A stretch of 64,000 bases of DNA, from assembly GCA_002256935.1 (NCBI GenBank), contig NCGL01000006.1, positions 1 through 64,000 on the forward strand, in the 5' to 3' direction. The DNA is from Bdellovibrio sp. 28-41-41. GTDB taxonomy: Bacteria > Bdellovibrionota > Bdellovibrionia > Bdellovibrionales > Bdellovibrionaceae. Both the position numbers and the translations under genes were made by a program. Numbering within the stretch: the stretch's first letter is position 1; each line of letters begins with the position of its first letter. Positions 1 to 64,000 of the stretch are shown here, piece by piece. Below the pieces are notes generated by a model, which was not told the DNA's origin, did no database searches, and saw only the letters and a list, made by a program, of their open reading frames with translations.

Positions 1-768
1 TTCGATTTCTTTCGCTAAGAACAGGTTTTCGGCCATTAGAGCATAGAAATCCTGTGATGAAATTTCTAGGACGATGCATTCGGTTTGGGCCTTAGCGGTG
101 GCGGTCCGGATACCTTGATTGATAAAAAGTGACATTTCACCAAAAGCGTCCCCTGCGGCCAGGACGTTTATGTTTTTGCCATTTTGCATGATGGTCATTG
201 AACCTTGAATCAAAACGTAGAAGTGATGTCCTGGAGTACGTTCTTTAAACAGAGTTTCATTGGCAGGTATGGTTTTAAGGTGGCCTCGATGAATCAATTG
301 ATCTGTCGTATCTTCAGGTAAGATAGAAAGTACCGGTGAGCGCATAATCCCGTGGATAACCCAGAAACGATGTTTCAAGGATTCAGCGACTTCTTTGCGG
401 ATCCACTGATCAAACACTTCAGGAATATAAATAATTTTTAAAACTTGAACATCGCTCAAAGCAATCACGTCGGCCAATCGTGGTTCGTTCAAAAAGAACG
501 CGTATTCACCAAAAAGACAACCGGGAATTAGGGTAGCGACACGAAAACGTTCACCGCTCGCATTTTTTTTATAGATGCCGACTTGCCCTTTCAAAACTAC
601 GTACATGTCGCGATCAACTCCGCCCTCTTGAATGAACATCGTTTGCTTCGGTACCGAGTATGCTTTTGAGTTTGTCAGCATGAAATTTAAACTGGCTGGT
701 TTTAGCGACCGGAAAAAAGGCAGACTTTTTACAGTAGCTAAATCGATGTCCTGGCGTTGGGACAGCAA
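1..768 (-). CDS. Protein with two cyclic-nucleotide-binding domains (partial, C-terminus outside window)
   Basis: The visible 256 codons hold two tandem cNMP-binding (cupin-like) domains. The first has GEYAFLNEPRLADV, the second has FGEMSLFINQGIRTATAKA, which matches the phosphate-binding cassette pattern FGE...R.A with the arginine kept. Proteins of this kind sense cAMP or a related nucleotide in the cytoplasm and control a partner or a fused output domain. No DNA-binding domain is seen in the visible part. No ATG lies near the upstream gene's stop; a TTG at 766-768 preceded by an AAAGGG-type ribosome site fits best, with ATG at codon 32 or so as an alternative. It follows the secreted-protein gene by 24 bases, so the two may be co-transcribed. 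Confidence 0.8.
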   Translation of the reverse strand, partial: MLSQRQDIDLATVKSLPFFRSLKPASLNFMLTNSKAYSVPKQTMFIQEGGVDRDMYVVLKGQVGIYKKNASGERFRVATLIPGCLFGEYAFFLNEPRLADVIALSDVQVLKIIYIPEVFDQWIRKEVAESLKHRFWVIHGIMRSPVLSILPEDTTDQLIHRGHLKTIPANETLFKERTPGHHFYVLIQGSMTIMQNGKNINVLAAGDAFGEMSLFINQGIRTATAKAQTECIVLEISSQDFYALMAENLFLAKEIE

Positions 769-792
769 TTGTAACTGGCCCTTTTTTTATCG

Positions 793-1251
793 TTATTGAA
801 ACGTGAAGTATTTAAACAGGCTACCTTTTGGAGGTTTCAGATGTCGAGTCACCAAACTTTGTAGCGCTCTAATTTGTTGTCCATTTTTAATTTCAGCTAA
901 GCAGTTTACTTTAATTAATAAATACGGCGCGCCTCTGTAATAGGCTTCGTCAATTTTTGCCGTGTTAGGATGATTAGTATCATTTTCGAAAATAATAAAA
1001 AATGGCATTGATTCCTGAGGTATAGGCTTAGGGCCCGCTAACCAAGATCCTGTCACCAGTCCACCATCACCTAAAACAATGGGATCTAATTCGCCGGCCA
1101 ATGTTTTGTGGATTTTAATTAGATAAGAATCATTTAAATTAAGAGGATTTAGGCCTTGCAGTGAACGAAGCGGGTAGAGGCATTTTGCTGGATCGGCCAT
1201 CACGCTAAATGAAATTAACAGACCAACGATGACAGTAAGACTTTTAATCAT
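793..1251 (-). CDS. Small secreted protein of unknown function
   Basis: A 152-residue protein with a clear Sec signal peptide (MIKSLTVIVGLLISFSVMA, then DPAKCLYP). The mature part has two cysteines and no motif I recognise. The start is ATG with an AGGGAG ribosome site about six bases upstream. It lies just ahead of the cyclic-nucleotide-binding gene on the same strand. The location is probably periplasmic; the function is unknown. Confidence 0.6.
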   Translation of the reverse strand: MIKSLTVIVGLLISFSVMADPAKCLYPLRSLQGLNPLNLNDSYLIKIHKTLAGELDPIVLGDGGLVTGSWLAGPKPIPQESMPFFIIFENDTNHPNTAKIDEAYYRGAPYLLIKVNCLAEIKNGQQIRALQSLVTRHLKPPKGSLFKYFTFQ

Positions 1252-1362
1252 AGCAAGCTCCCTATTTTTGACGAGACAGAGTTTGATATCATGAATCTAG
1301 GTACTGGCTAGAAGAATTTGAACAATTGGAAATTTATTTTGCGGAGAGCTATGGGAAACCCG

Positions 1363-1398
1363 CCCCTAGTGTTAAAAGTTCTTAATTATTACTAGGGG
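1363..1398. repeat. Inverted repeat with 8-bp perfect arms
   Basis: CCCCTAGT at 1363-1370 and ACTAGGGG at 1391-1398 can pair around a 20-base AT-rich loop. It sits downstream of the 1421-2215 lipoprotein gene and upstream of the secreted-protein gene, both on the minus strand. There is no T-run after it, so a simple intrinsic terminator is not supported; it may be an operator or part of a terminator without the U tract. Confidence 0.4.
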
Positions 1399-1420
1399 GA
1401 GTCGTCCAAGTCTGTTGAGG

Positions 1421-2215
1421 CTACGGAGTGGTTTTAACTGAAGTCGTGAAGAATGAGGTAAAAACAACTCGGGGGTTTGAGGTGCCGGCCGCTATTGAGT
1501 TTTTCAAAGTTGCACAAAGTTCTTTGTTCGCACCTGCTCCAGAGCAGCTGATATTATATGTTGATATGATCACGCTGCCAATTGCAGTTTGCAGCTGCCC
1601 GGCTGATGAAGAATCGGGAACTTGCGCGGTATCAGTAATTGCTAGTTTTGCTACTTCCGTTGGGTTAGCAATCGTGGCTTCTTGCATGCACGTATTTAGA
1701 TTGTAAGAACCACTCGTTGGCGATTTACACGATGGCGCGCTATTGCCACCAGCGACAGCAAAGAAATTCATAAGCGCTGTTGAGAAATATCCAAATGCAG
1801 ATATAAGAGTTTTACCTTTTGCAGCGGCGTTATAACAATCGTTGAAGGTCGTGTTTGCATTAGCTGCATCGGTAGCGATGACTCCTGTAGATGAAAAGGA
1901 CACTAAACCCATAAAGTTAGCCGTACCTTGGCCATTGTTTAAATTACTAAATGCCGTAGTATATTTTGTCGGATTAGCGAAACCTTCCCGAACAAACGCA
2001 GCCGCGCAACGAATGTTGTAAGCGCCGGTTGAACTCAGCCCCTCAACTTTTTCCGTACAGCTCATCGCCGTTGTTGCTGTTGCTGAGTTCAAACATTGTT
2101 GAGCATCGCCGATTTTGTCTACATCTGTTGCGGAACCACACCCAAAAAGAAGCGTAGTAGTTAGTGTAACCAAAAAACAACGAACAATAGAAAGTCTAGG
2201 TTTTTTAATATTCAT
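1421..2215 (-). CDS. Cysteine-rich lipoprotein of unknown function
   Basis: A 264-residue protein starting with a basic N-terminus, a hydrophobic stretch and a lipobox (LLFGC at about residues 22-26), so it should be lipid-anchored in the envelope. The mature region is rich in Ala, Ser, Thr and Asn and has several spaced cysteines that could form disulfides. It has the same general plan as the lipoprotein at 3401-4261 (lipobox, short repeats, paired cysteines), which suggests a shared family, but I did not align them. It is divergent from the outer-membrane barrel gene at 2344. Confidence 0.65.
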   Translation of the reverse strand: MNIKKPRLSIVRCFLVTLTTTLLFGCGSATDVDKIGDAQQCLNSATATTAMSCTEKVEGLSSTGAYNIRCAAAFVREGFANPTKYTTAFSNLNNGQGTANFMGLVSFSSTGVIATDAANANTTFNDCYNAAAKGKTLISAFGYFSTALMNFFAVAGGNSAPSCKSPTSGSYNLNTCMQEATIANPTEVAKLAITDTAQVPDSSSAGQLQTAIGSVIISTYNISCSGAGANKELCATLKNSIAAGTSNPRVVFTSFFTTSVKTTP

Positions 2216-2343
2216 TTTTCACTCCGGTTTTTATTGTAAATAGGATTTACTTGGCATCAAGACTTGCTTGGGAAAAACGGGCCAAAGTCTATACTTCACG
2301 AAACCGCTTATGGGCGCATAGCGAAATGGTTTACAATATAAGT

Positions 2344-3429
2344 ATGAAAATGAACTGGTTCCTTGTCCTATTTTTTAACCTCATCGCTGTCGTAGCGTCG
2401 TCCACGGAACGTTTTGAATTTTATAATGGAATTCGACCGCTGGGCATGGGAAACGCGTCCGTCGCGTCAGTGAATGACGAGACGGCGTTGATTGTAAATC
2501 CCGCCGGACTAGGGAAACTGCGAAATTTTTTCGGTACAATTCTAGATCCCGAGCTAGATATGGGTAGTTCTGCGCTAAATACATACCGCGCAAAAAGCTT
2601 TTCTAATCCAACCTCTTTGTCTCAGGTGTTGCCAGCAGTGGCCGCGACCCCGGGGGACTATTTTTATGCGCGAACACAGTTATTTCCTTCGTTTGTGGCT
2701 AGAAATTTCGGTATCGGATTGCTTGTGAAAAATGAGTTAGCAACGATGGCAGACTCAGCGACCAGTGCATCGGTATTTTACCGTGATGATATGGCACTTA
2801 TGTTAGGTTACAACTTTCGCTTTTGGGATGGTCGAATTAAACTCGGTTTTACTGGAAAGATGATTAGTCGCACAGAAGTGAACGAGACAGCGATTGACCC
2901 TTCCGGCGCCGTTGATTTGCCCTCGCTAGCAGCTGCGAATCAAGCAAAGCATGGTTTGGGAATCGGCACTGACGTTGGATTGATGCTGACAGCGCCGTGG
3001 GACAATTTACCCACGCTCGGCATTGTGGCGCGAGATCTTGGAAATACAACCTTTGATAAGACTTATTTCACTCGAATGACAACGAATGAGAGACCAAACA
3101 GTGCCGTACAAGATGTCGATGCGGGCTTGTCGTTTCAAATCATTCATAAACCGAATATTCGAAGTTTATGGGCATTTGATTACCATGGAATACTAACCGC
3201 AAAAGACGAAGAGGATAAGAACAAACTTTATCACCTGGGTGTCGAAGTGAACTTTGGTGACGTGTTCTTTTTTCGTGCCGGTTACAATCAACGGTACGTA
3301 ACAGCCGGATTCGAATTAGCATCTGAACGATTTCAATTTCAAATTGCCACCTACGGAGAAGAAGTCGGTACCGCGGCAGCACCTAAAGAGGATCGACGAA
3401 ATGTCGCGAAATTTACTTTCCGTTTCTAA
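2344..3429 (+). CDS. PorV/FadL-like outer-membrane beta-barrel protein
   Basis: With a start at 2344 the product has a signal peptide (MKMNWFLVLFFNLIAVVASS) followed by YNGIRPLGMGNASVA and NDETALIVNPAGLG. That opening (RPLGMG..., then a D.A...NPAGL motif) is typical of FadL/PorV-type outer-membrane barrels, and the chain ends in KFTFRF with a terminal Phe as outer-membrane proteins do. A longer reading from a TTG at 2251 adds 31 basic residues ahead of the signal peptide and is less likely. It overlaps the next lipoprotein gene by 29 bases, and a second barrel of the same type follows at 4274. The substrate is unknown. Confidence 0.75.
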   Translation: MKMNWFLVLFFNLIAVVASSTERFEFYNGIRPLGMGNASVASVNDETALIVNPAGLGKLRNFFGTILDPELDMGSSALNTYRAKSFSNPTSLSQVLPAVAATPGDYFYARTQLFPSFVARNFGIGLLVKNELATMADSATSASVFYRDDMALMLGYNFRFWDGRIKLGFTGKMISRTEVNETAIDPSGAVDLPSLAAANQAKHGLGIGTDVGLMLTAPWDNLPTLGIVARDLGNTTFDKTYFTRMTTNERPNSAVQDVDAGLSFQIIHKPNIRSLWAFDYHGILTAKDEEDKNKLYHLGVEVNFGDVFFFRAGYNQRYVTAGFELASERFQFQIATYGEEVGTAAAPKEDRRNVAKFTFRF

Positions 3430-4261
3430 TTTAACTAAACTTATTTTTGATTTGGCTCTAGCCACTGGTATGCTGATCAGTACAGGTTGCGGTGGCAATT
3501 TTTTTGAATTAACTGCAAAAAAGGATACGTCTGAAGCTCTTTATCAAGATGCCCGAGATTCTTTGAATGATCTCGACTACGACACAGCCATTTCAAAGAT
3601 CGTCGAAATTAGCACTAAGGATTCCAGTTTTTATTTACGGTGTGAAAAAGTCGACGGAATTAAAGTCTGTCCACGTGAAGATCTGGCCGGAGCCTACGCT
3701 TCCAAATGCGGATTAAATTTTGTGACTTTTGTTTCCTCTCTGACATCATCTAGTGGTTCGCCGTTTTTATTCTTTATGCAGAAATTTCAATCGGTCGCCG
3801 TGTCGCCGTCTAATTGCTACGAGGCGCAAAAGGTAATTGAAACTTTTGGCGCGACGGCAGGGGCTCGTTCGACCGAGCAAAATTTATTCATGGCGGTATT
3901 GGGAATGGCGAAGATGGGCAGCTATCTGCGAGATGCGGCCGATGTGAATCAAGATGGTAATGCGGATGCAGCCTACAGTTCATGCAGTTCAGCTAGCATT
4001 ACCACAGACTATTTAAGGCAAGTCATGTCTGGAATGGGACTGGTCCTCGATAACCTGGCCGCGATTTCTGCAGTATTATCGGGAAACTCTTCGGCCCTGA
4101 CGGATTTGGAGGCTATTAAGGCTGTGTGTGGAGCAGCATGTTCGATCACCGATCCAAACAGTTCTAGCTTTGATGAAACAGTAACAAGAAAATTACTTCG
4201 CTCTAGCGATAACGGAATCGAACCGACTTCGGGATGTACGTTAATTACGTGTTGTCCGTGA
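3401..4261 (+). CDS. Lipoprotein, possible TPR-like, partner of the flanking barrels
   Basis: The ATG at 3401 has AGAGG about ten bases upstream and gives a 286-residue lipoprotein with lipobox LISTGC at about residues 23-28. An upstream in-frame start at 3344 would lie deep inside the previous gene. The region after the lipobox (ALYQDARDSLNDLDYDTAI) looks like one TPR-type helical pair. Near the middle, DVNQDGNADA resembles a calcium-binding DxNxDG loop. The protein ends in a cysteine-rich tail (CTLITCCP). It lies between two outer-membrane barrel genes, so a role in the same envelope assembly is likely, but that is inference. Confidence 0.65.
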   Translation: MSRNLLSVSNLTKLIFDLALATGMLISTGCGGNFFELTAKKDTSEALYQDARDSLNDLDYDTAISKIVEISTKDSSFYLRCEKVDGIKVCPREDLAGAYASKCGLNFVTFVSSLTSSSGSPFLFFMQKFQSVAVSPSNCYEAQKVIETFGATAGARSTEQNLFMAVLGMAKMGSYLRDAADVNQDGNADAAYSSCSSASITTDYLRQVMSGMGLVLDNLAAISAVLSGNSSALTDLEAIKAVCGAACSITDPNSSSFDETVTRKLLRSSDNGIEPTSGCTLITCCP

Positions 4262-4273
4262 TGAGATAAACGA

Positions 4274-5380
4274 ATGAATATGAAATGTATAGCACTACTA
4301 CTAGTATCATGGACGACAACATTCGGGGCTGCCCTCTATGAGTATAACCGTCCAGTTCGCGCGTTAGGTATGGGCGGGGTTTATCTTAATTTTGTAAAAG
4401 ATGCGGACGCTCCTACAATTAATCCCGCAGCCCTTGGATTTGTAAGTGGTATTGCTGTCGAAGTCGCGAATATCGGTTTGGGTATTAACGGCTTGGATAC
4501 AATTAGTACCTATAGTGCCTCTGGATCCGTAAATAACGTTTCTGACTATGATCGATTTTTTGGAAAAAAAATTAGATTGGGCGCGAATGGTCGTGTGTCT
4601 GCAATTATGCCGAATTTCGGTTTGTCTGTTTACGATGACGCCCAAGTGTCTTTGATTCTTAGAAACACAGCGTTTCCCAATATAGATATGAGTTTTTTCA
4701 ACGATTATGGCTTTGTCGTTGCGGGGGCATTTCCTGTAGCTCCATTAACTTCACTCGGTGTCGCGCTCAAGCGTATCAACCGGTGGGGTGGTTATCAAAC
4801 AGTGGGTCTGAGTACAATTGCTGCGGGAAACTCGGCGGCCCTGCAAAATGAATTTGAAAATAAGGGTGTGGGTTACGGCGGAGACCTTGCGTTGATGACT
4901 AAAATTCCTGGGAGATTCTCGCCCTCTTTTTCTATAGTTTGGCAGGATGTCGGTTCCACCGCGTTCACTAAGACAACCGGAAACGATGCGCCTCCTAGAA
5001 TCAAAGACAATTTACAAGCGGGCGTCGGCTTAGTTTTAGATTTACCAGGAATTGATTTGTCGGGCGGATTTGAATATCGACATATTAATGATACGGGCGT
5101 GCAAATTGGCAAAAAATTGCACACGGGTTTTGAACTATCATTGCCTCTGATTGATTTGCGTATTGGTTCCAGCCAAGGTTATTCGACAATGGGCGCAGGT
5201 TTCAGCTTTCTATTTTTAAATTTTGATGCAGCCATGTTCAAGACCGAAGCGGGCGAGTACCCAGGGCAAACTCCCGAGGATCAAATTCTTTTAAGCTTAA
5301 GTATTGACTTATCTGTTGACGCAAACTTTAATTTCTATTCAAAAGAAGGCAAGAAAAGAAATCTAAAACAACGCCGCTAG
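4274..5380 (+). CDS. PorV/FadL-like outer-membrane beta-barrel protein
   Basis: A 368-residue protein with a short signal peptide, then YNRPVRALGMGGVYLNF and DAPTINPAALGF, the same opening pattern as the barrel at 2344. The body alternates hydrophobic and polar residues as expected for transmembrane beta strands. The start at 4274 lies 12 bases after the lipoprotein stop. Unlike its neighbour it ends in a basic tail (KEGKKRNLKQRR) instead of a terminal aromatic residue, so the C-terminus may protrude from the barrel. Probably co-transcribed with the two genes before it. Confidence 0.7.
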   Translation: MNMKCIALLLVSWTTTFGAALYEYNRPVRALGMGGVYLNFVKDADAPTINPAALGFVSGIAVEVANIGLGINGLDTISTYSASGSVNNVSDYDRFFGKKIRLGANGRVSAIMPNFGLSVYDDAQVSLILRNTAFPNIDMSFFNDYGFVVAGAFPVAPLTSLGVALKRINRWGGYQTVGLSTIAAGNSAALQNEFENKGVGYGGDLALMTKIPGRFSPSFSIVWQDVGSTAFTKTTGNDAPPRIKDNLQAGVGLVLDLPGIDLSGGFEYRHINDTGVQIGKKLHTGFELSLPLIDLRIGSSQGYSTMGAGFSFLFLNFDAAMFKTEAGEYPGQTPEDQILLSLSIDLSVDANFNFYSKEGKKRNLKQRR

Positions 5381-5404
5381 GCTTTGTAATGAAAGCGTTT
5401 TAAC

Positions 5405-8224
5405 GTGCTAAAACTGATTAAAGTACATTCAAAAAATCAGGTTTGGGAACACTTCCAAAATATTGATGTAGAAAAAGAATCTTGGATAGTTTCCAAAGCG
5501 AGTGACCGAGACTATATGTCTCAGTATGTGCTGTCTCGTGATGGCTATTTTTTAGATCTCAGTGTTCAGTGGCACCGGACGTTTTTTAGAATGATTCATG
5601 AACGCGCATTTCCCAATTTTAAAATCGTGTCCCGTGACTTTGCCGAAATTTTCTTAAAACGAAAACTGCAGAGTTTAAAAGCGGATTTAGATATCGACGT
5701 TATTGACGAGAAAAGTCGTCTTCGAAGTATTACTTATTACTCCTCGTTATTATTTGATCCCGATTTAGATGAAACTAAACTGAACGAGTGGCTGAACGAT
5801 TCTGAAGATCGAAAACTCAGATTGAAACCAGATTTGCTGTTGAATAAATTATTTCTGTCGTTCTTTTTGGATGCGCAGATCGTATGTGAAGATTGGCTAG
5901 TGGCTCAGCTTCAAATGGCCGATCTAAGCGAATTGCAGTTGCCCATGTCGTACATGTATTTTGATTTGGGTGCAGACTATGGAATGCTAGAGGCTAGCGT
6001 GTTAAAAAAGCTGGCACAGAACTATGAGATTACTTTGTTTCAAACGATACATGCTTTTGATGAGCACTATAACCATTTGATCCAAGCCTATGAGCGATTT
6101 GATACCTCAGAAAATAAAGCGAAAGATAAACCGGATGCCGCCAAGGTTGACGTCAAAGCTGACGTGAAGATTGAGTTGAAAAAGTTTTCTTCAGCGGTAT
6201 CAGAAGCGCGCTTCGCTGTCGGAAAAATAAAAGCGTGGAAAAATCAGGGCGTATCTTGGAATCAGATGTCTATCGTGGCTCCTGAAATCAGAAAGTACGC
6301 GGATGTGCTGCAGTGGCAGTTGCTAGCCGAAGGTGTGCCTGTTAACCAAGTTAAAAAATCTATTTACTTGGAATTCAAAGATATTCGCGAGTTGTTGTCA
6401 GACCTATCGTTTTTTAAAACGGATATAGAGTTCTCATCAGTGAAAGAATCACTGATGAGATTTTGTGCTGACAGTCGGTCCACGCCGTTTAATAAGCTCG
6501 AAGAAAAACTAAATTCACCCTTCTTGTCAGCCGATGTATTTTTGGACTTAGTTCACAAGTGGGTGCCTGGGTTTTTTATTCAACACTTGGGACTATCTTT
6601 AGATCAGCTGACTCAATTCAGAAATACGGAACTTAGCGCCCATGACTTTGTTAGACAAACAGAACTATTTTGGGAGCGAATGGGACTTAGCGAGCGAAAA
6701 GAGCGAGTCATCAATTCACTTTTTGATTCGTCATCGCCGTCGGTGAAGCTGCATCCGCGTGAGTGGGTAGAGCAGATTGAAAAAATAGCTCTTCAGGCGA
6801 GTGTAACAGTTAGTAATAAAGAACTTACGGGTATTCAGTTAACCTCATTATCGCAAGTTTCTTTGTTTAATCAACAGAACATAGTCGTTGTTGGTCTTGA
6901 TGAGGGAGCGTTTGCTAGCCAGTTCAAAGAAGCTATTCCGACTGAAGACATTTACACCTTAGGCAGCGAGCTCGGGGTCTATTTAGAGCACCCCGATTTA
7001 AGTTTAAATTCATTTTTACTAGAAGACCTGCTTGGCCATGTGGGCAGAGAGGTAGCGCTCTCGTATCCGTATAAAGGAATAGATTCACGAATTCAAAATC
7101 CGGCACCTTTATGGCAAAATCGCGCGTTTGAGCAGAAGCTATTTGAAAAAGACATGGACACGCCCGAGCCCATTTTGTGGGATTGGTTGATTTCCAATTC
7201 CGATTCACAATGGCTTCATCAGCGTCATCAGGATTTTAAGATTGATATCCAAAAGTGGGATGCGCAGCCAGAGCACGCGACGCCGGTTCCCCATTTTGCT
7301 TTGAATGAAATATCTTTGTCGCCATCGTCTATCCAAACATTTCTGGATTGCCGTCAGAAGTTTTATTTTCAGCGTGTTCTGAGATTAAAAAGTATCGAAG
7401 CTGAAAGTTTCGATATCAATGCTAGAGACAAAGGCAGTTGGTATCATTCGATTTTTGAACAAATTATTGCCAAAGAAAATATATACATCCAACCACTGCT
7501 AACCTCTGGGCTTGATGAAGCAGGTCGAGTCGTATTGTTAGAACGTCTGCAGACTGATTTTGCATCGATTGTTCCCGTAGGCTTTGGTGAGTCAACTTGG
7601 AAACTAGTTAAAAAGTCATATTTTGAAAATGTGATTAAATTCATCGACCATGAAATCAGACTTCGAAATCATTTCCCGGATTTAAAAAGTGTCGCAGTCG
7701 AATGGCCTTGGGAAATCTATTATGATTGGAAACGATACGAGTTCAGTCAGACTCAAACACCCGACACAGTTAAAATCGCTGGTGTCATTGATAGAATTCT
7801 AATTAATCAGCGGACCAATCAACTGTGGTTAGTTGATTATAAATCGAGTTTAAAAAATTACTCGTCTTACGCGAACTGGATCGAGAAAAAAGAATTTCAA
7901 TTGCTGTTATATAATCATATCGTACAGAACCACAGTAAAGAAACCTGGGCTGGAAAGGTCGAAAATTTAACCTACTGGCAACTGCCTGACCTAGGCAACA
8001 AAAAAGGTTTTGCTGTTTCAGATCCAAGGCTAATTGATTTTGGTTATGCTAAAAAGACCATTGGATCGATAGAAGACAAAGAGAAAGTAGAAGCCGAATT
8101 CCTAGTCCAATTTCAAGAGATGATTAAGCAGATGCGCGAAGGTCATTTCTTTCCGAACCCGTCTGATGAAAAAAAATGTCAATATTGTGAATGGAGGCTG
8201 GCATGCAGAGCACCCCATCTGTAA
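5405..8224 (+). CDS. addB: AddB-like subunit of a RecBCD/AddAB-type nuclease-helicase
   Basis: A 939-residue protein whose last third is a PD-(D/E)XK nuclease of the RecB/AddB type: SPSSIQTFLDC near residue 649, GVIDRI near 790 and VDYKSS near 813. Four cysteines (C649, C925, C928, C934) give the spacing C...C-x2-C-x5-C that binds a 4Fe-4S cluster in AddB. The N-terminal two thirds is helicase-like but I see no Walker A motif, as in AddB. The start is GTG at 5405. The downstream gene overlaps it by 22 bases and encodes the AddA-like partner, so the pair should process double-strand DNA ends for recombination. The length is shorter than typical AddB (about 1150). Confidence 0.8.
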   Translation: MLKLIKVHSKNQVWEHFQNIDVEKESWIVSKASDRDYMSQYVLSRDGYFLDLSVQWHRTFFRMIHERAFPNFKIVSRDFAEIFLKRKLQSLKADLDIDVIDEKSRLRSITYYSSLLFDPDLDETKLNEWLNDSEDRKLRLKPDLLLNKLFLSFFLDAQIVCEDWLVAQLQMADLSELQLPMSYMYFDLGADYGMLEASVLKKLAQNYEITLFQTIHAFDEHYNHLIQAYERFDTSENKAKDKPDAAKVDVKADVKIELKKFSSAVSEARFAVGKIKAWKNQGVSWNQMSIVAPEIRKYADVLQWQLLAEGVPVNQVKKSIYLEFKDIRELLSDLSFFKTDIEFSSVKESLMRFCADSRSTPFNKLEEKLNSPFLSADVFLDLVHKWVPGFFIQHLGLSLDQLTQFRNTELSAHDFVRQTELFWERMGLSERKERVINSLFDSSSPSVKLHPREWVEQIEKIALQASVTVSNKELTGIQLTSLSQVSLFNQQNIVVVGLDEGAFASQFKEAIPTEDIYTLGSELGVYLEHPDLSLNSFLLEDLLGHVGREVALSYPYKGIDSRIQNPAPLWQNRAFEQKLFEKDMDTPEPILWDWLISNSDSQWLHQRHQDFKIDIQKWDAQPEHATPVPHFALNEISLSPSSIQTFLDCRQKFYFQRVLRLKSIEAESFDINARDKGSWYHSIFEQIIAKENIYIQPLLTSGLDEAGRVVLLERLQTDFASIVPVGFGESTWKLVKKSYFENVIKFIDHEIRLRNHFPDLKSVAVEWPWEIYYDWKRYEFSQTQTPDTVKIAGVIDRILINQRTNQLWLVDYKSSLKNYSSYANWIEKKEFQLLLYNHIVQNHSKETWAGKVENLTYWQLPDLGNKKGFAVSDPRLIDFGYAKKTIGSIEDKEKVEAEFLVQFQEMIKQMREGHFFPNPSDEKKCQYCEWRLACRAPHL

Positions 8225-11200
8225 AAAATGATAATTTGAAGAATGTATTGATTCGTGCGGGTGCCGGTGCGGGCAAAACAACTCGTTTGATTAACGAAGT
8301 TTACGGGTTCTTTCAGAGCCACAAAAAAGCACACGAAGTTTGGCCGCGAGTCGTATTGACGACGTTTTCCAACAAGGCAACCCAAGAAATTAACGAACGC
8401 TTACTAAAGAAAGCGATTGAAACGAATGATATCGAATTTTTTAATTTCATTAATGCTAAGGCTAATTTGTTGGTTTCAACGATTCACGGCGTTTTGCATT
8501 TGTTTATTGGGCAAAACCAATCTGAGTTCGGGCTCACAAAAGATTTTACTGTCGTAAACGACGCCGAGATTGCTCGTAGGCAGCAGAAGCTTTTTAGAAA
8601 GATCGTGAATGAAGAACCTTTAGCGGCGTTGCTGCTAGATACGTTTACGTTATCTGAGTTATATTCGCTCGTTTGTGATTTTCGTCATTTTAAATTAACA
8701 ATGGGATCGCTGCAGAGCCTAGATCGTGCGTCCTTTGAAGCCTACTTAAATACCCTCCGAGACGAGTTTGTCTCCGAATTTAGGGCTAGTGTTGATGTGC
8801 TTAGAATTTCAAAAGTGACGGATGCGTGGACAAACGCATTGCAGGGTTTCCCTCGGGTGGATGCTGACGATCAGAATATAATTTTAAATTTACTAGAATG
8901 GGAAGATACTCTGGTTCGATTGCCAACGGTTTCTAAAAAGGGTGACGAGGGCTTGATTTCGTCGCAAGCACGATTTGTTTCTGCGATAAAGAAACTGCGT
9001 GAATACCGTGATAAGAATTATCACGAAAGCTTTCTAGATTCCTTCGAGCTTCTGCAAACAACGTTTGTAGTTGTGGCTGAAGCGTATTTTAGTGCCGTCG
9101 ATGCCGACCAGAAAGAATCTCAAGAGATTTCAATATCCGATATTGAAACACTCTGTTTTAGAGTTTTAGAAACTAAACCGCATTTATTCGAGCAGTTTTC
9201 TAAAAAGTGGGATTTCTGGATGGTCGATGAGTTCCAAGATACTAGCCCTATTCAGATTACATTGTTGAACCAACTGATTGGCAAAGCGCGCGTATTTTAT
9301 GTCGGCGACCCTCAGCAAAGTATTTATTACTTCCGTGGATCTGATTCGAGAGTGTTTGAAGGCAAGATGATTGAGCTAAAATCATCAGGGCAGGTTGAAG
9401 TTCTTGATAACAACTACAGATCGCACTCGGGAGTCTTGGGTTTTATTAACGAGTTTTTTTCGAGACAGTACACGCAGTTTCAAAAAATGGTTCCTATAAA
9501 AGAGAAAATTTCACTCAGACAAGATGTGAATGTTTTTGAAATTGGTGACAAGGCCGAGAGTGCTGGTCTGACGGCTAAACAGATCGCTAAGTTAGTCCAT
9601 ACACATCCTGAAATTAAACTTGAAGAGGTTGTCGTGTTGTCGCGTACAAATCGCGATCTAGATACTCTTGCCATTGAATTGGAAGCTCTAGGCATACCTC
9701 ATTATGTTCATAGCCAAGGACAGTTTTTCAAGCAACGCGAGATCTTGGATATACTATTCTTTGTGCGGTTCCTCATTCGTCCGGATGACGTTAATAACTT
9801 GGCCTTTCTGCTGAAGACGCCTTCTGTTGGTATGAATCCGGATGATGTTAAGATAGTGACTCAGAATTTTAAGTCTTGGGAGCAGTTAATTTCTGTCTCG
9901 GATAAATTTAATTCCAAGGTGATTTCGGATTTAGAGAAATTAAATAATTATTTAAAGAAAAGTACGGAATTGGGACTTATCGAAACGGCTCAGCTATTTG
10001 CCGTGAACGAAGCTTCATTTGTTTTAAATCATTTGGTGGACTCATCAGGCAAAAAAGAATCGAATGTTTGGAAATGCTTTTATTGGATGCGAGAAGAGCT
10101 GTGCAAAGGACTAGAGTCATTTCTAGTACAGTTAGACGGCGTGTTGGATCCAAATAAGAACGACGCCTTCGAGGAAAGTGAATCGCAAGCTATTGTTGAA
10201 CCGAAGAAAATTCAAATGATGACGATACATGCATCAAAGGGACTACAATTTGATCATGTTGTGGTCATTGGTATGCATAGCCCGCAGCGCACCCGTGGTC
10301 GATATACTTTGGATGTAGATACCGAAACCAAACAGTTTTCTATATTTGTTAAGAATAAAGATAAGGACGATAAAATTCGCAGTCCTATTTATTGGCGACA
10401 ATCGGCTTTGCAGAAAGAACGCGAAGCGGAAGAGTTTGAACGTCTTCTGTATGTAGCGCTGACTCGCGCTAAAAAGATGGTGTCGCTTTTTACTCAGAAT
10501 AAATTCTCTGATTCGTCCTGGTCTCATCAGGTAAAGGATTTCTACAGCCAGTATTTGATGAATAAAGAATCAATGACGTTCAATATGGATTGGCAAAATA
10601 TCGACGCAAACAGCTTCGTTGATGAAAGCTTTCTGCATTCTGCCAGTGCAACGGCAATCACCCAAGATCACAATTATCGCGAAGTCCTGACTCCGTTCCT
10701 TAATCAGTTATCAGCGAAAATGAGTGAGGTTGAAACGCGTGGACCGCTATCGTTTAGTTCATCTAAAGGGCAACGGCAAGCAACACTTCATCAGGTGATT
10801 ATCTCACAAAAAGGAATCGAGACGCACTTTCGACGTGAAAAAGGTTTTTTTGATTTCTCGTATTACCCGTCGCTGCCTTACGGAGTGGAACTTTCGAAGA
10901 TATTTGAAAAAGGTCTGCGAGAGTATCGTTTTACATTTCAATTTGGTCAGTATCAGATAGTGGGCTCTGTCGATTTTGTGTTCTTTGGCACGGATCGGGT
11001 ATTGATCATCGATTATAAATCGGGTCGTTCCGTTCATACAGAATTATATTCTAAGCAATTGATGTTCTATGCGCAGTGTTTGTCGTTCATCAAGAAGATG
11101 TCAGCAGAGATGAAATTTGATTTAGTGATTGATTACGTGGATCAAAAAAAAGTGGATCATATAACGTATTTGGTAGAACCTGCAGGGCCGTATTTCGATA

Positions 11201-11241
11201 GTTTTATTCAAGAGCGAGAATCAGAAAATATAGTTGGTTGA
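8203..11241 (+). CDS. addA: AddA-like UvrD-family helicase with C-terminal nuclease domain
   Basis: The product has all UvrD/Rep motifs: Walker A AGAGAGKTT near residue 20, VDEFQDTSPIQ (Walker B), GDPQQSIYYFRGSD, NNYRSH, MTIHASKGLQFDHVVV and LLYVALTRAKKM. A RecB-type nuclease motif IDYKSG lies near residue 936. This is the AddA plan: an ATP-driven 3'-5' translocase plus nuclease acting on DNA ends with the AddB-like subunit. GGAGG at 8194-8198 sits five bases before ATG 8203, which I prefer to the in-frame ATG at 8191. The 3' end overlaps the convergent gene at 11221 by 21 bases. Its length (1012) is below the usual 1200 or so. Confidence 0.85.
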   Translation: MQSTPSVKNDNLKNVLIRAGAGAGKTTRLINEVYGFFQSHKKAHEVWPRVVLTTFSNKATQEINERLLKKAIETNDIEFFNFINAKANLLVSTIHGVLHLFIGQNQSEFGLTKDFTVVNDAEIARRQQKLFRKIVNEEPLAALLLDTFTLSELYSLVCDFRHFKLTMGSLQSLDRASFEAYLNTLRDEFVSEFRASVDVLRISKVTDAWTNALQGFPRVDADDQNIILNLLEWEDTLVRLPTVSKKGDEGLISSQARFVSAIKKLREYRDKNYHESFLDSFELLQTTFVVVAEAYFSAVDADQKESQEISISDIETLCFRVLETKPHLFEQFSKKWDFWMVDEFQDTSPIQITLLNQLIGKARVFYVGDPQQSIYYFRGSDSRVFEGKMIELKSSGQVEVLDNNYRSHSGVLGFINEFFSRQYTQFQKMVPIKEKISLRQDVNVFEIGDKAESAGLTAKQIAKLVHTHPEIKLEEVVVLSRTNRDLDTLAIELEALGIPHYVHSQGQFFKQREILDILFFVRFLIRPDDVNNLAFLLKTPSVGMNPDDVKIVTQNFKSWEQLISVSDKFNSKVISDLEKLNNYLKKSTELGLIETAQLFAVNEASFVLNHLVDSSGKKESNVWKCFYWMREELCKGLESFLVQLDGVLDPNKNDAFEESESQAIVEPKKIQMMTIHASKGLQFDHVVVIGMHSPQRTRGRYTLDVDTETKQFSIFVKNKDKDDKIRSPIYWRQSALQKEREAEEFERLLYVALTRAKKMVSLFTQNKFSDSSWSHQVKDFYSQYLMNKESMTFNMDWQNIDANSFVDESFLHSASATAITQDHNYREVLTPFLNQLSAKMSEVETRGPLSFSSSKGQRQATLHQVIISQKGIETHFRREKGFFDFSYYPSLPYGVELSKIFEKGLREYRFTFQFGQYQIVGSVDFVFFGTDRVLIIDYKSGRSVHTELYSKQLMFYAQCLSFIKKMSAEMKFDLVIDYVDQKKVDHITYLVEPAGPYFDSFIQERESENIVG

Positions 11242-12153
11242 AACAAAGTAGGCAGAACTATTGTCGTCGATAAGTCGAACTTCAACTTCTTCCTGATCAG
11301 GTGAAATGACTGTGCCGTAGCTTGTTTGACCAGCCGATACAGAGAACTGCTTGCTGATATTCCAAGATAACGTTTGCATATGAAAAAAAGAATCTTTTGC
11401 AGCACCAGCGTAATTCCATGAATTAATATGACGTAACTGAAGAGCCATACCGAACTGTTTGTATTCCCAGCCGGTAGAAACTTGCTGATTGGAAACATAC
11501 GACGTATTCGAAAAATTGTTGATCGCGACTTCATATTTATGAAAGTATTTTTGAACTGATACGCTGCCAGAGGTAGATAAAATCCCGCTGGCCAGTCGAG
11601 ATTGACTAGATAGCTTAGCACCTAAACCAACACCGAAATTTAGAAACTGGCGTTGAATTGAGTCTTTTGATAAAGGCACTGTTGACGTTAAGTATGGCGA
11701 CAGAGTCATGTTTGATAATTTACTTTTCATAAAATAGAAATTCATTAATAAATCGGAAACATCGTTTTGCAATTCATTCTTTGAGTATTGTGTATAGTTC
11801 AATAAGCCTTTAAAGCTAGAGTCTTCGTTGAATTTAATCGATGTTTCCGTATTTACACCTAGCGCACTTTGTTTTTTTTGAGCCGCGTTTAGCCCAAGAT
11901 TCAGTTGCCATGATTTGCTGGTTTGATCAAGATCATGAAACTTCAGACCACTAGATAGGTAATTTGTGGGTCTGTCGTCCACATACTTTTTTGTACGGAA
12001 TTTTTGAGTAATGGAGCTTGCGCTGCGCATGGGGGCTGCAGAGGCCAAGTGATTTAATAAAAAGGCGCTTAGGAAAATTAAGATCGCAAACGATAGAATG
12101 TCGCGAGCAAAAAATTCCCCTATTTCTGTGAGTTTTCTTTCAAGTATTTTCAT
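11221..12153 (-). CDS. Putative outer-membrane or secreted protein
   Basis: A 310-residue protein with a long hydrophobic segment at about residues 18-39 (a signal peptide with an extended basic n-region, cleaved near SAAP) and a C-terminus STNYIF ending in Phe. The mature part shows alternating polar and hydrophobic residues, consistent with a small beta barrel; I recognise no family. No Shine-Dalgarno sequence is visible before the ATG, but a perfect 13-bp palindrome (GCATAG-C-CTATGC, 12167-12179) lies 14 bases upstream and could be an operator. The last 21 bases overlap the addA-like gene tail to tail. Confidence 0.6.
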   Translation of the reverse strand: MKILERKLTEIGEFFARDILSFAILIFLSAFLLNHLASAAPMRSASSITQKFRTKKYVDDRPTNYLSSGLKFHDLDQTSKSWQLNLGLNAAQKKQSALGVNTETSIKFNEDSSFKGLLNYTQYSKNELQNDVSDLLMNFYFMKSKLSNMTLSPYLTSTVPLSKDSIQRQFLNFGVGLGAKLSSQSRLASGILSTSGSVSVQKYFHKYEVAINNFSNTSYVSNQQVSTGWEYKQFGMALQLRHINSWNYAGAAKDSFFHMQTLSWNISKQFSVSAGQTSYGTVISPDQEEVEVRLIDDNSSAYFVSTNYIF

Positions 12154-12637
12154 ACTTTATAAGGTTGCATAGCCTATGCCCATAGAGTCGTTTTAATGGG
12201 TTTTCAGGTCAAATATACAGGGAATAGGCCATTTTATGGGTGTAGAAAGTTAGACAGCTGTCGATAGTGGTTGAAACTAACCCGCTCGTTCTTTGGGCTC
12301 TTCTACTGCGGATGATGCTGGTGTAAAAATCAATATCGTGTTGGGACAGAAACGTTTTCAAAAGAATATTGGTAAAGAATCAGTTAATAAAAAATATTAA
12401 AAACAATTAATAAAAATTAGTTTGACAGAGAATTCGCATATTTAAAAGGGCTGCCTTAGCGTAATTTTATTTCTAACAAGAGGCGATCGATACGGATCTT
12501 TAAACGCTCACCAGCGGGCAGACTCGAGTGAATAGCCCTATTGTGTTCTCTTGTTCTATTTCTCTTCGCTATTTTTAAAAGCCCTCAAAATCATGATTTT
12601 AAAACCCATGGTATATCTCTTCTTCGCGAGGTAGACC
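12154..12637. other. Divergent intergenic region upstream of the HNH gene
   Basis: 484 bases between two divergent genes. It contains a palindrome at 12167-12179 near the left gene, an AT-rich tract at about 12360-12445, a perfect TTGACA hexamer at 12422-12427 with no convincing -10 box at the right distance, and the start-site hairpin at 12608-12639. No open frame of note was seen. Confidence 0.5.
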
Positions 12638-12639
12638 AT
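12608..12639 (+). promoter_or_regulatory. Hairpin covering the ribosome binding site and start codon of the HNH gene
   Basis: ATGGTATATCTC (12608-12619) pairs with GAGGTAGACCAT (12628-12639) around an 8-base loop: 12 positions with one A-G mismatch and one G-U pair. The 3' arm contains the Shine-Dalgarno GAGG (12628-12631) and the first two bases of the start ATG (12638-12640). In RNA this would hide the ribosome binding site, so translation of the endonuclease could be low or conditional. The structure is read directly; the regulatory role is inferred. Confidence 0.55.
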
Positions 12640-13597
12640 GACTTTAAAAAAACTAACGGATCAGAATTTAGATAAAAACTTAAAAGAGCTTGTTTCCGGC
12701 GAACGGGAAATATTAGCTGAAATTATTTTTCATATCATAGAGGTCGAGTGCAGAAAATTGTATTTGAAATTTGGTTATGCGAGTTTGTTTGAATATTTAA
12801 CTCAGCACATTGGTTATGCCAATGGCAGTGCTCAGAGGCGAATTGACGCTGCCCGGTTAGCGATAGTTGTTCCTAAAGTGGTCGGTGATTTAGAATCTGG
12901 AAACTTGAATCTGTCACAAGTTTCTTTGTTACAAAAAAGCATCCGAGCGGTTCAGTCGGATTCTAAAACCAAAGTCGATCAAAAAACGAAAGAGGATTTA
13001 GTGGATTTACTATCTAATAAATCCTTTGCAGAATCTGAAGTAGTAGTGGCTCAAGTTCTAGATATTACGCCCATGGAATCTACAAAAGTAACAAATCAAA
13101 GAGATGAGTCTGTAAGACTAGAAGTGACCTTAAGCAAATCTCAATGGGAAAAACTCCTAAAAATGAGAGAGCTTTTATCAAATACGATACCAGCTGGTAG
13201 TAACTGGGGCCAGGTGCTCGAGGGTGCGGCCGATAAAGTGATTATGCTAAAAGATAAGACCAAGGAAAATCAAAGGACGTCTGCCAAGTCGACAAGACAC
13301 ACGATATTTAAAAACCAAGACACTCAATCAAACGAAGGACGTGCAAAACCGCCCAAGCCAGCAAGGCAACATATTCCTATCTCTCTGCAGAGGAAAGTAT
13401 TTCAAAGAGATCAGTGCTGTCAGTACATGGACAAAGTTACAGGGAGAAAATGCGAATCGCGATGGCATCTGCAGATCGACCACATCCAGCCTGTATGGGC
13501 CAATGGTACCAACACTATGGAAAATCTAAGACTTCTCTGCGCCGGTCACAATCAACAGATCTACCGATGGCAGTCTAATATAACAAAACATCATTAA
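12638..13597 (+). CDS. HNH endonuclease, Bdellovibrio-type
   Basis: A 319-residue protein. The N-terminal half is helical (residues about 1-150) and resembles the DUF222-like front part of many stand-alone HNH proteins. A basic linker follows, then a C-terminal HNH nuclease: CCQYMDKVTGRKC, then LQIDHIQPVWANGTNTMENL, and LLCAGHN, giving the H-N-H metal site with paired cysteines. Such proteins cut or nick DNA; members of this type occur in many copies in Bdellovibrio genomes and some are thought to serve mobile DNA or prey-DNA turnover. The start is set by GAGG six bases before ATG, inside a hairpin. No restriction partner or methylase is nearby. Confidence 0.85.
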   Translation: MTLKKLTDQNLDKNLKELVSGEREILAEIIFHIIEVECRKLYLKFGYASLFEYLTQHIGYANGSAQRRIDAARLAIVVPKVVGDLESGNLNLSQVSLLQKSIRAVQSDSKTKVDQKTKEDLVDLLSNKSFAESEVVVAQVLDITPMESTKVTNQRDESVRLEVTLSKSQWEKLLKMRELLSNTIPAGSNWGQVLEGAADKVIMLKDKTKENQRTSAKSTRHTIFKNQDTQSNEGRAKPPKPARQHIPISLQRKVFQRDQCCQYMDKVTGRKCESRWHLQIDHIQPVWANGTNTMENLRLLCAGHNQQIYRWQSNITKHH

Positions 13598-13655
13598 AAT
13601 ACGTCCGGTGTCTGAATTTGCAATTCAGGGGTATTTATTCTATGAGCGCACTTAA

Positions 13656-13826
13656 GTGAAAAACTTAGATTGGATCCGGCAGCACCAGCAACTAGCTTTG
13701 ACCAAATCGGACCACCTGAAATAATGGCCATTCTTTCGCTTTAAATTTCGCGAGGAAAGGCGGAATTATTTAAGTAAACGTCTGGTCAAAAAAATTCAGG
13801 AAGCGAAAACGGCCTTCAGAAAATAA
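13656..13826 (+). pseudogene. Possible small gene remnant interrupted by one TAA
   Basis: From GTG 13656 one frame reads 22 codons, then TAA at 13722-13724, then 33 more codons to TAA at 13824-13826. The second part is very basic (WPFFRFKFREERRNYLSKRL...). No family is recognised. An open frame of this size with one stop could arise by chance, so this is only a suggestion of a decayed gene in the gap after the HNH gene. Confidence 0.2.
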
Positions 13827-13833
13827 GCAGGCT

Positions 13834-14565
13834 TTAATTTTCACTCATTCGGTACACGCGCTTAATTTCAGAGAAATGGGAGGGGCCAACGATACCTTTG
13901 CTTGCGCACATAATATCATTTTCCGCTAAAATGTAATAGACATAGGCCTGCTCAGACGAATCATAAAACTCAACATAACAGTCTGGAAATCCTAAAATAT
14001 GGCCGAATTCATGGGCCATTGTATCACTTACCGCTGATTTTTCGCCATTTATATCCCGCTCTTCGAAATTCAAAATAGTTTGCCCTACTTTGTCTAGCTT
14101 AAATACCGAAGTAAAGGCGTCGCTTATAACCAATTTTGGATCGTCATTGTTTTCAACATACCTAAGTGTTACTTTTTGCTGGCCATTACTCCAAGCCTTT
14201 TGGATCGCGGTTTCAAATAAATTTTTAAATTTTCCCAAGGATGACCCGACAAAAGGAACTTCTAAAATATATCCATTTTGAGTATTTTTAACTGAGAAAT
14301 TCTTTAATTTTTTCCTTTCATTTATTCTGAAAAAGGAGTTGTAGAGGTCTTCAGAATCAATTTTATAAATTTCAAATACTTCCGCTACCGATGCGTTATC
14401 ATTCTCGTAATCTGTAACTATTTGATCGCAACCGCGTCGTGTTTCTTTATTTTTACACATCCCAACTAAATCTTTCTTAATTGCGTCAGTAGATTTCGAT
14501 ATAAGTTTCTTAAAGGATTTTGGATGAGAATTCTTAATTTGTCTTAGCCTTAGGAAGCCTCGCAA
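13834..14565 (-). CDS. Metzincin-type metalloprotease domain (downstream half of a split gene)
   Basis: The C-terminal part holds a zinc protease site, AHEFGHILGFPDCY. Two histidines and the glutamate of HExxH are present and the third ligand position (HExxHxxGxxD) is Asp, as in snapalysin-like enzymes. A Met-turn (NDIMCASKG) follows about 30 residues later. So this should be an extracellular or periplasmic peptidase. This frame has no signal peptide. It could start at TTG 14565, but the frame stays open for 15 codons further upstream and then meets a single TAG, beyond which the same frame continues as a signal-peptide ORF. I think the two are one gene. Confidence 0.65.
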   Translation of the reverse strand: MRGFLRLRQIKNSHPKSFKKLISKSTDAIKKDLVGMCKNKETRRGCDQIVTDYENDNASVAEVFEIYKIDSEDLYNSFFRINERKKLKNFSVKNTQNGYILEVPFVGSSLGKFKNLFETAIQKAWSNGQQKVTLRYVENNDDPKLVISDAFTSVFKLDKVGQTILNFEERDINGEKSAVSDTMAHEFGHILGFPDCYVEFYDSSEQAYVYYILAENDIMCASKGIVGPSHFSEIKRVYRMSEN

Positions 14566-14610
14566 GTCGCGCCAGCTAAAATATTCTAAAATTTCCTGAT
14601 CTTCTTCTAG

Positions 14611-15048
14611 CTAAATTAATCTTGAGAGGGAAGATCCTAGTCGGTCAATTTTTCTCAAAAGAGGGATTTGATTTTTCAGAGTTTTATAAGTGCATTTAGA
14701 TAAATCGTTTCTTTCAATAACTCCCCCCAAATCACTATTGAGCGATCTAAAAATAGTATTGTAATCAGCCTGAATGATGCTCCAACTAACCTTAACTGGA
14801 TTATCAAATGTATACTGTTTTTTAGACGAGGGTAACTTAACCTCTAAAGAAATATTTATTTTACTATCTTTATTAGGGTCGTTCATTGCGATATCAATGC
14901 AGGTATCAGTTCTTTTCGTCAAATTCGAAATGCCATTTTTTAGAAAGGTTTTGTCAATATTTTCGTTGCGTATAGAATCATTCGAAGCGAATGTCGAAGC
15001 ACTGGCGATAGCAGTTAAAATTATAAAAACGTATTTAAACAATCTCAT
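14611..15048 (-). CDS. Secreted N-terminal part of the split protease gene
   Basis: With ATG 15048 (fourth codon of the open frame) the product has a clear signal peptide (MRLFKYVFIILTAIASASTFA) and a mature region of about 120 residues with two cysteines and no known motif. It ends at TAG 14611, and the frame then continues without a shift into the protease domain. I read it as the signal and propeptide part of that protease. If the TAG is real and not read through, it would be made as a small secreted protein of its own. Confidence 0.5.
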   Translation of the reverse strand: MRLFKYVFIILTAIASASTFASNDSIRNENIDKTFLKNGISNLTKRTDTCIDIAMNDPNKDSKINISLEVKLPSSKKQYTFDNPVKVSWSIIQADYNTIFRSLNSDLGGVIERNDLSKCTYKTLKNQIPLLRKIDRLGSSLSRLI

Positions 15049-15315
15049 CTCAGGCAAATTAGCATATCAAGAATCATTTTCTCCATGGATAATAAATGGT
15101 CACTATTTTTTACCCTGAACTTCTGAACAAGGTGTCCATTTATCCAATCCTTAAAACGAATTTAAGGTCATCTAACCTGAACTTTTCTAACCGCACCAAT
15201 GCGAAATAACCGCAAGGTTTCCCAACCAGCCCATCTATTCAATGAGTGCCATTATTCAAAGAGACTGTCGGTCTTGATCGAAACCAGACTTTCGACTCCG
15301 TAAGATTATATCAAC

Positions 15316-16284
15316 CTAACCACCATAGAAAGAAAGACACTGGCGAGGGTTTTTCTTCGTCGTCTTTTTACCTAGGTATTTCTCTTCGGCCGCTTTAATT
15401 GCGGCTCTATTCTCGACATAGTCGACGACGGCGTCGTTAAGCAAATTATATGATTGAGCATCCCTTAGAAACGGTGAGTTTTCTGTGTGGCGCATATAAG
15501 TTTGAACTACAGTCCAAGGATTCACGCTTGCAATTTGGCTAATTAAGGAAGGAGAACGGAGGTACGACACGGCAATGTCACGAGTATGGTCTCCGGAATT
15601 CCAATGATCCTTATCACCATTGTCGAGTTTAAATGGGCGACCAAATTCAAGAACTTCATTAACACCGCCATTGAGTTTGGCGTTCTTTATATGGTTTTTT
15701 CTGAAGCGATATAAATTTTCAAAGATTTGTCGATTCAGTAAATCGGCCATATGCTCGAATTGATACAGTTCTACTTTTAGTTGGGCGATCATTTCCACCG
15801 AAAGATTTTTATCTTTAGCGTAGTCATTTACGAGCTCATCAAGAAGACGATCGTCGATAATATTAATTTGCTTAAATGCATCTCTCAATTCAATCACTTC
15901 GCTTTCGCTCAAATCACCGGCTTCTTTGCTGATGTTTTTGCCAAAGGATTTTAAAACACGTTCACTTAATGGAGTAGAGTAGCCTTTTGGATAGTACTTC
16001 TCTACAAACTCAGGAGTGTGTGCAAATTTGGAAAGATCATGTTGAACCGCTCGGAGTTGAATTAGCTCTACGTGTGACATCAACAACGGAAAATGCTTTG
16101 CCTGTTCAGTCTTTTGTATACGCACTAAAAGAAACTTCATCGTGATGCCGACACCAATACTGTGCTCAACCATTTGCAATTCGAAATCAAAGAAATTTTT
16201 TGGGACCTGGCTAAAATGGGCATCTGCCTTAAAGTTAGACAGCAGGGCTACGATTAAAACTAGACACGACATGAGTTTGTTCAT
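15316..16284 (-). CDS. Secreted protein of unknown function with an HD-like motif
   Basis: Starting at ATG 16284 (eleventh codon of the open frame) gives a signal peptide (MNKLMSCLVLIVALLSNFKADA). The mature, mostly helical part contains VEHSIGVGI, then AVQHDLSKFAHTPEF, a spacing of H and HD residues reminiscent of DUF5662/HD-type metal sites, and later YMRHTEN. The reaction is unknown and the similarity is a weak impression. It is transcribed away from lon. Confidence 0.55.
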   Translation of the reverse strand: MNKLMSCLVLIVALLSNFKADAHFSQVPKNFFDFELQMVEHSIGVGITMKFLLVRIQKTEQAKHFPLLMSHVELIQLRAVQHDLSKFAHTPEFVEKYYPKGYSTPLSERVLKSFGKNISKEAGDLSESEVIELRDAFKQINIIDDRLLDELVNDYAKDKNLSVEMIAQLKVELYQFEHMADLLNRQIFENLYRFRKNHIKNAKLNGGVNEVLEFGRPFKLDNGDKDHWNSGDHTRDIAVSYLRSPSLISQIASVNPWTVVQTYMRHTENSPFLRDAQSYNLLNDAVVDYVENRAAIKAAEEKYLGKKTTKKNPRQCLSFYGG

Positions 16285-16403
16285 CGTATTTATACTCAGC
16301 AATGGAGCGGCCATAAACGGAAAAATTTACTTATGTTAGCCAAAACTTTTCTTGTCGGTCTGATTATCTATCTAGGTATTTCTTGCACGTATTTCCACCT
16401 CGC

Positions 16404-16431
16404 CTTGACATCACTTGGTGCCGTCTCATCT
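16404..16431 (+). promoter_or_regulatory. Sigma-32-like heat-shock promoter for lon
   Basis: CTTGACA at 16404-16410 (six of seven to the sigma-32 -35 CTTGAAA) is followed after 13 bases by TCTCATCT at 16424-16431, close to the -10 CCCCATnT. It lies 20 bases before the lon ATG, with AGGAG at 16441-16445. lon is a classic heat-shock gene, which adds weight. No start site has been mapped. Confidence 0.5.
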
Positions 16432-16450
16432 TTTAGCTATAGGAGTATTT

Positions 16451-18832
16451 ATGACATACCCAGTTGGATCGGTACCTGTTCTTCCCCTAAAAAATACTGT
16501 GATTTATCCCGGAATCACGCAGACCTTGCGTGTAGGTCGAGACAAGAGTAAGCGTGCAGTAGATTTGTCATCTAGCAAAGATGGATGGATTTTTGCGGTA
16601 GCCCAGAAAGATGCAGAAGGAAATTTAGATTCAGAGATGGATTTGAATTCGTTCGGTACGCTTTGTAAAGTTGAATCAATTAAGGTTACACCAGATTCAA
16701 GTTATTTTGTTGTTGTGCGTGGCTATTATCGTGCGCATTCAGTTAATTATTTTTCAGCCGATGGTTGTTATCAAACAAATTTAGAGCGCTATGATGATGT
16801 AATCGACATGGATAAGGCGACGGAAACTGCATTTCTTTCAAGTCTTAAAACCATGGGAACTGATATCCTTAAAGTTATGCCCGGCAATACGGATAATATG
16901 GTCGAGTTAATTAAAGGCATGGAAGATTTATCGCTACTAGGCCACATGGCTGCAGCGAACATCGAATTATCGCTATCAGAAAAACAAAAACTATTAGAAG
17001 ACTTTAATTTACGAACTCGGACTTTATCGCTGCTGACATTGTTGCAAGAATTTAAGCAAACTATGATCGTACAAAATGATATTCGTAGCAAGCTGTCTAA
17101 TAAATTAGGACAGAATCAGCGCGAACACATTCTGCGTGAACAGCTAAGAACTATTAAAGAAGAACTTGGTGATGATGAATCACCAGATTTAGAAACCGAA
17201 TATGAAAAGAAAATAGCTGATGCGAAAATGCCAGAAGAAGCATTGAAGTTAGCTAAACAGCAACTGAAAAAACTTTCAGCATCGTCAACGCAGTCACCTG
17301 AATACCAGATGATTCGTACGCATCTAGATTTGTTAGTGTCTCTGCCATGGGCCGAAAGCTCTTCGGGCAAAGATTTTAACTTAGATGAAGCGGAAGCAAT
17401 TTTGAATGCAGATCATTACGGTTTGGATAAAATTAAAAAACGTATCTTGCAGCATTTGGCTGTTATGAAGCGTCGAAAAAATCAAAAAGGTTCTATCTTG
17501 TTGTTCATTGGTCCTCCGGGTGTTGGTAAAACATCGCTGGGTCAAAGTATCGCCAGAGCGTTAGATAAAAAGTATCACCGTATCAGTTTAGGCGGTGTAC
17601 GTGATGAATCAGAAATTCGCGGACACAGACGAACGTATATAGGTGCATTGCCGGGTAAAATAATTTCGGCTTTAGCTAAAGTGAAACAGAATGATGGTGT
17701 GTTTTTACTGGATGAAATTGATAAACTATCACGCGGTTATGCTGGTGATCCAGGCGCGGCTCTATTAGAAGTGCTTGATCCAGAGCAAAACCACACGTTT
17801 CAAGATCACTATTTGGATACACCGTTTGATTTGTCGAAAATTTTCTTTATTGCAACGGCAAACTCATTGGAAGGAATTCCCGGTCCATTGCTAGATAGAA
17901 TGGAAGTGGTTGATCTATCTGGTTACACATCGGCCGAGAAGTTTAATATCGCTAAAAGCCATATTATCCCTAAGCAGATGGAAGAATACAGTTTCGAGAA
18001 ATCAGAACTGCAAGTCTCAGATGAAGCGTTATTAAAAGTGATTACTCACTACACACGTGAATCGGGTGTTCGTGATCTACAAAGGAAGGTCAACGAAATG
18101 TGCCGGTATGCTTCCGAGAAACTTCAACGTGGCGAAACTAAAGTCGTCATTGGAATTAATTCTTTGGAAGACATTTTTGGTCCGGAACGATTTACCAGCG
18201 AGGTTGCTGAATTTAGTTCAACGGCCGGCGTCGTTACCGGATTGGCATGGACGCCCGTGGGTGGTGATATCCTGTTTATCGAAACAGCGCTTGTTCCAGG
18301 TAAAGGCGATTTGATTATTACAGGTCAGCTAGGCGAAGTGATGCGGGAATCCGCACAAATTGCCAAGTCGCTGGTGAAATCAAGAATGTCGGTACTGGCC
18401 CCGCGACTGGATCTGAATAAATTTGATATTCATTTGCACGTACCGTCTGGTGCTATTCCAAAAGATGGACCGTCAGCGGGTATCACGATTTTAACTTCGA
18501 TTGCTTCACTCGTTTCGCGCGTAGCCGTGAATCCGAAGTTAGCCATGACGGGTGAAATCAGCTTGCGCGGCCGAGTTATGCCTGTGGGTGGTATTAAGGA
18601 GAAAGTTATTGCGGCCCATAGAGCAGGCGTAAGACAAATTATAATGTGTGAAAAAAATGAAAAGGATTTGCGTGATATCCCAGCTGATATTAAGGCAGAC
18701 ATCCAGTTTACTTTTGTAAACCATATTAACGAAGTTTTGAGTCAAGCTTTAAAATTAGATCTTAAAGAATGGTCTGATGAGCTGCTTTTAACGGCGCCTC
18801 AAACGAACAATCCTACGTACTTAGGAAGTTAG
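16451..18832 (+). CDS. lon: ATP-dependent protease Lon
   Basis: A 793-residue Lon of normal length. Order: LonN substrate domain (about 1-200, opening YPVGSVPVLPLKNTVIYPG), coiled coil, AAA+ module with Walker A GPPGVGKTS (K360) and Walker B FLLDEIDKL, and a C-terminal serine protease with catalytic S675 (DGPSAG) and K718 (GGIKEK). It degrades misfolded and regulatory proteins in the cytoplasm. AGGAG at 16441-16445 fixes the start at 16451; a longer reading from 16415 lacks support. A sigma-32-like promoter lies just upstream. rnhA follows after 39 bases. Confidence 0.97.
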   Translation: MTYPVGSVPVLPLKNTVIYPGITQTLRVGRDKSKRAVDLSSSKDGWIFAVAQKDAEGNLDSEMDLNSFGTLCKVESIKVTPDSSYFVVVRGYYRAHSVNYFSADGCYQTNLERYDDVIDMDKATETAFLSSLKTMGTDILKVMPGNTDNMVELIKGMEDLSLLGHMAAANIELSLSEKQKLLEDFNLRTRTLSLLTLLQEFKQTMIVQNDIRSKLSNKLGQNQREHILREQLRTIKEELGDDESPDLETEYEKKIADAKMPEEALKLAKQQLKKLSASSTQSPEYQMIRTHLDLLVSLPWAESSSGKDFNLDEAEAILNADHYGLDKIKKRILQHLAVMKRRKNQKGSILLFIGPPGVGKTSLGQSIARALDKKYHRISLGGVRDESEIRGHRRTYIGALPGKIISALAKVKQNDGVFLLDEIDKLSRGYAGDPGAALLEVLDPEQNHTFQDHYLDTPFDLSKIFFIATANSLEGIPGPLLDRMEVVDLSGYTSAEKFNIAKSHIIPKQMEEYSFEKSELQVSDEALLKVITHYTRESGVRDLQRKVNEMCRYASEKLQRGETKVVIGINSLEDIFGPERFTSEVAEFSSTAGVVTGLAWTPVGGDILFIETALVPGKGDLIITGQLGEVMRESAQIAKSLVKSRMSVLAPRLDLNKFDIHLHVPSGAIPKDGPSAGITILTSIASLVSRVAVNPKLAMTGEISLRGRVMPVGGIKEKVIAAHRAGVRQIIMCEKNEKDLRDIPADIKADIQFTFVNHINEVLSQALKLDLKEWSDELLLTAPQTNNPTYLGS

Positions 18833-18871
18833 TTAGTTGAAATTCTTCGGCTCTCGTTTTAGTCTCTATCT

Positions 18872-19597
18872 GTGAAAACAGTTGTGATGTACTCAGACGG
18901 GGCCTGTAGCGGGAATCCAGGGAGAGGTGGTTGGGCCACCATCCTTGGATTGCCAAATAATAAAATCGTTGAACTCGGCGGCGGCCGTGCGATGACGACA
19001 AACAATCAAATGGAACTTCAAGGATTAATTGAAGGTCTTCATTATTTAAAAGACATATCGTTCGATCAAATCATTTACTACACAGATTCATCTTATGTTC
19101 TTAACGGAGCGATGAAATGGCTAAAGGGTTGGTCGTTTCGCGGCTGGAAAAACGCGGAAGGAAAAGAAGTCGCCAACAAGGAATTCTGGCAAGCTTTGCA
19201 ACGACAATTGGCTGAGCTAGGTGATAAAAAAATTAAATGGAATTATGTGCGGGGTCATACCGGTGTTTCTGGTAATGAACGTTGTGACGAAATCGCAGTT
19301 TGTTTCTCAACCGGTAAATACGTAGATTTATACGAGGGCGACAATGCGTACTATGGATTTGATATGTTCGAGGTGCCAACGACGGAGCCAATTCCAGATA
19401 GCGGTTTCAAGAAAAAAGAATCTACCGAAGCCATTTACTATCTGTCTTTGAAAAATGGCGTATTAGAACGTCACAAAACATGGGCTGAATGTGAACAGCG
19501 AGTGAAAGGTGCTTCGGGCGCCAAATTTAAAAAAGTGAAAAGCCAGTCGGAAGAAGCCGAAGTCCTAAAGGGTTGGGGATATGCAGATAAAAAATAG
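18872..19597 (+). CDS. rnhA: Ribonuclease HI with C-terminal viroplasmin-type domain
   Basis: The first 150 residues are RNase HI with the catalytic set D9, E48, D72 and D139, and H129 in the flexible loop; it cuts RNA in RNA-DNA hybrids. Residues from about 183 to the end (YYLSLKNGVLERHKTWAECE, then VKGASGAKFKKVKS) match the caulimovirus viroplasmin / hybrid-binding fold, which usually sits at the N-terminus of RNase HI. Here it is at the C-terminus. The GTG start at 18872 gives the normal RNase H N-terminus (KTVVMYSDGACSGNPG). It lies 39 bases after lon. Confidence 0.93.
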   Translation: MKTVVMYSDGACSGNPGRGGWATILGLPNNKIVELGGGRAMTTNNQMELQGLIEGLHYLKDISFDQIIYYTDSSYVLNGAMKWLKGWSFRGWKNAEGKEVANKEFWQALQRQLAELGDKKIKWNYVRGHTGVSGNERCDEIAVCFSTGKYVDLYEGDNAYYGFDMFEVPTTEPIPDSGFKKKESTEAIYYLSLKNGVLERHKTWAECEQRVKGASGAKFKKVKSQSEEAEVLKGWGYADKK

Positions 19598-19678
19598 GAC
19601 AGTCGTCATAAGAAATCTTTATGGGGATCATATGAAAATTAACAGGTGCAAATTTAAAACTGTCCCATTATCTCCCCA
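19597..19678 (+). other. Interleaved inverted repeats after rnhA
   Basis: GGACAGT (19597-19603) can pair with ACTGTCC (19659-19665), and GGGG in TGGGGAT (19622-19628) with CCCC at about 19674-19677. The order A-B-A'-B' is a pseudoknot topology. The arms are short, so this may be chance; it lies between rnhA and the secreted-protein gene. Confidence 0.25.
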
Positions 19679-19783
19679 AGGCATTTGATTTCTTTGTGGA
19701 TAGAGCTTTCAAAAGATAAATTCTTGACCACTAGTTTTAATGACGTTACCAATAAGCCTCAATATTAAAAGGGGGCTCACGCC

Positions 19784-20158
19784 ATGAAACTTATTTTATT
19801 AGCATCTTTGTTTATCTCTTCATTCGCATTCTCTGCAGCGACTACAACTCCAGCATCATTTGGTGCATTCACATATAAAAACTATTTGTATGTAACGTAC
19901 CTAGGTGACTGCAATACAAAGTCAGTTGATGTCGTGGTTGGTGGGTTATGCAATAAAGATCGCACGACTCGTAACTACGCGGTTGTTTGTGATTCCGAAC
20001 TTATAGTTGGCGCGACTCGTATGATTTGCCCGGATCAAGTGATAGAGCCAAAAGTTTACAAATTTGATTTAGCTAATTTACCAGTAGCGGCTGAAGCTAA
20101 AGTGATGGTTATCAAATATAATAACGAATCTGTAAAAGTTAAAATTAACAGAGAATAA
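19784..20158 (+). CDS. Small secreted protein of unknown function
   Basis: A 124-residue protein with a signal peptide (MKLILLASLFISSFAFSA) and a small beta-rich mature part with four cysteines, likely disulfide bonded. AAGGGGG lies ahead of the ATG. No family is recognised. An intrinsic terminator follows at 20174-20199. Confidence 0.65.
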   Translation: MKLILLASLFISSFAFSAATTTPASFGAFTYKNYLYVTYLGDCNTKSVDVVVGGLCNKDRTTRNYAVVCDSELIVGATRMICPDQVIEPKVYKFDLANLPVAAEAKVMVIKYNNESVKVKINRE

Positions 20159-20173
20159 TTCGTTAATCGTTAG

Positions 20174-20199
20174 AGCGGCATCAGTTCGATGCTGCTTTT
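20174..20199 (+). terminator. Intrinsic terminator after the 19784-20158 gene
   Basis: AGCGGCATC (20174-20182) pairs with GATGCTGCT (20188-20196) over a 5-base loop, with one G-U pair, followed by TTTT. It overlaps the last codons of the convergent lipoprotein gene. Confidence 0.65.
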
Positions 20200-20786
20200 C
20201 CGAAATCCACCGTTGAAGTTCCCACAGGACCAGTGATTGTTAGTTTAATATTATTCGCACCCTCAATGTTTTTCATCGGTATCGGGAAAACAATTGAATA
20301 CGGTGTCGAGAAACGATTGTGGAACGGGTAGAGACTTTGTAGTTCTTCTGTAAGCAATTTAATTTTAGTCGTTTTCCCTTCATAGCGTTTTCCATCTACA
20401 TCCAAGAAAATCTTCCATAAAGTTTTATTCTTATTTAGATCGTCATGCTTGCGTTCTGGGGTAAAGAAGCTAACGAAGAACTCGGCTTCTTTGCGTAGCT
20501 TGCCATCGGCAGTGGCTTTCTCTTGTGTGTACTTAGCTTCATCCCAGATAAAAACACGCGCCATTTGGTCAACTTGAGCTTCAGAGACCTCGGTATTAAC
20601 TGCGGCGGCTGTCATATCGATGGCGTTGTATAAACCGGAATACACTTGCTGTTGTCGCGCATTTTTTTTAATCGTTTGGAAGTAGTCTGATTCGGAAATC
20701 AATTTAATATTTGGTGATGGTGAAATGTCTTTGTGAGAGCACGATACCATTAGGCCAAAAACAAAAATTAGAAGTAAGCGTATCAT
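20181..20786 (-). CDS. Lipoprotein of unknown function
   Basis: A 201-residue lipoprotein with lipobox MVSC near residues 13-16. The mature part is mixed alpha/beta with SVDVDGKRYEGKTT-like strands (FLDVDGKRYEG); no known motif. Its start overlaps the stop of the alpha/beta hydrolase gene by four bases (ATGA), so the two are translationally coupled. A role linked to the hydrolase is possible but unproven. Confidence 0.65.
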   Translation of the reverse strand: MIRLLLIFVFGLMVSCSHKDISPSPNIKLISESDYFQTIKKNARQQQVYSGLYNAIDMTAAAVNTEVSEAQVDQMARVFIWDEAKYTQEKATADGKLRKEAEFFVSFFTPERKHDDLNKNKTLWKIFLDVDGKRYEGKTTKIKLLTEELQSLYPFHNRFSTPYSIVFPIPMKNIEGANNIKLTITGPVGTSTVDFGKAASN

Positions 20787-21640
20787 TTAATTAATCCTTT
20801 TAAGTTCTTCTCTAAATCTTGGAAAACGTTTTCTCGGTGAATGTCGTTGTAGTTTTCATGTCTGGCGCCGTCGCCATAAATGACGATTCGTTTGTTTGCA
20901 GACGAAATAAGTTCAAAAAATTCTTTGGCTTTTGGCGAAGACACTACAGGATCATTCTCTGCAATCTGCATAAAAGTTGGTAGAGTGATTTCGTGCGCGC
21001 GCGGAAAAATCATTTGGAAGCTGTCGATCATGCCTAGGTATATTCCAGATGAAATTACTTCATGACGTAAATGATCTTTTTCGTATTCGGCAACGACACT
21101 CGCATCACGAGTCAGCATGTCTGGCGAAAGTTCATTTCCCAATGTGACTTTTGGAAACGTGGCATACAGCAATCGAGCTGCTTTATCTTTGATCGGGGGT
21201 ACCGCAACTGAAAATCCAAACAGTGGTGAGCTTAAAACTTGCGCTTTAATTTGAAATTTATTTGGATTTGTAATCAAAAATTTTGTTTGGATGAGTCCAC
21301 CCATCGAGTGGCCAAGTAAAATAACCGGAGCTTTAAATTTGAAAGTTTTAAATGCTTCTTCTAGGAAAATTTCCATGTCGTAAACGAAGTCGTTAAAGTT
21401 AGCGGCATAACCACGTTTACCGTTGCTGCGTCCATGGCCGCGCAAATCCCAAGAAAAGAAACTAATGTTTTGTGAGGCGAAATGATTTACTAATCTGGTG
21501 TAGGATTCTGAATGCTCGCCCATTCCGTGCGTAATGATGACGTTAAGCTCGGGATCTTTTTTCTGCCAAGATTGGTAAAAAAGAGATTCGTTTTTGTAGC
21601 CTTTAAAATAACCTTCGTTACGTGTGAATTGTGATTCCAT
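20783..21640 (-). CDS. Lysophospholipase / monoacylglycerol lipase-like alpha/beta hydrolase
   Basis: A 285-residue alpha/beta hydrolase of the PldB / monoglyceride lipase group. It shows THGMGEHSESY (oxyanion region), WDLRGHGRSNG, nucleophile elbow GHSMGG with S112, an acid in AENDPVV and a histidine in GARHENYND. There is no signal peptide, so it acts in the cytoplasm or on the inner membrane, cleaving an ester of a lysophospholipid or monoacylglycerol. The exact substrate cannot be read. Coupled to the lipoprotein gene downstream by a 4-base overlap. Confidence 0.85.
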   Translation of the reverse strand: MESQFTRNEGYFKGYKNESLFYQSWQKKDPELNVIITHGMGEHSESYTRLVNHFASQNISFFSWDLRGHGRSNGKRGYAANFNDFVYDMEIFLEEAFKTFKFKAPVILLGHSMGGLIQTKFLITNPNKFQIKAQVLSSPLFGFSVAVPPIKDKAARLLYATFPKVTLGNELSPDMLTRDASVVAEYEKDHLRHEVISSGIYLGMIDSFQMIFPRAHEITLPTFMQIAENDPVVSSPKAKEFFELISSANKRIVIYGDGARHENYNDIHRENVFQDLEKNLKGLIK

Positions 21641-21700
21641 ATCTGTAATTAGATATGAAATCGCCTTAAAAAGACATCTTTTTGTCAGCCAGACAGAGGT

Positions 21701-23317
21701 CTAATATTTTCGATAAACTACCGAGTTTTTAGGAGCGACTCCCTGTTGAATATTCGACTTTGGGTTATCCAAGTTGTAGTGAATTCCAATGGAATCGTCC
21801 CTTTTCGACGCACACTCGACGATGGCTTGTGCCACGGTCGCAATATTTCGAAGCTCGATGATATCTTTGTGAATTTTAAAATTTGAATAGTATTCTTTCA
21901 CTTCGGACATAATATTTTTAAGTCGGGATTGGGCACGTGTTAGGCGTTTGTTGCTGCGGACAATACCCACGTAGTTCCACATAATATCGCGAATTTCATT
22001 CCACATGTGGTGAATAACGATCATTTCGTCTTCATCTGTTTTTTGAGGGTAGAACCAAGGGCTCGGCTGAATAAATGAGGTTAAATTTGATTTGTCTTTT
22101 AATTGGACAAATAAGTTTTCGGCCATAGCCACGCACTCAAGAAGCGAGTTTGAGGCCAAGCGATTCGCGCCGTGCAGGCCTGTGCACGCGGACTCACCAA
22201 TTACCCAAAGGCGATTGATATCCGTGCGACCAGCCACATCCGTTACAACGCCGCCGCAAAGATAGTGAGCAGCGGGAACCACGGGAATCGGAGTTGTTGT
22301 TAGATCAATCTGAAATTCTAAACATTTCTGGTAAATAGCCGGGAAACGCTGTTTTAAAAACTCAGAATCAAGGTGAGTCATCGTTAGGAACACGCAGGGA
22401 GCGCCCGAGCGTTTCATTTCCGCATCGATAGAGCGAGCCACAATATCACGCGGGGCAAGGGAGCCAAGCGGGTGATACTTTTTCATGAATGCATTGCCTT
22501 GAGCATCGATAAGCTCGCCACCTTCGCCGCGTAGAGCTTCGGAAATTAAAAAGTTTCGCGAGTCTTTGTGGTACAGGCATGTCGGATGAAATTGCATAAA
22601 TTCAAGATTGGCCAGGCGGGCTCCGGCTCGATAAGCAATAGCGATACCGTCTCCTGTAGCACCACTCCAGTTCGTGGTGTACTTATAAACTTTGCCTGAT
22701 CCACCAGTGGCCAAAATAATTTGGCTCGCCACATAGGATTCAACATAACCGGTTTTATTATTGAGCGCGTACAAGCCCATGCATTCGGCAGGGGCCATAT
22801 TCCAAACATTGATTTGTTTGTTTAATATCAAATCAATGGCGAATGTTTCTTCTAGAATTTTAATATTCGGAGTTTGGCGAACACGTTCTAAAAGCTTTTG
22901 ATGAACATGTTTTCCCGTTTGATCTTCATAGTGCAGAATGCGTCGATAGGAGTGACCGCCTTCTTTGGTTAGGTCCATTTCAAAGTGATCGCCTTGGGCT
23001 GTTTTGCGATGGTCAAATTTAACGCCCCAGTTTATTAAATCCTGAATTCTATCAGGGGCTTGTGTAACAATATTTTTCACTGCGTCGATGTTGCAAAGCC
23101 CAGCTCCGGCCACCAAAGTATCCTGAATATGGGACTCAAAACTGTCTTCAGTAGAAAATACGGCAGCGATACCCCCCTGGGCCCAAGTCGAGTTCGCATT
23201 TTCTACTTTTTCTTTCGTTAAAATCAGAACTTCTCCGAGTGCCGAGAGTTTAAGCGCGGCTGCTAATCCCGCTAAACCCGAACCCACCACTAGATAATCT
23301 GTTTTGATGTAACTCAT
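21701..23317 (-). CDS. nadB: L-aspartate oxidase
   Basis: A 538-residue flavoprotein with the FAD motif VVGSGLAGLAAALKLS, STWAQGGIAAVF, HPTCLY, SEALRGEGGEL and GLHGANRLASNSLLEC, the signature of NadB. It oxidises aspartate to iminoaspartate, the first step of NAD synthesis. The ATG at 23317 has AGAGG six bases upstream; the longer TTG reading at 23323 overlaps that site. nadA and nadC are not in the window. Confidence 0.95.
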   Translation of the reverse strand: MSYIKTDYLVVGSGLAGLAAALKLSALGEVLILTKEKVENANSTWAQGGIAAVFSTEDSFESHIQDTLVAGAGLCNIDAVKNIVTQAPDRIQDLINWGVKFDHRKTAQGDHFEMDLTKEGGHSYRRILHYEDQTGKHVHQKLLERVRQTPNIKILEETFAIDLILNKQINVWNMAPAECMGLYALNNKTGYVESYVASQIILATGGSGKVYKYTTNWSGATGDGIAIAYRAGARLANLEFMQFHPTCLYHKDSRNFLISEALRGEGGELIDAQGNAFMKKYHPLGSLAPRDIVARSIDAEMKRSGAPCVFLTMTHLDSEFLKQRFPAIYQKCLEFQIDLTTTPIPVVPAAHYLCGGVVTDVAGRTDINRLWVIGESACTGLHGANRLASNSLLECVAMAENLFVQLKDKSNLTSFIQPSPWFYPQKTDEDEMIVIHHMWNEIRDIMWNYVGIVRSNKRLTRAQSRLKNIMSEVKEYYSNFKIHKDIIELRNIATVAQAIVECASKRDDSIGIHYNLDNPKSNIQQGVAPKNSVVYRKY

Positions 23318-23407
23318 GAACAACCTCTTTGCACATCTGTATACGGCTGATTTTCCTTTAGGGCAACTGATACTCGTACTTGCTTCTTTGCAACTAATAA
23401 CCGTAAA

Positions 23408-25735
23408 ATGGAAATCAGAATTGGACAGGGAAAAGATTTGATCAGAATAAAAGTTGTAATCGCTTTAGTTGTTGTATCTGTGCTGTTTATATCGATCATT
23501 TACAACAAATTTGAGCAGTCATTATTTGCCGATAAAGTAGAAAATGTGGAGCTTCAGATGAAGAACCAGATTTCTACCATGGTTACGGCGTATGAAGCTG
23601 AAGCTAAGTTTCTTACAAAAATGGCTCAAAATCTAAATATCGAAGGCAGTCGCCGTGTTAATTGGGCGAGCATGAGCCCGTATTTCGCATTGGCTTTGCT
23701 GAACGATAAAAATCAAATGGTAGAATGGTTATTCCGCGAAGCCTCGCCGGTTTCAGATTTGAGTAAAGAAACTCTGACTCAAGTTGTGCGTAGTTTTCAA
23801 ATCAATCCCCAATCGACTCAAATTTCCTATCAGTTTTTCCAAGATCAGGGAAAAAAACGATTGTTGCTTACGCTAGTTCCGCTGAAAGACAAAATGTGGG
23901 TTTTTGTCAGCCTAGGCGAGAATTTGCAAAGCTTGATGGACATGCAGAAAACGCAGAGTTCAGCACTGGCATTAGTGAATAAAGAACTTGTCAGCATGTC
24001 GCATGTAAAACCGGAATATGTCGGACAAAAAATATTTGAAAACACCGTGATCAAAGATTTGCGAGAAAATAATAAAACTTTGTCGACGGGGTCATTTTCC
24101 ATCACGAGCGGCGAAGAATTTTTTGCTGTGATGGAAAAAGTCCCAAACATGGATTTGTACCTCTACACTCAAACATCACTGTCAAATATTATTAAAAGCA
24201 AAGAAGAGTTTCGTCGGCAGTTTGCCTTTTTCTCGTTCGGGTTTTTATTTATTTTGATCGGCGTTTCATTTTTACTTGTGCCGATTGAAGCCGCGTCGCC
24301 AGCGGCGCCAAAGACGGTTCGTGGTGAAATTACCCAGAATTCATTCCCGAACCCGATCCCGCCGTCATCAAGTGAAGCTCAGTCGGCACGGGCGCCGACT
24401 GAGGTGTCTAAAGATCGCGTGCAAAATAATATGAGAATCGCGTCGGCTCTTGGCCACGAAATGAAAGCGCCGTTAGTGAAGATTTTGTCTTTGGTGCAGA
24501 TCGGAAATTTGGCCGAGTCTAAAGAAGAAACTTTGAAAATGATCAACAAGGTAAAATCAGAAGTACGATCAGCGAATGAAATCGTAGATAAACTTTTACT
24601 GTTTGCCGGTGAAAAAGAACAGAACAAGATTAAAACAAAAGTCGACACGCCGTTATTGCGAGCAGTTAAAAATCTAGAGGGCCTGTGCTACCAGAAGGTG
24701 GTTAAGGTTTCAAAAGAGATTGGCACTACGGAATCGTTTGATATGGATGTTAACCAGCTGGTCACTGTATTTGAAAATATAATTAAGAATTCCATTCAGG
24801 CCATGGACCGTAAAGGCAGCAAAGAAATTAAAATCAAAACCTACATGGAAAATGAAAAAGTTGTAGTTTTGATTGAAGATAATGGCGAAGGTATCCCTAA
24901 AGAAATTAGCGAAAAAATATTCGACCCATTCTTTACTTCGTTGAATGTTGGTCAGCATATGGGGTTGGGCTTAACCGTTGCGCTAGGAATCGTAAGGCAA
25001 CATAGCGGTGACGTGAAGGTGGATTCTGAACGAGGCAAAGGTGCCCGCGTGTTTATCGAGTTTGGACTCGAAGCCACCGAACAAGCGGACATTGTGAGTG
25101 CTCCTATTACTATCGCACCAGCGGCTCCGACGTTCGTGCAAGAGGAGCATGTGAAAGAATTGGTTTTGCACGCCGAGCCTCTGCCTTTAAAAGTGTCGGC
25201 TCCGAATCTTCACCTGCCGGTTGATGAAGCTGACGTTGTTGTTATCGACGATGATGAGGACGATATAGTTCGTGCTCCAGATAAATTAGAGCATACGCCG
25301 GCTCCGTTACCACCGCGGCCTATAGTTACTCAGCATTTGAATATTCCGAAAGTGAACGAAGACTTATTGTTAAGTATGGACGAAGATAAAAAGCCAGAGG
25401 GCGAAGCCGTTGCTGTTAATCACGCCGAAGACAATGAGATGTTCGAAGAATTGAATTTGTCTTCAAAACCGATCAGTATTAAACCAATCGATTTGAATGT
25501 TGATGTGGATGAGTTGTTTGAAGTATCAAATGAGACTCCTAAAACGCCGCAGGCACCGGTGTCTGCGGCCATTACAGTTCCTCCGGACATTGCAGATATT
25601 ATCCATGGGAAAAAGGAGGTTCAGAAAGAACCGCGACCTATTATTGTGCCGCCAAAACTGGCGAGTCATTCAAAAGTGGCGTTAGGTAGCGATAACTTTA
25701 AAGTAACAATTAGAAAACCTGGGAGGCCGATGTGA
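23408..25735 (+). CDS. Membrane sensor histidine kinase with long disordered C-terminal tail
   Basis: Order: N-terminal membrane segment (about residues 12-32), a periplasmic sensor region to about 275, a second membrane segment (FAFFSFGFLFILIGVSFLLV), then a HisKA dimer with H350 in GHEMKAPL and an HATPase domain (EDNGEGIPKEI, FDPFFTS, GLGLTVALG) ending near 555. The rest, about 218 residues, is rich in Pro, Val, Asp and Glu with no fold. The kinase should autophosphorylate on H350; there is no receiver in this protein. It overlaps the next gene by four bases and is divergent from nadB. Confidence 0.9.
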   Translation: MEIRIGQGKDLIRIKVVIALVVVSVLFISIIYNKFEQSLFADKVENVELQMKNQISTMVTAYEAEAKFLTKMAQNLNIEGSRRVNWASMSPYFALALLNDKNQMVEWLFREASPVSDLSKETLTQVVRSFQINPQSTQISYQFFQDQGKKRLLLTLVPLKDKMWVFVSLGENLQSLMDMQKTQSSALALVNKELVSMSHVKPEYVGQKIFENTVIKDLRENNKTLSTGSFSITSGEEFFAVMEKVPNMDLYLYTQTSLSNIIKSKEEFRRQFAFFSFGFLFILIGVSFLLVPIEAASPAAPKTVRGEITQNSFPNPIPPSSSEAQSARAPTEVSKDRVQNNMRIASALGHEMKAPLVKILSLVQIGNLAESKEETLKMINKVKSEVRSANEIVDKLLLFAGEKEQNKIKTKVDTPLLRAVKNLEGLCYQKVVKVSKEIGTTESFDMDVNQLVTVFENIIKNSIQAMDRKGSKEIKIKTYMENEKVVVLIEDNGEGIPKEISEKIFDPFFTSLNVGQHMGLGLTVALGIVRQHSGDVKVDSERGKGARVFIEFGLEATEQADIVSAPITIAPAAPTFVQEEHVKELVLHAEPLPLKVSAPNLHLPVDEADVVVIDDDEDDIVRAPDKLEHTPAPLPPRPIVTQHLNIPKVNEDLLLSMDEDKKPEGEAVAVNHAEDNEMFEELNLSSKPISIKPIDLNVDVDELFEVSNETPKTPQAPVSAAITVPPDIADIIHGKKEVQKEPRPIIVPPKLASHSKVALGSDNFKVTIRKPGRPM

Positions 25736-27216
25736 ATATTCGTGAATTAGCAACCCAATTTCAAATTCTAATTTTTTCTCGTAATTTGGATTTAGGTTCG
25801 ACGGTTAAAGTTCAAATTTCTCAAGCCGGATATGAATCTTTTTTTATCGAGCATGAAGAATCATTCTGGGATCGCCTGCAACAAATTGGACCCCATGTAG
25901 TTATTTTGGATTTGGGTTCTATTACTCAGCCGTTAAATGAATATGTCGAGAAGATCAATCAGTTTAGTTCAGAAATTGCGCTGATCTTTTTAACGGAAGA
26001 AGATAATTTTCAAATATTTGTTAATTACCCAGACTATGGTGTTCGCGAAGTGATTCACACAAAACTACCCTACCTTAAAGAACGTGTGCTTTGGGCTGTT
26101 AACCGAACGTGCGAAACTATTTTCCTGACGTACAAGAACGAACAAATTTATTCAGAACTGCAGAAGTCAAAAACCGAAGCTGAAAAAACTCAAGTGATAG
26201 AAGGTACAGCTAAGGTTGCGATACCAATTCTGAAAGCAATTTCTGAAGTGATCAATGATTATCGAATTGCTGAAAGCAAGGAAGATATCATTCGAATGTT
26301 ATTTCAAAACTTGTCGAATTTACCGTTGTTATTTTTTAAATTTCTACCGAGTATGAATTCTTTCGTGATGTCTCATGCCTCTATGCCAAATCATCAGGTT
26401 TATGAAGGCCTTGGAAGCGCGTTGAATCCAGAAGAAACAAAAGATTTAGTAAAACAGATTTTACTAAATATTGTTCCGGCATCATTCAATCAAGTGATCT
26501 CAAATATGTTTATGTTCCAGCGTCCGTCCATGATTCCTTTGTTCGATCGTGAGAATTTAGAGGGCGTTTTTGTTTTTGATCAAGAGTCGGCCAATTCGCT
26601 GATTGATCAAATGCAGGATTATGTGAGTGCGACAAGTTTGTACTATTCGCTATATTGTTTAGAAAAACGTGTCAGCCAACTCGAAGTTGAGGACCCCGTC
26701 ACGGAATTGTTTAATAAAAAGCACTTCAATGATAAGCTCCGTGATGAGTTTGAGCGTGCAAAGCGATTGAAATTGCCACTGTCGTTAATAAAAATTGCTA
26801 TTGATGATTTTGATGAGATCGAAAAAACTATGGGCGAGCCCACTCGCGATCTAATTTTGAAATCGGTCGCTAATGTTATGAATAAAACCGGGCGCGCTAA
26901 CGACGTGACGTGCCGTACGGGTGCCAATGAGTTTTCTATCATATTGCCTCATTGTAGTAAGAAAGGTGCGTCTTTGCGTGCGGAACGCCTACGTCGCTTG
27001 ATTGAAAGTCACACGCTGATGGACAGTGGGTTGAAAGTAACCGTCAGCCTGGGAGCTTCAGAGTACCCAAGTCTTTGTCGAGACAAAGATTCATTAGATG
27101 ACTCTGCCGTTAAATCCATGCGTTTTATTTCTTCTAAGGGTGGCAATCGTATTTGTCTTTACAAAGCACCCGATAATTTTGTACCGGATTACGGCGTAGA
27201 CGAAAACGAGTTGTAA
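25732..27216 (+). CDS. Receiver-like protein with degenerate GGDEF domain
   Basis: Residues about 10-130 look like a receiver-type fold (HVVILDLGS, ALIFLTEED), then a middle region, then a GGDEF-type domain (DPVTELFNKKHFNDKL onwards). The active-site loop reads G397-A-N-E-F instead of G-G-D/E-E-F; the metal-binding third residue is Asn, so cyclic-di-GMP synthesis is doubtful. It may bind GTP or a nucleotide or act as a scaffold. GTG start overlaps the kinase stop by four bases, and alr starts at its stop codon, so the three are one operon. Confidence 0.8.
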   Translation: MNIRELATQFQILIFSRNLDLGSTVKVQISQAGYESFFIEHEESFWDRLQQIGPHVVILDLGSITQPLNEYVEKINQFSSEIALIFLTEEDNFQIFVNYPDYGVREVIHTKLPYLKERVLWAVNRTCETIFLTYKNEQIYSELQKSKTEAEKTQVIEGTAKVAIPILKAISEVINDYRIAESKEDIIRMLFQNLSNLPLLFFKFLPSMNSFVMSHASMPNHQVYEGLGSALNPEETKDLVKQILLNIVPASFNQVISNMFMFQRPSMIPLFDRENLEGVFVFDQESANSLIDQMQDYVSATSLYYSLYCLEKRVSQLEVEDPVTELFNKKHFNDKLRDEFERAKRLKLPLSLIKIAIDDFDEIEKTMGEPTRDLILKSVANVMNKTGRANDVTCRTGANEFSIILPHCSKKGASLRAERLRRLIESHTLMDSGLKVTVSLGASEYPSLCRDKDSLDDSAVKSMRFISSKGGNRICLYKAPDNFVPDYGVDENEL

Positions 27217-28385
27217 TGAACTTGTATAGAAAATCTTACGCAGAAATAAACCTTCATCATCTTAAAAGTAATCTTTCATGGATTCGCTCGCATTTTCCAA
27301 AGGAAAATTTTCTGTGTCCCATGGTGAAGGCCAATGGATATGGTCATGGTGATGTCATTGTTGCCAAATGCTTAGAAGCTGAAGGCGTGAATCACATGGG
27401 CGTTTGCCTTATTGAGGAAGCGCTATGGCTTCATCAAGCGGGCATTAAATCTAATATTTTGGTTTTCCGCGGATTCGATAAGCAAGGCGCAGAAGAAATT
27501 ATCGAACGTGGATTTGTTCCTGTGGTTAGTCAGTGGGACCATTTAGAATTTTTAACTCAAGCGAATAAAGGCAAAGCAATCTCTATTCATGTTAAGTTTG
27601 ATACGGGAATGAATAGGCTGGGTTTTCCAGTTAAAGAGGCCTCGAAGATTGATGAATATCTATGGCAGAATAAAAACTTTCGTTTGAAAGGTGTTCTGAC
27701 TCATCTTCATAGTGGTGAAGACGGCCTAGATCCAAATGGAAAAACGCAAGAACAGCTTGCTTCATTGGCACAAGTGGTTCCTATTTTTAAAAAATTTAGT
27801 CCGGTGGTGCATACTTTGAATTCAGCAGGCGTGTTGGCAAAAGTGGCCGCTGAAAAACAAAAATCTAAAGTGGTCTTTGAACCTACCTTAGGCGTTCGCC
27901 CGGGATTGTTACTGTATGGTTATGCACCGAAAATGAATTTTGCGAACGAATTTCAAAGTGAAGTCAAACCGGTGATGACATTGAAATCACATTTAAGTGA
28001 AATTAGATTTGTGAATAAAGGTAGCGGTGTTTCGTACTCACATACGTGGGTTGCAAAAAAAGATTCTGTGATCGGTATCGTTCCCATTGGGTATGCTGAT
28101 GGTGTTCATCGAAATCTATCTAACAAAGGTCTGGTTAGCGTCCATGGACAACTGGTTCCTATCATCGGGAATATTTGCATGGATTATCTGATGATCGATT
28201 TGACGCCGATCATGAATTTAAAGATAGAAAAAAATGACGGCGTTATTCTATTTGGTTACAACGATCAATTGGGCTATCAACAAACCGCAGCTAATTACGC
28301 CGATGTTTTAGGAACCATTCCTTGGGAAGTTCTGACAAGTATGAGTATTCGTGTTCCCCGGGTCATCGTCGAGTCCAGTCTTTAG
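27216..28385 (+). CDS. alr: Alanine racemase
   Basis: A 389-residue fold-type III PLP enzyme with K38 in MVKANGYGHG, the lysine that carries PLP, and the second-half motif SGVSYSHTW with the catalytic tyrosine, plus GVRPGLLLYGY. It makes D-alanine for peptidoglycan. The ATG at 27216 overlaps the stop of the GGDEF gene. Its link to the two signalling genes may be only operon position. Confidence 0.95.
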   Translation: MNLYRKSYAEINLHHLKSNLSWIRSHFPKENFLCPMVKANGYGHGDVIVAKCLEAEGVNHMGVCLIEEALWLHQAGIKSNILVFRGFDKQGAEEIIERGFVPVVSQWDHLEFLTQANKGKAISIHVKFDTGMNRLGFPVKEASKIDEYLWQNKNFRLKGVLTHLHSGEDGLDPNGKTQEQLASLAQVVPIFKKFSPVVHTLNSAGVLAKVAAEKQKSKVVFEPTLGVRPGLLLYGYAPKMNFANEFQSEVKPVMTLKSHLSEIRFVNKGSGVSYSHTWVAKKDSVIGIVPIGYADGVHRNLSNKGLVSVHGQLVPIIGNICMDYLMIDLTPIMNLKIEKNDGVILFGYNDQLGYQQTAANYADVLGTIPWEVLTSMSIRVPRVIVESSL

Positions 28386-28396
28386 AAAAAAGAAAT

Positions 28397-28425
28397 TTTA
28401 AATACTCTATTTAGACTGCTACAAT
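28397..28425 (+). promoter_or_regulatory. Sigma-70-like promoter candidate
   Basis: TTTAAA (28397-28402, four of six to TTGACA), a 17-base spacer and TACAAT (28420-28425, five of six to TATAAT) lie upstream of the 28456 gene. Confidence 0.4.
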
Positions 28426-28455
28426 AATGGGAGGTCCTTAACAGGAGTGTGCCTC

Positions 28456-29475
28456 GTGAATTTTATTATCAAAATGGTGTTAAGCAGCATCTTATTTGTG
28501 CAGTTTGGTTTCGCTGAAACAGTTTTATTTTATCAAAAACCAAAAGTTAAAAATGCCATAGATTTTATGGGGACTCAGCCAACGGTTGACGAAGTTTCTA
28601 AGATGATTGCATTTGGAAAAATGGATGCGCAGTCTTTAATAACGATTAGAAAATTTTTAAAAGAGAAAAAAATTGCTGGAACAACTCGCATGCCAGGTGT
28701 GGAGTTGAAGGGGAATAGGCTTACTATTGAGGGACTTAAGTTCCCACTTGTGATTGGCAATTCTGAAAAACTCCAAATCTCCTACGATGGGGAAAATGTT
28801 GAATTAAAAAATCCAAATGATGTTGCACAAACGTTTAAGGATGTTGAAGCATTCTTTGGTCAAAAAGTCGGAAAGCACGATGCTATTAAGTATCTGTTGT
28901 TTCGCCTTGGCGCCGGCGAGAGAGCCGAAGCTGTGTTATTTTTACCATATTTGATTGCCCTAGCCGTCCTAGCACTCGCTGGCGGAATCTATTCGTGGTG
29001 GAATAGCAAAAACAAAAAAGGATTGGAAGAATGGCCATTTGAAGTCGACAACTTTGGAAAGCCTGTGGTTATCAAATGTGAAGCTGGAAATTTATCTGTT
29101 ATGTGTGGAAATGAGAAGATGACGTTTAGAGTGGATTCTAGTGGTAGTGCCGCGACGGACTATGTGGATATGAAAAAGCCATCGCGAACAGGTACCTTGG
29201 TGTCGACCGGAGATGATGGGTTAATGAGGTCTAGTGGGCGTTTTTCAAACGCGTTCTACTCTCAACAAAAGAAAGAAACCGTCATGTCTATGGCCAAAGT
29301 CATTTTGGGTGAAAATGGGCAAAGAAAAATTTGTACCGAAAACGAATTCGCCGAAAACTTAGGACCCGTATATGCCGAGATTGCTAAACAGGTAACTGAC
29401 CATAGTAAGAAGAAAGACAAACCGCAGGCGATACAAAAGCTGAAAAGTTTAGATTCAGGGAATCAAGCCAAGTAG
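28456..29475 (+). CDS. Membrane-anchored secreted protein of unknown function
   Basis: The GTG at 28456 has AGGAG eight bases upstream and gives a 339-residue protein with a signal peptide (NFIIKMVLSSILFVQFGFA). A second hydrophobic segment in the middle (LFLPYLIALAVLALAGGIYSW) suggests one membrane span, then a C-terminal domain with two cysteines (KCEAGNLSVMCG). No known family. The N-terminal hydrophobic part may be uncleaved. Confidence 0.6.
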   Translation: MNFIIKMVLSSILFVQFGFAETVLFYQKPKVKNAIDFMGTQPTVDEVSKMIAFGKMDAQSLITIRKFLKEKKIAGTTRMPGVELKGNRLTIEGLKFPLVIGNSEKLQISYDGENVELKNPNDVAQTFKDVEAFFGQKVGKHDAIKYLLFRLGAGERAEAVLFLPYLIALAVLALAGGIYSWWNSKNKKGLEEWPFEVDNFGKPVVIKCEAGNLSVMCGNEKMTFRVDSSGSAATDYVDMKKPSRTGTLVSTGDDGLMRSSGRFSNAFYSQQKKETVMSMAKVILGENGQRKICTENEFAENLGPVYAEIAKQVTDHSKKKDKPQAIQKLKSLDSGNQAK

Positions 29476-29583
29476 TTTTGCAACATTATTACGTCACAGA
29501 AGAAAGTGCCTAGCATGGTTACTTTCCTCTAGTCCGTATTCTTCGATCATTGTAATACCTTAACGAAAACGATATGATAAGGC

Positions 29584-30360
29584 ATGGTAACCGCCGTACG
29601 TAGTTTTGTAACTGAGACAGGGAACATGATTTTGTTCATGACTTCGTCGTTGCGTTTACTGTTTACTCCGCCTAGTCGGTGGCAAGAAATTCTGAAACAT
29701 ATGGAATTCATTGGAAATAAATCGGTGGCGATTATTTCTTTAACCTCTCTATTCACGGGCCTAGCGCTGTCTCTTCAAATTTATTTAGGATTTAAAATTA
29801 TCAACGCTGTTAACCTGGTTGGACCGACAGTTGCATTAGGTGTTACGCGTGAACTAGGACCTGTGTTGACGGGGCTGATCGTTGCCGCTCGGGCGGGTGG
29901 CGCAATGGCAGCGCGTTTGGGGACGATGCGCGTGAATGAACAAATTGATGCGCTGGATGTAATGGGCGTGAACACGCGCCAGTATTTGATCGGTCCTAGA
30001 ATTATTGCCGCCATGATTTGTATGCCTTTGTTAACGGCTGTGTTTGATTTTGTGGCTATGATCGGTAGTTATATTTTGGTCGTGTTTATTGTTGATTTAG
30101 ATAAAGCTATTTTTCTAGAAAAAATTAGGCAGACGGTGGAGGTTAAGCACCTTATGGAAGGCTTGTTTAAGTCCGCTATTTTTGGCTTGGTATTTGGATT
30201 AGTCTGTACCTATCGTGGGTTTTACACTACCGGCGGCGCAAAGGGCGTAGGGGAAGCAACCAATCAAGGCGTTGTTACAAGTATGGTTATGGTAATTGTA
30301 TTAGATTATTTTATGACCAACTTAATTCGTATTTTTTATCTCACTGTGGGGATTCAATAG
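29584..30360 (+). CDS. mlaE: MlaE-family permease of a phospholipid ABC transporter
   Basis: A 258-residue MlaE/YrbE permease: SRWQEILKHMEFIGNKS, then the VARELGPVLTGLIVAARAGGAMAARLG-type block (TRELGPVLTGLIVAARAGG, MRVNEQIDALDVMGVN), and several membrane segments. It forms the inner-membrane channel with MlaF and MlaD. The ATG at 29584 keeps the usual N-terminal helix; ATG at 29626 is an alternative. mlaF starts at the last base of its stop. Confidence 0.93.
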   Translation: MVTAVRSFVTETGNMILFMTSSLRLLFTPPSRWQEILKHMEFIGNKSVAIISLTSLFTGLALSLQIYLGFKIINAVNLVGPTVALGVTRELGPVLTGLIVAARAGGAMAARLGTMRVNEQIDALDVMGVNTRQYLIGPRIIAAMICMPLLTAVFDFVAMIGSYILVVFIVDLDKAIFLEKIRQTVEVKHLMEGLFKSAIFGLVFGLVCTYRGFYTTGGAKGVGEATNQGVVTSMVMVIVLDYFMTNLIRIFYLTVGIQ

Positions 30361-31115
30361 TGGATGCCGCAGTTAAGATTCAGGACCTTAAAAAAACTTT
30401 CGATGGAAAAGATTTTGTTCTTAAGGGACTAAATTTGGAAATTCCTAAAGGAGCTTTAACTGCAATCATAGGCTTCTCAGGTACTGGAAAATCAGTTTTA
30501 TTAAAACATATGCTAGGATTGTTTCAACCAACGTCGGGGAAAGTTGAAGTTTTAGGTACAGATATGTCCACGCTATCTCCGGATGACCTTACCAAATTTC
30601 GTTGTCACTTTGGTGTGTTATTCCAATCCGCCGCTTTGTTTGATGATATGACGGTTTTAGAAAACGTATGTTTTCCTTTGATCGAGCATCGTCGAAATTT
30701 GAAACCGGATGAGGTTATAAAAATCGCAGAAGAAAAACTCAAGATGGTGGGACTTGATCCTAAGCACTTTAATAAGCTACCAAGTCAGATCAGTGGCGGT
30801 ATGCAAAAGCGAACAGGTCTGGCGCGTGCGTTGGCCCTAGATCCAGAAATACTTGTGTATGATGAACCAACGACAGGTTTAGATCCCATTCTGACTGAAA
30901 TGGTTGATAATCTGATATTGGAAACACATAAACATAATAAGGGGACCACCTCTATAATGGTAAGCCATGACCTTGCAGCGGCCTTTCGAATTGCCGATTA
31001 TGTAGCTATGCTTGATGCTGGCCAGGTATTGCTATTTGGAACACCTGAAGATTTTTATAAAAGTGAAATTGAATTAGTGAAACGATTTGTGTCCAAAGGG
31101 ATAAAACACTCATGA
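30360..31115 (+). CDS. mlaF: MlaF-family ATPase of a phospholipid ABC transporter
   Basis: A 251-residue ABC ATPase with Walker A GFSGTGKSVLLKH, ABC signature ISGGMQKRTGLARAL, Walker B ILVYDEPTTGLDP and switch histidine in VSHDL. Its position between mlaE and mlaD assigns it to that importer/exporter of phospholipid between membranes. GTG start at 30360 follows GGGG; it overlaps mlaE by one base and mlaD by four. Confidence 0.94.
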   Translation: MDAAVKIQDLKKTFDGKDFVLKGLNLEIPKGALTAIIGFSGTGKSVLLKHMLGLFQPTSGKVEVLGTDMSTLSPDDLTKFRCHFGVLFQSAALFDDMTVLENVCFPLIEHRRNLKPDEVIKIAEEKLKMVGLDPKHFNKLPSQISGGMQKRTGLARALALDPEILVYDEPTTGLDPILTEMVDNLILETHKHNKGTTSIMVSHDLAAAFRIADYVAMLDAGQVLLFGTPEDFYKSEIELVKRFVSKGIKHS

Positions 31116-32491
31116 GCTTGATGGGAACTACCGAATTTAAAGTGGGCGCTCTTGTTGTTATCGTCGGTGGACTAATTGGTTTAATGTCTATGCAAGTCAG
31201 CGATGACCCAAGCTTTCTAGGAAAATCAAAACGCGCCTGGTTCTTGCTCGACAATGCCGCGGGATTAATTAAAAACTCAGGTGTAAAAACGGCCGGTATT
31301 CCTATCGGTATTATTAAAGATATTCGTTTGCAAGATGGTAAAGCCCGCATTGAAATCAGTGTTGGATCGGATACTCCGATGACGACGTCTGCGGCAGTTG
31401 AAATTAAATCGATCGGTATCTTGGGTGACAAGCACGTAGAGTTAAACCCGGGATCTATTTCTGATCCACCGTTGGCTGAAGGCGGTCAAATCCTAAACGT
31501 GCGTGACAAGGGGTCTCTAGATAATGTGCTGGCTCAAGTCGGTGATATCGCCGGATCATTGAAACAAGTTTCCGAAGTCGTGCGCCAATCCTTGACTGAT
31601 GAAGGAACGCAAAAACATGTGCTCGGTCGCATCGTTAAGAACATCGAAAAAATCACAGATGATATCAAAGACATCACTGGCGAAAACAAAGAGCAAATTG
31701 CCGAGATCGTAGATCAAGTGAACGACATCACTCGTACATTGGATGAATTAGTTAATGACGAGAGCGATGAAGGCTTGAAGAAAACGTGGAAAAAAACTTT
31801 GGTTCGCTTGGATAGCACGATGAAAAATATCGATGAAGTCACTACCAAGATTAACAAAGGTGAAGGCACCATCGGTAAGTTGATTAACGATGAAACAACT
31901 GTGGACGAATTAAATACGGCGATCACTGGAATCAGCAGTCTGTTTGATAGTGCTGGGAAAATTCAAACCGGATTTGATTTCCATGGCGATTATCTTACGT
32001 CTGTAGGACAAACTAAATCGACTATCGGTATCCAAATTCAGCCGGGCTTGGACCGTTACTATTATTTAGGCATTGTGAATGATCCCGCAGGTCTTGTTGA
32101 GCGTGAAGAGACAAAAGTCAGCAGCGGCGGTTCTGTCATTTCAGACACCAGCACTGAAAAACGTTTCTTGAGCAAAACGAAATTCACTCTATTATTCGCC
32201 AAAAATTTCTACGACTTTACCATCAAAGCCGGCTTAATCGAAAATTCAGGCGGCTTCGGAATGGACTACCATTTCTTCAACCGCAAACTTAGATTCAGTG
32301 TTGAAGCATTTAACCTAGAGAAAGCCAACTTACGCGTATCGGCCCGCTACGACTTATTCTACGGCCTATACGTCACAGCCGGCCAACAAGACATGCTAGA
32401 CAAAGAACAAACCCGATCCAGCTACCTAGGCGCCGGCCTATTCTTAACAAACGACGACCTAAAGCTATTACTCACAAAATCCCCATTCTAA
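31112..32491 (+). CDS. mlaD: MlaD-type MCE protein with long beta-rich C-terminal region
   Basis: Residues about 8-28 are an N-terminal membrane anchor. An MCE domain follows at about 40-118 (AWFLLDNAAGLIKNSGVKTA, VEIKSIGILGDKHVELNPG). Then come about 150 mostly helical residues with repeated ITDDIKDITG-type stretches, and residues about 290-459 look like a small beta barrel (alternating YYYLGIVN, FYDFTIKAGLIEN, LRFSVEAFNL, VSARYDLFYGLYV, ending in SPF). E. coli MlaD is only 183 residues. No mlaB, mlaC or mlaA is adjacent, so this protein may span the periplasm by itself. The last part of the gene has C/A-rich bases unlike the rest. Confidence 0.9.
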   Translation: MSLMGTTEFKVGALVVIVGGLIGLMSMQVSDDPSFLGKSKRAWFLLDNAAGLIKNSGVKTAGIPIGIIKDIRLQDGKARIEISVGSDTPMTTSAAVEIKSIGILGDKHVELNPGSISDPPLAEGGQILNVRDKGSLDNVLAQVGDIAGSLKQVSEVVRQSLTDEGTQKHVLGRIVKNIEKITDDIKDITGENKEQIAEIVDQVNDITRTLDELVNDESDEGLKKTWKKTLVRLDSTMKNIDEVTTKINKGEGTIGKLINDETTVDELNTAITGISSLFDSAGKIQTGFDFHGDYLTSVGQTKSTIGIQIQPGLDRYYYLGIVNDPAGLVEREETKVSSGGSVISDTSTEKRFLSKTKFTLLFAKNFYDFTIKAGLIENSGGFGMDYHFFNRKLRFSVEAFNLEKANLRVSARYDLFYGLYVTAGQQDMLDKEQTRSSYLGAGLFLTNDDLKLLLTKSPF

Positions 32492-32506
32492 CCACCCCTC
32501 CTTCGG

Positions 32507-32517
32507 GTGCCAGGTCC
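32507..32517 (+). repeat. Third copy of the GTGCCAGGTCC motif
   Basis: GTGCCAGGTCC at 32507-32517, just after mlaD, repeats the outer 11 bases of the inverted-repeat element that starts 47 bases downstream. It is followed by CTAAAAAGTCC. Confidence 0.5.
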
Positions 32518-32563
32518 TAAAAAGTCCAACCCGCTTGGCATATCTGCCTCGTTGGTTTCTAGA

Positions 32564-32712
32564 GTGCCAGGTCCGATAATTTCCTAAACATAAAAAAGTA
32601 ATTACTCGAAACTTGATTGTCGTTTTATTTCGATAGTGCAATCGCAACTCGTAGTGTTTATCAATGTTTTCGGATTGCGACTTTGGGCAGCGGAAATTAT
32701 CGGACCTGGCAC
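32564..32712. mobile_element. 149-bp element with perfect 21-bp inverted repeats, REP/MITE-like
   Basis: GTGCCAGGTCCGATAATTTCC at 32564-32584 is the exact reverse complement of 32692-32712. The 107 bases between are non-coding and partly palindromic (GCAATCGCAA and GATTGCGA). The short ends resemble the GTGCCAGGTCC-type repeats seen scattered in some bacterial genomes and moved by TnpA-REP-like enzymes, which I recall but cannot check. No transposase is here, so any movement would be in trans. No target duplication was seen. Confidence 0.5.
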
Positions 32713-32754
32713 CTTAGGGGGAGTTGTGGTAGCGGTGGTGGCTTGGGGGTTTAG

Positions 32755-34260
32755 ATGTTTCGTAGGGCTTTGGTGAGTGTTTCTGATAAGTCAGGGTTGA
32801 TTGAGTTTTTGGAGCCGCTTGTGAAAAAAGGGCTTCAGTTGATTTCTACTGGGGGGACGGCTCAGTTTCTTCGGGATCATAAGTTGCCTGTGGTGGATGT
32901 GAGTGAGGTGACCCAGTTTCCGGAAGTCATGGATGGGCGAGTGAAGACGTTGCATCCTAAGATTCATATGGGACTCTTGGCGCGTGCGGGAAATGCGAGT
33001 GACCTTGAAGTGTTGAAAAAGTTTGAGACCGAAATGTTCGATCTTGTTGTAGTTAATCTGTATCCATTTGAAGAGTCCCTGAAGAAAAATCTTCCGCCGG
33101 CAGAGATGATCGAGAAAATTGATATCGGTGGGCCTAGCATGCTACGTTCTGCGGCTAAAAGTTTTGAGCGCATCACTGTTGTTTGTGATCCTAAAGATTA
33201 TCCTCGCATTTTAGACTCTACGGATAAAGCGGCGCTGAACAAACAGCTAGCAGCTAAAGTATTTCAACATTGCAGTTACTATGATTCATTAATCAGCCAG
33301 TATTTAAATCCCGAGGTGACCGAGCAGTTCATACTGGGCGGCAAACTGGAAAAAGAACTTCGCTATGGCGAGAATCCTCACCAAAAAGCACGCTGGTATA
33401 AATTTGGTGGCAATCTGCAAGGCTTTCAAGATTTCAAAATTCTTCAAGGCAAAGAACTTTCGTATAATAACTTGCTCGACCTGGATGCCGCTCTGACATT
33501 GTCTCTTGAGATATTAGAAAAAAATGCAGTTGCGGTTAAGCATAATAATCCATGCGGTGTTGCTTACGGTTCTGACGCTGACGATGTCATGCAAAGACTG
33601 GTAAAAACAGATCCTGTGAGTATTTTCGGCGGCATCGTCGCTACTAATTGTACGATCAGCTTAAAAATGGCGGACGAGTTATCAAAGATATTTTTAGAGT
33701 GTATTGTGGCCCCGGGATATTCTGACGAAGCTCTGGCCCTGTTTTCAAAAAAGAAAAACTTACGTCTATTAACATACCCGACGCAAGTGAAGAAAAACCC
33801 ACTCGTCGTGAAAACTATCATGGGCGGTTTTTTAGTTCAGGACCAAGATGTGTTTCCGTCCCCAGCTGATCAATGGCAAAATTTCGGACGACCCGTTCCA
33901 GAAACTATTAAAGCCGATATTATTTTTGGCGAAAAAGTTTGCGGGTATTTAAAGTCAAACAGCATCGCTTTGATCGACAACAAAATGACAATCGGTTTAG
34001 GTATGGGGCAGGTAAATCGTGTTGATGCCGTTGAACAATCCTTAGGTCGAGCGCTAAAACATCATCAGATTACTTCGCAAACTGTTTTAATTTCAGATGC
34101 GTTTTTTCCTTTTACCGATTCGATTGAACTCATAGCAAAACATAAAATTAAATGGGTCTTTCAGCCAGGCGGAAGTGTGAAAGATGAAGACGTAGTTAAA
34201 AAGTGCCAGGAACTAGATGTGAACTTAATTTTTAGTGGCAAAAGGCATTTTAGACACTAA
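32755..34260 (+). CDS. purH: Bifunctional AICAR transformylase / IMP cyclohydrolase
   Basis: A 501-residue PurH. The N-terminal MGS-like cyclohydrolase part reads VSVSDKSGLIEFLEPLVKKG, STGGTAQFL and PEVMDGRVKTLHPKIHMGLL. The C-terminal transformylase part has KHNNPCGVAYG and DAFFPFTDSIE. It carries out the last two steps to IMP. Slightly short of the usual 520-530. No ribosome site is obvious before the ATG (GGGGGTTTAG lies just ahead). The first 200 bases of the gene are unusually rich in G and T. The next gene follows after nine bases. Confidence 0.95.
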   Translation: MFRRALVSVSDKSGLIEFLEPLVKKGLQLISTGGTAQFLRDHKLPVVDVSEVTQFPEVMDGRVKTLHPKIHMGLLARAGNASDLEVLKKFETEMFDLVVVNLYPFEESLKKNLPPAEMIEKIDIGGPSMLRSAAKSFERITVVCDPKDYPRILDSTDKAALNKQLAAKVFQHCSYYDSLISQYLNPEVTEQFILGGKLEKELRYGENPHQKARWYKFGGNLQGFQDFKILQGKELSYNNLLDLDAALTLSLEILEKNAVAVKHNNPCGVAYGSDADDVMQRLVKTDPVSIFGGIVATNCTISLKMADELSKIFLECIVAPGYSDEALALFSKKKNLRLLTYPTQVKKNPLVVKTIMGGFLVQDQDVFPSPADQWQNFGRPVPETIKADIIFGEKVCGYLKSNSIALIDNKMTIGLGMGQVNRVDAVEQSLGRALKHHQITSQTVLISDAFFPFTDSIELIAKHKIKWVFQPGGSVKDEDVVKKCQELDVNLIFSGKRHFRH

Positions 34261-34269
34261 TATTAGTTC

Positions 34270-36048
34270 ATGGGTTATGAAGTTAAAGATGTGAATCCGA
34301 AAGAGAAAATGTGGCTGATAAGGTCGTCGTCTCGATTAATCGGACCGTATAGTTTAGAAGAAATTGTTGAGTTACTAACTTACAATCAAGTTTCTTTTGT
34401 TGATGAAATTCGCCGTCCTAAATCGCGTTGGAATTTTATTCGTGACTATCCCTATTTAACTGAAACTGTAAAAAATAATCGCGATAAATTAAATTTAAAT
34501 AATACTAAAACAAGTCCGCTCAGCATAATCACTGGATCATTCACTCGCACTGAGAATGTTGACTCGTTTCAAGCCAAAGAGGCCGCAAAAATTGATTTTG
34601 ATGATATTAAAGATATTGAGCCTCTCAAGGAAGTTCCGTTTTCATTTAATCCAAAATCTAAATCCGCTGATTCGAAACAGTCTGCAGCCGTTGCTAAAAG
34701 CTACGGTTTGTTGAACGATCAAAAAGTAAAAGAAGAATTAGAAGCACAGCAAGCAAAACTCAAACGCAACGTCATCATCGGAACTGCCATTGCAGTGGTT
34801 CTGTTTGGTGGATTTAAGATCTATCAGCGAATACAAAATTCAGAACGAATTCGTCAAAAAGTCGAGAAAGTGGCTCAATTATATAATCTGAAACTGTATC
34901 AAAAGTCGTTTCAAGTTTATAAAGAAATTGCTGGTGCTGACATTCCAAAAGAAATAATAGAGCTGATAGCTCCGGCGCGTATTACGATTGGTAAAGAGAT
35001 CAGTGATTTCAGAAATCAAACGACTGGCACGATCGATTCCACCAATCCTAAAAAACGTTCTGAGCTTTATAACTTGCTTGGCCTCAGTTTCCAAATTGAA
35101 GGTGATAACTTGAAAGCACAAGAAAGCTTCAAGAAAGCCCTTATCCAAGATCCAATCAACGAGCTGGCGAATATCAATTGGGGTATTCAGAACTACAAGA
35201 TGAACTCAAAAATGGTTTTAAGCCCAATTTCGAAAGCTACGTTGAGTGATTATTATAAAAGCTATGCCAATGTTCGATATGAAAACTACGAAAATATTGG
35301 CTACTTTAGTTTCGTTCGTGGATTGTACCTAATCGATTTCAGAGACTTATTTAAGGATGATATCAACTTAGTAAAAAAAGATCTGTTTGAATCAAGATCG
35401 AATTCGGCGTTTCTTCGTAGTGAAATTGCTTTAGTAAATATCGGCTTAAGTAGCCAAGATGGGACTTCAAATGATTCAGCGTATGTAGATTTCGTCGAAT
35501 TGATACCAAGGCAATCTCAAAATTTTGCTAAAAATCCTGCGCTGGATTGGACGCTAACAGAATGGACGGCGCTCGATGACCTTTGTGAACGTATCTATGC
35601 TAAGAGCCAACAATTAATGCCAAAACTATTCAGAGCTTTTTGCTCGCTAGAATCAGGACAGTTCGAAGCTGTTGATAAGTTGTTGGACGAGGCTCATTTG
35701 CTTTCCGTCGGTAGCAACCATTATGAATTGATGCAGTTACATGTGGCGTACGCTAAGGGTCAGAAGATGCTTTTAGAATCGTTTCTGAAAAAATCAGATC
35801 TTTCTAACTTTGCAGCGACTCATTATTACCGAGGTCAAAATTGTTTAGCTAACAAAAAAATGGATTGCGCTAAGGAGTCGTTCACCACATTGGGAGAGAA
35901 ATTTCCGGAGTGGTCTTATCTTGCAGCTTTAGGGCTATTTCAAGTCGATCGCGCCCAATATTCTAGAGGCATTTTTGATGCATTAAAGAAGGAGCCTTTA
36001 CAAACTCAGTTGATTGAGGCCCGGGCGCAATTGGAAAATCCAGAATGA
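34270..36048 (+). CDS. GYF_2-domain membrane protein with TPR-like periplasmic region
   Basis: A 592-residue protein. The N-terminal about 60 residues form a GYF_2-type domain (WLIRSSSRLIGPYSLEEIVELL, SRWNFIRDYP), then a charged linker, one membrane segment (NVIIGTAIAVVLFGGFKIY, about residues 176-194) and a long helical region with TPR-like pairs (YNLLGLSFQIEGDNLKAQES, FKKALIQDP). The GYF part should be cytoplasmic and the TPR part periplasmic. Function unknown. It lies between purH and a periplasmic protein gene with a 4-base overlap to the latter. Confidence 0.7.
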   Translation: MGYEVKDVNPKEKMWLIRSSSRLIGPYSLEEIVELLTYNQVSFVDEIRRPKSRWNFIRDYPYLTETVKNNRDKLNLNNTKTSPLSIITGSFTRTENVDSFQAKEAAKIDFDDIKDIEPLKEVPFSFNPKSKSADSKQSAAVAKSYGLLNDQKVKEELEAQQAKLKRNVIIGTAIAVVLFGGFKIYQRIQNSERIRQKVEKVAQLYNLKLYQKSFQVYKEIAGADIPKEIIELIAPARITIGKEISDFRNQTTGTIDSTNPKKRSELYNLLGLSFQIEGDNLKAQESFKKALIQDPINELANINWGIQNYKMNSKMVLSPISKATLSDYYKSYANVRYENYENIGYFSFVRGLYLIDFRDLFKDDINLVKKDLFESRSNSAFLRSEIALVNIGLSSQDGTSNDSAYVDFVELIPRQSQNFAKNPALDWTLTEWTALDDLCERIYAKSQQLMPKLFRAFCSLESGQFEAVDKLLDEAHLLSVGSNHYELMQLHVAYAKGQKMLLESFLKKSDLSNFAATHYYRGQNCLANKKMDCAKESFTTLGEKFPEWSYLAALGLFQVDRAQYSRGIFDALKKEPLQTQLIEARAQLENPE

Positions 36049-36764
36049 TAAAAAACACGTTCACTTTAGTATTAGTTTCTGCCTTTGCGGCTGTTGCCGT
36101 GGCATCGGAACACGAAGCTTCACCGGCCCATGGCGCAGCTCCAGCGCATTCAGAAGCGCGTCCTGCATTTAATGGAACGGTGCTGGATATTCGCGACACT
36201 CCTGAAGATTTTAAAATGCCGGGCAAACTATGGGACATCGTTATGACGTCCGGAGCCGCCCCAGCGGAGGCCGGTGGCCATGGTGGCGGCAAAGACGAAA
36301 AATCCGATACTTTGATCGTTTGGCTTCCTGTTGAAGTTTCTTTCACTGCCAAGGTCTCTGGCATATTAACTCACGATGCTATTCAGTACAATTTACCTCG
36401 CGGCGGCGGGACACTTGATCTATCTAAAATTACATCCGGAGATAAAGGAACATTCTATTTGAAATTCAATTTAGTTGAGTTCAATAATCCATCTGCAATG
36501 AAAGTTTATTTTGTGAGTAATGCAAAAAAACGTCGCATCGATGGTGACGTTTATGGTGCTGGATGCAACGTTTTTTTTGACGTGACGAGTTCATTTCAAA
36601 AATCAAATTCGGGTGAAGGTATTCGGTTTAATATTACTAACAATCGCCACATATCTGCACTCAGCGGACATTTTATTTTTGTGCAATCAGAAAAAGACAA
36701 GGTTTACTTATCTCAAGTCGAATTTAATGACTCTAAAAACAGAGATTACCTATGCAAGATTTAA
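36045..36764 (+). CDS. Periplasmic protein of unknown function
   Basis: A 239-residue protein with signal peptide (MIKNTFTLVLVSAFAAVAVA) followed by a His/Ala-rich stretch (EHEASPAHGAAPAHSEARPA). The middle is glycine- and His-rich (GGHGGGKDEKS), then a beta-rich domain. The His-rich stretch could bind metal, but this is a guess. Its ATG overlaps the GYF/TPR gene stop by four bases and its end overlaps the next gene by 13, so the three genes from 34270 on are one unit. Confidence 0.65.
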   Translation: MIKNTFTLVLVSAFAAVAVASEHEASPAHGAAPAHSEARPAFNGTVLDIRDTPEDFKMPGKLWDIVMTSGAAPAEAGGHGGGKDEKSDTLIVWLPVEVSFTAKVSGILTHDAIQYNLPRGGGTLDLSKITSGDKGTFYLKFNLVEFNNPSAMKVYFVSNAKKRRIDGDVYGAGCNVFFDVTSSFQKSNSGEGIRFNITNNRHISALSGHFIFVQSEKDKVYLSQVEFNDSKNRDYLCKI

Positions 36765-37735
36765 ATAAAACGCCGCGTACGCTAGTTAAAGATTTGAAAG
36801 ACAAAGAATCAGTTCAGTCTGTCTTTTTAGTTAAAGAAAAGAATTTGGGTGTGGGAAAAACGGGAAAGCCTTTCATGTCCTTAGTTCTTGGCGACAACAC
36901 CGGAAATATCGATGGCCGAGTGTGGGATCAGGTAGACGAATTCAGCAAAGAATTTGATACCGGTGACGTCATTCAAGTAAAAGCCAGTGTCCAAGTTTTT
37001 CAAAACAGGAAACAGCTGATTATTTCTAAAATTGCGCGTCAGGAATTAAGTTCGTATCAGTTGAGTGATTTTGTAATGAGTTCCTCAAAATCTCCAGAGG
37101 ACATGTTTGCTGAGCTGATGATCTATGCTAAAGAAATTCAGAACGAACATATAAAAATGTTAGTGCTCTCTGTTCTTGAAGATCCTGAGATTAAGCCTAT
37201 GATGTTTAAAGCTCCGGCAGCAAAAACGATTCACCACGCGTGGTATGGCGGTTTGCTTGAACATATTTTGTCGATTATCAAAATATTGAAGGGTTTATCT
37301 GAACATTATGGATTTTTGAATCGTGATCTATTATATTTCGGAGCGATCTTTCACGATATCGGAAAGCTATGGGAGTTAGAATATGAGCACATGTTCAACT
37401 ACACCAGCCGAGGCCGTTTGATTGGTCATATGGAAATTGCGTGTGAGTTGATTGATAAAAAATCAAATCGCATCATGGGGTTTCCGGCCGATCTGAAAGA
37501 CATCTGTAAGCACATAATTTTAAGCCATCACGGAAAACTGGAATATGGTTCGCCTAAGCGACCTAAATTTATCGAAGCATTTCTAGTCGCATTTGTTGAC
37601 GATTTGGATAGTAAAATGAGTACTTTGAATTCTTTCATTACTAGCGAGCGTGGCAGCAATGAAGGCTGGTCCCGTTATAATGATTTATTTGAGCGTTACT
37701 TTCTGTTAGATGATTTGAAAGAAAAATATAAGTAG
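36752..37735 (+). CDS. YhaM-like 3'-5' exoribonuclease (OB-fold plus HD domain)
   Basis: A 327-residue protein. The first 100 residues form an OB-fold RNA-binding domain (GKPFMSLVLGDNTGNIDGRVW, DVIQVKASVQVFQNRKQL). The rest is an HD-type metal domain with HHAWYGGLLEH, FHDIGK and LSHHGKLEYGSP, giving the H-HD-H-H-D ligands of YhaM/CBF1-type exonucleases. It should act on RNA in the cytoplasm. Start overlaps the periplasmic-protein gene by 13 bases. Confidence 0.85.
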   Translation: MQDLNKTPRTLVKDLKDKESVQSVFLVKEKNLGVGKTGKPFMSLVLGDNTGNIDGRVWDQVDEFSKEFDTGDVIQVKASVQVFQNRKQLIISKIARQELSSYQLSDFVMSSSKSPEDMFAELMIYAKEIQNEHIKMLVLSVLEDPEIKPMMFKAPAAKTIHHAWYGGLLEHILSIIKILKGLSEHYGFLNRDLLYFGAIFHDIGKLWELEYEHMFNYTSRGRLIGHMEIACELIDKKSNRIMGFPADLKDICKHIILSHHGKLEYGSPKRPKFIEAFLVAFVDDLDSKMSTLNSFITSERGSNEGWSRYNDLFERYFLLDDLKEKYK

Positions 37736-37744
37736 TGGTAGTGA

Positions 37745-38248
37745 ATGATCATTGAGTTAGTAAATGCGTACAAAAAATATGATCCAGCTGCGAAAAGTAA
37801 AATTGAAATTTTGCTTTTGTATCCTGGTATAAAAGCAGTGTTACTTCATCAAGTGGCTCATGCTCTGTACGGATTAGAATTATTTTTCTTGGCCCGTTTA
37901 ATAGCTGAAATCAGTCGTTGCATGACTGGGATTGAAATTCACCCCGGCGCTCAGCTCGGGGATCGTTTGGTAATTGATCATGGAATGGGCGTGGTTATTG
38001 GGGAAACGGCCGTTGTTGGAAATGACTGTGTGATATTCCACGGTGTTACATTGGGCGGAACAAAGTTCGATCCGACTAAGCGCCATCCCACCATTGGCGA
38101 CAACGTCTTGATAGGCGCGGGTGCTAAGATCTTGGGCCCAATCACAATTGGTAACAATGTGCGTATTGGTGCTAACTCGGTTATCACTAAGGCCATCAAT
38201 GACGACCAAATCGTCGTCGGGAATAATCAGATCGTAACGGGGGCGTAG
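37745..38248 (+). CDS. cysE: Serine O-acetyltransferase
   Basis: A 167-residue left-handed beta-helix acetyltransferase of the short CysE type: [40 protein letters not shown] and [20 protein letters not shown] residues of IDHGMG and FHGVTLGG are the catalytic and binding ones. It acetylates serine for cysteine synthesis. The N-terminal helical domain is short, as in EpsC-like enzymes. The next gene is 107 bases downstream. Confidence 0.93.
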
Positions 38249-38354
38249 CTAGCCTTAGGGTCGTCTCAATCCGAGATCGTCGATCGATCGTGTTTAAAAA
38301 CGAGAATCTTCAAAAAACTGTTAAAGAATTACATAACGCGGCCGATAAAAAGGT

Positions 38355-39344
38355 ATGGGGAATGATTTAAACAGCCTAGTCCCAATCACAATGGACGACA
38401 TAGTTCCAAATGTGAATTTGCCTGGGGACGTATTTTTCAAATTAAGTGAAGATAATTTTGTCGTTATTGGACGCGAGGGAACTCGCGAGCAATTTAGAGA
38501 ACTGCATTTTTTCGATAAAATTAAAAATTCTAATGTCTATATTAAAAAGCCAGACTTAAGAAAGTTTTCGTCGCTTAAAGTTTTAAGCGCGAGTGAAGTG
38601 ATGAAAAATGACAAGGCTTCTGTCGAGACTAAGGTCACAACACTGTCGCAGACACTCAATACTGTTTTTACATGTATAGATCAGCTGGGTTTCAATAATG
38701 AAGCTCTTGGGAATTCCAAATTTATTGCGAACTCAATTTTAAAAATAATAAATGATACGCCTAAACTAACAACTCTGATGTCGATCATGAATTCAATCTC
38801 TGAAGATTTAGTTCGCCATTCGATGGCGGTCAGTATGGTTTCTGCATTGATCTCGCAATCGAAAGGGTGGAACAATCCTTCGATTCTAGAAAAAATGGCT
38901 CTGGGCGCGATTCTTCACGATATTGGATTGAAAGAATATCCAAAAGAATTTTTAGCTAAACCGCGCGTTGAATACACAGCTGAAGATTCAGAATACTATC
39001 AAAAACACGCATTCCGAGGAATTGAAATTTTAAGAACGGTTGAAAATGTTCCACAAGAAGTAATGGCTATCGTATACGAACACCATGAAAATTCTATTGG
39101 CCAAGGTTATCCGCGCGCTTTAAGAGACGTGCGTCTGCATCCGTTTTCAAAAGTGGTAGCGCTTGCCGATACGTTCTGCGAACTGGTATTTAAAGACGCT
39201 CAAAATCCAACGGTCCGTTCACCCGAAGAAGCACTTAGTTTTATTGAGCATACGCTTGGGCAGCCATTTAATAAAGAGTGCTTTGTAGCGCTGAAAAATG
39301 TGCTGACGTTTGGTATCCGTAAGGTATCTATCAAAATCGTATAG
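38355..39344 (+). CDS. HD-GYP-type cyclic-di-GMP phosphodiesterase
   Basis: A 329-residue protein. Residues about 150-300 form an HD-GYP domain: RHSMAVSMV, LHDIGLKEYP, KHAFRGIEIL, EHHENSIGQGYPR and LADTFCELV, so the metal-binding H, HD, H, HH and D are present. Compared with the usual HDIGK and HHExxDGxGYP it has HDIGL and HHENSIGQGYP, a slight departure. The N-terminal 120 residues have no recognised fold. Likely hydrolyses c-di-GMP, a key signal in Bdellovibrio life cycles. AAGG ahead of ATG 38355. An intrinsic terminator follows. Confidence 0.8.
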   Translation: MGNDLNSLVPITMDDIVPNVNLPGDVFFKLSEDNFVVIGREGTREQFRELHFFDKIKNSNVYIKKPDLRKFSSLKVLSASEVMKNDKASVETKVTTLSQTLNTVFTCIDQLGFNNEALGNSKFIANSILKIINDTPKLTTLMSIMNSISEDLVRHSMAVSMVSALISQSKGWNNPSILEKMALGAILHDIGLKEYPKEFLAKPRVEYTAEDSEYYQKHAFRGIEILRTVENVPQEVMAIVYEHHENSIGQGYPRALRDVRLHPFSKVVALADTFCELVFKDAQNPTVRSPEEALSFIEHTLGQPFNKECFVALKNVLTFGIRKVSIKIV

Positions 39345-39374
39345 CGCAGGAGATGTCGAACTTATAAACACCGA

Positions 39375-39395
39375 CCGACATGAGTCGGCCTTTTT
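39375..39395 (+). terminator. Intrinsic terminator after the HD-GYP gene
   Basis: CCGAC (39375-39379), ATGA loop, GTCGG (39384-39388), CC, then TTTTT (39391-39395). Confidence 0.6.
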
Positions 39396-39485
39396 GTAAA
39401 AAACGTTTGATATCCCTGCATCTATGCAAATCTATTGCTGTTTGGGGCGTAATATCGGCCCGGATATAGCAAGGTTGTGACAACG

Positions 39486-40817
39486 ATGGCTCGCAAACTA
39501 TTGAACGTACTTCTCGTTGCTTATTTATTCTTCCTTCAGACCGCACTGGGTGCTGATATTATTTATGATTTACCGACGCCCATTCAGTCTATCGATGCAC
39601 GCTTAAGTCTTTTGAGCGATCCCGACACAAAAACAGTTGATTTTAGCACCTACGAGCTAGTTTACGACGAAGCCGGAAAAGTATTTATCGCGGCTTTAAT
39701 CAGAGCCGCCGAACGAGGCGTCCATATTCGGGGAATCATCGATAACAAAATTACTGATGCTGACCCGATGCTAGTAAATTACCTTCGAGAAAAAGGCATT
39801 GAGTTGAATTTTCATAACCCAATTAAATTTTCTGGATATGATTTCTTGCATCCGATAAAAGCGTTTCAACGATATAATCGCCGATTGCACGACAAGATGT
39901 TCATCGTGAATTCACGTATTTTTTTATTGGGTGATAAAAATTATGCAAACAAATACTACCCTCAACTTAAAAATATCGATCCTAGTGCCGGCTATGTGAA
40001 AGGGCGTGAAATTGTAATGATAGGCTATGGAGTCAATGACTACGTAAGATACTTTAAAGGAATGTGGAATAACTATGAGGGACTAAAAACGGAAGAGGAC
40101 ATAGCCAAATTGAATGAGCCCGTGCCGGAGCCAATGCGGCTAAAGTTTGAAAAACAATTGCGGGCATCGTTTATTTGGTTGGCAAAACGTATGACCCGGT
40201 TAGGTAATTGGCGTAAGAATCAATTTTCTTATGAAGCGGCCCACTTGGTTTCGGGTATGCCGGGATCTGGTGCATCGACTTTGGATGCTATTTTCCAAAA
40301 AATTTCATACGCAAAGCCGGGCAGTAGAGTGCTAGTCGAAAACGGCTACTTGGTTTTATTTCCTGAATTGAAAAGCGCAATCCGGTCGGCGATAAAGAAC
40401 AATGTTGAAGTTGTGATAAATTTAAATTTGAAAAGTGAACTTTTGGTCATTCAAAAAGCACTCGACGTGGATCTTGAAGAAATCATCGAGATAGGAGCGA
40501 AAGTATATTTGAATCGCTATCGTCCGACTCATGCCAAAGTTATCTTACTAGAAAATGCAATTGGGGAAAAAGAAGTTATCGTAACGAGTGCGAACTTTGA
40601 TCCTCGTTCGTATAATATAAACACGGAATCAGGCTTTTCAATTAAGAGTCCATCATTACATGAATTTTATTGGAGCGAATTTAATGACAGAAAGGGTGGC
40701 AAGGCGTTCTATCAAAAAGCCAGCATGTGCCAATCGTTTTATTCCAATAGTTTGTTTCCAGGAAAAGCGTCGCTGTCCAGTAGGGCCCTGGTAAAGATGA
40801 TACGTTCTCAATTATAA
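39486..40817 (+). CDS. Secreted phospholipase-D-like protein
   Basis: The ATG at 39486 gives a signal peptide (MARKLLNVLLVAYLFFLQTALG). Two HxK motifs follow: HDKMFIVN with H135, then GDKN, and HAKVILLE with H349, then TSANFDPRS. Both keep His and Lys; the usual Asp of HxKxxxxD is Asn in the first and Glu in the second. It should be a periplasmic or exported PLD-family phosphodiesterase or cardiolipin-synthase-like enzyme, perhaps with altered activity. A longer GTG start at 39477 is possible. Its end overlaps the next (minus) gene by six bases. Confidence 0.85.
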   Translation: MARKLLNVLLVAYLFFLQTALGADIIYDLPTPIQSIDARLSLLSDPDTKTVDFSTYELVYDEAGKVFIAALIRAAERGVHIRGIIDNKITDADPMLVNYLREKGIELNFHNPIKFSGYDFLHPIKAFQRYNRRLHDKMFIVNSRIFLLGDKNYANKYYPQLKNIDPSAGYVKGREIVMIGYGVNDYVRYFKGMWNNYEGLKTEEDIAKLNEPVPEPMRLKFEKQLRASFIWLAKRMTRLGNWRKNQFSYEAAHLVSGMPGSGASTLDAIFQKISYAKPGSRVLVENGYLVLFPELKSAIRSAIKNNVEVVINLNLKSELLVIQKALDVDLEEIIEIGAKVYLNRYRPTHAKVILLENAIGEKEVIVTSANFDPRSYNINTESGFSIKSPSLHEFYWSEFNDRKGGKAFYQKASMCQSFYSNSLFPGKASLSSRALVKMIRSQL

Positions 40818-41870
40818 AAGTGGCGTGTTGTAGTGGGTTAGATACTTGGTGTATGAAGGCTCGCCCATGTGCTTAACGATTTCGTCTTTAGGTGCATTGA
40901 CCATATCGACGATGATCATTCCATCAATGGTATTGAAGTCGGGATCAAAGTTAAAACTTAAATATTTAGCATTCATTTTCGCGTAACTTTTTAGTAACGA
41001 AGGAATGACGGTGCCATCAAACTTCTTCACATGCTCGTCCAATTCCGTGAAGGACTTAAGATTAGCCGCGATATCTTTAAGCTCATTTGAATTTTCAGAT
41101 TTTAACTTTACTGGAACACGCGCTTTAACAAACGGGCTTAGTTCCGATTTGAAATTTTTGTTAAGATAATAAATCATCAATAACTTTGAATTCACTGTGT
41201 AGGCATTGGAAATGCTGACAGGACCAATCAAATAGCGGTAGTGAGGGTTTTCCGCAAAGAAACAACCAATGCCTTTCCAAATACTGTCTAGCGCGCGCAA
41301 TGCTGCGCGGCCGGCCTCATCGTCAACGAACGAGCGACCTAGCTCTACACCGTCTACGAAGTGAGTTTTCAGCAAGGCATCGTATTTAAACAACGTATAG
41401 CTATACAAACCTTCAGCGCCGCGGTTGTGCAAAATTTTATCAATCAGGCCGATACGGTAGGCTCCTAAAATTTTACCATTTACTTCATCCCAGGCGATCA
41501 TGTGATGATAGAACGGATCGAATTCATCGATGTCACATGACTTGCCGGTTCCTTCATTTACAGTTCGGAAAACCTTTTCACGAAGGCGGCCAATTTCCAA
41601 CATCATATCGGGAATTAAAAAACCTTGAGCCATGTACACGCCGACATTAGATCGTCCTTCCGAACGGTAAATCAGCGTCATTTTTTTTAAATTTTCTTGA
41701 AGCACATCAACGGGAATTGGTTCAATTAAAGGCTCAAGCGGACGATGAACTATTTTACGACCAAAGCGACCTTTCAAAGAAAAAATAACCGTCTTTAAAA
41801 CTGCTTTAGTTTTTCGTGCTACCTTCTTGGTAACGGCCTTAGACTTGTCTTTTATGGTTGTTGTTGTCAT
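40812..41870 (-). CDS. OlsB-like N-acyltransferase (GNAT-type, AHL-synthase fold)
   Basis: A 352-residue protein with a basic N-terminus and the PF13444/OlsB-like acyltransferase core: GFLIPDMMLEIGRLREKVF, GKSCDIDEFDPFYHHMIAWD, GAYRIG, GVELGRSFVDDEAG and RYLIGPVSISNAY. Known relatives acylate ornithine to make ornithine lipid, or are hemolysin-like acyltransferases. The substrate is not fixed by the sequence. It ends on the convergent PLD gene and is followed by hrpB on the same strand after 34 bases. Confidence 0.82.
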   Translation of the reverse strand: MTTTTIKDKSKAVTKKVARKTKAVLKTVIFSLKGRFGRKIVHRPLEPLIEPIPVDVLQENLKKMTLIYRSEGRSNVGVYMAQGFLIPDMMLEIGRLREKVFRTVNEGTGKSCDIDEFDPFYHHMIAWDEVNGKILGAYRIGLIDKILHNRGAEGLYSYTLFKYDALLKTHFVDGVELGRSFVDDEAGRAALRALDSIWKGIGCFFAENPHYRYLIGPVSISNAYTVNSKLLMIYYLNKNFKSELSPFVKARVPVKLKSENSNELKDIAANLKSFTELDEHVKKFDGTVIPSLLKSYAKMNAKYLSFNFDPDFNTIDGMIIVDMVNAPKDEIVKHMGEPSYTKYLTHYNTPLL

Positions 41871-41904
41871 TTGTCTCAGAACGTATTTAAAAACGGTCTA
41901 TAAA

Positions 41905-44430
41905 TCAATTCTTAAATGAAGCGGGATCTTCTGGCCACGCGTGTTTAGGGTAGCGTCCCTTCATTTCTTTACGAATTTCTGGGTAAGAGGATTTCCAAAA
42001 TCCGGGCAAATCATTGGTGATTTGGATAGGGCGACCGTGGGGGCCTAATAAAACGATTTTTAGTTTAATTTTATTGTTTAAGATCGTGGGATGGGTAGCT
42101 AAGCCCAGAAAATGTTGCAATCGAGCTTCAATTAAGGGTGCTTCATTGCTCGGGTATTGAATTCTAAAGCTGCGATTTAGATCCTTCAGTAATAGCTCTT
42201 TAGGAACAAGTGCTTTAAGCAGTTTTTGATTTTCATACGATAGATAGTCTTCAATTTCAAAATTCCATTCTAAGCGATTCTTGAGTGTCAATCCTTTAGC
42301 AATTTCCTGCTCGATCACTTCGGGCCAACTGATCTCGATTTTTTGATCTTGATGTTGATTGATCAAGTTTACGCGGTTTAGGAACTCACTTAACGATGGC
42401 AGCGTGAATAACAGATTATCCATATCGTTAGTAAAGATATCCTGAGTTTTCCCTTTTAGCTCGTTTGAGGCCAGTGGTTCCGTAGATAGAGTTTCAATCG
42501 AAAGCTTCTTGATGACGAGTTCTGTGACTTTGTAGAACTGCTGCTTGCTGTCTACAAACTCTACACGGCTTACTAGTTTTGCAAAGGGCCTAACGGCAGC
42601 ATTAAATGTTTCTGCATCAAGAAAATGAAAGTTAAAACAACGGGCCGTTTGCGTGGCATCGATGATGGTGTGAAAATTCAGAAAGTATTCTTGCTGGGGC
42701 AGTAGGTTTGCCTTTTGCGGATCCCCAATTTGAACTTCTTTGCCTTTGGTGGTGATCGCGCGATTAGAAAATCCTCTTTCTTGTTTGCGACGTTTGCAAA
42801 CGCGATTCAGATAAGAAAAGCTAAGGATCAAATCTAAAACCGAATCGGATTTTTTATAGGATTCTAAAGTGTTTAAGAATTTCTTTTGTTCATCGAGTTG
42901 AAACAATTGGTCGCAGTCCTGTTTCCAGGTGTCTTGACGATTTTCAGTCGGACCACGACGCTGAAGTCCTGCGATGATTTGTGCCGATCGTTTGGCCGTA
43001 TCGCCCGATCCGCCTAATCGACCGCGACGATAATCTTCGTGCGCGTCTAATAGTGTGCTGTGGCTGACCCGGCTGGTATCCGAGGATGAAAGTTCTGATT
43101 CCAGAATCGCAATCAATACGCTGACTTTCTCGATTGAATAATAACAATGTGCAAGCACCGCAAAGATTGTATTCTCATAGGATAAATTTAGATCTAAAGA
43201 TAGCTGTCCAAAACGTGTGAGTTTTTTATCAACGCAGAGTCCGCTATCTATGTATACCTGCTGCCAATCATTGAGTATGGCATCGCTGGGTTTTTCGAAC
43301 CAGGTAAATTGACTTAATGGCCAATGACCCATGTCGATCAATTGCAGTCCTAGTTCATACAGCGATGATTTCTTGATATCGGAAACGGGCGCTTTCTCCA
43401 TCGATCTCTCGTCCAGTTCCGACCACATTTTAAAGCAAATGCCGGGGCCTAAACGATTAGCGCGACCTTGTCGCTGAACCGATGAAAAATAAGAAATCTT
43501 TTTTGTACTGAGCTGCGCGACTTCATATTCGGCATTGTACGATGCGTCCCGATGCAGGCCCGAATCCAAAACGGCAGTGACGCCAGAGATCGTCAAAGAT
43601 GATTCCGCGATATTTGTCGACAGAATGATTCGTTGTTCATAGTTATTGCTGTTGGCAACAATAGCTTTCTGTATAGCTAAGGGAATGCTGCCATGAAGAA
43701 CTTCAATTTGAAATCCTCTGAACTTGGCATCGCTTTCAAGCACACGACCGGCATTGCGAATTTCTTTTAGTCCTGGAAGGAAAACCAGGATTTGTTTTTT
43801 TCCTTTTTGAATTAGTTCGTGCAGTGCGGATACAAAATTAGATTCAAATTCACCATTCCAACTATAACGAAGTGGTTTCCTTTGATAGATCACTTCGATG
43901 GGGAATCGCGGCAGTTCAATGTCAATCATCCCCAAATTTTCAAAAAAAACCTGCAAGGGTTCTTTGTCGACGGTCGCAGATAAAAACAACAATTGTATGT
44001 TTGATCCTAAAATTTGAAGTTCTTTGATGTGGCCAATGGATAAATCAGTCCAATACGAACGTTCGTGGAACTCATCAAAGATAATTAGATCGATACCTTT
44101 AAGTTCTGGGTTAGAAATAATTTTTTTAGCTAGCAAGGCTTCCGTTAAAAATAGAATGGATGTGCTAGGCGAGGATTTAGAATCAAAGCGCACTTCATAG
44201 CCAACTTCTTTCCCCAGTTCCCATTTGCTTTCGTCCGCGATGCGAGAGGCGGCATAGATCGCAGCGATTCGGCGAGGTTCAATGACTAGTATTTTTTTAT
44301 ACTTTGAAACTAGAAACGGAGGAATGCGCGTCGTTTTCCCCGAACCGGGACTAGATTGCACCAACACATTTTGGTTTTTCTCTAGCAGCGTAGCGATTTC
44401 CGGCAAATGGGGATCTATGGGTAATTGCAT
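41905..44430 (-). CDS. hrpB: ATP-dependent helicase HrpB
   Basis: An 841-residue DEAH-type helicase: Walker A SSPGSGKTTRIP, EPRRIAA, DEFHERSYWTDL (Walker B DEFH), LSATVD, and VQRQGRANRLGPG. The C-terminal region matches the HrpB-specific part. Bacterial HrpB is a single-strand nucleic-acid helicase of uncertain role. The start at 44430 lies 4 bases from rsmI's end, so the two are close, probably in one operon. Confidence 0.93.
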   Translation of the reverse strand: MQLPIDPHLPEIATLLEKNQNVLVQSSPGSGKTTRIPPFLVSKYKKILVIEPRRIAAIYAASRIADESKWELGKEVGYEVRFDSKSSPSTSILFLTEALLAKKIISNPELKGIDLIIFDEFHERSYWTDLSIGHIKELQILGSNIQLLFLSATVDKEPLQVFFENLGMIDIELPRFPIEVIYQRKPLRYSWNGEFESNFVSALHELIQKGKKQILVFLPGLKEIRNAGRVLESDAKFRGFQIEVLHGSIPLAIQKAIVANSNNYEQRIILSTNIAESSLTISGVTAVLDSGLHRDASYNAEYEVAQLSTKKISYFSSVQRQGRANRLGPGICFKMWSELDERSMEKAPVSDIKKSSLYELGLQLIDMGHWPLSQFTWFEKPSDAILNDWQQVYIDSGLCVDKKLTRFGQLSLDLNLSYENTIFAVLAHCYYSIEKVSVLIAILESELSSSDTSRVSHSTLLDAHEDYRRGRLGGSGDTAKRSAQIIAGLQRRGPTENRQDTWKQDCDQLFQLDEQKKFLNTLESYKKSDSVLDLILSFSYLNRVCKRRKQERGFSNRAITTKGKEVQIGDPQKANLLPQQEYFLNFHTIIDATQTARCFNFHFLDAETFNAAVRPFAKLVSRVEFVDSKQQFYKVTELVIKKLSIETLSTEPLASNELKGKTQDIFTNDMDNLLFTLPSLSEFLNRVNLINQHQDQKIEISWPEVIEQEIAKGLTLKNRLEWNFEIEDYLSYENQKLLKALVPKELLLKDLNRSFRIQYPSNEAPLIEARLQHFLGLATHPTILNNKIKLKIVLLGPHGRPIQITNDLPGFWKSSYPEIRKEMKGRYPKHAWPEDPASFKN

Positions 44431-44433
44431 AGA

Positions 44434-45102
44434 CTATTTTGGTTTCACCAAAATCATAAATTCAGCTTTTGTTTTAGTAAGTTTGTTTTTAACTGCGCCA
44501 GGAACGCCGGTCAGAATCTGCTCTTCGGCAGTGCCTAGATCCGTGGCTAGCACGATGAAGTGATCACCAAAGAAGGATTCCAGTTCAGATATCATTTTCT
44601 GCAATCGATACGGGGTATCCATCAATACAACGGCACGCTTAGTTTGTTTCAGCTCGGCCTGAAGATTTTTATAGGCTTCGTTTCGAGCGCCCGTTTCTTG
44701 AGGTACAAAGCCGCGAAATAAAAACTCATGTAATTTTAAGCCCGACAAACTAATTAGGCCCATTAAACTTGAAGCGCCCAAACAATTACGAATTTCGATT
44801 CCTTCTTTACGGCACTGTTCGACTAAGTCGCTACCGGGATCGCAAAATGCGGGCGTTCCGCAATCGCTGACCAGGGCTACCTTTTTATCGCGGCAAAGAT
44901 CAGTAAATTTTTGAAGATCTTCTTTTAGAAAGTGCTCGTCCAAAACTTCATAGGTTTTCCCCGAGATGCCATGATGTCGTAATAGTTTTGAGGTTTCTTT
45001 TGTCGATTCGCAAATAATCACCTCAGCTTCTTTTAATGTGGTCAAAGCTTTCAAAGTTATTTCATCATAGTCTCCGATAGGAGTTGCAACAAGTGTCAGC
45101 AT
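44434..45102 (-). CDS. rsmI: 16S rRNA 2'-O-ribose C1402 methyltransferase
   Basis: A 222-residue tetrapyrrole-methylase-fold enzyme: LVATPIGDYDEITLKAL, ESTKETSKLL, LVSDCGTPAFCDPGSDLV and CLGASSLMGLISLSGL. Known RsmI is about 286 residues; this one lacks the C-terminal tail but keeps the core. It methylates C1402 in the decoding centre. The start overlaps the HAD gene's stop at one base. Confidence 0.9.
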   Translation of the reverse strand: MLTLVATPIGDYDEITLKALTTLKEAEVIICESTKETSKLLRHHGISGKTYEVLDEHFLKEDLQKFTDLCRDKKVALVSDCGTPAFCDPGSDLVEQCRKEGIEIRNCLGASSLMGLISLSGLKLHEFLFRGFVPQETGARNEAYKNLQAELKQTKRAVVLMDTPYRLQKMISELESFFGDHFIVLATDLGTAEEQILTGVPGAVKNKLTKTKAEFMILVKPK

Positions 45103-45863
45103 TAGTCTTCCATAAGGTAGTGGACAAGCGTAAAGACTTCTTCGGGTGGTGTTTCTTTGCGTGAATGGGTGCTGTCAAAAAACACAAGTTCTACCTGAGG
45201 CAGTTCCTTAGCGATCAAATTAATATTTACAGGTTCATTTTCAAACAAGAATACAGGGGATTGGAAGTTGATCATATGATCATGAATCCAATCGCGTTTG
45301 AACAGAGCATCGTCCATTGAACGTTCTGGCTTTAAAACCAGACGGCTCATTTTATCATCCAAAGGAAAATCCCACTTTAATAAAACTTCACGAGATCCAC
45401 GTTCCATGCGTTTAACATCTCGACCGGTTAAATAGACGATGGGGATATTTAATTTTTCAATTTTACGAACAAAATCGACAGAGCCCTGATAAGGAACATC
45501 GTAATGAATATATTCATTTGAGAAAAATTTTTCGATCCAAAATTGACGAACGGTCTTAAATAAATCCAAATTGTCGTGCTCAACACCGGCACGATGAAGG
45601 ACTTCAATAAATCCCCAATCCCGGCGTTCAGTTCTGATATTTTTAAAATGTGGAACCACCGAAGGGAATTTTTCCATCATAACTGGTTCGAAAGCGATAT
45701 CAGTGAGAACTTTTTCCAAGCGAGGAGCCACGTCAAAAAGAGTCGAGTCCAAATCAAAAATAATCAGAGGATTACTTTTTTCAACTAGAGCTAAATGTTG
45801 GATTTTATTGTAAATTTCGCTGGCTTTAAAATTTTTTAAGTTCTCATTTTTAGAAGATTTCAT
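45102..45863 (-). CDS. HAD-family hydrolase
   Basis: A 253-residue HAD protein with motif I FDLDSTLFD, motif II YLTGRD, a lysine in LKPERSMDDALFKRDWIH and motif IV FENEPVN. The motif IV DD is replaced by E-N-E. Likely a phosphatase of unknown substrate. First gene of the hrpB-rsmI group on the minus strand, divergent from phnD. Confidence 0.85.
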   Translation of the reverse strand: MKSSKNENLKNFKASEIYNKIQHLALVEKSNPLIIFDLDSTLFDVAPRLEKVLTDIAFEPVMMEKFPSVVPHFKNIRTERRDWGFIEVLHRAGVEHDNLDLFKTVRQFWIEKFFSNEYIHYDVPYQGSVDFVRKIEKLNIPIVYLTGRDVKRMERGSREVLLKWDFPLDDKMSRLVLKPERSMDDALFKRDWIHDHMINFQSPVFLFENEPVNINLIAKELPQVELVFFDSTHSRKETPPEEVFTLVHYLMED

Positions 45864-45949
45864 AGTCTATAGTTTAATAGTCCATTTTGGGACCGGAACG
45901 CAACGTAAATCGTGTGGATTTTTGCGGTGAATTTTGTTAGCTATTGTCC

Positions 45950-46861
45950 ATGATTGTAAAACAGATATTTATGGCAACGATAGTGTTATTTGGAATGTTA
46001 GCATGTACTCGAAACATTTCAGAGTTAGGGTCTAAAGATAACCCTATCAAACTTCATTTTTTACCGTCGATCGAGGCTAAGGTAATTGAAGATAACTCAA
46101 AAGCTTTTAAAGTTTTTCTCGAGGCCAATACTCCCTATAAATATGAAATCGTTGTACTGCCGTCTTATGTCTCGGTTGTGGAATCCTTTGGCACCAAGAA
46201 GGCGGACGTGGCCGCACTGAATTCATTCGGCTATCTGCTGGCCCATGAAAGATATGGAGCCGAAGCAAGAATGATCGTTCTAAGGCATGGCTCGGCCACT
46301 TACCAGTCTCAGTTTATCGTACCTAACGATAGTAAAATAAAAAGTCTAAAAGATTTGGATGGGAAAACAATTGCTTTTGCAGATCCATCGTCCATGTCGG
46401 GGTACTTGTTGCCGCTTAAAACATTACGTGATCATAAAGTTAATCCCAAGGAGTCTATTTTTGCCATGAAGCACGACGCGGTCGTAACTAAGGTATATCT
46501 TGGCGAAGTTGATGCTGGCGCTACTTTTTATACCCCTCCTGCGGCTAACGGTGCGGTTGAAGATGCGCGGCGATTGGTACTGACTCAATATCCCGATGTG
46601 GTTAAAAAAGTTAAAATTTTGGACCTATCCGAACCAATACCGAATGACCCTATTGTTTTTCGTAAAGACATGCCTGAAGAAATGAAGTTAAAGGTTATCG
46701 ACGCTTTGATGAAGTTTATTAAAACGGAAGACGGCTTAAAGGCGTTTAAAGAAACATACGGAGTCACGGATTTGAAATTGACCACCGATGCTGAGTTTGA
46801 GCCGATCAGAAAAATGCTAGCCGAAATTGGAAAATCCGCCCAAGAAATGATGAGTAAATAA
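45950..46861 (+). CDS. phnD: PhnD-like phosphate/phosphonate-binding lipoprotein
   Basis: A substrate-binding protein of the PhnD/PtxB type (KADVAALNSFGYLLA, DLDGKTIAFADPSSMSGYLLP, VDAGATFYTPP). The N-terminus has a lipobox (FGMLAC), so it is lipid-anchored. It feeds PhnC and PhnE. ATG 45950 is preferred to TTG 45944. Whether the ligand is phosphonate, phosphite or phosphate cannot be told, since no degradation genes are nearby. Confidence 0.88.
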   Translation: MIVKQIFMATIVLFGMLACTRNISELGSKDNPIKLHFLPSIEAKVIEDNSKAFKVFLEANTPYKYEIVVLPSYVSVVESFGTKKADVAALNSFGYLLAHERYGAEARMIVLRHGSATYQSQFIVPNDSKIKSLKDLDGKTIAFADPSSMSGYLLPLKTLRDHKVNPKESIFAMKHDAVVTKVYLGEVDAGATFYTPPAANGAVEDARRLVLTQYPDVVKKVKILDLSEPIPNDPIVFRKDMPEEMKLKVIDALMKFIKTEDGLKAFKETYGVTDLKLTTDAEFEPIRKMLAEIGKSAQEMMSK

Positions 46862-47631
46862 TGTCCGATATGATCCTGTCTGTAAGAAATCTAGTTAAAA
46901 CATATCCAAATGGAGTGCAGGCGTTAAAGGGTGTTTCGTTCGATGTGAAAAAAGGCGAGTTCCTTGTTGTCATCGGGCTGAGTGGTTCCGGTAAATCCAC
47001 ACTTCTTCGTTGTATCAATCGTCTGCACGATCCGTCGTCGGGTGATGTGTTGTTTGAAGGGAAAAATATCAGTCGTCTAGATAGTGACGCCGTAAAATCC
47101 ATTCGAACTAAAATAGGAATGATTTTTCAGCACTTTAATTTAATTCCTCGACATACAGTATTATCAAACGTGTTGATGGGACGATTAGGGCAAATGAGCA
47201 TCTGGAAATCACTGTTCGGGATGTTTTCTGACGAAGATAAAAACAACGCGATAAAATATTTAAAATTAGTAGGAATTAGCGATAAGGCTAAAATTCGAGC
47301 CGATCAATTGTCCGGTGGGCAACAGCAACGAGTCGCCATCGCTCGCGCATTGGTTCAAAATCCAAGTATGCTCTTAGCAGATGAACCGGTCGCATCGTTA
47401 GATCCGGCCACTAGTCACATCGTTATGGATTACCTGAAGAAAGCGAATCAAGAATTAGGCATTACAATCATCTGCAATTTGCATTTTTTGAGTTTAGTTC
47501 GCCAGTACGCAACCAGAGTCATTGCTTTGAAAGACGGGCAACTGGTATTCGAAGGCAGTCCGGATGATATCACCGAGGAATGGTTTAGAAAAATATATGG
47601 CGATGATGCTCGCGAAGTGCGGATAAATTAG
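46861..47631 (+). CDS. phnC: PhnC-like ABC ATPase
   Basis: A 256-residue ATPase with Walker A GLSGSGKSTLLR, signature LSGGQQQRVAIARAL and Walker B MLLADEPVASLDP, of the phosphonate importer type. Starts on the last base of the phnD stop. phnE follows after one base. Confidence 0.93.
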   Translation: MSDMILSVRNLVKTYPNGVQALKGVSFDVKKGEFLVVIGLSGSGKSTLLRCINRLHDPSSGDVLFEGKNISRLDSDAVKSIRTKIGMIFQHFNLIPRHTVLSNVLMGRLGQMSIWKSLFGMFSDEDKNNAIKYLKLVGISDKAKIRADQLSGGQQQRVAIARALVQNPSMLLADEPVASLDPATSHIVMDYLKKANQELGITIICNLHFLSLVRQYATRVIALKDGQLVFEGSPDDITEEWFRKIYGDDAREVRIN

Positions 47632-47632
47632 T

Positions 47633-48661
47633 ATGAAATCGCATTTAGCCAAACGACTTATTTTTGATAGCATTTGTTTCGGGTTTATATTTTGTATAGC
47701 ACTGATCGTAGTCGTTAATCCGACGGATGATCAGTGGCTTAACTTATCTTGGAATTCCATGGTAGCAGTCATTGCTGGGATTTTGGGAATGGCTTTAAGT
47801 CAGATCCTAATCAGCAAAAAGATAAAAACACTGGGCGAATCTTTATTCGAACCTGATTTTAAAAAAAATCATTCTGACGAGAAACCATTCTATCGCCAGT
47901 TTGCTCAATGGCAGTTGTTTGTATTGTTGTTTCTACTGTTTGCGGCTGGATTGAAATCGACAGATTTTTCTATATACAAAATATTGGATAAAGATGGATT
48001 CGACGGCGCGATGAGAATTTTCTCTAAGTTGCTTAATCCAAATTTTGATTTGCTACCAAGTGCCGTCATGAAAATGTTTGAAACTATATTCATGGCGTTT
48101 CTAGCGACGGCGTTCTCCATTCCCATCGCGTTCGTATTAAGTTTCGCAGCGGCGAAAAATATAATGAAGCATCCGGCAGCCTTCGTTGTTTATCTTTTGC
48201 TAAGAACATTTTTAAATGTGATTCGATCTGTTGAGGCCTTTATGTGGGCCATTATTTTTTCCGTGTGGGTTGGTATCGGCGCTAGCGCCGGTATGTTTGC
48301 GCTGATGGTTCATTCCATTGCCTCATTAGCCAAGCAATATTCCGAGATCGTAGAAACTGTGTCTGATGGCCCGATTGAAGGCATCCAGGCAACGGGCGCA
48401 TCACAGTTGCAAACGATTTGGTATGCGATCGTTCCCCAGGTAATTCTACCGTATGTTTCGTTTACGGTGTATCGTTGGGATATAAATGTTCGAATGGCAA
48501 CTATTGTCGGATTTGTCGGCGGTGGTGGAATCGGGAAATTATTAATCGCCTACCAAGGCCAAGCCATGTGGGAAGAAGTCGGTTGCATATTTTTTGTAAT
48601 CGCCGTTGTCGTATGGTTATTGGATCAAGGCAGTGCTTATATTCGTGAAGCTCTAAAATAG
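47633..48661 (+). CDS. phnE: PhnE-like ABC permease
   Basis: A 342-residue permease with several membrane segments and the PhnE block (FMWAIIFSVWVG, GPIEGIQATGASQLQTIWY, MATIVGFVGGGGIG). The first 130 residues, with two extra membrane segments, are longer than in E. coli PhnE. It completes the phnDCE importer. The thioesterase gene follows after ten bases. Confidence 0.9.
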   Translation: MKSHLAKRLIFDSICFGFIFCIALIVVVNPTDDQWLNLSWNSMVAVIAGILGMALSQILISKKIKTLGESLFEPDFKKNHSDEKPFYRQFAQWQLFVLLFLLFAAGLKSTDFSIYKILDKDGFDGAMRIFSKLLNPNFDLLPSAVMKMFETIFMAFLATAFSIPIAFVLSFAAAKNIMKHPAAFVVYLLLRTFLNVIRSVEAFMWAIIFSVWVGIGASAGMFALMVHSIASLAKQYSEIVETVSDGPIEGIQATGASQLQTIWYAIVPQVILPYVSFTVYRWDINVRMATIVGFVGGGGIGKLLIAYQGQAMWEEVGCIFFVIAVVVWLLDQGSAYIREALK

Positions 48662-48670
48662 GAAAATAAT

Positions 48671-49060
48671 ATGATAAATTTTGAAACTACAATTAAAGAA
48701 ACTCAAGTCGATATGTTAGGGCATTTAAACAATGCGGTTTATTTAGAATTATTTGAACTCGCTCGTTGGGATATAATTCATTCAAGAGGTTACGGAATGA
48801 AGAAAATGTTAGAGCTTCAGAAAGGTCCCGTGCTTTTAGAAGTAAATTTGAAATTCATGCGCGAAGTTTTGACTCGTGATGTGATCACAATTAAGTCAGC
48901 GTTAGTCAAATACGAAGGTCGAGTCGGCGAAATCTTGCAAAAAATGTACAAGGAAGATGGCATTCAAGCCGCCGAATTACGTGTAACGTTTGGTTTGTTT
49001 GATATGAAGACGCGTCGATTAATTGAACCGACGCCCGAGTGGAAAGCCGCCTTAAGCTGA
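48671..49060 (+). CDS. Acyl-CoA thioesterase (4HBT hotdog family)
   Basis: A 129-residue hotdog protein: MLGHLNNAVYLELFELARWD, VLLEVNLKFMREV, in the 4-hydroxybenzoyl-CoA thioesterase/YbgC pattern with HxNNxxY. Cuts an acyl-CoA of unknown chain. Co-directional with phnE; its stop overlaps the convergent response-regulator gene by nine bases. Confidence 0.85.
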   Translation: MINFETTIKETQVDMLGHLNNAVYLELFELARWDIIHSRGYGMKKMLELQKGPVLLEVNLKFMREVLTRDVITIKSALVKYEGRVGEILQKMYKEDGIQAAELRVTFGLFDMKTRRLIEPTPEWKAALS

Positions 49061-49699
49061 TTTAAAGAATTTTGCTTTTTTAGTTTCCAAATCTTCTTCG
49101 GTAGAAAAAAGCAAATCTAGCTTTTCTTCCAATTTGTTTAGTATCACTTCGGGAGAAGCGGTTCTCACATTACCCAAAGGGTCCGTTTGCAGAAACAGTT
49201 CTTCCATTTCCTTAGCCGGAATTCGATCATTTAGAATTACTTTAAGAAACGTATAGTATTCGCGTAGTTGATCGATAGTGGATCTAATCTCGCCACGTAG
49301 TTTTGAACTGTCGTGTTCGATAATAATATCTTCAATCGCTTTTTCGAGTTTCTCTTTAGTTGACGGTTTTTCTAACAGTCTAAAGGCGCCAATTTGTAGC
49401 GCTTTAAAGATAACTTCTTTTTCCAAATAAGCAGAAAATAAGATAAACGGAAAATGATATCCCTTTTCGAAACACTTTTTGACCATGTCCAGACCAGTCA
49501 TTTGCGGCATGTTGAAATCAGAAATGAGTGCATCAAAAGGCACATCTTTATGCGCAGATAGGTAGGCAATGAAATCATTTGGGCGATTGAAAGTAATTAC
49601 ATCATATGAGTCTTCAAGCAGACTGCTGAACAGGTCTGTCAAATCCACTTCATCATCGATAATTATGACGGTTTTTTTCGTCTTTGTCACAGATAACAT
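49052..49699 (-). CDS. Response regulator with receiver domain
   Basis: A 215-residue protein with a receiver domain at residues about 8-130: IIIDDEVDL (D15, D16), phosphoacceptor D61 in LISDFNMPQMTG and lysine in LLEKPS. The C-terminal 80 residues are helical and not a recognised DNA-binding domain. No kinase is adjacent; the kinase at 23408 is distant. Divergent from the GYF-PilZ gene. Confidence 0.88.
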   Translation of the reverse strand: MLSVTKTKKTVIIIDDEVDLTDLFSSLLEDSYDVITFNRPNDFIAYLSAHKDVPFDALISDFNMPQMTGLDMVKKCFEKGYHFPFILFSAYLEKEVIFKALQIGAFRLLEKPSTKEKLEKAIEDIIIEHDSSKLRGEIRSTIDQLREYYTFLKVILNDRIPAKEMEELFLQTDPLGNVRTASPEVILNKLEEKLDLLFSTEEDLETKKAKFFKSA

Positions 49700-49849
49700 A
49701 TCGGCATGATCGTGGGGGAGTTAAAATAAATTCTCTTGTTGGCTGTCTAATAAATCGACAAAAGTACGGGAAAAAAAGCCCGAAAAATGGTCTAGCTAGC
49801 ATAAAGTTGGATGCTTTAATCCCCGAATAAAGTGGGGGCTAGGAAAAGG

Positions 49850-50692
49850 ATGAATATGGTTAAAAACTATTTCGTGAGTAAAAATAATCAGCAGATCGGG
49901 CCGTTTTCTGAGGATGATGTGATTGGTAAGATCAAATCCAAAGAAATCAGCTGGATGGATTACATTTACGATGAAGCCAAAAAAGACTGGGTAATCATTG
50001 TCGAGCATAAGGCATTTAATAAGTTATTTACAGAAAGCGTATTAAAGCATTCGGTTAATGATCCTATGTTAAATAAGACTCCAAAGAATGTAGATTCGTC
50101 TGCCGCTGACTCTATCAAAGAGAAGGCTTGGTATGTTTTAAAAGACAATAATAACTATGGTCCGTTTTCTAAAGCTGAAGTCATTCAAATGCTACAGGCA
50201 AAAATCCTGTATGAATACGATTTCTTATGGCAACCGGAAATGGCAAGCTGGAAGCGTCTGGCCGAAATCGAAGATTTTTCTAGAGCTAATTTAAAGACAC
50301 TAATTCAAAGTGGTGATCCTACGATTTCGGAAATATTCTTCCGTCGACGTAACGTGCGTGTGATGTACGGTTGTTCTTTGATTGTTCATAATAACAAGCA
50401 AATATTTAAAGGTCGCAGTTTAGAGATTAGCTCTGGCGGTGCCGGTGTGTATATTGATACTAATCAATTTACTCCGGGTCAGAACTTGTTCTTACATTTT
50501 CAGCCGGGTGATGGCGTGCCTCCGTTCAATGCGGTTTGCACAATTATCAGCAAGGAATTTCATTCGCATCCAATTAATAAAATTAATGAGTTTAAGTACG
50601 GAGTGAAATTCACGAGCATCAGCCAAAACATAAAACAAAAGATTCAAGAGTTTGCTGAAAAAGAAATGATTCAGCGTAAGAAGGTTGCGTGA
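49850..50692 (+). CDS. GYF_2-GYF_2-PilZ protein
   Basis: Two GYF_2-type domains in order (YFVSKNNQQIGPFSEDDV and WYVLKDNNNYGPFSKAEVI), each followed by a Trp-containing tail, then a PilZ domain with RRRNVR at about residue 175 and LEISSGGAGV. The RxxxR and D/NxSxxG elements of PilZ are nearly intact (E for D/N), so c-di-GMP binding is plausible. No membrane segment. ATG 49850 with AGGA upstream is taken; ATG 49856 is also possible. It overlaps the next lipoprotein gene by four bases. Confidence 0.8.
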   Translation: MNMVKNYFVSKNNQQIGPFSEDDVIGKIKSKEISWMDYIYDEAKKDWVIIVEHKAFNKLFTESVLKHSVNDPMLNKTPKNVDSSAADSIKEKAWYVLKDNNNYGPFSKAEVIQMLQAKILYEYDFLWQPEMASWKRLAEIEDFSRANLKTLIQSGDPTISEIFFRRRNVRVMYGCSLIVHNNKQIFKGRSLEISSGGAGVYIDTNQFTPGQNLFLHFQPGDGVPPFNAVCTIISKEFHSHPINKINEFKYGVKFTSISQNIKQKIQEFAEKEMIQRKKVA

Positions 50693-51651
50693 AGATTTGG
50701 CTGTTATTACCACTGCTATTGTTAATCGGATGCTCAAACGGTGTTGAATTTAATGTGGCTGAAACCAGCCAGAATTTTGCACAAGATGTAAAATACAATC
50801 GCACGCTCGACATCCTATTTGTTATCGATAATGGCCAATCGATGAATATGGTTCAAAAGCAATTGCATGATCAATTGCCTTATCTTTTTGATTCTCTTCA
50901 CGACCTAGACATGGATATTCATATCGCAACGACTTCAATGACCATGTTAAGCAGCTTTCCAGAAAGTGGCAAACTAATGGGAACTCCAAAGTACATCACA
51001 ATGGATACACCTAATTTCGTAGAAGAATTGAAAAAAAGAATCTTCATTGGCGAGAACGGATCGACTCTAGAAGAAGGATTTGGTGCGATGGAAGCCGTAT
51101 TATCTGAATCGTATCGAAATGCAGAAGGCAAAGGCTTCCTTCGTGATGATTCGTTCTTGAATATCATCGTACTTACAAACGAAGACGACAAAAGCGCTAA
51201 GCCATGGAATTACTATGCGAGTATGCTTGATAAGCTAAGACCTAATCATACCGATGGAACTAAAGCTTGGACTATGAATTTTTTCGGAGTCCTATCTCAA
51301 CAGGATAATTGCAGCAGTTCAGAGTGGGGTTTCAAAGAACCTGGAGTAAAATTCATGGAAGCTGTGACTTATTCCGGCGGGATCAGTGGATCATTGTGTG
51401 GAAACGATTTATATCGTTCCGTTTCAACGATCAAAGCTCGCATTATTCAAATTCTTACAGATTACAAATTGGATCGTAAACCAAAGGTGGATACCATTCG
51501 TGTCTATGTTGCGGGACTTGAAGTTCCAAAGAACGATTCCAACGGGTGGAGCTATCTTGCGACAGAGAATTTGATTCGTTTCAACGGATCAGCCGTACCT
51601 GGCGCTGAACAAGGCATTCGTGTCGATTTTCTTCCTGACGAAGCTAATTAG
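50689..51651 (+). CDS. Lipoprotein with von Willebrand A-like domain
   Basis: A 320-residue lipoprotein with lipobox LLIGC (residues about 11-15). From about residue 40 the sequence LDILFVIDNGQSMNMVQ is the first strand and MIDAS loop of a vWA domain, with D-x-G-x-S in place of D-x-S-x-S; LTNEDDKSAK is the third part. An envelope adhesion or complex-building role is likely. GTG start overlaps the GYF-PilZ gene by four bases, so the two are coupled. Confidence 0.75.
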   Translation: MKIWLLLPLLLLIGCSNGVEFNVAETSQNFAQDVKYNRTLDILFVIDNGQSMNMVQKQLHDQLPYLFDSLHDLDMDIHIATTSMTMLSSFPESGKLMGTPKYITMDTPNFVEELKKRIFIGENGSTLEEGFGAMEAVLSESYRNAEGKGFLRDDSFLNIIVLTNEDDKSAKPWNYYASMLDKLRPNHTDGTKAWTMNFFGVLSQQDNCSSSEWGFKEPGVKFMEAVTYSGGISGSLCGNDLYRSVSTIKARIIQILTDYKLDRKPKVDTIRVYVAGLEVPKNDSNGWSYLATENLIRFNGSAVPGAEQGIRVDFLPDEAN

Positions 51652-51878
51652 TCTTTTGGTTCCCGACTCAATGTTTGGATTTCTTCAGGCTTAAATCCTA
51701 ATCCGGAAAGATATTTAGATAGAGAAATTGCGGGGACCGGGCTGTTATTCAAGTTATCAATATAAACTAGAGTGCTATTCCGTTTGCGTGAGTCTGTGTG
51801 CTGTTCAAACATGAAGGGAGATAGACCCTCTGCCTCAATTGAAAAAATTAAACGAAGTCGGCTAGAATTTCGTTCCAT
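51648..51878 (-). CDS. Possible small protein downstream of the 2-oxoacid oxidoreductase
   Basis: A 76-codon open frame filling the gap between two convergent genes. It overlaps the end of the beta-subunit gene by 31 bases and the vWA lipoprotein tail by four. No family. ATG at 51878 has no obvious ribosome site; an inner ATG (MFEQHTDSRKRN) is possible. Its tight fit makes it a little more likely than a shadow. Confidence 0.35.
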   Translation of the reverse strand: MERNSSRLRLIFSIEAEGLSPFMFEQHTDSRKRNSTLVYIDNLNNSPVPAISLSKYLSGLGFKPEEIQTLSREPKD

Positions 51879-52894
51879 TGCGAACGTGAAGGGCGAAGTT
51901 CTTTTTCATTCAAGAAGGCAAGTGAGCCGTCCACCAAATTCAGTGTATCGTTCAGCGATTCGGATTTTTCATTTATGTGGAACAATCCCGTTAGGATTTC
52001 ACTTGTTTGCTTGCTTTCGTTTAGCAATCGCATCGCTGCGTAGCGATCCGTAATATCAAGATCTTGCTTGCCAAGTTTTTTCAACGTCAAAGTTGATCCG
52101 TCGGGTAATAGAACATTTTGTCGTTCACCTTCGGCATAGTCGACTTTGATTTCATCCATCGGTTGAATAATTCCAAGTTCTTGCAAGCTAACATCATGTT
52201 CACGAACATACGTGTAGCTTTTTGTAGAACCGTCATGATTGTTGAATGTGATGCATGGTGAAATGATATCAATCACTGCGGTGCCTTTGTGTTTCATGGC
52301 CGCTTGCAGTAGGGGAACTAATTGTTTCGCATCTCCCGAGAATGAACGCGCAACAAATGTGCAACCCAAATCTAAAGCTAACGAGCAAATGTCGATGGTA
52401 TCAAACGGATTGTAGGCGCCATTTTTTTGCTTGGCACCTTTGTCTGCGGTCGCGCTGAATTGACCTTTTGTTAATCCATATACGCCGTTGTTAGCGACTA
52501 GATAGCACATCTCGACGTTACGACGAAGTAAGTGAGCAAATCCGCCCAAGCCGATACTGGCTGTGTCGCCATCACCACTCATTCCAATTAATTTCATATG
52601 TCCATTTGCAACTTTAGCACCTGTTGAAATGGGCGCCATACGGCCGTGCATAGAATTGAATCCGAATGATTTAGAAATATAATACGCTGGCGTTTTTGAG
52701 CTGCAACCGATGCCCGACATCTTCGCAATGTCATGAGGATGGGTGCCATTCAAGAACGTCGCTGACATAATATGAGCAGAAATAGAATCATGACCGCAAC
52801 CGGTACATAACGTCGACGGTCCGCCCGCATAATCTTTTTTCTCTAAGCCCGCTTTATTGGTAGTTTTAGGAACTGGCGTTGCTTCGGTACTCAT
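51848..52894 (-). CDS. 2-oxoacid:ferredoxin oxidoreductase, beta subunit
   Basis: A 348-residue TPP-binding beta subunit: STLCTGCGHDSISAHI, GIGCSSKTPAYY, MSGDGDTASIGLGGFAHLLRRN and ANNGVYGLTKGQFSAT. With the larger subunit it oxidatively decarboxylates a 2-oxoacid to acyl-CoA with ferredoxin. The 2-oxoglutarate type (KorB) is likely from the overall form. Four-base overlap with the alpha/gamma gene. Confidence 0.9.
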   Translation of the reverse strand: MSTEATPVPKTTNKAGLEKKDYAGGPSTLCTGCGHDSISAHIMSATFLNGTHPHDIAKMSGIGCSSKTPAYYISKSFGFNSMHGRMAPISTGAKVANGHMKLIGMSGDGDTASIGLGGFAHLLRRNVEMCYLVANNGVYGLTKGQFSATADKGAKQKNGAYNPFDTIDICSLALDLGCTFVARSFSGDAKQLVPLLQAAMKHKGTAVIDIISPCITFNNHDGSTKSYTYVREHDVSLQELGIIQPMDEIKVDYAEGERQNVLLPDGSTLTLKKLGKQDLDITDRYAAMRLLNESKQTSEILTGLFHINEKSESLNDTLNLVDGSLAFLNEKELRPSRSQWNEILADFV

Positions 52895-54738
52895 GTCACG
52901 TCTCCTAGCAATGTTTTAATATGTTTAACGATGGTATCTGCTGTGATTGGTGTTCCATCGTAGTGTTTCACTGAACTTAAATGAAGAGTCGTATCAGGCA
53001 TTTCCATTTTTAATAATTCGAACATTTGTCCATCGCGATTTTGATCAACAACGAAAACGCGTTCGTGAGATTTAATAAATTGTAGAACAGAATCGTTGAA
53101 AGGAACCGCGCGAACACGGCAGTAATCGAAACCCAGATTCTGTTTATTCAATAAATACATAGCTTCTTTCACCGACATATCGCTGGAACCGAAAGCGATG
53201 ATTCCATATTTGTTTTTGCAAACTGATTTCACAGCAGTGCCAGCAGTTAGTTCAGCTGATTTTAAGTTTTTTGAATCACAGAACACAGGACCTGGTACAT
53301 AGTTCTTAGCCGTTTGCCATTTTTTAGCTAAACGATCTAAGATGTAGAGATACTCATCGCTTTTTTCTGTGTAGGCAGCACGACGGTTGTGGCCGCTGCC
53401 ACGAGTGAAAAACGCCGCTTTATCGCTTTGTGTGCCAGGAAGAGTGCGGTAGGCGATGCCATCGCCATCGACATCGGCATAGCGTTCGTACTGAGTGACT
53501 TTTTCTAAATCAGCCGCCGTTAAAACTTTGCCGCGATCGTATGGTTTTTCAGGGTAGTCCCATTTATCTTCCATCCAAAGATTCATACCTAAATCTAAGT
53601 CACTTAATACGATTACTAATTGTTGGAGGCGCTCTGCGACGTCAAACGCAGTCTGACCAAAATCAAAACATTCTTTGATCGTTCCAGGAATCAGGCACGG
53701 GTGTTTTGTGTCACCATGAGAAAGTAAAACCGAAGACAGTAAATCACCTTGCGCAGTCCGTGTAGGCATACCTGTCGAAGGACCCATACGCTGTACGTTC
53801 CAAATAACTGCTGGGATTTCCGTGAAGTAAGAAAATCCTGCAGATTCAGCCATCAAACTTAATCCGGGACCAGAAGTCGCTGTGATGCTGCGAGCACCAG
53901 ACCAGCCCGCACCAATCACCATACACATAGCAGATAGTTCATCTTCTGCCTGAACGACGGCGAATTTGTTTTTTCCACTTTCGTCTTTGCGATACTTGTT
54001 AGCAAACTTGATATAGTTTTCAACAATCGAGCTAGATGGAGTAATTGGATACCAAGCTGTGAATGTACAACCGCCAAATAACCAGCCCAGGGCACCAGCG
54101 GCGTTTCCATCCATCATAATTTTATTTCTATTGCGATCCGATTTTTCCGCTTTAAATAGGAATGGTAACGTGATGTTTTCTTGCGCGTAGGCGAAACCAT
54201 TTTCAGAGGCTTTGCGATTTACTTCGATAACAGATTCTTTGCCTTCGAATTGATCGGCAATTGTATCGTTCAATGTGGGAATATCGATACCCAACAATTG
54301 TGCGAGCACACCCACGTAAACCATGTTGATCACAAGTTTTTTAATTTTGATAGAGTCTGTCGATTTATCGACAAGAGGCTTGAAAGAAATAGGAATCAAA
54401 TGAACTTCTTGAATATCTGGAGTCAATTCTGGTTTGATACCTAAGTCAGAATTGTAAATAAAATAACCGCCATTTTTTACGGTTTTTAGATCTTCTTTTA
54501 ATGTCGTTGGATTCATAGCTACAAAAATGTCGGCGTGTTCACGACGAGCTACAAAGCCCTTTTCATCCGCACGAATCCAGAACCATGTTGGTAAGCCCGC
54601 GATGTTAGATGGAAATACATTTTTGCCACCAACCGGAATCCCCATGCGAAATAATGATTTCAATAGAATGCTGTTCGCGGACTGGGACCCGCTTCCGTTG
54701 ACTGTGGCGACTGAAATAACAAAATTATTGATGTTCAT
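52891..54738 (-). CDS. 2-oxoacid:ferredoxin oxidoreductase, fused gamma-alpha subunit
   Basis: A 615-residue subunit. The N-terminal 190 residues are the gamma part (NGSGSQSANSILLKSLFRMGI) and the rest the alpha part (GNAAGALGWLFGGCTFTAWYPITPSSSI, GPGLSLMAESAGFSYFTEIP, GPSTGMPTRTAQGDL). It binds the 2-oxoacid and CoA. There is no ferredoxin-like delta subunit in the operon. The start is 65 bases from the divergent gcdH. Confidence 0.9.
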   Translation of the reverse strand: MNINNFVISVATVNGSGSQSANSILLKSLFRMGIPVGGKNVFPSNIAGLPTWFWIRADEKGFVARREHADIFVAMNPTTLKEDLKTVKNGGYFIYNSDLGIKPELTPDIQEVHLIPISFKPLVDKSTDSIKIKKLVINMVYVGVLAQLLGIDIPTLNDTIADQFEGKESVIEVNRKASENGFAYAQENITLPFLFKAEKSDRNRNKIMMDGNAAGALGWLFGGCTFTAWYPITPSSSIVENYIKFANKYRKDESGKNKFAVVQAEDELSAMCMVIGAGWSGARSITATSGPGLSLMAESAGFSYFTEIPAVIWNVQRMGPSTGMPTRTAQGDLLSSVLLSHGDTKHPCLIPGTIKECFDFGQTAFDVAERLQQLVIVLSDLDLGMNLWMEDKWDYPEKPYDRGKVLTAADLEKVTQYERYADVDGDGIAYRTLPGTQSDKAAFFTRGSGHNRRAAYTEKSDEYLYILDRLAKKWQTAKNYVPGPVFCDSKNLKSAELTAGTAVKSVCKNKYGIIAFGSSDMSVKEAMYLLNKQNLGFDYCRVRAVPFNDSVLQFIKSHERVFVVDQNRDGQMFELLKMEMPDTTLHLSSVKHYDGTPITADTIVKHIKTLLGDVT

Positions 54739-54802
54739 GGGAAAAGTCGTAACATGATTTTCGTCCGTCTAAAACTGATATTTTTAACCTAGGGAGCATA
54801 GA

Positions 54803-55969
54803 GTGAAAGCTTTTGAGTCCGTCGATTTTCTTGATTTAAACAGTGAATTGTCGCCCGAAGAGATTCTGATTCGAGACACTGTCCGTCAATATGTTAACAA
54901 AGAGATCATGCCTAGAATTGCCGATGATTACGAGAGAGGCATTTTTCCTAAAGATTTGATTCCAGGTTTAGCAGAACTAGGGACTTTAGGTTCAACAATT
55001 CAGGGTTATGGCTGTGCGGGTGTAAATTATACGGCTTACGGCTTGATCATGCAGGAATTAGAGCGAGCCGACAGTGGCATTCGATCTTTTGTCAGTGTAC
55101 AGGGTGCGCTGTGCATGTTCCCCATTGCTGAATTTGGTAGCGAAGAATTAAAGAAAAAGTATTTACCTAAAATGGCTAAAGGAGAATGGATCGGCTGCTT
55201 TGGTTTAACTGAACCTGATTTTGGTAGCAATCCAGCGGGTATGCGCACCACGGCCATTAAAGACGGTAACGAATATGTTCTTAACGGATCAAAAATGTGG
55301 ATCACTAATGGCGGCATCAGTCAGCTGGCTATCGTTTGGGCACGTGACGAACGTGGTAAGGTTATTGGTTTAGTTGTTGATCGTGAATTGAAAGGTTTTA
55401 AAGTCAGAAATATCGAGAAAAAGTTTTCTTTAAAAGCATCGGTAACGAGTGAATTAATTTTCGAAGATTGCCGAGTGCCGGCTTCGAACAAGCTCAATGT
55501 TGAAGGATTAAAAGGTCCATTTGCCTGTTTGAACAACGCGCGATTTGGTATCTCGTGGGGTGTGATAGGTGCGTCGATGGCGTGCTATGACGAAGCCGTT
55601 AACTATGCTAAAACACGAATACAATTTGACAAACCAATCGCTGGATTTCAATTAGTCCAAGCCAAACTGGTCGAGATGCTAACTGACATTACCCTCGCGC
55701 AATCATTGGCGCTGAGAATCGGGCGATTAAAAGATAGCGGGAAATGCACAGCTCAACAAATTTCGATGGCTAAGATGAACAATGTATCTAAGGCACTGAA
55801 GCATGCGCGTATGTGCCGGGATATTTTAGGTGCCAGCGGAATTACATTCGAATATCAATGTGCCCGTCACATGTTAAATTTGGAAAGCGTCAACACGTAT
55901 GAAGGTACTGAGGATATTCACCGCTTGGTTCTGGGCGAATACATCACCGGCATACCAGCGTATAAGTAA
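54803..55969 (+). CDS. gcdH: Glutaryl-CoA dehydrogenase
   Basis: A 388-residue acyl-CoA dehydrogenase with FGLTEPDFGSNPAGMRT, WITNGGISQLAIVWARD and the C-terminal NTYEGTEDIHRLVLGEYITG, where the glutamate is the catalytic base. The pattern fits glutaryl-CoA dehydrogenase, which converts glutaryl-CoA to crotonyl-CoA in lysine/tryptophan breakdown. GTG start with GGGAG upstream. The stop codon lies in a 13-bp tandem duplication. Confidence 0.88.
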   Translation: MKAFESVDFLDLNSELSPEEILIRDTVRQYVNKEIMPRIADDYERGIFPKDLIPGLAELGTLGSTIQGYGCAGVNYTAYGLIMQELERADSGIRSFVSVQGALCMFPIAEFGSEELKKKYLPKMAKGEWIGCFGLTEPDFGSNPAGMRTTAIKDGNEYVLNGSKMWITNGGISQLAIVWARDERGKVIGLVVDRELKGFKVRNIEKKFSLKASVTSELIFEDCRVPASNKLNVEGLKGPFACLNNARFGISWGVIGASMACYDEAVNYAKTRIQFDKPIAGFQLVQAKLVEMLTDITLAQSLALRIGRLKDSGKCTAQQISMAKMNNVSKALKHARMCRDILGASGITFEYQCARHMLNLESVNTYEGTEDIHRLVLGEYITGIPAYK

Positions 55970-55984
55970 AACGTATAAGTAAAA
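55959..55984 (+). repeat. 13-bp tandem duplication over the gcdH stop
   Basis: CGTATAAGTAAAA occurs twice in a row (55959-55971, 55972-55984). The first copy holds the last codons and TAA of gcdH. Confidence 0.8.
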
Positions 55985-56104
55985 CCGTTACACAAAAAAA
56001 ACTGTACAGTTTATTATCAGTGTTAGTTTTGTTGACGGCTAGGTACAAACTAGCTGTCGTTCGACCGGTGCCGCATTTGCAATCCCTAATGTATGGGGGT
56101 TTTA

Positions 56105-56929
56105 ATGTCGCTGAAGAACAAAATATTGTATTTGTTTTTGTCAGGTTTGATGGTTGTCTCATTTCAGAACTGTGGTCAAAATGGTTCGGTCGGTTTAGAA
56201 ACCCAAGACTTAGGCAAACTCGCAGCAAGCAGTACTGATTTAGTAGATGTTTCAGATGGCAGTGATGTTCAAGCTCCTCCCGCAGACGCAGATGATGACA
56301 GTGATGTTAAGCCACCTGTAGTTATCCCTCCAAAAGATGGTCCTAGAGGCGGCGGCAGTTGCGATGATCGCGATGACGACGACACAAGGGACATTGTGGA
56401 TGCCGATGATGACGGTAATGTAAAAGGCATGAAAATCAGCTGTGCGGATTTGCTAAATGATAGATTCAGCTTGCTGCCTGGCTCAAGCAAATCAAGTTTC
56501 CAAAACACACGCGGATTTTTAAAAGTAGAAAACAAAGATGAAGTGAGTGTCGTAAATCATCGCGGTTTGTTGATCTTAAATAATATCAAAAGTATTTCAA
56601 AAATTGATAACGTCCGCAGCTTATTGATACGCGCGGGTGCGCAGTCGATTAAACAAATTAATAACGTGCGTGCATTATCATTGATCGATTCAAAAAGTAT
56701 CGAATCGGTATCGAATTATCGCGGTTTAGGCTGCTTAAGCGCCAGCGTAGGCGTGATTGAAAACTATCGAGGAATCCTTGAAATCAAAGGCGATTTAGTC
56801 TCAGTAAAAAACTTTAGAGGAATATTAAAAGTCGACGGCAATGTCGGATCAATAGAAAACTTCCGAGGAATATTAGTAGTTTCAGGAAGTGTAAAATCGA
56901 AAAAAGACGTGAAAGTAAGTAACCCATAA
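56105..56929 (+). CDS. Lipoprotein with eight N-x-R-G beta-solenoid-like repeats
   Basis: ATG 56105 with GGGGG five bases ahead gives a lipoprotein with lipobox-like VVSFQNC (residues about 17-23). An acidic Asp-rich region follows (DDDSDVKPPVVIPPKDG, DDRDDDDTRD). From about residue 135, eight repeats of 16-18 residues start with N-x-R-(G/S/A): NTRGFLKV, NHRGLLIL, NVRSLLIR, NVRALSLI, NYRGLGCL, NYRGILEI, NFRGILKV and NFRGILVV. Such repeats could build a right-handed beta solenoid on the cell surface. No known family recognised. Confidence 0.75.
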   Translation: MSLKNKILYLFLSGLMVVSFQNCGQNGSVGLETQDLGKLAASSTDLVDVSDGSDVQAPPADADDDSDVKPPVVIPPKDGPRGGGSCDDRDDDDTRDIVDADDDGNVKGMKISCADLLNDRFSLLPGSSKSSFQNTRGFLKVENKDEVSVVNHRGLLILNNIKSISKIDNVRSLLIRAGAQSIKQINNVRALSLIDSKSIESVSNYRGLGCLSASVGVIENYRGILEIKGDLVSVKNFRGILKVDGNVGSIENFRGILVVSGSVKSKKDVKVSNP

Positions 56930-56960
56930 AAAAAAGCCCTCACGGAAAAAAGTGAGGGCT
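56927..56960 (-). terminator. Intrinsic terminator for the minus-strand subtilase gene
   Basis: AGCCCTCAC (56935-56943) and GTGAGGGCT (56952-56960) form a perfect 9-bp stem. On the minus strand it is followed by eight T (56934-56927), so it stops transcription of the subtilase; it may work for both directions. Confidence 0.8.
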
Positions 56961-56994
56961 CTATCGAAGACCCTGGGGCCAGAACCTGGTGTAA

Positions 56995-58467
56995 CTAGTA
57001 CTTCATCAAATTCACAAGATTCAACTTCCCACCGCTAGATACTTTCCCTTTAAGTGAAGAAATCGGTGCTGCTGAATTCAAAATAGCAGCCTTAACTTCT
57101 GCCATTGTTTTGTCAGGATACTGTGCCCAGTACAGAGCCGCTGCGCCCGCAACATGGGGAGCCGCCATACTTGTTCCTTCCCAAACCGCTAAGAATGGAA
57201 TCGGTTGATCCGAGTATTTTCCACCAACCACTGTGCTGTAAATTTTCACGCCGGGAGCGCCGATGTGAACTGTTTTAACGCCGTAGTTTGAGAATTTACC
57301 TAATTGGTTTTTCGTATCAATCGCAGCGACGCTGATGATATTTGAGTAAGGGTAACTAGCCGGATACGCTGGACGAGCCGCTGTATCATTGTCATAACCT
57401 TTGCCTTGAAAGCCGTTACCAGCGGCTACGATAAACAACACACCTTTAGATTCAGCATACTGAATCGCATCGCGAAGAGCTTTGTTTTCTGTTGGTTCAC
57501 TTGCATCTTCGCCCATTGAGCCCCACGAGTTATTTAAAACTTTTGCGCCATTATCAACTGCGTAGCGAATCGCTTTGATTGCTGCTGAAGTCACGCCCGT
57601 GCCTTTTTCAGAAATAAATCTAAGCGCCATGATTTGTGCATTGGGAGCCACGCCCGAAATACCTAAACCATTGTTGCCACGAGCTGCAATATTTCCCGCA
57701 CAGTGAGTTCCGTGACCTGGGTTGCCGCCGCCTAAAAGTAATTGCCATGCGGCCACTGATTTATCATAAGGAAGTGAATCGTTCCCTGCGAAATCATAGC
57801 CAACTACGTCATCAACATAGCCGTTACCATCGTCATCAATTTTGTTGGTTGCTTTGTCTCTGCCTTGTGCATCTTTTCCAGTTTCGCCCGGATTGCGCCA
57901 CATGTTGGGCACTAAATCGGGGTGAGTGTAATCAACGCCCGAATCGATCACGGCCACTACGATTGTTTTGTTGTTTTTAGCCACTGGCCACATTTGAGTT
58001 GCGCCCATGTCGAGCATGCCCCATTGTTTGTTTATTAAAGGATCGCGAGCGGCGCCTGAGTTTGGTGATTGAGGAATTAAAGGGTTATCACCTTTAGCTT
58101 TGGCCATAAGCTGTGGGTTTTTCATCAAGTAGTCCATTACTTGAGCCTTTTGGTCTTGGCCATCCGCTTTAAATGTTTCGATTAGACCCAATTCATAATC
58201 GGGCTGAACGTACTCGATATTTTGATTCTTTAGTAATGGAGCTGATGCGGCATTTTTGCCCGACACTAGAACCATTTGTTCTGTGATGACCTCTACTTTT
58301 TGGTCGGCATTGGCTTTGGTGCCCGACATAACCGACTTTTTCATCGCGGTCTGTAGGTCGCGAGTCGATTTGAACTTCACTAGATAATTGATTTGTTTGC
58401 TTTCCAAAGTTTGCGAGAAACTTGGTATAGCGATGGCGATAGCTGCTAAAATTAATAGAGCTTTCAT
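56995..58467 (-). CDS. Secreted subtilisin-like serine protease
   Basis: A 490-residue protease: signal peptide (MKALLILAAIAIAIPSFS), an inhibitor-I9-like propeptide (YLVKFKSTRDLQTAMKK) and an S8 catalytic domain with Asp in VVAVIDSGVDYTHPDL, His in GHGTHCAGNIA and Ser in GTSMAAPHVAGAA. NNSWG carries the oxyanion Asn. It should be secreted and active after propeptide removal. AAGGAGGG lies four bases before the ATG. A terminator follows at 56927-56960. Confidence 0.95.
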   Translation of the reverse strand: MKALLILAAIAIAIPSFSQTLESKQINYLVKFKSTRDLQTAMKKSVMSGTKANADQKVEVITEQMVLVSGKNAASAPLLKNQNIEYVQPDYELGLIETFKADGQDQKAQVMDYLMKNPQLMAKAKGDNPLIPQSPNSGAARDPLINKQWGMLDMGATQMWPVAKNNKTIVVAVIDSGVDYTHPDLVPNMWRNPGETGKDAQGRDKATNKIDDDGNGYVDDVVGYDFAGNDSLPYDKSVAAWQLLLGGGNPGHGTHCAGNIAARGNNGLGISGVAPNAQIMALRFISEKGTGVTSAAIKAIRYAVDNGAKVLNNSWGSMGEDASEPTENKALRDAIQYAESKGVLFIVAAGNGFQGKGYDNDTAARPAYPASYPYSNIISVAAIDTKNQLGKFSNYGVKTVHIGAPGVKIYSTVVGGKYSDQPIPFLAVWEGTSMAAPHVAGAAALYWAQYPDKTMAEVKAAILNSAAPISSLKGKVSSGGKLNLVNLMKY

Positions 58468-58807
58468 TGAACCCTCCTTGTGTTTTGACCTTCTCCGAAC
58501 ACACCCTTGTTTTCGAAGTTTTTTGCTTTAAGATCAAAGTCGAGTCTCATTAAAGTTCGAATACGCGCGTTTGTCTAAGAGTTTCTGCGAAAAATTTCAG
58601 CAATTGCAAAACTTTTTAGCATTTTCTTATGCGTTTTCTTGGTCATTTTTATAGGCAAATTGAGAGCCGTTTTCATCGCCAATTTTCCATCCCTTTTTAA
58701 GCAGCTAAGCCTGCAGTTTTACAAATGAACTTCTGTGAATAATCCGGTTGTCAGGTCGGAAAAATTAAAGTAACCATTATATGTCTAGATGAAAACGAGG
58801 TGAAAAT
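58468..58807. other. Divergent intergenic region between subtilase and nuoB
   Basis: 340 AT-rich bases carry the start regions of two divergent transcripts. GAGG lies ahead of nuoB. I see no convincing -35/-10 pair in either direction and no open frame; in particular there is no nuoA. Confidence 0.5.
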
Positions 58808-59350
58808 ATGGCCGATAAAAGTGTTGACGAACTGTCACGTTCTTTTGCGTTCACAACCAAATTGGATGCGATCGTCGCCTGGGGTAGAAAAAATGCATTG
58901 TGGCCATTGCCTTACGGTACTGCCTGCTGTGGTATTGAATTGATGAGCGTTATGGGTCCACGTTATGACTTAGCTCGTTTCGGAGCGGAAGTTGTTCGTT
59001 TCAGCCCACGCCAAGCGGACTTACTTCTTGTGGCGGGTACGATCACAGAAAAAATGGCACCCATCTTGGTTCGTATTTACGAACAAATGCTAGAACCAAA
59101 ATATGTTCTTTCTATGGGGGCGTGTGCAAGTTCCGGTGGTTTCTATCGCGCGTACCACGTACTTCAAGGCGCTGATAAAGTTATCCCAGTTGATGTTTAC
59201 GTTCCTGGTTGCCCTCCAACTCCGGAAGCGGTGTTAGATGGTATCATGTTGTTGCAACGAATGATTGCTACGAATCAGCCTCGTCCTTGGCGCGACAACT
59301 GGAAAAATCCTTATGAAGCTAATCTTATTCAAGCAGGATCAGGCACATGA
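58808..59350 (+). CDS. nuoB: NADH-quinone oxidoreductase subunit B
   Basis: A 180-residue NuoB with the N2 4Fe-4S site: GTACCGIE, then MGACASSGG and [10 protein letters not shown], giving the Cys-Cys-Cys-Cys pattern. It receives electrons near quinone. First gene of the operon; nuoA is not upstream. ATGA overlap with nuoCD. Confidence 0.97.
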
Positions 59351-61029
59351 ATCGCATTGAAGAATTAAAAAGTGATTTAGATAAACATTTCAACACCAAC
59401 CAATATCGCTTTTCGCATGCGGTAGGTGATGATGTTTTAGAAATTCCAAAAGAAGACGTAATTCCAGTTTTGCGCCATTTGAAAGTAAATCAAAAATTTG
59501 ATTTCTTAATGGACGTATGCGGAGTGGATTTTCCAAATCGTGAAAAGCGTTTTGATGTGGTGTATGCTTTATTCTCGTCTCGTGATGGTCGTCGCTTGCG
59601 TGTGAAAACTCAGCTAGCCGATGGCGATCATGTGGAAACGGCTACTAAAGTTTGGAAAGGGGCTGACTGGTTTGAGCGTGAAGCTTATGACATGTTCGGT
59701 ATTCGGTTCCAAGGTCACCCTAATTTAAGAAAAATTTTAACTCATCATCAGTTCCAAGGTCATCCTCTTCGTAAAGACTACGAAGCCGATCGCCAACAAC
59801 ACTGCACTGATGTTTTACCAGTTCATTTTGATAACGATGGTGATGAGCGCGGCGACGTGTTGAATGAAAATCTAGTTCCGATCAACATCGGTCCGTCACA
59901 TCCAGCGATGCACGGAACATTGCGTGTGATGGCTGAATTGGATGGCGAGACTATTGTGCGCGCGAATTGCGAAATTGGTTTCTTGCACCGTTGTTTTGAA
60001 AAAATGGCGGAAACTCATCCGTACAATCAAGTTATCCCGTACACAGATCGTTTGAATTACTGTTCGGCACCAATGAATAACGTTGGTTACTGCAAAACAG
60101 TCGAGCGTCTTTTAGGAATTGAAATTCCACCTAAAGCGCAGGCGATGCGTGTTATTCTTTGCGAACTTTCTCGTATTATCGATCACATTATTTCTGTTGG
60201 TACTGGCGGCGTGGATTTAGGTGCCTTAACGGCGTTCTTCCATTTGTTCACGTACCGTGAAAAAGTGTACACGTTATTTGAACGTCTTTGCGGCGCTCGC
60301 CTAACGGTTTCGATGACTCGCGTAGGTGGCATGGCTCAAGATGCACCCGATGGCTGGTTCGATGAAGTCATGGCATTCTGTAAAGAAATGCGCGTGGCAG
60401 TTGATGAAATCGATCGTTTGTTTATTTCTAATAAAATCTTTATCAAACGTACTCAAGGTGTTTCTCCCGTTACGGCGGCTGAAGCGATTTCTTGGGGATA
60501 CACTGGTCCTCTATTAAGAGCGTGCGGTGTGAATTTAGATTTACGTAAGACATCTCCTTACTATGGATACGATGGTTTAAATTTTGACGTTCCAGTAGGT
60601 ACAAACGGCGACATCTATGATCGTTACTTAGTTCGTATAGAAGAAATGAAACAAAGTATCCGTATCATTGAACAAGTTTGCAAAAACGTACCAGGCGGTG
60701 ATTACACAGTTCGCGATAAAGGTATCGTTCTTCCTGAAAAGAAAGACGTGTACGGAAATATCGAAGGTTTGATGAATCACTTCATGCTTGTGATCAAAGG
60801 CTTACGTCCGCCTGTCGGCGAAGTTTACGATGCAACAGAAGCCGCTAATGGCGAGCTTGGTTTCTACTTAGTCAGCGATGGTTCAGCGAACCCATACCGC
60901 CTAAAAGTAAGACCACCATGCTTTGCGATTTACCAATCGTTCCCATCAGTCGTTAAGGGAATTATGTTAGCGGACGCGATTGCAACTGTAGCCAGCATGA
61001 ACGTTATTGCCGGCGAATTAGATAGATAA
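59347..61029 (+). CDS. nuoCD: NADH-quinone oxidoreductase fused subunits C and D
   Basis: A 560-residue fusion. Residues 1-about 165 are NuoC ([29 protein letters not shown]), and from about 170 NuoD ([66 protein letters not shown]). These peripheral-arm parts form the quinone site. E. coli also has a fused nuoCD. Starts four bases inside nuoB. Confidence 0.96.
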
Positions 61030-61048
61030 ATATTTAAAGAGGGATTCA

Positions 61049-61543
61049 ATGTTAGAAACTGCGAAATCTACATTTCAACTGTCTGCGGAAGGTCTAGCGG
61101 AAGTCAAAAAAGAATTGGCTCGCTATGAAATCAAAGACTCGGCAATCATTCCGGCTTTGTACGTGGCACAGAAAGAGAACAAAGGTTTTATCACCACAGC
61201 GGTGATTCATCATTTAGGACAAGTGATGGATATTCCGGTGAGTAAAATTAACGAAGTATTTAAATTCTACACTATGTTCAATCAAGTTCCTGTTGGTAAA
61301 CATCACGTTCAGGTTTGCACGAATATTTCATGCGCACTTGAAGGTGGACGCGAACTAACAAATCACATCTGCCACGAGCTAGGTGTGAAATTAGGTGAAG
61401 TGACTGCGGATGGTCGTTTCTCTGTATCACGTGTTGAATGTCTTGGTTCGTGCGGAACAGCACCGATGATGCAAGTAAATACAAAGTACTATGAAAGTTT
61501 AACTCCAGAATCAGCAATGAATATTCTTCGAGGTATGAAATAA
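61049..61543 (+). CDS. nuoE: NADH-quinone oxidoreductase subunit E
   Basis: A 164-residue thioredoxin-like 2Fe-2S subunit with CTNISCALEGG and VECLGSCGTAPMMQVN, the C-x4-C and C-x3-C cluster ligands. It passes electrons from FMN in the NuoEF module. Starts 19 bases after nuoCD; ends on the first base of nuoF. Confidence 0.96.
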   Translation: MLETAKSTFQLSAEGLAEVKKELARYEIKDSAIIPALYVAQKENKGFITTAVIHHLGQVMDIPVSKINEVFKFYTMFNQVPVGKHHVQVCTNISCALEGGRELTNHICHELGVKLGEVTADGRFSVSRVECLGSCGTAPMMQVNTKYYESLTPESAMNILRGMK

Positions 61544-62832
61544 TGGAAACTAAATTACTTACTGAATTTTATCATTTAGATGAATTTCGTTTTTTAGATG
61601 GCTACAAAAAAAATGGTGGCTACGTAAATCTAGAAAAAGCTTTGAAAATGCAGCCTCAAGCCATCATCGATGAAGTTAAAGCCAGCGGTCTACGTGGCCG
61701 TGGCGGAGCGGGTTTTTCGACAGGTATGAAATGGAGTTTCTTACCGAAAAATAATGAACCAAGATATCTGGTATGTAACGCCGATGAAGGCGAGCCTGGT
61801 ACTTTCAAAGATCGTTTGATGATGGAGCGCGCTCCACACCAACTGATCGAAGGTATGATTATGTCGGCATTCGCAGTCGGTTCGAAAAAAAGTTACATCT
61901 ACGTTCGCGGTGAATATTACTATCCAGTTGAAGTCCTAGAGCAAGCGGTACAAGAGGCTTACAAAGCTGGCTACCTTGGTAAAAATATTTTAGGTTCTGG
62001 TTTTGATCACGATATGGACGTGTACCGCGGCGCGGGCGCTTACATTTGTGGTGAAGAGACAGGTTTGATTTCTTCTTTGGAAGGTCAAAAAGGTCAGCCC
62101 AAATTAAAACCTCCGTTCCCAGCAGTAAAAGGTTACTTACAAAAACCAACGATCGTTAATAACGTGGAAACATTAGCGGCTGTGAAATACATCATCCGTG
62201 ATGGCGCGGCTGCTTATAAAAAATTCGGGACTGAAAAATCACCAGGTACAAAGTTATTTTCATTAAGTGGTAATGTTCGTAAGCCAGGTAACTACGAAGT
62301 GAATTTAGGTTATTCTTTGAATGATCTAATCAATAATGAGGGCGGCGGAATGAAACCGGGCCGTAAATTAAAAGCCGTTATTCCTGGTGGATCATCAGCT
62401 CCGGTTCTAACAGCGGAAGAAGCGTCGAGAGCAACTATGGATTACGAATGCCTAGCGCAAATGGGAACTATGTTAGGTTCTGGTGCGGTTATCGTTATCG
62501 ATGATTCGCAATGTATGGTCGATATGTTGGGCGTATTGATGCACTTCTATCACCATGAATCATGTGGTCAGTGTACTCCGTGCCGTGAAGGTACGGGCTG
62601 GTTAAATAAAATCACTCATTCAATTCTTGAAGGTAAAGGTCGTTTGCAAGATATCGATCTGCTAGTGAAGGTAGCTGACAATATGAAAGGTCGTACAATC
62701 TGCGCTCTTTCGGATGCAGCGGCATTACCAGTGTTGAGTTTCGTAACTAAATTTAGAGATGAATTTGAATTCTATGTACGCGAAGGTCGTTCAAAAGTGA
62801 GAGGAAGCTTCTATGCCCAAATGCACCATTAA
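61543..62832 (+). CDS. nuoF: NADH-quinone oxidoreductase subunit F
   Basis: A 429-residue subunit binding NADH, FMN and one 4Fe-4S cluster: GLRGRGGAGFSTGMKWSF, NADEGEPGTFKDR, GAGAYICGEETGLISSLEG and ESCGQCTPCREGTGW. It takes electrons from NADH. Ends 20 bases inside nuoG. Confidence 0.97.
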   Translation: METKLLTEFYHLDEFRFLDGYKKNGGYVNLEKALKMQPQAIIDEVKASGLRGRGGAGFSTGMKWSFLPKNNEPRYLVCNADEGEPGTFKDRLMMERAPHQLIEGMIMSAFAVGSKKSYIYVRGEYYYPVEVLEQAVQEAYKAGYLGKNILGSGFDHDMDVYRGAGAYICGEETGLISSLEGQKGQPKLKPPFPAVKGYLQKPTIVNNVETLAAVKYIIRDGAAAYKKFGTEKSPGTKLFSLSGNVRKPGNYEVNLGYSLNDLINNEGGGMKPGRKLKAVIPGGSSAPVLTAEEASRATMDYECLAQMGTMLGSGAVIVIDDSQCMVDMLGVLMHFYHHESCGQCTPCREGTGWLNKITHSILEGKGRLQDIDLLVKVADNMKGRTICALSDAAALPVLSFVTKFRDEFEFYVREGRSKVRGSFYAQMHH

Positions 62833-64000
62833 TGGAAAAGAAGTCGAAGTAAAAGACGGTCAAACAATCATGGAGGCTTTCTACAAAACGGAAGAGCCTA
62901 TCGCCCATTATTGTTATCACCCAGGATTAAGCGTAGCCGGTGTTTGTCGTCTTTGTATCTGTGATATCGAAGGCAACCCTCGTCCGCAAATCGCGTGTAA
63001 CACGGTTGTGACAGAAGGTATGAAAGTTTCTAACAAGTCTGACAAAATCAAAGACGGCGTTAAATGGGTTTTAGATTTTCATTTGATCAACCATCCTTTG
63101 GATTGCCCGGTGTGTGACCAAGCCGGTGAGTGCGGTTTGCAAGAGCAGTACATGGAATTCGGTAAATACGATCCAGAAATGGCTGAACACAAAGTTAAAA
63201 AACACAAAGTCGTCGATCTGGGGCCAACCGTGGTTCTAGATTCTGAACGTTGTGTGTTGTGCTCACGCTGCGTACGTTTTACTGATGAAGTGTCTAAAAC
63301 AAGTGAACTAGGTATTTTTAATCGCGGTGACCGTTCTGAAATTGGTACCGTTGAAGGTAAAAAATTAGATAACAAGTATTCACTAAATACAGTGGATATC
63401 TGCCCAGTGGGCGCGTTGACGTCGAAAGATTTCCGTTTCCGTCAACGGGTTTGGTATCTAAAAGATTCAGAAACTGTATGTAACGGTTGCTCTACTGGCT
63501 GTAACGTTAAAGTGTACTTCAATAAAGAAGGCTTCTTCCGCGTAAAACCAGTTTACAATGAAAAAGTAAATGGCCACTGGATGTGCGATGAAGGTCGCGA
63601 CATCTATAAGTTTCTTAACAAAGACGCCCGTTTCACTACAGGAATTGTTCGTCAAAAAGGCGAGCAAACAGAAATGGCTCCAGGTGCCTTAGCTAAGGAG
63701 CTTCATAAAGAAATCAAAGCTAAAAAAGATCAAGTCGCTCTGGTTCTAACTGGCCAGTACACGGTTGAAGAGTACGATGCTATGGTGAGTTCTATGGTAA
63801 AAGAATTTGGTATTTCTAAAATTTACCACTGGGTAAATAACAAAGAATCTTTTGATTCATTTGATGGCTTGTTACTTCGTGGTGATAAAAATCCTAATAC
63901 TAAAGGTTTGCTGCAAGTTCTTGAAAAGCACCAAATTAAAGGCGTTTGGGGTGATTTAGAAGCCGGTCTAAAAAACAAATCGATCAAAACATTGATCGTT
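62813..64000 (+). CDS. nuoG: NADH-quinone oxidoreductase subunit G (partial, runs off window)
   Basis: The visible 396 codons begin with a 2Fe-2S ferredoxin domain (HYCYHPGLSVAGVCRLCICD), then a His/Cys 4Fe-4S site (NHPLDCPVCDQAGECGLQ), further CVLCSRCVRF and a molybdopterin-like domain entry (CNGCSTGCNVKVYF). No stop appears before the window end. AGAGGA ahead of ATG 62813. The gene carries the chain of clusters in the peripheral arm of complex I. Confidence 0.95.
   Translation, partial: MPKCTINGKEVEVKDGQTIMEAFYKTEEPIAHYCYHPGLSVAGVCRLCICDIEGNPRPQIACNTVVTEGMKVSNKSDKIKDGVKWVLDFHLINHPLDCPVCDQAGECGLQEQYMEFGKYDPEMAEHKVKKHKVVDLGPTVVLDSERCVLCSRCVRFTDEVSKTSELGIFNRGDRSEIGTVEGKKLDNKYSLNTVDICPVGALTSKDFRFRQRVWYLKDSETVCNGCSTGCNVKVYFNKEGFFRVKPVYNEKVNGHWMCDEGRDIYKFLNKDARFTTGIVRQKGEQTEMAPGALAKELHKEIKAKKDQVALVLTGQYTVEEYDAMVSSMVKEFGISKIYHWVNNKESFDSFDGLLLRGDKNPNTKGLLQVLEKHQIKGVWGDLEAGLKNKSIKTLIV

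Follow-up and report, generated by a model that had tools for sequence, protein, structure and literature searches.

A predicted exported zinc metalloprotease gene of Bdellovibrio sp. 28-41-41 is interrupted in the assembly by a single in-frame TAG, and it is very probably a recent nonsense allele, that is, a young pseudogene, of a lineage-specific accessory protease gene. The gene lies on the minus strand of the window, meaning here the whole stretch of 64,000 nucleotides that was analysed. Until recently, its product would have been a single exported zinc metalloprotease, about 400 residues long, with a signal peptide, a helical N-terminal domain and a metzincin-like catalytic domain. The features are collected in Table 1.

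Table 1. Features of the interrupted protease gene and its surroundings in the window.
Feature	Position	Strand	Basis or remark
Lineage-specific island, ~3.05 kb	12263..15315		Not present at the syntenic locus in G004 or in G005
HNH endonuclease-like gene	12638..13597	+	The family matches this genome in 20 places
Repeat a	13722..13831		Adjoins the protease 3' end; also on C141, partly on C60
Secreted metzincin-like zinc metalloprotease gene (predicted), interrupted	13834..15048	-	Frame reading and homologues crossing the stop
Fragment 2: remaining helical domain and catalytic domain with HEFGHILGFPD	13834..14610	-	ORF listing, L033 model, structure match
In-frame TAG	14611..14613	-	Codon 146 from ATG 15048; residue 149 from TTG 15057
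Fragment 1: signal peptide plus initial portion of the helical N-terminal domain	14614..15048	-	ORF listing, homologue alignment, L033 model
Repeat b	15138..15239		Lies ~90 bases ahead of the protease start; further copies on C71 and C60

Counted from ATG 15048, the protease frame comprises 405 codons, including the internal TAG and the terminal TAA at 13834, and the TAG at 14613-14611 (cta on the plus strand) is its sole interruption. The upstream frame, ORF1, starts at ATG 15048 or at TTG 15057, nine bases earlier, ends at the TAG, and has a signal-peptide-like N-terminus, MRLFKYVFIILTAIASASTFA. ORF2 extends from TTG 14565 to the TAA at 13836-13834 and contains MAHEFGHILGFPDCYVEFYD. The two share one frame and are separated by exactly 15 sense codons (14610-14566), an arrangement already described in the earlier note, which was silent on the minus strand. 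Its statement that everything except the one stop is intact also agrees with the frame reading, with zero additional stops or frame changes in the 405 codons and the catalytic motif kept. The read-through sequence, with X at the TAG, has 407 residues from TTG 15057 and one internal stop, and served as the query for protein searches.

Of 99 related genomes, 32 (the own genome counted) contain homologues of this query at E <= 0.001, and the species-genome collection contains 23 homologous loci. The best homologue aligns with query residues 70-404 (E 3.2e-31) continuously across the TAG, and further alignments, spanning residues 62-404, 73-403 and others, are likewise unbroken over the stop. A set of 44 distinct homologues was compiled from the ORF around each match, after removal of two self loci, 7 duplicates and L030, an ORF at a contig edge whose genome has two matches; L108-L111, which contain no internal stop, and matches without a locus lie outside this set. 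Homologues clear of contig edges measure 382-489 codons from stop to stop. At the column of the TAG, 43 of the 44 homologues, mostly from Bdellovibrionota, carry a sense codon, the 44th being a contig-edge fragment. The comparison set beforehand as the one that could overturn the single-gene reading found 0/44 homologues that end at the equivalent position and then restart. Residues in the stop column vary among homologues, and the position itself is unconserved; it lies two residues past a near-invariant R-W pair (R-L in the window protein) and 15 before a near-invariant D-x-R-G. Family-conserved residues occur on both sides of the TAG, with R146 before it and D164, R166 and G167 after it. 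Flags reading '1 TAA' in L004, L008 and L031 were rejected as internal stops, the ORF ends showing that they are terminal. Since homologues align continuously through the stop and conserved residues flank it, ORF1 and ORF2 are, on this sequence comparison, one broken gene and not two, with an interruption beyond chance. The homologues thereby also support the earlier note's contention that a signal peptide and a catalytic domain on two separate products would make no sense.

The structural model of the intact homologue L033 (mean pLDDT 90.5, pTM 0.85) displays a long helical part that reaches to about residue 260 and, after it, an alpha/beta catalytic domain. The stop is equivalent to L033 residue 165, at the C-terminal end of modelled helix 142-166, and so does not coincide with a domain border; as modelled, it is inside the conserved helical domain, not between domains. 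Placed near the end of a conserved helix, the TAG would stop translation once the signal peptide and roughly half of the helical domain have been made. Fragment 1, the exported one, would be without the active site, whereas a product restarted beyond the stop would lack the signal peptide and possess the helical domain only in part. A true split gene, yielding two cooperating polypeptides of which one is exported, is extremely improbable: a candidate TTG start of ORF2, the first start after the TAG, lies 45 bases past it, but ORF2 is devoid of a signal peptide, TTG 14565 follows no clear ribosome-binding site, the cut falls within the conserved helical domain, and split homologues number 0/44.

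The window protein belongs, as a divergent member, to a secreted family whose catalytic domain is predicted to be metzincin-like (MMP-like), the homology at E 3.2e-31 spanning both the helical and the catalytic parts. With the Bdellovibrionota secreted family (L003-L054) it shares homology over residues ~60-404, HExxHxxGFPDCY followed by a conserved MC, two conserved cysteines and DxRG. It differs in its in-frame TAG, in an identity of at most ~25% over the alignment, and in missing about half of the near-invariant residues. The zinc motif HExxHxxGxxDCY is represented by H349, E350, G352, H353, D359, C360 and Y361, and the protein thus retains the catalytic motif together with the family residues D359, C360, Y361, M383 and C384. 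Family members have one uninterrupted ORF, and the TAG at 14613-14611 that breaks the window gene recurs in 0/44 homologues. No Pfam or NCBIfam model is matched above cut-off by the window protein or by the first member of A1, an alignment of 21 of the 23 species-genome loci from which two contig-edge loci were omitted. Models for M6, M7, astacin and snapalysin match only weakly, with the matches centred on the zinc motif. The likeness to Peptidase_M6 (PF05547) and to the TIGR03296 M6 domain is a weak local match around this motif, scoring 17.3 bits (curated cut-off 22) and 22.1 bits (curated cut-off 110.8), respectively; the first A1 member has no Pfam match and scores 17 of 110.8 bits against TIGR03296. 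The exported metzincin-like family as a whole is found mostly across Bdellovibrionota (L032-L054 and A1), likewise with no Pfam or NCBIfam model above cut-off.

Structural comparison points to the metzincins. Using VIA-align, L033 residues 261-416 match the catalytic domains of karilysin and MMPs, the best being karilysin chain 4in9_A with Z 11.3, 128 aligned residues and an rmsd of 3.1. The catalytic domain of L033 has a fold in common with karilysin (PDB 4in9), MMPs (e.g. 1cxv) and myroilysin (5zjk), at 12-18% identity, and the helical N-terminal part falls outside these matches. Foldseek on the same model ranks myroilysin first, with no E-value <= 0.001, and PDB sequence searches with the broken protein and with A1 return nothing below E 0.02. 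An aspartate at the third motif place, the conserved MC downstream and Z-scores of about 10-11 to metzincins suggest that the family is metzincin-like by fold and motif, and its members are presumably active proteases.

Functional amber readthrough or suppression, by which some ribosomes would pass the TAG and the complete protease would be secreted in small amounts, is highly unlikely. Apart from the TAG, the two halves are intact, and CTAG follows the stop, resembling a readthrough context of eukaryotes and viruses rather than of bacteria. However, RF1 is present above cut-off, the equivalent stop appears in 0/44 homologues, and TAG terminates 18 of the 52 largely non-overlapping window ORFs of 100 codons or more (17 of 51 without ORF1). 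ARAGORN typed 32 tRNA genes, none with a CTA anticodon, among 33 matches in the genome; the 33rd match is short and was not called as a tRNA, and the tRNA set of this 93.5% complete genome is incomplete, with no His-tRNA among those typed. The PylS profile scores no more than 33.9 bits, far short of its cut-off of 178, and 12 of 14 control genomes likewise match below cut-off. A stem-loop around the TAG, seen in the first fold, was rejected, its stability being no greater than that of shuffles: the 90 bases around the stop give a z of 0.86, with equal or greater stability in 162 of 200 shuffles. With E. coli reporters, one study (PMC11126739) measured readthrough at certain premature stops, strongest for TGA, then TAG and then TAA. 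In this 93.5% complete genome, no suppressor tRNA, PylS or RF1 loss was found, although a suppressor tRNA could lie in the missing part. Of the explanations proposed at the outset, amber readthrough therefore loses its footing, with no recoding machinery found, the suggested search for a suppressor tRNA negative among the 32 typed genes, and the stop unconserved. The nonsense allele gains from this negative search for recoding machinery and from the residue present at the stop column in 43/44 homologues.

It is also unlikely, though less so, that the TAG is a wrong base in the draft assembly or a minority variant in the consensus, the gene being intact in the organism. The assembly is a draft of 153 contigs, and just one stop codon breaks the frame. 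Against this, 14 window genes were compared with those of two same-genus genomes, G004 and G005 (6,170 codons aligned), and 13/13 testable neighbour genes end within one codon of their relatives, the 14th having run off the relatives' stretch. No other break is apparent in this region of the assembly. A stop in relatives of the gene at 23408 was rejected as a break, as it falls among the opening residues of the gene, probably ahead of its true start. Sequencing error, also raised at the outset, keeps some probability but is not favoured, the argument resting on these neighbours and their 13/13 agreeing ends. As a nonsense allele, the gene would carry a stop that is real in the cell and that would abolish function.

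The interrupted gene resides in an island specific to its lineage. G004 and G005 are colinear with the window genes from 2251 to 25735, and the spacing between their counterparts of the genes at 11221-12153 and 15316-16314 is about 132 and 131 bases, respectively, compared with about 3.16 kb in the window. On the left side, DNA similarity to these relatives ends near 12262. The island contains the HNH gene at 12638-13597 and the broken protease. At the DNA level, the five other same-genus genomes give only weak matches to the HNH gene, and no protease homologue was found in them. The absence of the island from G004 and G005 and the lack of a protease match in the five genomes indicate that the gene is lineage-specific. 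This could have arisen by gain here or loss elsewhere, gain being the simpler reading of the sequences. The gene at 15316-16314 beside the island, which has no Pfam match, is 53-55% identical to its G004 and G005 counterparts, and surrounding genes are 68-92% identical.

Searches for closer relatives extended beyond the genus. Counting the own genome, 16 of 66 family genomes have a match at E <= 1e-10 and 30 of 140 order genomes at E <= 1e-12; in both collections, no long match exceeds 29% identity, and one short match reaches 50% over 60 residues. No closer relative of the protease was found in plasmids and phages (tblastn) or in viral contigs, and PHROGs contains no match for it. Among the open-licence papers found on Bdellovibrio pseudogenes, proteases, HNH and metzincins and on stop readthrough, the protease family and the island are undescribed as far as titles and the starts of abstracts extend.

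The HNH gene belongs to a repeated unit that starts near 12397, about 240 bases upstream of the gene, and ends at about its stop codon. The gene (12638-13597; also L112-L121) has matches at 20 places in this genome, at up to 82% identity, with 0 to 4 per genome in the five other same-genus genomes; the copy at C13:68033-68256, just outside the window, has lost its middle. Repeats a and b recur on other contigs at 85% (C141), 84% (C71) and 83% (C60) identity. On C60 (L113 5496-5989), the counterparts of repeats a and b, 75% and 83% identical, stand in the same order as at the protease, enclose another, unlike short ORF whose N-terminus resembles a signal peptide, and lie about 0.5 kb from another HNH copy. 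The protease might accordingly be pictured as an exchangeable passenger of a small cassette, in which recombination linked to HNH would exchange genes for exported proteins between fixed upstream and downstream ends, a rather improbable scheme under which the TAG copy would be a passenger being discarded. The C60 pattern could also reflect chance neighbours in a repeat-rich genome, two cases being too few to decide.

The age of the nonsense allele can be gauged from the frame itself. Single-base changes that could make a stop in the protease gene number 185, and, with equal substitution rates, the probability of no further stop is 0.046 at 5% neutral divergence since inactivation; if the gene is a pseudogene, the lack of an extra stop thus suggests a young one. 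The window protein has a branch of 5.43 in the family tree, against a median end branch of 0.86, and keeps 33 of 62 near-invariant columns (3/10 before the stop, 30/52 after it), against a homologue median of 95%, the four homologues that touch a contig edge being omitted from this count. L028, L031 and L053 keep fewer such columns than the window protein. The window protein may represent a divergent subfamily with its own rules, or may have been weakly constrained before the stop arose. Long divergence with open frames suggests that the protease was under constraint for most of its history, and no close homologue suited to measuring selection was found in these searches.

As a nonsense allele, the gene would illustrate the ordinary decay of a dispensable accessory gene. 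Annotation of the locus calls for a single interrupted gene in place of a pair. The uncharacterised exported protease family to which it belongs, of which intact copies exist, could help the study of predatory bacteria.

Follow-up and report, generated by a model that had tools for sequence, protein, structure and literature searches.

A putative beta-solenoid lipoprotein of Bdellovibrio and its unnamed family in Bdellovibrionota

The window (the whole 64,000-nucleotide stretch of DNA analyzed here) carries a gene for a putative lipoprotein with eight short repeats in its C-terminal part. A longer form of the open reading frame (56093..56929, + strand, 278 aa) uses an alternative start at 56093, but the ATG at 56105 is the likelier start because GGGGG lies just upstream of it, at 56095-56099. 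Residue numbers (C27, C117, and C214) follow the 278-aa form. The features of the locus are as follows.

56105..56929, + strand: coding sequence of a putative beta-solenoid lipoprotein, 274 aa, from the ORF call and orthologs in four congeneric genomes
56105..56173, + strand: signal peptide ending in the lipobox-like VSFQNC, from the sequence; this type of box recurs in the family
56174..56440, + strand: low-complexity acidic linker containing Pro and Gly, with 12 D/E versus 4 K/R in its first 59 residues; its length is variable family-wide
56441..56443, + strand: conserved N-cap cysteine C117, from family comparison
56504..56905, + strand: eight predicted solenoid turns N-x-R-(G/S/A) of 16-18 aa each, from a motif scan and the AlphaFold2 model
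56732..56734, + strand: conserved mid-solenoid cysteine C214 in turn 5 (NYRGLGCLSA), at an outward repeat position, from family comparison
56933..56962, no strand assigned: GC-rich hairpin in the gap between two convergent genes, preceded on the + strand by an A run and carrying a T run on the - strand

The hairpin is statistically weak (one found versus 1.0 expected by chance) and sits directly after the stop codon; it is probably a bidirectional terminator for both convergent genes. The neighbors of the solenoid gene are an acyl-CoA dehydrogenase, a 2-oxoacid oxidoreductase, a subtilase, and Nuo genes. Two congeners have these in the same order and a third has part of it; in a fourth, the gene is placed elsewhere. 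These neighbors suggest no function for the solenoid protein. The subtilase (56995-58467; PF00082, 194.9 bits) is convergent with the solenoid gene and is its neighbor in two other congeners. At 59347-61029, NuoC and NuoD are apparently fused in a single 560-aa ORF, which is conserved in two congeners. An ORF pair at 49832-51651 encodes a protein with two GYF_2-like segments and a PilZ-like end, followed by a lipoprotein (LIGC) with a vWA-like D-x-G-x-S start; a pair of this type recurs near the solenoid gene in genome G063 (L096:3100-4898).

The repeats start at nucleotides 56504, 56555, 56609, 56663, 56714, 56762, 56810, and 56858, with successive spacings of 17, 18, 18, 17, 16, 16, and 16 aa. 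When the residues that follow the lipobox cysteine were shuffled 20,000 times, no shuffle had more than three motifs, versus eight in the real sequence, which confirmed the original prediction of eight N-x-R-(G/S/A) repeats of 16-18 aa. That prediction had also described the last four repeats as nearly equal in length (16 residues) and alike. The spacing is 16 residues in the last three intervals, and the likeness is confined to repeats 6-8, whose amino acid identity is 46-66%, compared to 26-40% between repeat 5 and repeats 6-8.

The proposed recent growth of the array was not supported. Full-length orthologs (37-73% identity) are found in four other species of the genus, and all four have eight turns with the same spacings, except that the interval between repeats 5 and 6 is 17 rather than 16 in two of them. 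The number of repeats among relatives is thus stable within the genus, which argues against growth. Furthermore, when each repeat was compared with those of another species, its best match had the same place in the array in 136 of 160 comparisons. At the DNA level, repeats 6-8 of the window gene are 58-67% identical, about half of their shared residues are encoded by differing codons, and a DNA repeat search of the gene returned a single 14-nt pair. Recent expansion was rejected on these grounds; positional matching, conserved turn number, and DNA divergence together indicate that the array is older than the split of these species. A profile search of the assembly of one further congener (G062) found no copy of the gene.

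AlphaFold2 was run on the 166-residue C-terminal part with an alignment of two sequences, the window protein and one ortholog. The model (mean pLDDT 88, pTM 0.79) contains a low-confidence short helix at residues 5-13, followed by almost unbroken beta structure at residues 23-163; the N-cap region is of low confidence (pLDDT 53-63). Foldseek comparison of the model with the PDB gave nothing significant (best E 0.24), and a sequence search of the PDB gave no relevant match. The best overlaps found by VIA-align were all with beta-solenoids (3p4g, 4yei, 4peu, 3du1, and 4kh3), over 145-157 residues at Z of about 10-11 and rmsd of about 2.6-3.7; the individual scores were Z 11.2 and rmsd 2.6 for 3p4g, Z 11.1 and rmsd 2.7 for 4yei, and Z 10.9 and rmsd 2.9 for 3du1. 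Prediction gives good support to a beta-solenoid fold of the repeat domain, in which each repeat makes one turn of the stack of parallel strands, and the model and these overlaps bear out the earlier suggestion of one solenoid turn per repeat. The likeness to solved solenoids is a generic fold resemblance and carries no functional meaning.

A tally of 228 repeats across the family placed hydrophobic residues at positions -2, 5, 7, and 12. It gave G at position 3 in 184, N at position 0 in 122, and R at position 2 in 73 of the 228, frequencies that describe the motif rather than test it, since the pattern used presupposed parts of it. These frequencies make the N..G corner the core of the structure and R a feature at the level of the genus; the N-x-R-G unit as first described thus holds family-wide in its N and G but not in its R. 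Judged by its position, R should point outwards.

The window protein is covered by no Pfam, NCBIfam, or PHROG model, and literature searches found no paper on a solenoid lipoprotein or on FQNC in Bdellovibrio, in agreement with the initial impression that no named family has such a unit. A family profile built from 16 domains was searched in 369 Bdellovibrionota genomes and matched 35 of them, from five families (f1, f7, f9, f11, and f26); many of these had not been part of the training set. In the genome of the window it matched the window gene only, although a genuine bactofilin is encoded elsewhere, so the profile does not take any solenoid. At least 43 family ORFs were collected from the 35 genomes. 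This count underestimates the family, since short forms (L010, for example) look related yet score under the threshold; the ORF at L010, on the reverse strand, encodes an FQNC-leader lipoprotein with LVVLCGFAEVEGLDSVQGKVIVVGGRV, like the short solenoid forms. A recurring architecture of leader, acidic linker, cysteine, and solenoid is found in the 43 ORFs. The leader is lipobox-like in 42 of them, the linker is usually acidic or Pro-rich, and the number of turns is variable. By sequence comparison, these proteins constitute an unnamed, uncharacterised family scattered through Bdellovibrionota.

Searches outside Bdellovibrionota compared peptide seeds with genome contigs, phages, plasmids, and viral contigs. 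A mobile or phage origin was rejected, as the window protein had no match in viral contigs and two different queries had none in phages and plasmids; a search for anti-phage defence found none. The weak tblastn matches L017 and L026 are unrelated CheW-like proteins with N-L-R-G by chance, and L024 is also unrelated.

In the window protein, C27 is the putatively lipidated cysteine. Its box, VSFQNC, has N at -1, compared to A, G, or S in the textbook lipobox. The leader could be resolved in 40 members, of which 27 have FQNC, four YQNC, and one FQSC; the remaining eight have a more canonical box (LTGC, LIGC, FLGC, FVGC, LSAC, LTAC, or LSSC). Tandem paralogs in G263 and G264 pair one FQNC member with one LIGC or FVGC member, and this interchange is the best evidence for F-Q-N-C as a lipidation site. 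The proposal of a lipobox followed by an acidic linker is therefore retained as a secreted, putatively lipid-anchored architecture, with the linker recurring in most members, but the lipobox itself is non-canonical.

Many exported proteins of the same genome that are otherwise unrelated (e.g., L071, L079, L081, L085, L090, L091, L092, and L002) also have F-Q-N-C(S/G) at the end of their hydrophobic leader, and the pattern is found family-wide as well. This genome contains 51 TTYCARAAYTGY sites versus 16 for the reversed pattern, and eight of the 30 sites inspected lie at the end of an exported-protein leader. Lipoprotein predictors that require A, G, or S at -1 may miss proteins with such a lineage-specific box. 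At L097 (3421-4425 and 5230-7110) and L098 (3826-4785 and 5507-7424), paralogs of the solenoid lipoprotein have as neighbors members of a second FQNC lipoprotein family (IDLACG...SAQQSGLK) that is similar to L007 and L011; the cluster is conserved in two species.

At least two further cysteines are present in all 41 ORFs with an automatically found leader. Typically, one directly precedes the solenoid, and the other sits in a turn midway along it (G-x-x-C-(L/I/V)-S/A). The latter occupies repeat position 6 and, flanked by core positions 5 and 7, should face out. Within the family alignment, all 31 rows with a letter at the first site have cysteine there, as do 28 of 39 at the second. The two are usually separated by 97-124 residues in long forms, with 81 in two of them, and by 65-73 in most short forms, which indicates that subfamilies differ by whole turns. 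Such pairs probably form disulfides from cap to rod; in the window protein, C117 and C214 would staple the cap to the rod in this way. One subfamily (L104, L134, L135, L137, and L142) has, at the C-terminus of the solenoid, a further conserved pair of cysteines, GxxCLHxG followed after about 20 residues by a C at the extreme end.

Collectively, these results are best explained by an envelope-anchored, probably surface-exposed beta-solenoid binding protein, a reading that stands about an even chance of being right as a whole. The monocistronic gene would produce an exported lipoprotein that is lipid-anchored through C27 and continues into a flexible, acidic tether (about 90 residues), a small N-cap, and finally a rod of eight turns, about 8 x 0.48 nm or roughly 4 nm long. 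The N and G of each N-x-R-G would form the corner of a turn, with L, I, or V at repeat positions 5, 7, and about 12 as the core, while R would face out and in this genus form an arginine ladder along one edge. With C117 bonded to C214 in turn 5, the rod would most likely be shown from the outer membrane, where it would bind or adhere to a repetitive ligand, probably anionic; candidates are a glycan, LPS, or another envelope polymer. Against this reading, the arginine edge is not conserved family-wide, the box fails the textbook lipobox at -1, and the gene neighbors point to no function.

Three things suggest exposure on the cell surface and a repetitive ligand: the tether, a pilin-like fusion, and the precedent of Bd0875. 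The fusion is a 770-aa ORF of G035 (L151:631-2943) with the leader RRGFTVIDFMLACALAG..., which has D at +5 where E is usual, an Ig-like Big_9 domain (36.3 bits versus a cut-off of 23.6), and the family solenoid domain as its C-terminus. Its prepilin-like reading rests on the sequence itself because a Pfam search did not call the pilin segment; two neighboring ORFs (L152, 6869-8002 and 8006-8572) also have prepilin-like leaders. This fusion would provide a display context for the solenoid domain. In B. bacteriovorus, the lipobox MIDAS protein Bd0875 is an adhesin of the cell surface (PMC11003981); proteins anchored in this way are thus able to face outward in this bacterial group. A role of the solenoid family in surface binding is probable. 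Of the earlier claim of a surface lipoprotein, the anchored architecture holds, and the surface location itself is inferred. With matches in 35 of 369 genomes, the family is distributed patchily, so predation does not depend on it, which also counts against the binding reading. A bolder proposal, which we regard as unlikely, is an undescribed Bdellovibrionota-specific recognition module, disulfide-stapled and carried on lipoprotein tethers and prepilin-like carriers, in which outer-face variants (R, S, A, H, or K at the same edge) would set the surface binding of the predator.

The main rival to surface display is a periplasm-facing outer-membrane lipoprotein that would serve as a rigid scaffold or spacer and bind peptidoglycan or envelope proteins rather than prey or surfaces. 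The Lol pathway by default sorts lipoproteins to the inner leaflet, the disulfide-like cysteine pair suits an oxidising periplasm, and the genes are patchy and monocistronic, without an adhesin locus. However, long acidic or Pro-rich tethers of very variable length seem more typical of exposed domains, and the prepilin-like fusion in G035 also speaks for display, which leaves the periplasmic scaffold possible but somewhat doubtful. A different assembly, in which bactofilin-like solenoids would join at their ends by themselves and build filaments on or beneath the outer membrane, appears improbable. The ends of parallel beta-solenoids are able to stack, and the modeled window domain has windings of 16-18 residues, as do the repeats of BacM (PMC4372379). 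Yet the conserved N-cap cysteine suggests a capped end, which would block stacking, and the hydrophobic N-terminal leader ending in Cys is family-conserved, unlike in cytosolic bactofilins. A bactofilin match, which the original prediction had named as the result that would count against it, was sought and was absent: PF04519 gave no match at E<=10 for the window protein or at E<=1 for 16 relatives, it matched other loci only in the same genome, and hhalign with the bactofilin encoded there gave a probability of 0.2%. Bactofilin membership was therefore rejected, and no family model of Pfam, NCBIfam, or PHROG explains the repeat.

Least probable of all, and very much so, is a distant kinship with the YabP/YqfC sporulation proteins through the same turn. 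Sub-threshold matches, the best of the protein to any family model but far under the cut-offs, span one to three turns, with 19.7-22.4 bits for YqfC (TIGR02856; cut-off 77.8, best E 8.2e-5 at 22.4 bits) and 16-18 bits for YabP (PF07873; top 18.1, cut-off 27). However, only five of 16 members match, and in the window protein the coverage is 30-48 residues around the N-Y/F-R-G-I motif. Membership was rejected, the matches being local and below curated cut-offs. Furthermore, we know of no sporulation in Bdellovibrionota, which counts against the kinship, and to our knowledge the two profiles include no lipoprotein leader or cysteine pair.

The window protein defines an unannotated family, with 43 ORFs or more, in a phylum where little is known about the proteins that serve recognition at the cell surface, and it yields two testable structural hypotheses, the solenoid and the cysteine staple. 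Compared to known systems, the family shares with YabP/YqfC a local N-x-(R/K)-G-I turn over one to three repeats, while those proteins belong to Firmicute sporulation and their scores here fall under curated cut-offs. With bactofilins it shares the turn length, a parallel beta-solenoid of about six to eight windings, and a hydrophobic core with Gly turns; bactofilins are a cytosolic polymer, whereas the window family is a putative exported lipoprotein with a tether, a conserved cysteine pair, and an N-x-x-G corner. The Ca-dependent antifreeze protein 3p4g, the synthetic solenoid 4yei, and HetL (3du1) resemble the window domain in general solenoid topology over 145-153 residues (Z about 11), at 6-13% identity and without a common motif. 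Bd0875 is likewise a lipobox-anchored surface binding protein of the same bacterial group, but it has a vWA/MIDAS fold and no solenoid, and homology is not claimed. What is new is an unnamed family of a known fold class, which in its working resembles other beta-solenoid binding or scaffold domains.
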